This document shows positions 1 through 5,782 of a stretch of 5,782 nt of DNA, piece after piece. This DNA is from a bacterium. GTDB lineage: Bacteria > B130-G9. Position 1 is the first letter of the stretch. Every line of letters starts with the position of its first letter. The stretch is taken from assembly GCA_021160245.1 (NCBI GenBank), contig JAGHCW010000137.1:1-5782 (forward strand). The letters are read 5' to 3'. The notes below the pieces were generated by a model. It worked only from the letters and a program-made list of their open reading frames with translations. It ran no database searches and was not told where the DNA came from. Both the position numbers and the translations under genes were made by a program.

Positions 1-117
1 CAGGTCACGCTGACGCCCGGCACGCACACATTGTTCATCGACGCCACGACCAACGACCCGCTGTACCACTTCGGCGCGTGGTATCGCTTCGACCTGACCT
101 TCGAGGAGGCTCCGTAG
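1..117 (+). CDS. 3' end of an unrecognised protein gene (partial)
   Basis: An open frame runs from the first base to a TAG stop at 115-117 and encodes the last 38 residues of a protein whose start lies outside the window. The fragment alternates hydrophobic and polar residues (for example TLFIDAT and AWYRFDLTF), as expected of beta strands, and ends in Glu-Glu-Ala-Pro. It is G+C-rich, like the gene that follows. The next start codon is only 14 bases past the stop, so the two are probably co-transcribed. I do not recognise the family. A secreted or structural beta-rich protein, such as a phage structural protein, is possible, but that rests only on the strand-like pattern and the phage-like neighbour. 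Confidence 0.6.
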   Translation, partial: QVTLTPGTHTLFIDATTNDPLYHFGAWYRFDLTFEEAP

Positions 118-122
118 GGAGA
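116..122 (+). promoter_or_regulatory. Ribosome binding site that sets the start of the 132-533 gene
   Basis: AGGGAGA lies 9 bases before the ATG at 132 and overlaps the TAG stop of the upstream gene. The frame is open further upstream to an ATG at 78, but that start lies inside the preceding gene and has no comparable purine tract, so 132 is preferred. Confidence 0.6.
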
Positions 123-131
123 AACGCCGCC

Positions 132-533
132 ATGGCCAGAACACTGATACCGAAGATGAAGAAACGCTGCAAGGACTGCCCGCCGATGGTCATTCCCCGC
201 CGCTCGTACACCCCAAGCCGCCCGAGTTGCATCGAATGCGTCGAGAAGCACTTGGGAGCGGCGTACGTCCTGCTGACCGAGCTGAACGACCTGCCGGATC
301 CGCCTTCGTCCACCGGCTCCGGCATGTCAGGCGACGAGACAACGCCTCGCCATGGCTTCTCCCGCCGCCTCCGCGCCATCGGCCACCTCTTCGAGGCCGA
401 GGACGAATCCCAGGAATGGCCGGAACTCCACAACGCCATCCGCCATGCCCGCAGGGCCTACCAGGCCGACGGCACCATGCCGGACTGGGCAGTGTTGGAA
501 CAACTCCTGGGCCAAGACAGGCGCGCCGAATGA
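132..533 (+). CDS. Small Cys/His-rich protein, phage-associated-type family, function unknown
   Basis: A 133-residue soluble protein, basic at its N terminus. It has two CxxC pairs (Cys13/Cys16 and Cys33/Cys36) 16 residues apart, a spacing that would suit a zinc ribbon, followed closely by His40 in the segment CIECVEKHLGAAYVLLTE. A second block around residues 83-105 reads IGHLFEAEDE followed by WPELHNAIRHAR. From memory, the combination CxxCVxKHL...LLxE...GHLxEAEDE...PxLxxxIR occurs in short uncharacterised proteins of phages and prophages; I could not verify this by a search. No signal peptide or membrane segment is visible. The start at 132 is set by the purine tract at 116-122. The gene is much richer in G+C than the ABC operon downstream and is separated from it by 239 non-coding bases, so it belongs to a different transcription unit. 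Metal binding is an inference from the Cys/His spacing. Confidence 0.7.
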   Translation: MARTLIPKMKKRCKDCPPMVIPRRSYTPSRPSCIECVEKHLGAAYVLLTELNDLPDPPSSTGSGMSGDETTPRHGFSRRLRAIGHLFEAEDESQEWPELHNAIRHARRAYQADGTMPDWAVLEQLLGQDRRAE

Positions 534-547
534 CGGTTCCCACGTCG

Positions 548-582
548 CGCGATGCACCGATCGAACGGGCCTCCGCATCGCG
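548..582. repeat. Inverted repeat just downstream of the 132-533 gene
   Basis: CGCGATGC (548-555) and GCATCGCG (575-582) are perfect 8-bp complementary arms around a 19-base loop, starting 15 bases after the stop at 533. In RNA this would be a stable G+C-rich stem, extendable by a G-U pair (547/583). No T run follows, so it is not a standard intrinsic terminator. It could stabilise or end the upstream transcript in another way, or be a protein-binding site about 90 bases upstream of the promoter. Confidence 0.4.
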
Positions 583-671
583 TTGTACACCTCCCCCCCG
601 ACTGGCCAACCTGCTGGCGCCTGCGCTGCTCCGCGTGCCCAGTCCGCCCGAAGCGTCCTGGGAAAAAGCAT

Positions 672-699
672 TTGACAGCGAAACTGGCCGCCCTATAAT
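672..699 (+). promoter_or_regulatory. Consensus sigma-70 promoter of the ABC operon
   Basis: TTGACA (672-677) and TATAAT (694-699) both match the housekeeping consensus exactly, with a 16-bp spacer, one base short of the optimum. Transcription would start near 706, leaving a leader of roughly 67 bases before the regulator gene at 773. An A-rich tract (GGAAAAAGCATTT, 660-672) abuts the -35 box. There is no TGn extended -10. A promoter this strong in front of a repressor-type XRE gene fits a unit that is normally held down by its own product, but that is inference. Confidence 0.8.
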
Positions 700-708
700 T
701 TGCCCTAT
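690..708 (+). promoter_or_regulatory. Direct repeat around the -10 box, possible operator
   Basis: GCCCTAT occurs at 690-696 and again at 702-708, a 12-base period. The copies overlap the -10 box and the predicted transcription start, where a bound repressor would block RNA polymerase. The product of the adjacent XRE gene is the obvious candidate binder. Chance is possible, since the first copy includes part of the -10 box. Confidence 0.3.
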
Positions 709-760
709 CGTCTGCTGTGTGTCGAGGTTCTTGGGCTGAGACAACTCCGTGGCAAACGCC

Positions 761-768
761 GGAAAGAG
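761..768 (+). promoter_or_regulatory. Ribosome binding site that sets the start of the XRE gene
   Basis: GGAAAGAG lies just before the ATG at 773. It favours that start over the in-frame GTG at 749, which has no good purine tract upstream. Confidence 0.6.
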
Positions 769-772
769 CTCG

Positions 773-973
773 ATGAGTAAACGGAAGAACAATGAGCTGG
801 CGAAGATGATCCGAAACCTACGGGCCAAGCTTGGCCTGACGCAGGAACAGTTCGCGGCCAAGGTTGGCGTGACGTGGTCGACCGTGAATCGCTGGGAGAA
901 CGACCGTGGCCGCCCATCGCCATTGGCCATGCGGCGGATAGAAGAACTTCAAGACCAAATAAAGAAGCAATAA
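773..973 (+). CDS. XRE-family helix-turn-helix transcriptional regulator
   Basis: A 66-residue protein that is essentially one Cro/C1-type helix-turn-helix domain. Residues 22-44 read as the family's core: LTQEQFAAKVGVTWSTVNRW followed by Glu-Asn-Asp, with the second helix around 23-31 and the recognition helix around 34-43. A final helix, PLAMRRIEELQDQIKK, closes the domain. There is no ligand-binding, peptidase or dimerisation domain, so any effector must act through the domain itself or through a partner. The start at 773 is chosen for the GGAAAGAG tract; a GTG at 749 would add eight residues. It is the first gene after the consensus promoter, and the binding-protein gene starts 29 bases after its stop, so it is probably a local regulator of this operon. 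Repression or autoregulation is inferred, not shown. Confidence 0.9.
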   Translation: MSKRKNNELAKMIRNLRAKLGLTQEQFAAKVGVTWSTVNRWENDRGRPSPLAMRRIEELQDQIKKQ

Positions 974-986
974 CTCCTCTCGTCAG

Positions 987-994
987 AAGGAGAG
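987..994 (+). promoter_or_regulatory. Ribosome binding site that sets the start of the binding-protein gene
   Basis: AAGGAGAG, a strong Shine-Dalgarno match, ends 8 bases before the ATG at 1003. The frame stays open upstream to an ATG at 874, but that would overlap most of the XRE gene and put a charged non-signal segment ahead of the hydrophobic helix, so 1003 is the start. Confidence 0.85.
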
Positions 995-1002
995 ACATCG
1001 CC

Positions 1003-2139
1003 ATGAGTAAGAAGATATGGATCGGGACTGTTATCGTGGTCTTTGTGGCTGTTGTCACCTCATTAGTCCTCTTGCGTCAAGGCACAACTGGCCCCTTTAG
1101 CCTCGGCGTCATTGTCCCCTTAACAGGTGAGGCGGCACAGTATGGCAAGGCTTTTCAAGAAGGGGCCCTCCTTGCCATGAAGGAGATCAATGCCCGAAAT
1201 GCTAGGGAGGGACGCCAACCTCTTGTTCTACGATTTGAAGATAGTAAGGCAGACCCCAAGACAGCAGTCTCTGCATTCCAGAAACTGACCACGGTGGATA
1301 AGGTTCGCATGGTGCTAGGCGGGATGTTCTCCTCAACCACACTTGCGATGGCACCAATAGCCCAGCGAAACGGAGTCGTTCTATTGTCACCAACAGCTGC
1401 AGCGCCTGAAGTTCCAGCAACGGGTGACCGTATCTTCACGATATACCCGTCGGCGTCCTATGACGGACGGTTCCTAGGGAATTTCATTGCAAAGAACATG
1501 CGCATTTCCTCGGTCGCCTTGCTCGCTGTCCAGGCCGATGCAATGCTTACATGCAAGAAGGAGTTCAAGAAACAGAGTCAACTCTTCGATAGGCGTATCG
1601 TGCTAGATGAGAGTTTTCCTCCAGGAACCGATGATTTTCGCACCACAATCCTGAAGCTCAAAGCCGCTCACCCTGATGCAGTGTTCGTCGCCGCTTACCT
1701 TAACGAGGTCGCACAACTGCTGGTGCAAGCTCGGCAGGTGGGCTTCAAAACACGTTTCATTACCATTTCAACCGCATATGATCAGAGTCTCTTCTCACTC
1801 GCTGGCGACGCCGCCGAGGGACTGATTCTGTCAGCGCCCTTCTTTGACGCCAGATCCACTCAAGAGCCTACCAGAACCTTCACTGCAGCCTATGAACGCC
1901 GGTACGGGACCAAGCCCAATGTGTGGGCTGCGTATGGCTATGATGTCGTCCGCATCGCCTATGCTGCGATTAAACAGGCAGACCAAGATGACGTTCCCCT
2001 GAACCAAGCCCTCTTGTCGGTTTCTCGCGTGCCGTCAGTCACAGGGTTCAGTTCCTTCCAGCCGGACGGAAGTGTTGAACCTGTCTTGCGCGTGTTTGTT
2101 GTACGCAACCGGGCCTTTCAGGAGTTCAATTCCCAATGA
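1003..2139 (+). CDS. Branched-chain-amino-acid-type ABC transporter substrate-binding protein
   Basis: A 378-residue periplasmic ligand-binding protein of the LivJ/Peripla_BP_6 type, which captures a small molecule outside the membrane and delivers it to the LivH/LivM permeases. Residues 5-24 form a hydrophobic helix after Met-Ser-Lys-Lys. The mature fold begins at FSLGVIVPLTGEAAQYG (32-48). Other family landmarks are RFEDSKADPKTAVSAFQKL (77-95), VLGGMFSS (104-111), VVLLSPTAAAPEVP (125-138), the strand-helix GTDDFRTTILKLKAAHPDAV (208-227), AAYGYDVVRIAYAAI (309-323) and GFSSFQPDGSV (348-358). Length is normal for the family. The N-terminal helix is followed by Arg-Gln-Gly, with no lipobox Cys and no clear Ala-x-Ala site, so the protein may stay anchored by an uncleaved helix. 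Members of this family bind branched-chain or other amino acids, amides, urea or aromatic acids, so the substrate is not fixed by homology. Its stop overlaps the next start (ATGA, 2136-2139). Confidence 0.93.
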   Translation: MSKKIWIGTVIVVFVAVVTSLVLLRQGTTGPFSLGVIVPLTGEAAQYGKAFQEGALLAMKEINARNAREGRQPLVLRFEDSKADPKTAVSAFQKLTTVDKVRMVLGGMFSSTTLAMAPIAQRNGVVLLSPTAAAPEVPATGDRIFTIYPSASYDGRFLGNFIAKNMRISSVALLAVQADAMLTCKKEFKKQSQLFDRRIVLDESFPPGTDDFRTTILKLKAAHPDAVFVAAYLNEVAQLLVQARQVGFKTRFITISTAYDQSLFSLAGDAAEGLILSAPFFDARSTQEPTRTFTAAYERRYGTKPNVWAAYGYDVVRIAYAAIKQADQDDVPLNQALLSVSRVPSVTGFSSFQPDGSVEPVLRVFVVRNRAFQEFNSQ

Positions 2140-3221
2140 AGCGGGACGTCTATTTTGATGAGATGCGAGCGACGTCTCGTTTTGTAATCCCGCGCCTCAG
2201 ACGGGTCATTGATGAGTTAGCGTCTTCCGATCCCCTTCTTCTGCAAGCCATGAACGTAATCGTGGCTCGCAGAACGAAGGAAAAGCAGCAACTGCTGCGC
2301 CCCTACCTTCTCCGATTGGCGTTTCAACTTGTTGCGGATGATTGGGCCGAGCAGGTTATCGACGCCTGCGTCGCCGTAGAGCTATTCAATATTTCCACAT
2401 ACCAGTCTAATATCGCATTTGACTGTAAAGCAGGCATACTCGACACGGCAGCCAGGAACGCTCAATTCATGTGTTCAATGATCACCCTTGGCGCTGCAGA
2501 GCGATTGTTGATCGCAGCCGCTCTATCGTTGAATCCCGGGGCCGTGAGCAAGGTTCTGGCGCTGTTGCGGCACACTAATGCCGCGATCTACCGCGGCCAG
2601 TTCCAGGATATGCACATTCTGAACCCGGGCGTTCTTGCAGACGGTGTCGCTTACGAGGACTACTTGGAGGCATACGTGGAGCGTTGCCGTCTGCTTGGTG
2701 GTCGGTTGATGTCCTTCTGCCTTCAGGTGGGCGCAATACTCGGCGGGGCGGACGAGTCCCTCATCAACGACATGGATATCCTCGGCGAAGAGATAGGAAC
2801 CGCTGGCCAGATGGTTAATGACTTGGCAGACTTGTTGCCGAGGCGGCTTGTGGACTCGGACCTGAACGGGTACAGGCCATCATATAGTGACTTGCGTAAC
2901 CACAAAGTGACTCTTGCTTTGTTTGACCTGTGGTTCAATGCAAGAGAACATGCTGACTTTCTTGCGACACTGCTGACAACGGGGCATATCACGGATGGTG
3001 ACGGGGAGCGGCTGTTTATGCTTCTTTGCGAGGCAGGGAGTATTAGCAGAACCCGGCGGGTGATCGCTCAGCGCTATTCAAGACTGAAAAAACGAGTGAA
3101 GAACCTGCCCAGTTGCCACGCACGGAAGATGTTGAGCATCGCTTTGTCCAGCCTTGTCACGAACAAGTTCTTTGCTGCGATTCGGCATGACAAGAATCTC
3201 GACTATGGAGCGGCGCGATGA
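2136..3221 (+). CDS. Divergent polyprenyl synthetase (isoprenoid synthase fold) with a degenerate first Asp-rich motif
   Basis: A 361-residue, mostly helical protein that I place in the trans-isoprenyl-diphosphate synthase family by its motif order: LLRPYLLRLAF (53-63, the Arg-Pro of the substrate site), VELFNISTYQSNIAFD (81-96, site of the first Asp-rich motif), YRGQFQD (152-158, the Gly-Gln-x-x-Asp region), QVGAILGGADE (197-207), GTAGQMVNDLAD (221-232, second Asp-rich motif) and SDLRNHKVTLAL (251-262). Active enzymes bind Mg2+-diphosphate through DDxxD in both Asp-rich motifs. By gapless alignment the first is Asn-Ile-Ala-Phe-Asp (92-96), keeping only the last Asp, the following Arg-Arg-Gly is missing, and the second is Asn-Asp-Leu-Ala-Asp. 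Normal chain elongation therefore looks unlikely. Known precedents for divergent members are ComQ, which prenylates a pheromone peptide, and non-catalytic small subunits of heteromeric synthases. No signal peptide or membrane helix is obvious. It shares ATGA overlaps with both neighbours, has an AGGAG at 2120-2124, and sits oddly inside a transporter operon. Fold assignment is fairly sure; activity is open. Confidence 0.82.
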   Translation: MKRDVYFDEMRATSRFVIPRLRRVIDELASSDPLLLQAMNVIVARRTKEKQQLLRPYLLRLAFQLVADDWAEQVIDACVAVELFNISTYQSNIAFDCKAGILDTAARNAQFMCSMITLGAAERLLIAAALSLNPGAVSKVLALLRHTNAAIYRGQFQDMHILNPGVLADGVAYEDYLEAYVERCRLLGGRLMSFCLQVGAILGGADESLINDMDILGEEIGTAGQMVNDLADLLPRRLVDSDLNGYRPSYSDLRNHKVTLALFDLWFNAREHADFLATLLTTGHITDGDGERLFMLLCEAGSISRTRRVIAQRYSRLKKRVKNLPSCHARKMLSIALSSLVTNKFFAAIRHDKNLDYGAAR

Positions 3222-4132
3222 GGTACATGTTCGGGCTCTTGGCTTCTGCAGCTCGATGGTTCCTGGAACTATCGCTGGTCCGTATTATCCCCTCGTGGCC
3301 CTACTGTCTTTTCAGCATAGGACTGTCGGGCGCGGCGGGGTACTTGACTTTTCGGTGGAGCAATCGATTAGGCGAAGGAGTGATTGGCGCGGTGGTGACT
3401 GCGAACGTGCTTATCATATTCAAGCACTGTGTGCAGTCGCTATACTTGGGTAGTGGTGTCCAACGGGGCATGAGAGCGGTTGAGGGGAAACCCCTGCTGT
3501 TTCTGCGCGCCTACCGGAAACTTGCCAGTGATTCGTTAACGACTGTCGCTAGGCACCTGTCGATGCTGGCTGTTGGCGGGAGCTGTCCCTTCGAAGAGCT
3601 CAGTCTGAATGAGCAACTTGCTGTTATTGGCGCGATGATCGAGGGAGCATTCGGCTGGCGGAGTCGCGGCGTCGAAATTTATCACACATGGAATAATAAG
3701 CTCTTCCCCGTGGAAAAGTATTGGCCGACTACACCAAGGCACCCTGTTAGGCCCTACCTTGACAACCTCGTCACATTCTATGAAGGGCAAACTGTAACTG
3801 CGAAAATGCGACTTTTCGTTCTCGATAAGGCCACATTGGATAGATTGAAGAGCATGCCGTTGTTATGGAAACAGATCAAGGCCTACCACAGTGATCACGG
3901 AATCATCGCGAAGTACTGTTCGCCCGAGGAGTTTGAAGCAAAACGTCGGCAATTTAGGATTGCGTATATGGACTGCACATTCGTGAGATCAAGCACGCGG
4001 AAATTCGCACTAGCGGTCAGTGAAAAGGAGCCGGAGGCACGGCTAGTGGAGTTCCTGTCCTCTGATGACGAGCTTCAAGGGTTGGAGAAGCTCTTGGATG
4101 ACGCCAGGCATAACGCGCACGACCTTGTTTAA
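3218..4132 (+). CDS. Unrecognised membrane protein with a large C-terminal soluble domain
   Basis: A 304-residue protein I cannot assign to a family. Residues 1-23 are amphipathic. Two membrane helices follow, roughly 24-45 (IIPSWPYCLFSIGLSGAA onward) and 54-77 (GVIGAVVTANVLIIF and on), joined by a short loop with two Arg. From about residue 80 the chain is soluble and basic, so the N terminus and the C-terminal ~220 residues are probably cytosolic. This part has an aromatic-rich stretch (154-188, including YHTWNNKLFPVEKYWP) and a probable alpha/beta domain at about 196-300: a strand KMRLFVLD, a helix containing PLLWKQIKAYH, GIIAKYC, a strand IAYMDCTFV, then an acidic helical end. No catalytic motif, ATP-binding loop or metal site is apparent. 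GGAG at 3207-3210 lies 7 bases before the ATG, which overlaps the preceding stop (ATGA). The tight coupling suggests it partners the synthase-like protein, perhaps tethering it to the membrane; that is inference. Confidence 0.85.
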   Translation: MRYMFGLLASAARWFLELSLVRIIPSWPYCLFSIGLSGAAGYLTFRWSNRLGEGVIGAVVTANVLIIFKHCVQSLYLGSGVQRGMRAVEGKPLLFLRAYRKLASDSLTTVARHLSMLAVGGSCPFEELSLNEQLAVIGAMIEGAFGWRSRGVEIYHTWNNKLFPVEKYWPTTPRHPVRPYLDNLVTFYEGQTVTAKMRLFVLDKATLDRLKSMPLLWKQIKAYHSDHGIIAKYCSPEEFEAKRRQFRIAYMDCTFVRSSTRKFALAVSEKEPEARLVEFLSSDDELQGLEKLLDDARHNAHDLV

Positions 4133-4147
4133 TGGATGAGATGACGG

Positions 4148-5032
4148 ATGGATTGGTGCGCACAGTTGATCTGGAATATTCTGATAACCACGGCGGGTAC
4201 ATTTATCTTTGCCGCGGGGCTCTTGCTGGCCTATAAAGTGGGCGGAATATTCAACTTCGCCTACGGAGCGCTACTCACGTGTGGAGCATATTCTGCCTAC
4301 GTATTCCAGAAGGGCTTGATGCTGCCGCCGATTGGCGCGGCTGTTTTGGGAGTAGCGGTGACAGCGGGCATAGGTTGCGCAACGGAACACTGCATTTTCC
4401 GAGTCCTGCGAGCGAGAAGGGCACCGCCGTTGGTACTTCTGCTGGCTTCTCTGGGGCTCTACGTTGCACTAGTGAGTACGATCGCCACGGTCTTTGGAGA
4501 TGGTAGTCGGACACTGCGCTCGGAAACAGTCACAGAAGGGATAGGCATATTAGGCGCGCGAATGACCGCGGCGGAGATGCTCACAGTGGCGCTCGGTGTT
4601 GGCCTTGTTATCTGCCTTCCCCTTGTGCTGAGATACACGCGCATGGGCAAGGCCGCTTGTGCAATGGCAAGCGATTTCGACTTGGCAAGGGCTTCGGGGA
4701 TTCGCACGTGTAGGGTAAGGCTATGCATCACCGCTTTGGGCTCTGGATTAGCTGGGCTCGCAGGAGTGCTGGCAGGATTCGATGGCAATATAATGCCCAC
4801 GATGGGCATGAGTGCTCTCATGGCTGGCATAGTGGCGGTTGTGATTGGCGGAGGAAGGTCTATCACAGGCGTAGCGCTGGCCGCCGTGGCCATGGGTGCA
4901 CTTCAGAATCTTGGAGCATTGGCAATGAGTGCCCAGTGGCGAGATGGAGCTACTTTTTCCGTCCTATTTGTGTTTCTGATTATGCGTTCGAGGGGGTTGC
5001 TGCGCGGGAAGGTCATGAAAATAACGTTGTGA
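4148..5032 (+). CDS. Branched-chain-amino-acid-type ABC transporter permease, LivH-like
   Basis: A 294-residue integral membrane permease, the usual length for LivH, one half of the inner-membrane channel. Landmarks are GGIFNFAYGALLTCGAYSAY (32-51, matching the family's LNFAHGA..M.GAY), LLASLGLYVALVSTIATVFG (98-117), the cytosolic coupling loop YTRMGKAACAMASDFDLARA (163-182) continuing to SGI, which contacts the ATPases, and the pair MAGIVAVVIGGGRSITGVAL (225-244), equivalent to the family's A.VLGG.GS..GA. Eight Cys (4, 45, 77, 82, 156, 171, 188, 193) are scattered along it, which is unusual for LivH. The ATG at 4148 is the only usable in-frame start: the frame's earlier ATG at 4136 meets a stop at once. 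A weak GGATGAG (4134-4140) precedes it. The 15-base gap to the upstream gene and 12-base gap to the next keep it in the operon. Substrate is not determined by sequence. Confidence 0.93.
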   Translation: MDWCAQLIWNILITTAGTFIFAAGLLLAYKVGGIFNFAYGALLTCGAYSAYVFQKGLMLPPIGAAVLGVAVTAGIGCATEHCIFRVLRARRAPPLVLLLASLGLYVALVSTIATVFGDGSRTLRSETVTEGIGILGARMTAAEMLTVALGVGLVICLPLVLRYTRMGKAACAMASDFDLARASGIRTCRVRLCITALGSGLAGLAGVLAGFDGNIMPTMGMSALMAGIVAVVIGGGRSITGVALAAVAMGALQNLGALAMSAQWRDGATFSVLFVFLIMRSRGLLRGKVMKITL

Positions 5033-5044
5033 GTCAGAACGACG

Positions 5045-5782
5045 ATGGAATATCTACTTCACATGCTGATACTGATCGGCATCTACCTTATCCTATCAGT
5101 ATCACTCAACCTGATTGCTGGCTATACAGGCCTACTTTCCATCGCTCATGCTGCTTTTTATGGGCTAGGGGCGTACGTTGCAGCTCTCATGGCCCTCAAT
5201 CTTCACAGTCCCTACTTGATCAACGTCATCTGTGCTGTCATCCTCAGCGCCTTACTCGGAGCTCTAGTCGGTATTCCTTCACTGCGCATTCGTGATGACT
5301 ACTTCGTCATTGCGACGTTCGCCTTCCAGGTTATCACCTTCAGCGTCCTCAACAATTGGGTATCATTTACTGGCGGCCCGATGGGCTTGCCGGGGATTCC
5401 GCGGCCGACGATCTTCGGCCTGCAAGTCTCAACTCACCTTGGATTTCTGATTCTGGTTGGCATCTTCTGCGTGCTGACGCTTTGGGTTACTCGCCGGATC
5501 GTGCGGTCCCCCTTTGGCCGCGTCCTGAAAGCCATCCGCGAGGATGAAGTGTTGGCTCAGGCCGCAGGCAAGAACGTTGCCAGCTACAAGGTGCTCATTT
5601 TCGTCATCGGCGCTGGAATGGCCGCCGTGGCGGGGGTGATGTATGCCTACTACATCAGCTTCATCGACCCCACGAGCTTCACGGTGATGGAGTCGATCTT
5701 CATTATCTCCATCGTGATCATCGGTGGGGCGGGCAGCTTGTGGGGTCCAGTCGTGGGTGGGGTCGTGCTCGTTACCCTACCG
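5045..5782 (+). CDS. Branched-chain-amino-acid-type ABC transporter permease, LivM-like (3' end outside window)
   Basis: The first 246 residues of the second permease; the frame is still open at the right edge. It pairs with the LivH-like protein to form the channel. Landmarks are NLIAGYTGLLSIAHAAFYGL (22-41, the family's G.tG.lS.gHaaF.g), RIRDDYFVIATFAF (81-94), FTGGPMGLPGIPRP (108-121, the TGG..G..GIP signature), the coupling loop GRVLKAIREDEVLAQAAGKN (158-177) that meets the ATPases, and IIGGAGSLWGPVVGG (225-239). Typical LivM proteins run to 300 residues or more, so some tens of residues are missing. Translation starts 12 bases after the livH-like stop, which lies in the same frame, so no earlier start exists. 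No clear Shine-Dalgarno precedes it, which suggests translational coupling. G+C rises from about 42-45% at the start to about 62-65% around 5461-5640. The ATPase genes are expected downstream. Confidence 0.93.
   Translation, partial: MEYLLHMLILIGIYLILSVSLNLIAGYTGLLSIAHAAFYGLGAYVAALMALNLHSPYLINVICAVILSALLGALVGIPSLRIRDDYFVIATFAFQVITFSVLNNWVSFTGGPMGLPGIPRPTIFGLQVSTHLGFLILVGIFCVLTLWVTRRIVRSPFGRVLKAIREDEVLAQAAGKNVASYKVLIFVIGAGMAAVAGVMYAYYISFIDPTSFTVMESIFIISIVIIGGAGSLWGPVVGGVVLVTLP

Follow-up and report, generated by a model that had tools for sequence, protein, structure and literature searches.

A predicted polyprenyl-synthetase-fold protein without its first aspartate-rich motif, encoded in a Liv-type importer operon

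The stretch of DNA considered here (the window) is an entire MAG contig of 5.8 kb (5,782 nucleotides), whose assignment to its MAG rests on binning. On its forward strand lies an operon of five genes: a leucine-type substrate-binding protein, or SBP (1003–2139; Peripla_BP_6, 3e-57), with a Shine-Dalgarno sequence upstream and a hydrophobic segment at its N terminus; a protein of 361 residues, P0001 (2136–3221), that resembles the all-trans isoprenyl diphosphate synthases (IDS; PF00348); ORF3 (3218–4132), with one or more N-terminal hydrophobic segments, a soluble domain and no Pfam match; a LivH-type permease (4148–5032; BPD_transp_2, 1.2e-29); and a LivM-type permease (5045–5782; BPD_transp_2, 2.2e-49), cut by the contig end. 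The first three are joined by ATGA start-stop overlaps. Upstream on the same strand, an XRE/HTH_3 DNA-binding protein of 66 residues (773–973; Pfam HTH_3, 1.2e-13) is, from its position, possibly the regulator of the operon. A Peripla_BP_6 SBP with two BPD_transp_2 permeases is what one finds in Liv/HAAT branched-chain amino acid importers, and in most of the related loci described below LivG and/or LivF are present as well; here the contig stops inside LivM, and a LivG query against the window's MAG gave no match. GC content is about 53% in the operon vs 65% in the left flank (1–750), a step consistent with either acquired operon DNA or an assembly junction. An Rfam scan of the window gave no match. 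A defence-system reading was dropped: PADLOC matched only the HTH protein among the window's proteins, and, on 97 flanking genes of the related loci, it showed at most two members per family among the matches listed and no recurrent partner.

Is P0001 truly a relative of the synthases? Its reading frame is unbroken, from an ATG at 2136 to the stop codon that ends at 3221, and it scores 38.8 bits against PF00348 (cut-off 27; E 7.9e-10). A sequence-only reading of this DNA had claimed a polyprenyl-synthetase fold and had named structure prediction followed by a structure search as one way to check it. The resulting AF2 model (pLDDT 67, pTM 0.72) has as its best Foldseek match a solved trans-IDS (9imr_B, 7e-10), and VIA aligns it to 3mzv_B over 199 residues (Z 18.5, rmsd 2.6), so that profile and structural comparisons agree with the claim and the predicted fold is that of a trans-IDS. 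Within the model, the helix of residues 71–96 has its end at D96, where the first aspartate-rich motif would lead one to expect it, and residues 93–119 are of low confidence. Close orthologues are another matter: none was found in the collections genome_contigs, viral_contigs and phages, and the plasmids and 386 relatives gave only weak polyprenyl synthetase matches.

Like the all-trans IDS (for example, Rv0562 and the Rhodobacter decaprenyl diphosphate synthase), P0001 has, besides the fold, a second Asp-rich region and an SDLRxxKxTL block; it differs from them in its first motif, its RRG, its KT pair and the Lys of GGKxxRP, as well as in its place within an importer operon and in the presence of a separate, intact IDS in the same genome. 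We aligned it with 43 IDS from other loci, 42 of which cover the first motif. All 42 have DDxxD there, and P0001 alone reads N92-I-A-F-D96 (2409–2423). Its RRG column reads ILD, its KT pair has become L187-G188, the Lys that normally follows the second motif is gone and, at the IPP site, the Lys of GGKxxRP is Gln and the second Arg of RRG is Leu. What has been kept is the second motif in an ND form, N228-D-L-A-D232 (2817–2831), with two of the three Asp of the DDxxD usual at that place in all-trans IDS, together with SDLRNHKVTL (residues 251–260; 2886–2915), the Gln before the second motif and the Arg of the GGKxxRP region. The sequence-only reading had described the lost first motif, the missing Arg-Arg-Gly, the replaced Lys-Thr pair and the well-kept second motif and SDLRNHKVTL block in just these terms, and the alignment agrees with it to the residue. 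From D96 to the GQ motif there are 59 residues in P0001 vs 58 in the IDS of locus L032, a spacing that favours the ungapped alignment of the first motif. When P0001 was aligned by MAFFT with its locus siblings alone, a 7-residue insertion put AGILD at the motif; that alignment is less parsimonious in length, and DDxxD is absent there too. An intact DDxxD was sought through the whole of the protein and none was found, so the loss of the motif stands.

A housekeeping IDS, then, P0001 is not. The residue losses and a second IDS with intact motifs in the same genome (G000:C204) rule this out, and the supply of isoprenoids need not depend on P0001, since the other enzyme is there. The earlier suggestion that P0001 is a repurposed member of its family draws support from its fold, from the housekeeping IDS encoded elsewhere and from its location among transporter genes.

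Repurposed for what? Some proteins with trans-IDS folds prenylate peptides, namely ComQ, PalQ and ChrPC (PMC5331326, PMC10853753, PMC13290415), and ComQ had been brought up as a comparison before. Mutation of either Asp 1 or Asp 5 in the first motif abolishes the function of ComQ, and the enzyme also needs a pseudo second motif of the form NDxxx or GDxxx (PMC5331326). P0001 resembles ComQ in the second of these features, through NDLAD, but it differs in the first, with Asp at position 5 and Asn at position 1, and that Asn disfavours a ComQ-type reaction for the window copy. Trp is the acceptor in every characterised trans-IDS-like peptide prenyltransferase (PMC13290415), and a precursor with such a Trp would be expected next door; a peptide gene was sought in the window and in its genome, as one would for a RiPP cluster, and none was detected. 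A 34-residue ORF at 4132–4236, coupled to the ORF3 stop by TAATG, was dropped as a candidate: it shares about 90 bases with LivH, no relative of it was seen and it does not fit the peptide families of the related operons described below. P0001 could nonetheless be active still: a cyclase or prenyltransferase might hold its metal through NDLAD and other acidic residues and act on a non-standard acceptor, as the retained NDLAD, SDLRNHKVTL, Gln and Arg would allow and as the reliance of ComQ on an NDxxx motif might suggest. We think this unlikely in a protein whose first motif has lost Asp 1 and Asp 2 and from which the KT pair, the two Arg of RRG and the Lys that usually follows the second motif are also gone, when the loss of Asp 1 by itself inactivates ComQ (PMC5331326).

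P0001 is not alone in its position. Seven further loci have an IDS-like gene in the operon (L070, L101, L105, L107, L083, L088 and L122); the copy in L122 is a fragment and was excluded from the tree, and the residue table covers six complete siblings. In the tree, a branch with support 83/72 has P0001 and these six together on the same side; P0001 itself is attached to them by a very long, modestly supported branch. All six siblings keep DDxxD and also the first Arg of RRG; the second Arg occurs in none of the six, and the Lys of GGKxxRP in none of the five in which the site can be aligned (L083 being the exception). Their second motif is DDxxD, or DDxxE in L107. The roles of DDxxD, RRG and GGKxxRP are known from FPP synthase, where they tell the allylic-donor site from the IPP site, and by that guide the siblings would have kept the donor site and lost the IPP site. 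P0001 has neither residue set. The host genomes of the siblings hold additional IDS copies. When some 640 relatives of two of the sibling hosts were searched for extra members, only a few matches near 1e-43 to 1e-45 came back, far weaker than the siblings and near the scores of ordinary IDS, and these were set aside.

The siblings are the better counterparts of the known peptide prenyltransferases. Like ComQ, PalQ and ChrPC they have the donor motif, and all six satisfy the Asp 1 and Asp 5 requirement that P0001 does not; most of them also have a small gene for a neighbour, just as comX neighbours comQ. They differ in a DDxx[DE] second motif, where ComQ needs ND or GD, and in small peptides that share no conserved Trp; these two differences qualify the fit to ComQ-like action and leave the small peptides as acceptor candidates only. 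These operons, moreover, have an ABC importer with a binding protein in the place that the ComP kinase takes in ComQ systems. By analogy, we regard the siblings as candidate peptide prenyltransferases that might work as ComQ does. The comparison with ComQ survives for the siblings, which keep the donor site, have lost the IPP-site residues and mostly adjoin a small gene, and fails for P0001 at the essential Asp 1. The operon family described below, out of sight for a sequence-only reading, alters what P0001 probably means.

Judged from the alignment, P0001 is the most degenerate copy among these operon-linked proteins, and one may ask whether it is a gene at all in the functional sense. A decaying remnant left behind in a mobile operon might well sit on a very long branch, lack conserved residues and have no peptide gene beside it; we consider decay quite unlikely, given an intact frame of 361 residues with ATGA overlaps on both sides, a conserved C-terminal half and a predicted IDS fold. 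Another thought is that P0001 serves as a non-catalytic partner for the intact IDS at G000:C204, like the small subunits of heteromeric synthases. IDS are commonly dimers, and a possible partner is present in the genome. The subunits of heteromeric synthases lack both Asp motifs; P0001 has lost the first and largely kept the second. The siblings at the same place keep these motifs, and P0001 is encoded in a transporter operon, two points that make the pairing very improbable in our eyes. The reading that we prefer over the active enzyme, the decaying gene and the subunit is that of a non-catalytic binder, because an Asp that ComQ needs in its first motif is lost and a peptide gene was not detected.

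If P0001 binds something, ORF3 may be its companion. In L070, L101 and L105, the gene of a protein with two transmembrane segments precedes the IDS gene, and the model of the L101 protein (6892–7824 of that locus) has a phospholipase D (PLD)-like soluble domain (Z 13.8 over 146 residues), although the pTM of the whole model is only 0.53; the HKD catalytic motif was not seen when the alignments of these proteins were inspected by eye. A search for orthologues of ORF3 found none. Compared by hhalign with a profile of the sibling partners, it is the best non-member (P 0.0033), yet with an E of only 0.26, and its motifs come in the same order as theirs. ORF3 is probably related, at a distance, to the two-TM PLD-like partners, though the sequence match by itself is weak.

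Five of the sibling loci have, next to the IDS gene, an ORF of 55–67 residues, directly downstream in L070, L101, L105 and L122 and upstream in L083. Its N terminus reads MGQ[FL]xxxFRK in the first four and MGQLILNLGKK in the last. The Gly codon of the five is GGG, GGT, GGC, GGA and GGA, with synonymous changes, and a strong Shine-Dalgarno sequence precedes the gene in L070 and L122. A profile of these peptides, run against 24,864 six-frame ORFs, recovered these five and nothing else below E 0.6; the FRK pattern had no match in the window's 3.4-Mb genome or in any other locus compared, and loci L123–L126 are the same four places as the FRK-pattern loci, not additional ones. The MGQ peptides are basic and have no common core residue, with Trp in only one of the five. 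A CSG near the C terminus of two of them was discarded, as it arises from the overlap with the livH start.

How widely is this arrangement spread? A Deltaproteobacterium (G042; L063/L076) has a LivM 80% identical to that of the window, despite a LivH that is only 41% identical, and for that reason LivM was chosen as the search handle; the G042 locus itself was found through LivH and is free of LivM ascertainment bias. The LivM scan brought relatives in 55 loci, at 43–90% identity to the window's LivM, from Planctomycetota, Deltaproteobacteria, Omnitrophota, Cloacimonadota, Bacteroidetes, Ignavibacteria, Verrucomicrobia, Patescibacteria and others. The genes between SBP and LivM vary by locus, being radical-SAM, B12-radical-SAM, methyltransferase or IDS-like genes; a Pfam tally of 69 proteins from that interval, which left out the IDS-like ones, gave 20 radical SAM, 8 B12-binding and 5 methyltransferase. 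SBP and LivM are both visible in 34 loci; in 29 of these, one or more accessory genes separate the two, and the operon region of 28 includes a gene of the radical-SAM, B12-radical-SAM or IDS-like kind. LivM identity is higher than LivH identity in 693 of 703 pairs of related loci, with a median difference of 13.9 points vs 0.4 in control liv operons, a contrast that is in part ascertainment, since LivM was used to pick the related loci and LivH to pick the controls. The window operon is like a Liv/HAAT importer in its SBP, LivH and LivM (and its relatives in LivG and LivF); the family differs from these importers by a peptide-maturase-like cassette between SBP and permease and by a LivM more conserved than LivH.

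The other cassettes have small genes of their own. A second peptide family (FKKRMLEWPNPVEYVNNMYGCHP...), unrelated to the first, lies between the SBP and radical-SAM genes in L073 (3565–3768), L085 (1034–1219), L098 (about 3195–3388) and L117 (3611–3814), the L098 member having been found independently (E 1.7e-23). Its codon differences are 52 synonymous and 31 nonsynonymous, vs 14/69 and 3/80 in the shifted frames. The family consensus is FKKRML(E/Q)WxNPVE(Y/F)VNxMYxxHP; neither Pfam nor NCBIfam matched any member tested, and this looks like a new family of precursors. A third family, with the shared C terminus KRRPEAAREL, is found upstream of B12-radical-SAM enzymes in L087 (1659–1850) and L091 (6002–6187). 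Between a B12-radical-SAM gene and LivH in L092 (2981–3217), there is also a 78-residue peptide like those of the NHLP clan (NF038399, E 1.9e-4, below the cut-off). Candidate precursor genes occur in at least nine related operons. As for the enzymes, the one in L117 is nearest to TIGR04133 and then to peptide maturases, that in L091 to a RiPP C-methyltransferase and that in L097 to ApyD, and the B12-radical-SAM enzyme of L092 is closer to BchE; in part, then, the radical-SAM enzymes tested from these operons resemble RiPP-maturase families, several having them as their closest matches. The operons are like radical-SAM RiPP clusters in the small gene that adjoins a radical-SAM/SPASM or B12-radical-SAM maturase; they differ in the link to an importer, in the swapping of maturase class between loci and, in the window, in having no visible peptide gene.

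Must the small genes encode precursors? The family might instead tailor and take up lipids or isoprenoids, with the small genes as accessory membrane peptides; the B12-radical-SAM proteins also match lipid enzymes, HpnR and HpnJ among them, and the MGQ peptides are basic and share no core. We hold this to be unlikely, as independent small-gene families occupy the same position, the L092 peptide has its sub-threshold match to NHLP-type leaders and RiPP maturases are matched in L117 (after TIGR04133), L091 and L097.

What we propose, and hold tentatively at a little less than an even chance, is that the operons of this family serve to modify a peptide and take up the product, that the siblings prenylate and that the window copy is a non-catalytic binder. 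A horizontally spread operon would consist of an SBP, an exchangeable modification cassette and the LivH-LivM-LivG-LivF importer. The cassette of other hosts would comprise a small peptide and enzymes resembling peptide maturases; in the IDS version, a trans-IDS relative would move a prenyl group onto an acceptor other than IPP, probably the adjacent MGQ peptide or its product. Importer and SBP would then recognise and take up the modified product, for example, as a signal. P0001 is most likely past catalysis and, with membrane-anchored ORF3 as its partner, may bind a peptide or a prenylated ligand. What the data give directly is the predicted fold, the lost residues, the layout of the operon, the exchange of genes between loci and the conserved small genes of the relatives; prenyl transfer, the peptide as its acceptor, uptake as a signal and the loss of catalysis in P0001 are inferences drawn from these. 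Points that speak against the proposal are the peptide gene undetected in window and genome, the single Trp among five MGQ peptides, the long and modestly supported branch of P0001 and a contig that ends in LivM, with LivG not found in the MAG search. A wider claim, possible in our view though on balance doubtful, is that this is an undescribed class of mobile operon, in which exchangeable peptide-modifying cassettes (radical SAM, B12-radical SAM, trans-IDS-like and methyltransferase) accompany a conserved LivMGF importer and a variable SBP, serving communication or self-recognition by many chemistries across phyla, with the prenyl enzyme of the window as a binding pseudoenzyme. No description of such a family was found in the literature searched, a body of incomplete coverage with most subscription journals outside it, so novelty is unproven. 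If the proposal is right, peptide prenylation by trans-IDS-like proteins would extend to Planctomycetota, Verrucomicrobiota, Cloacimonadota and Desulfobacterales and would be coupled to an importer dedicated to it; in the window copy, nature would have supplied a variant that has lost catalysis, for comparison with active siblings. The family would also pose a question of its own: why so many peptide chemistries for the same transporter core?

Some of the related loci have further features of their own. The two Patescibacteria loci L110 and L113 have Liv-type importer genes with a LivM 49–50% identical to that of the window, and an SBP is visible upstream only in L113. In the Ignavibacteria loci L092 (4445–6064) and L100 (5802–7435), related gene pairs encoding 271 + 267 and 271 + 271 residues adjoin the permease genes, and AbiEi/AbiEii toxin-antitoxin matches in the Pfam tally probably come from these pairs. 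Finally, similar ORFs of 125–128 residues (MSYKxLEIWxxA...) are inserted upstream of LivM in L084 (6508–6885) and L086 (1855–2241) and look like a four-helix protein of the intervening-sequence type.
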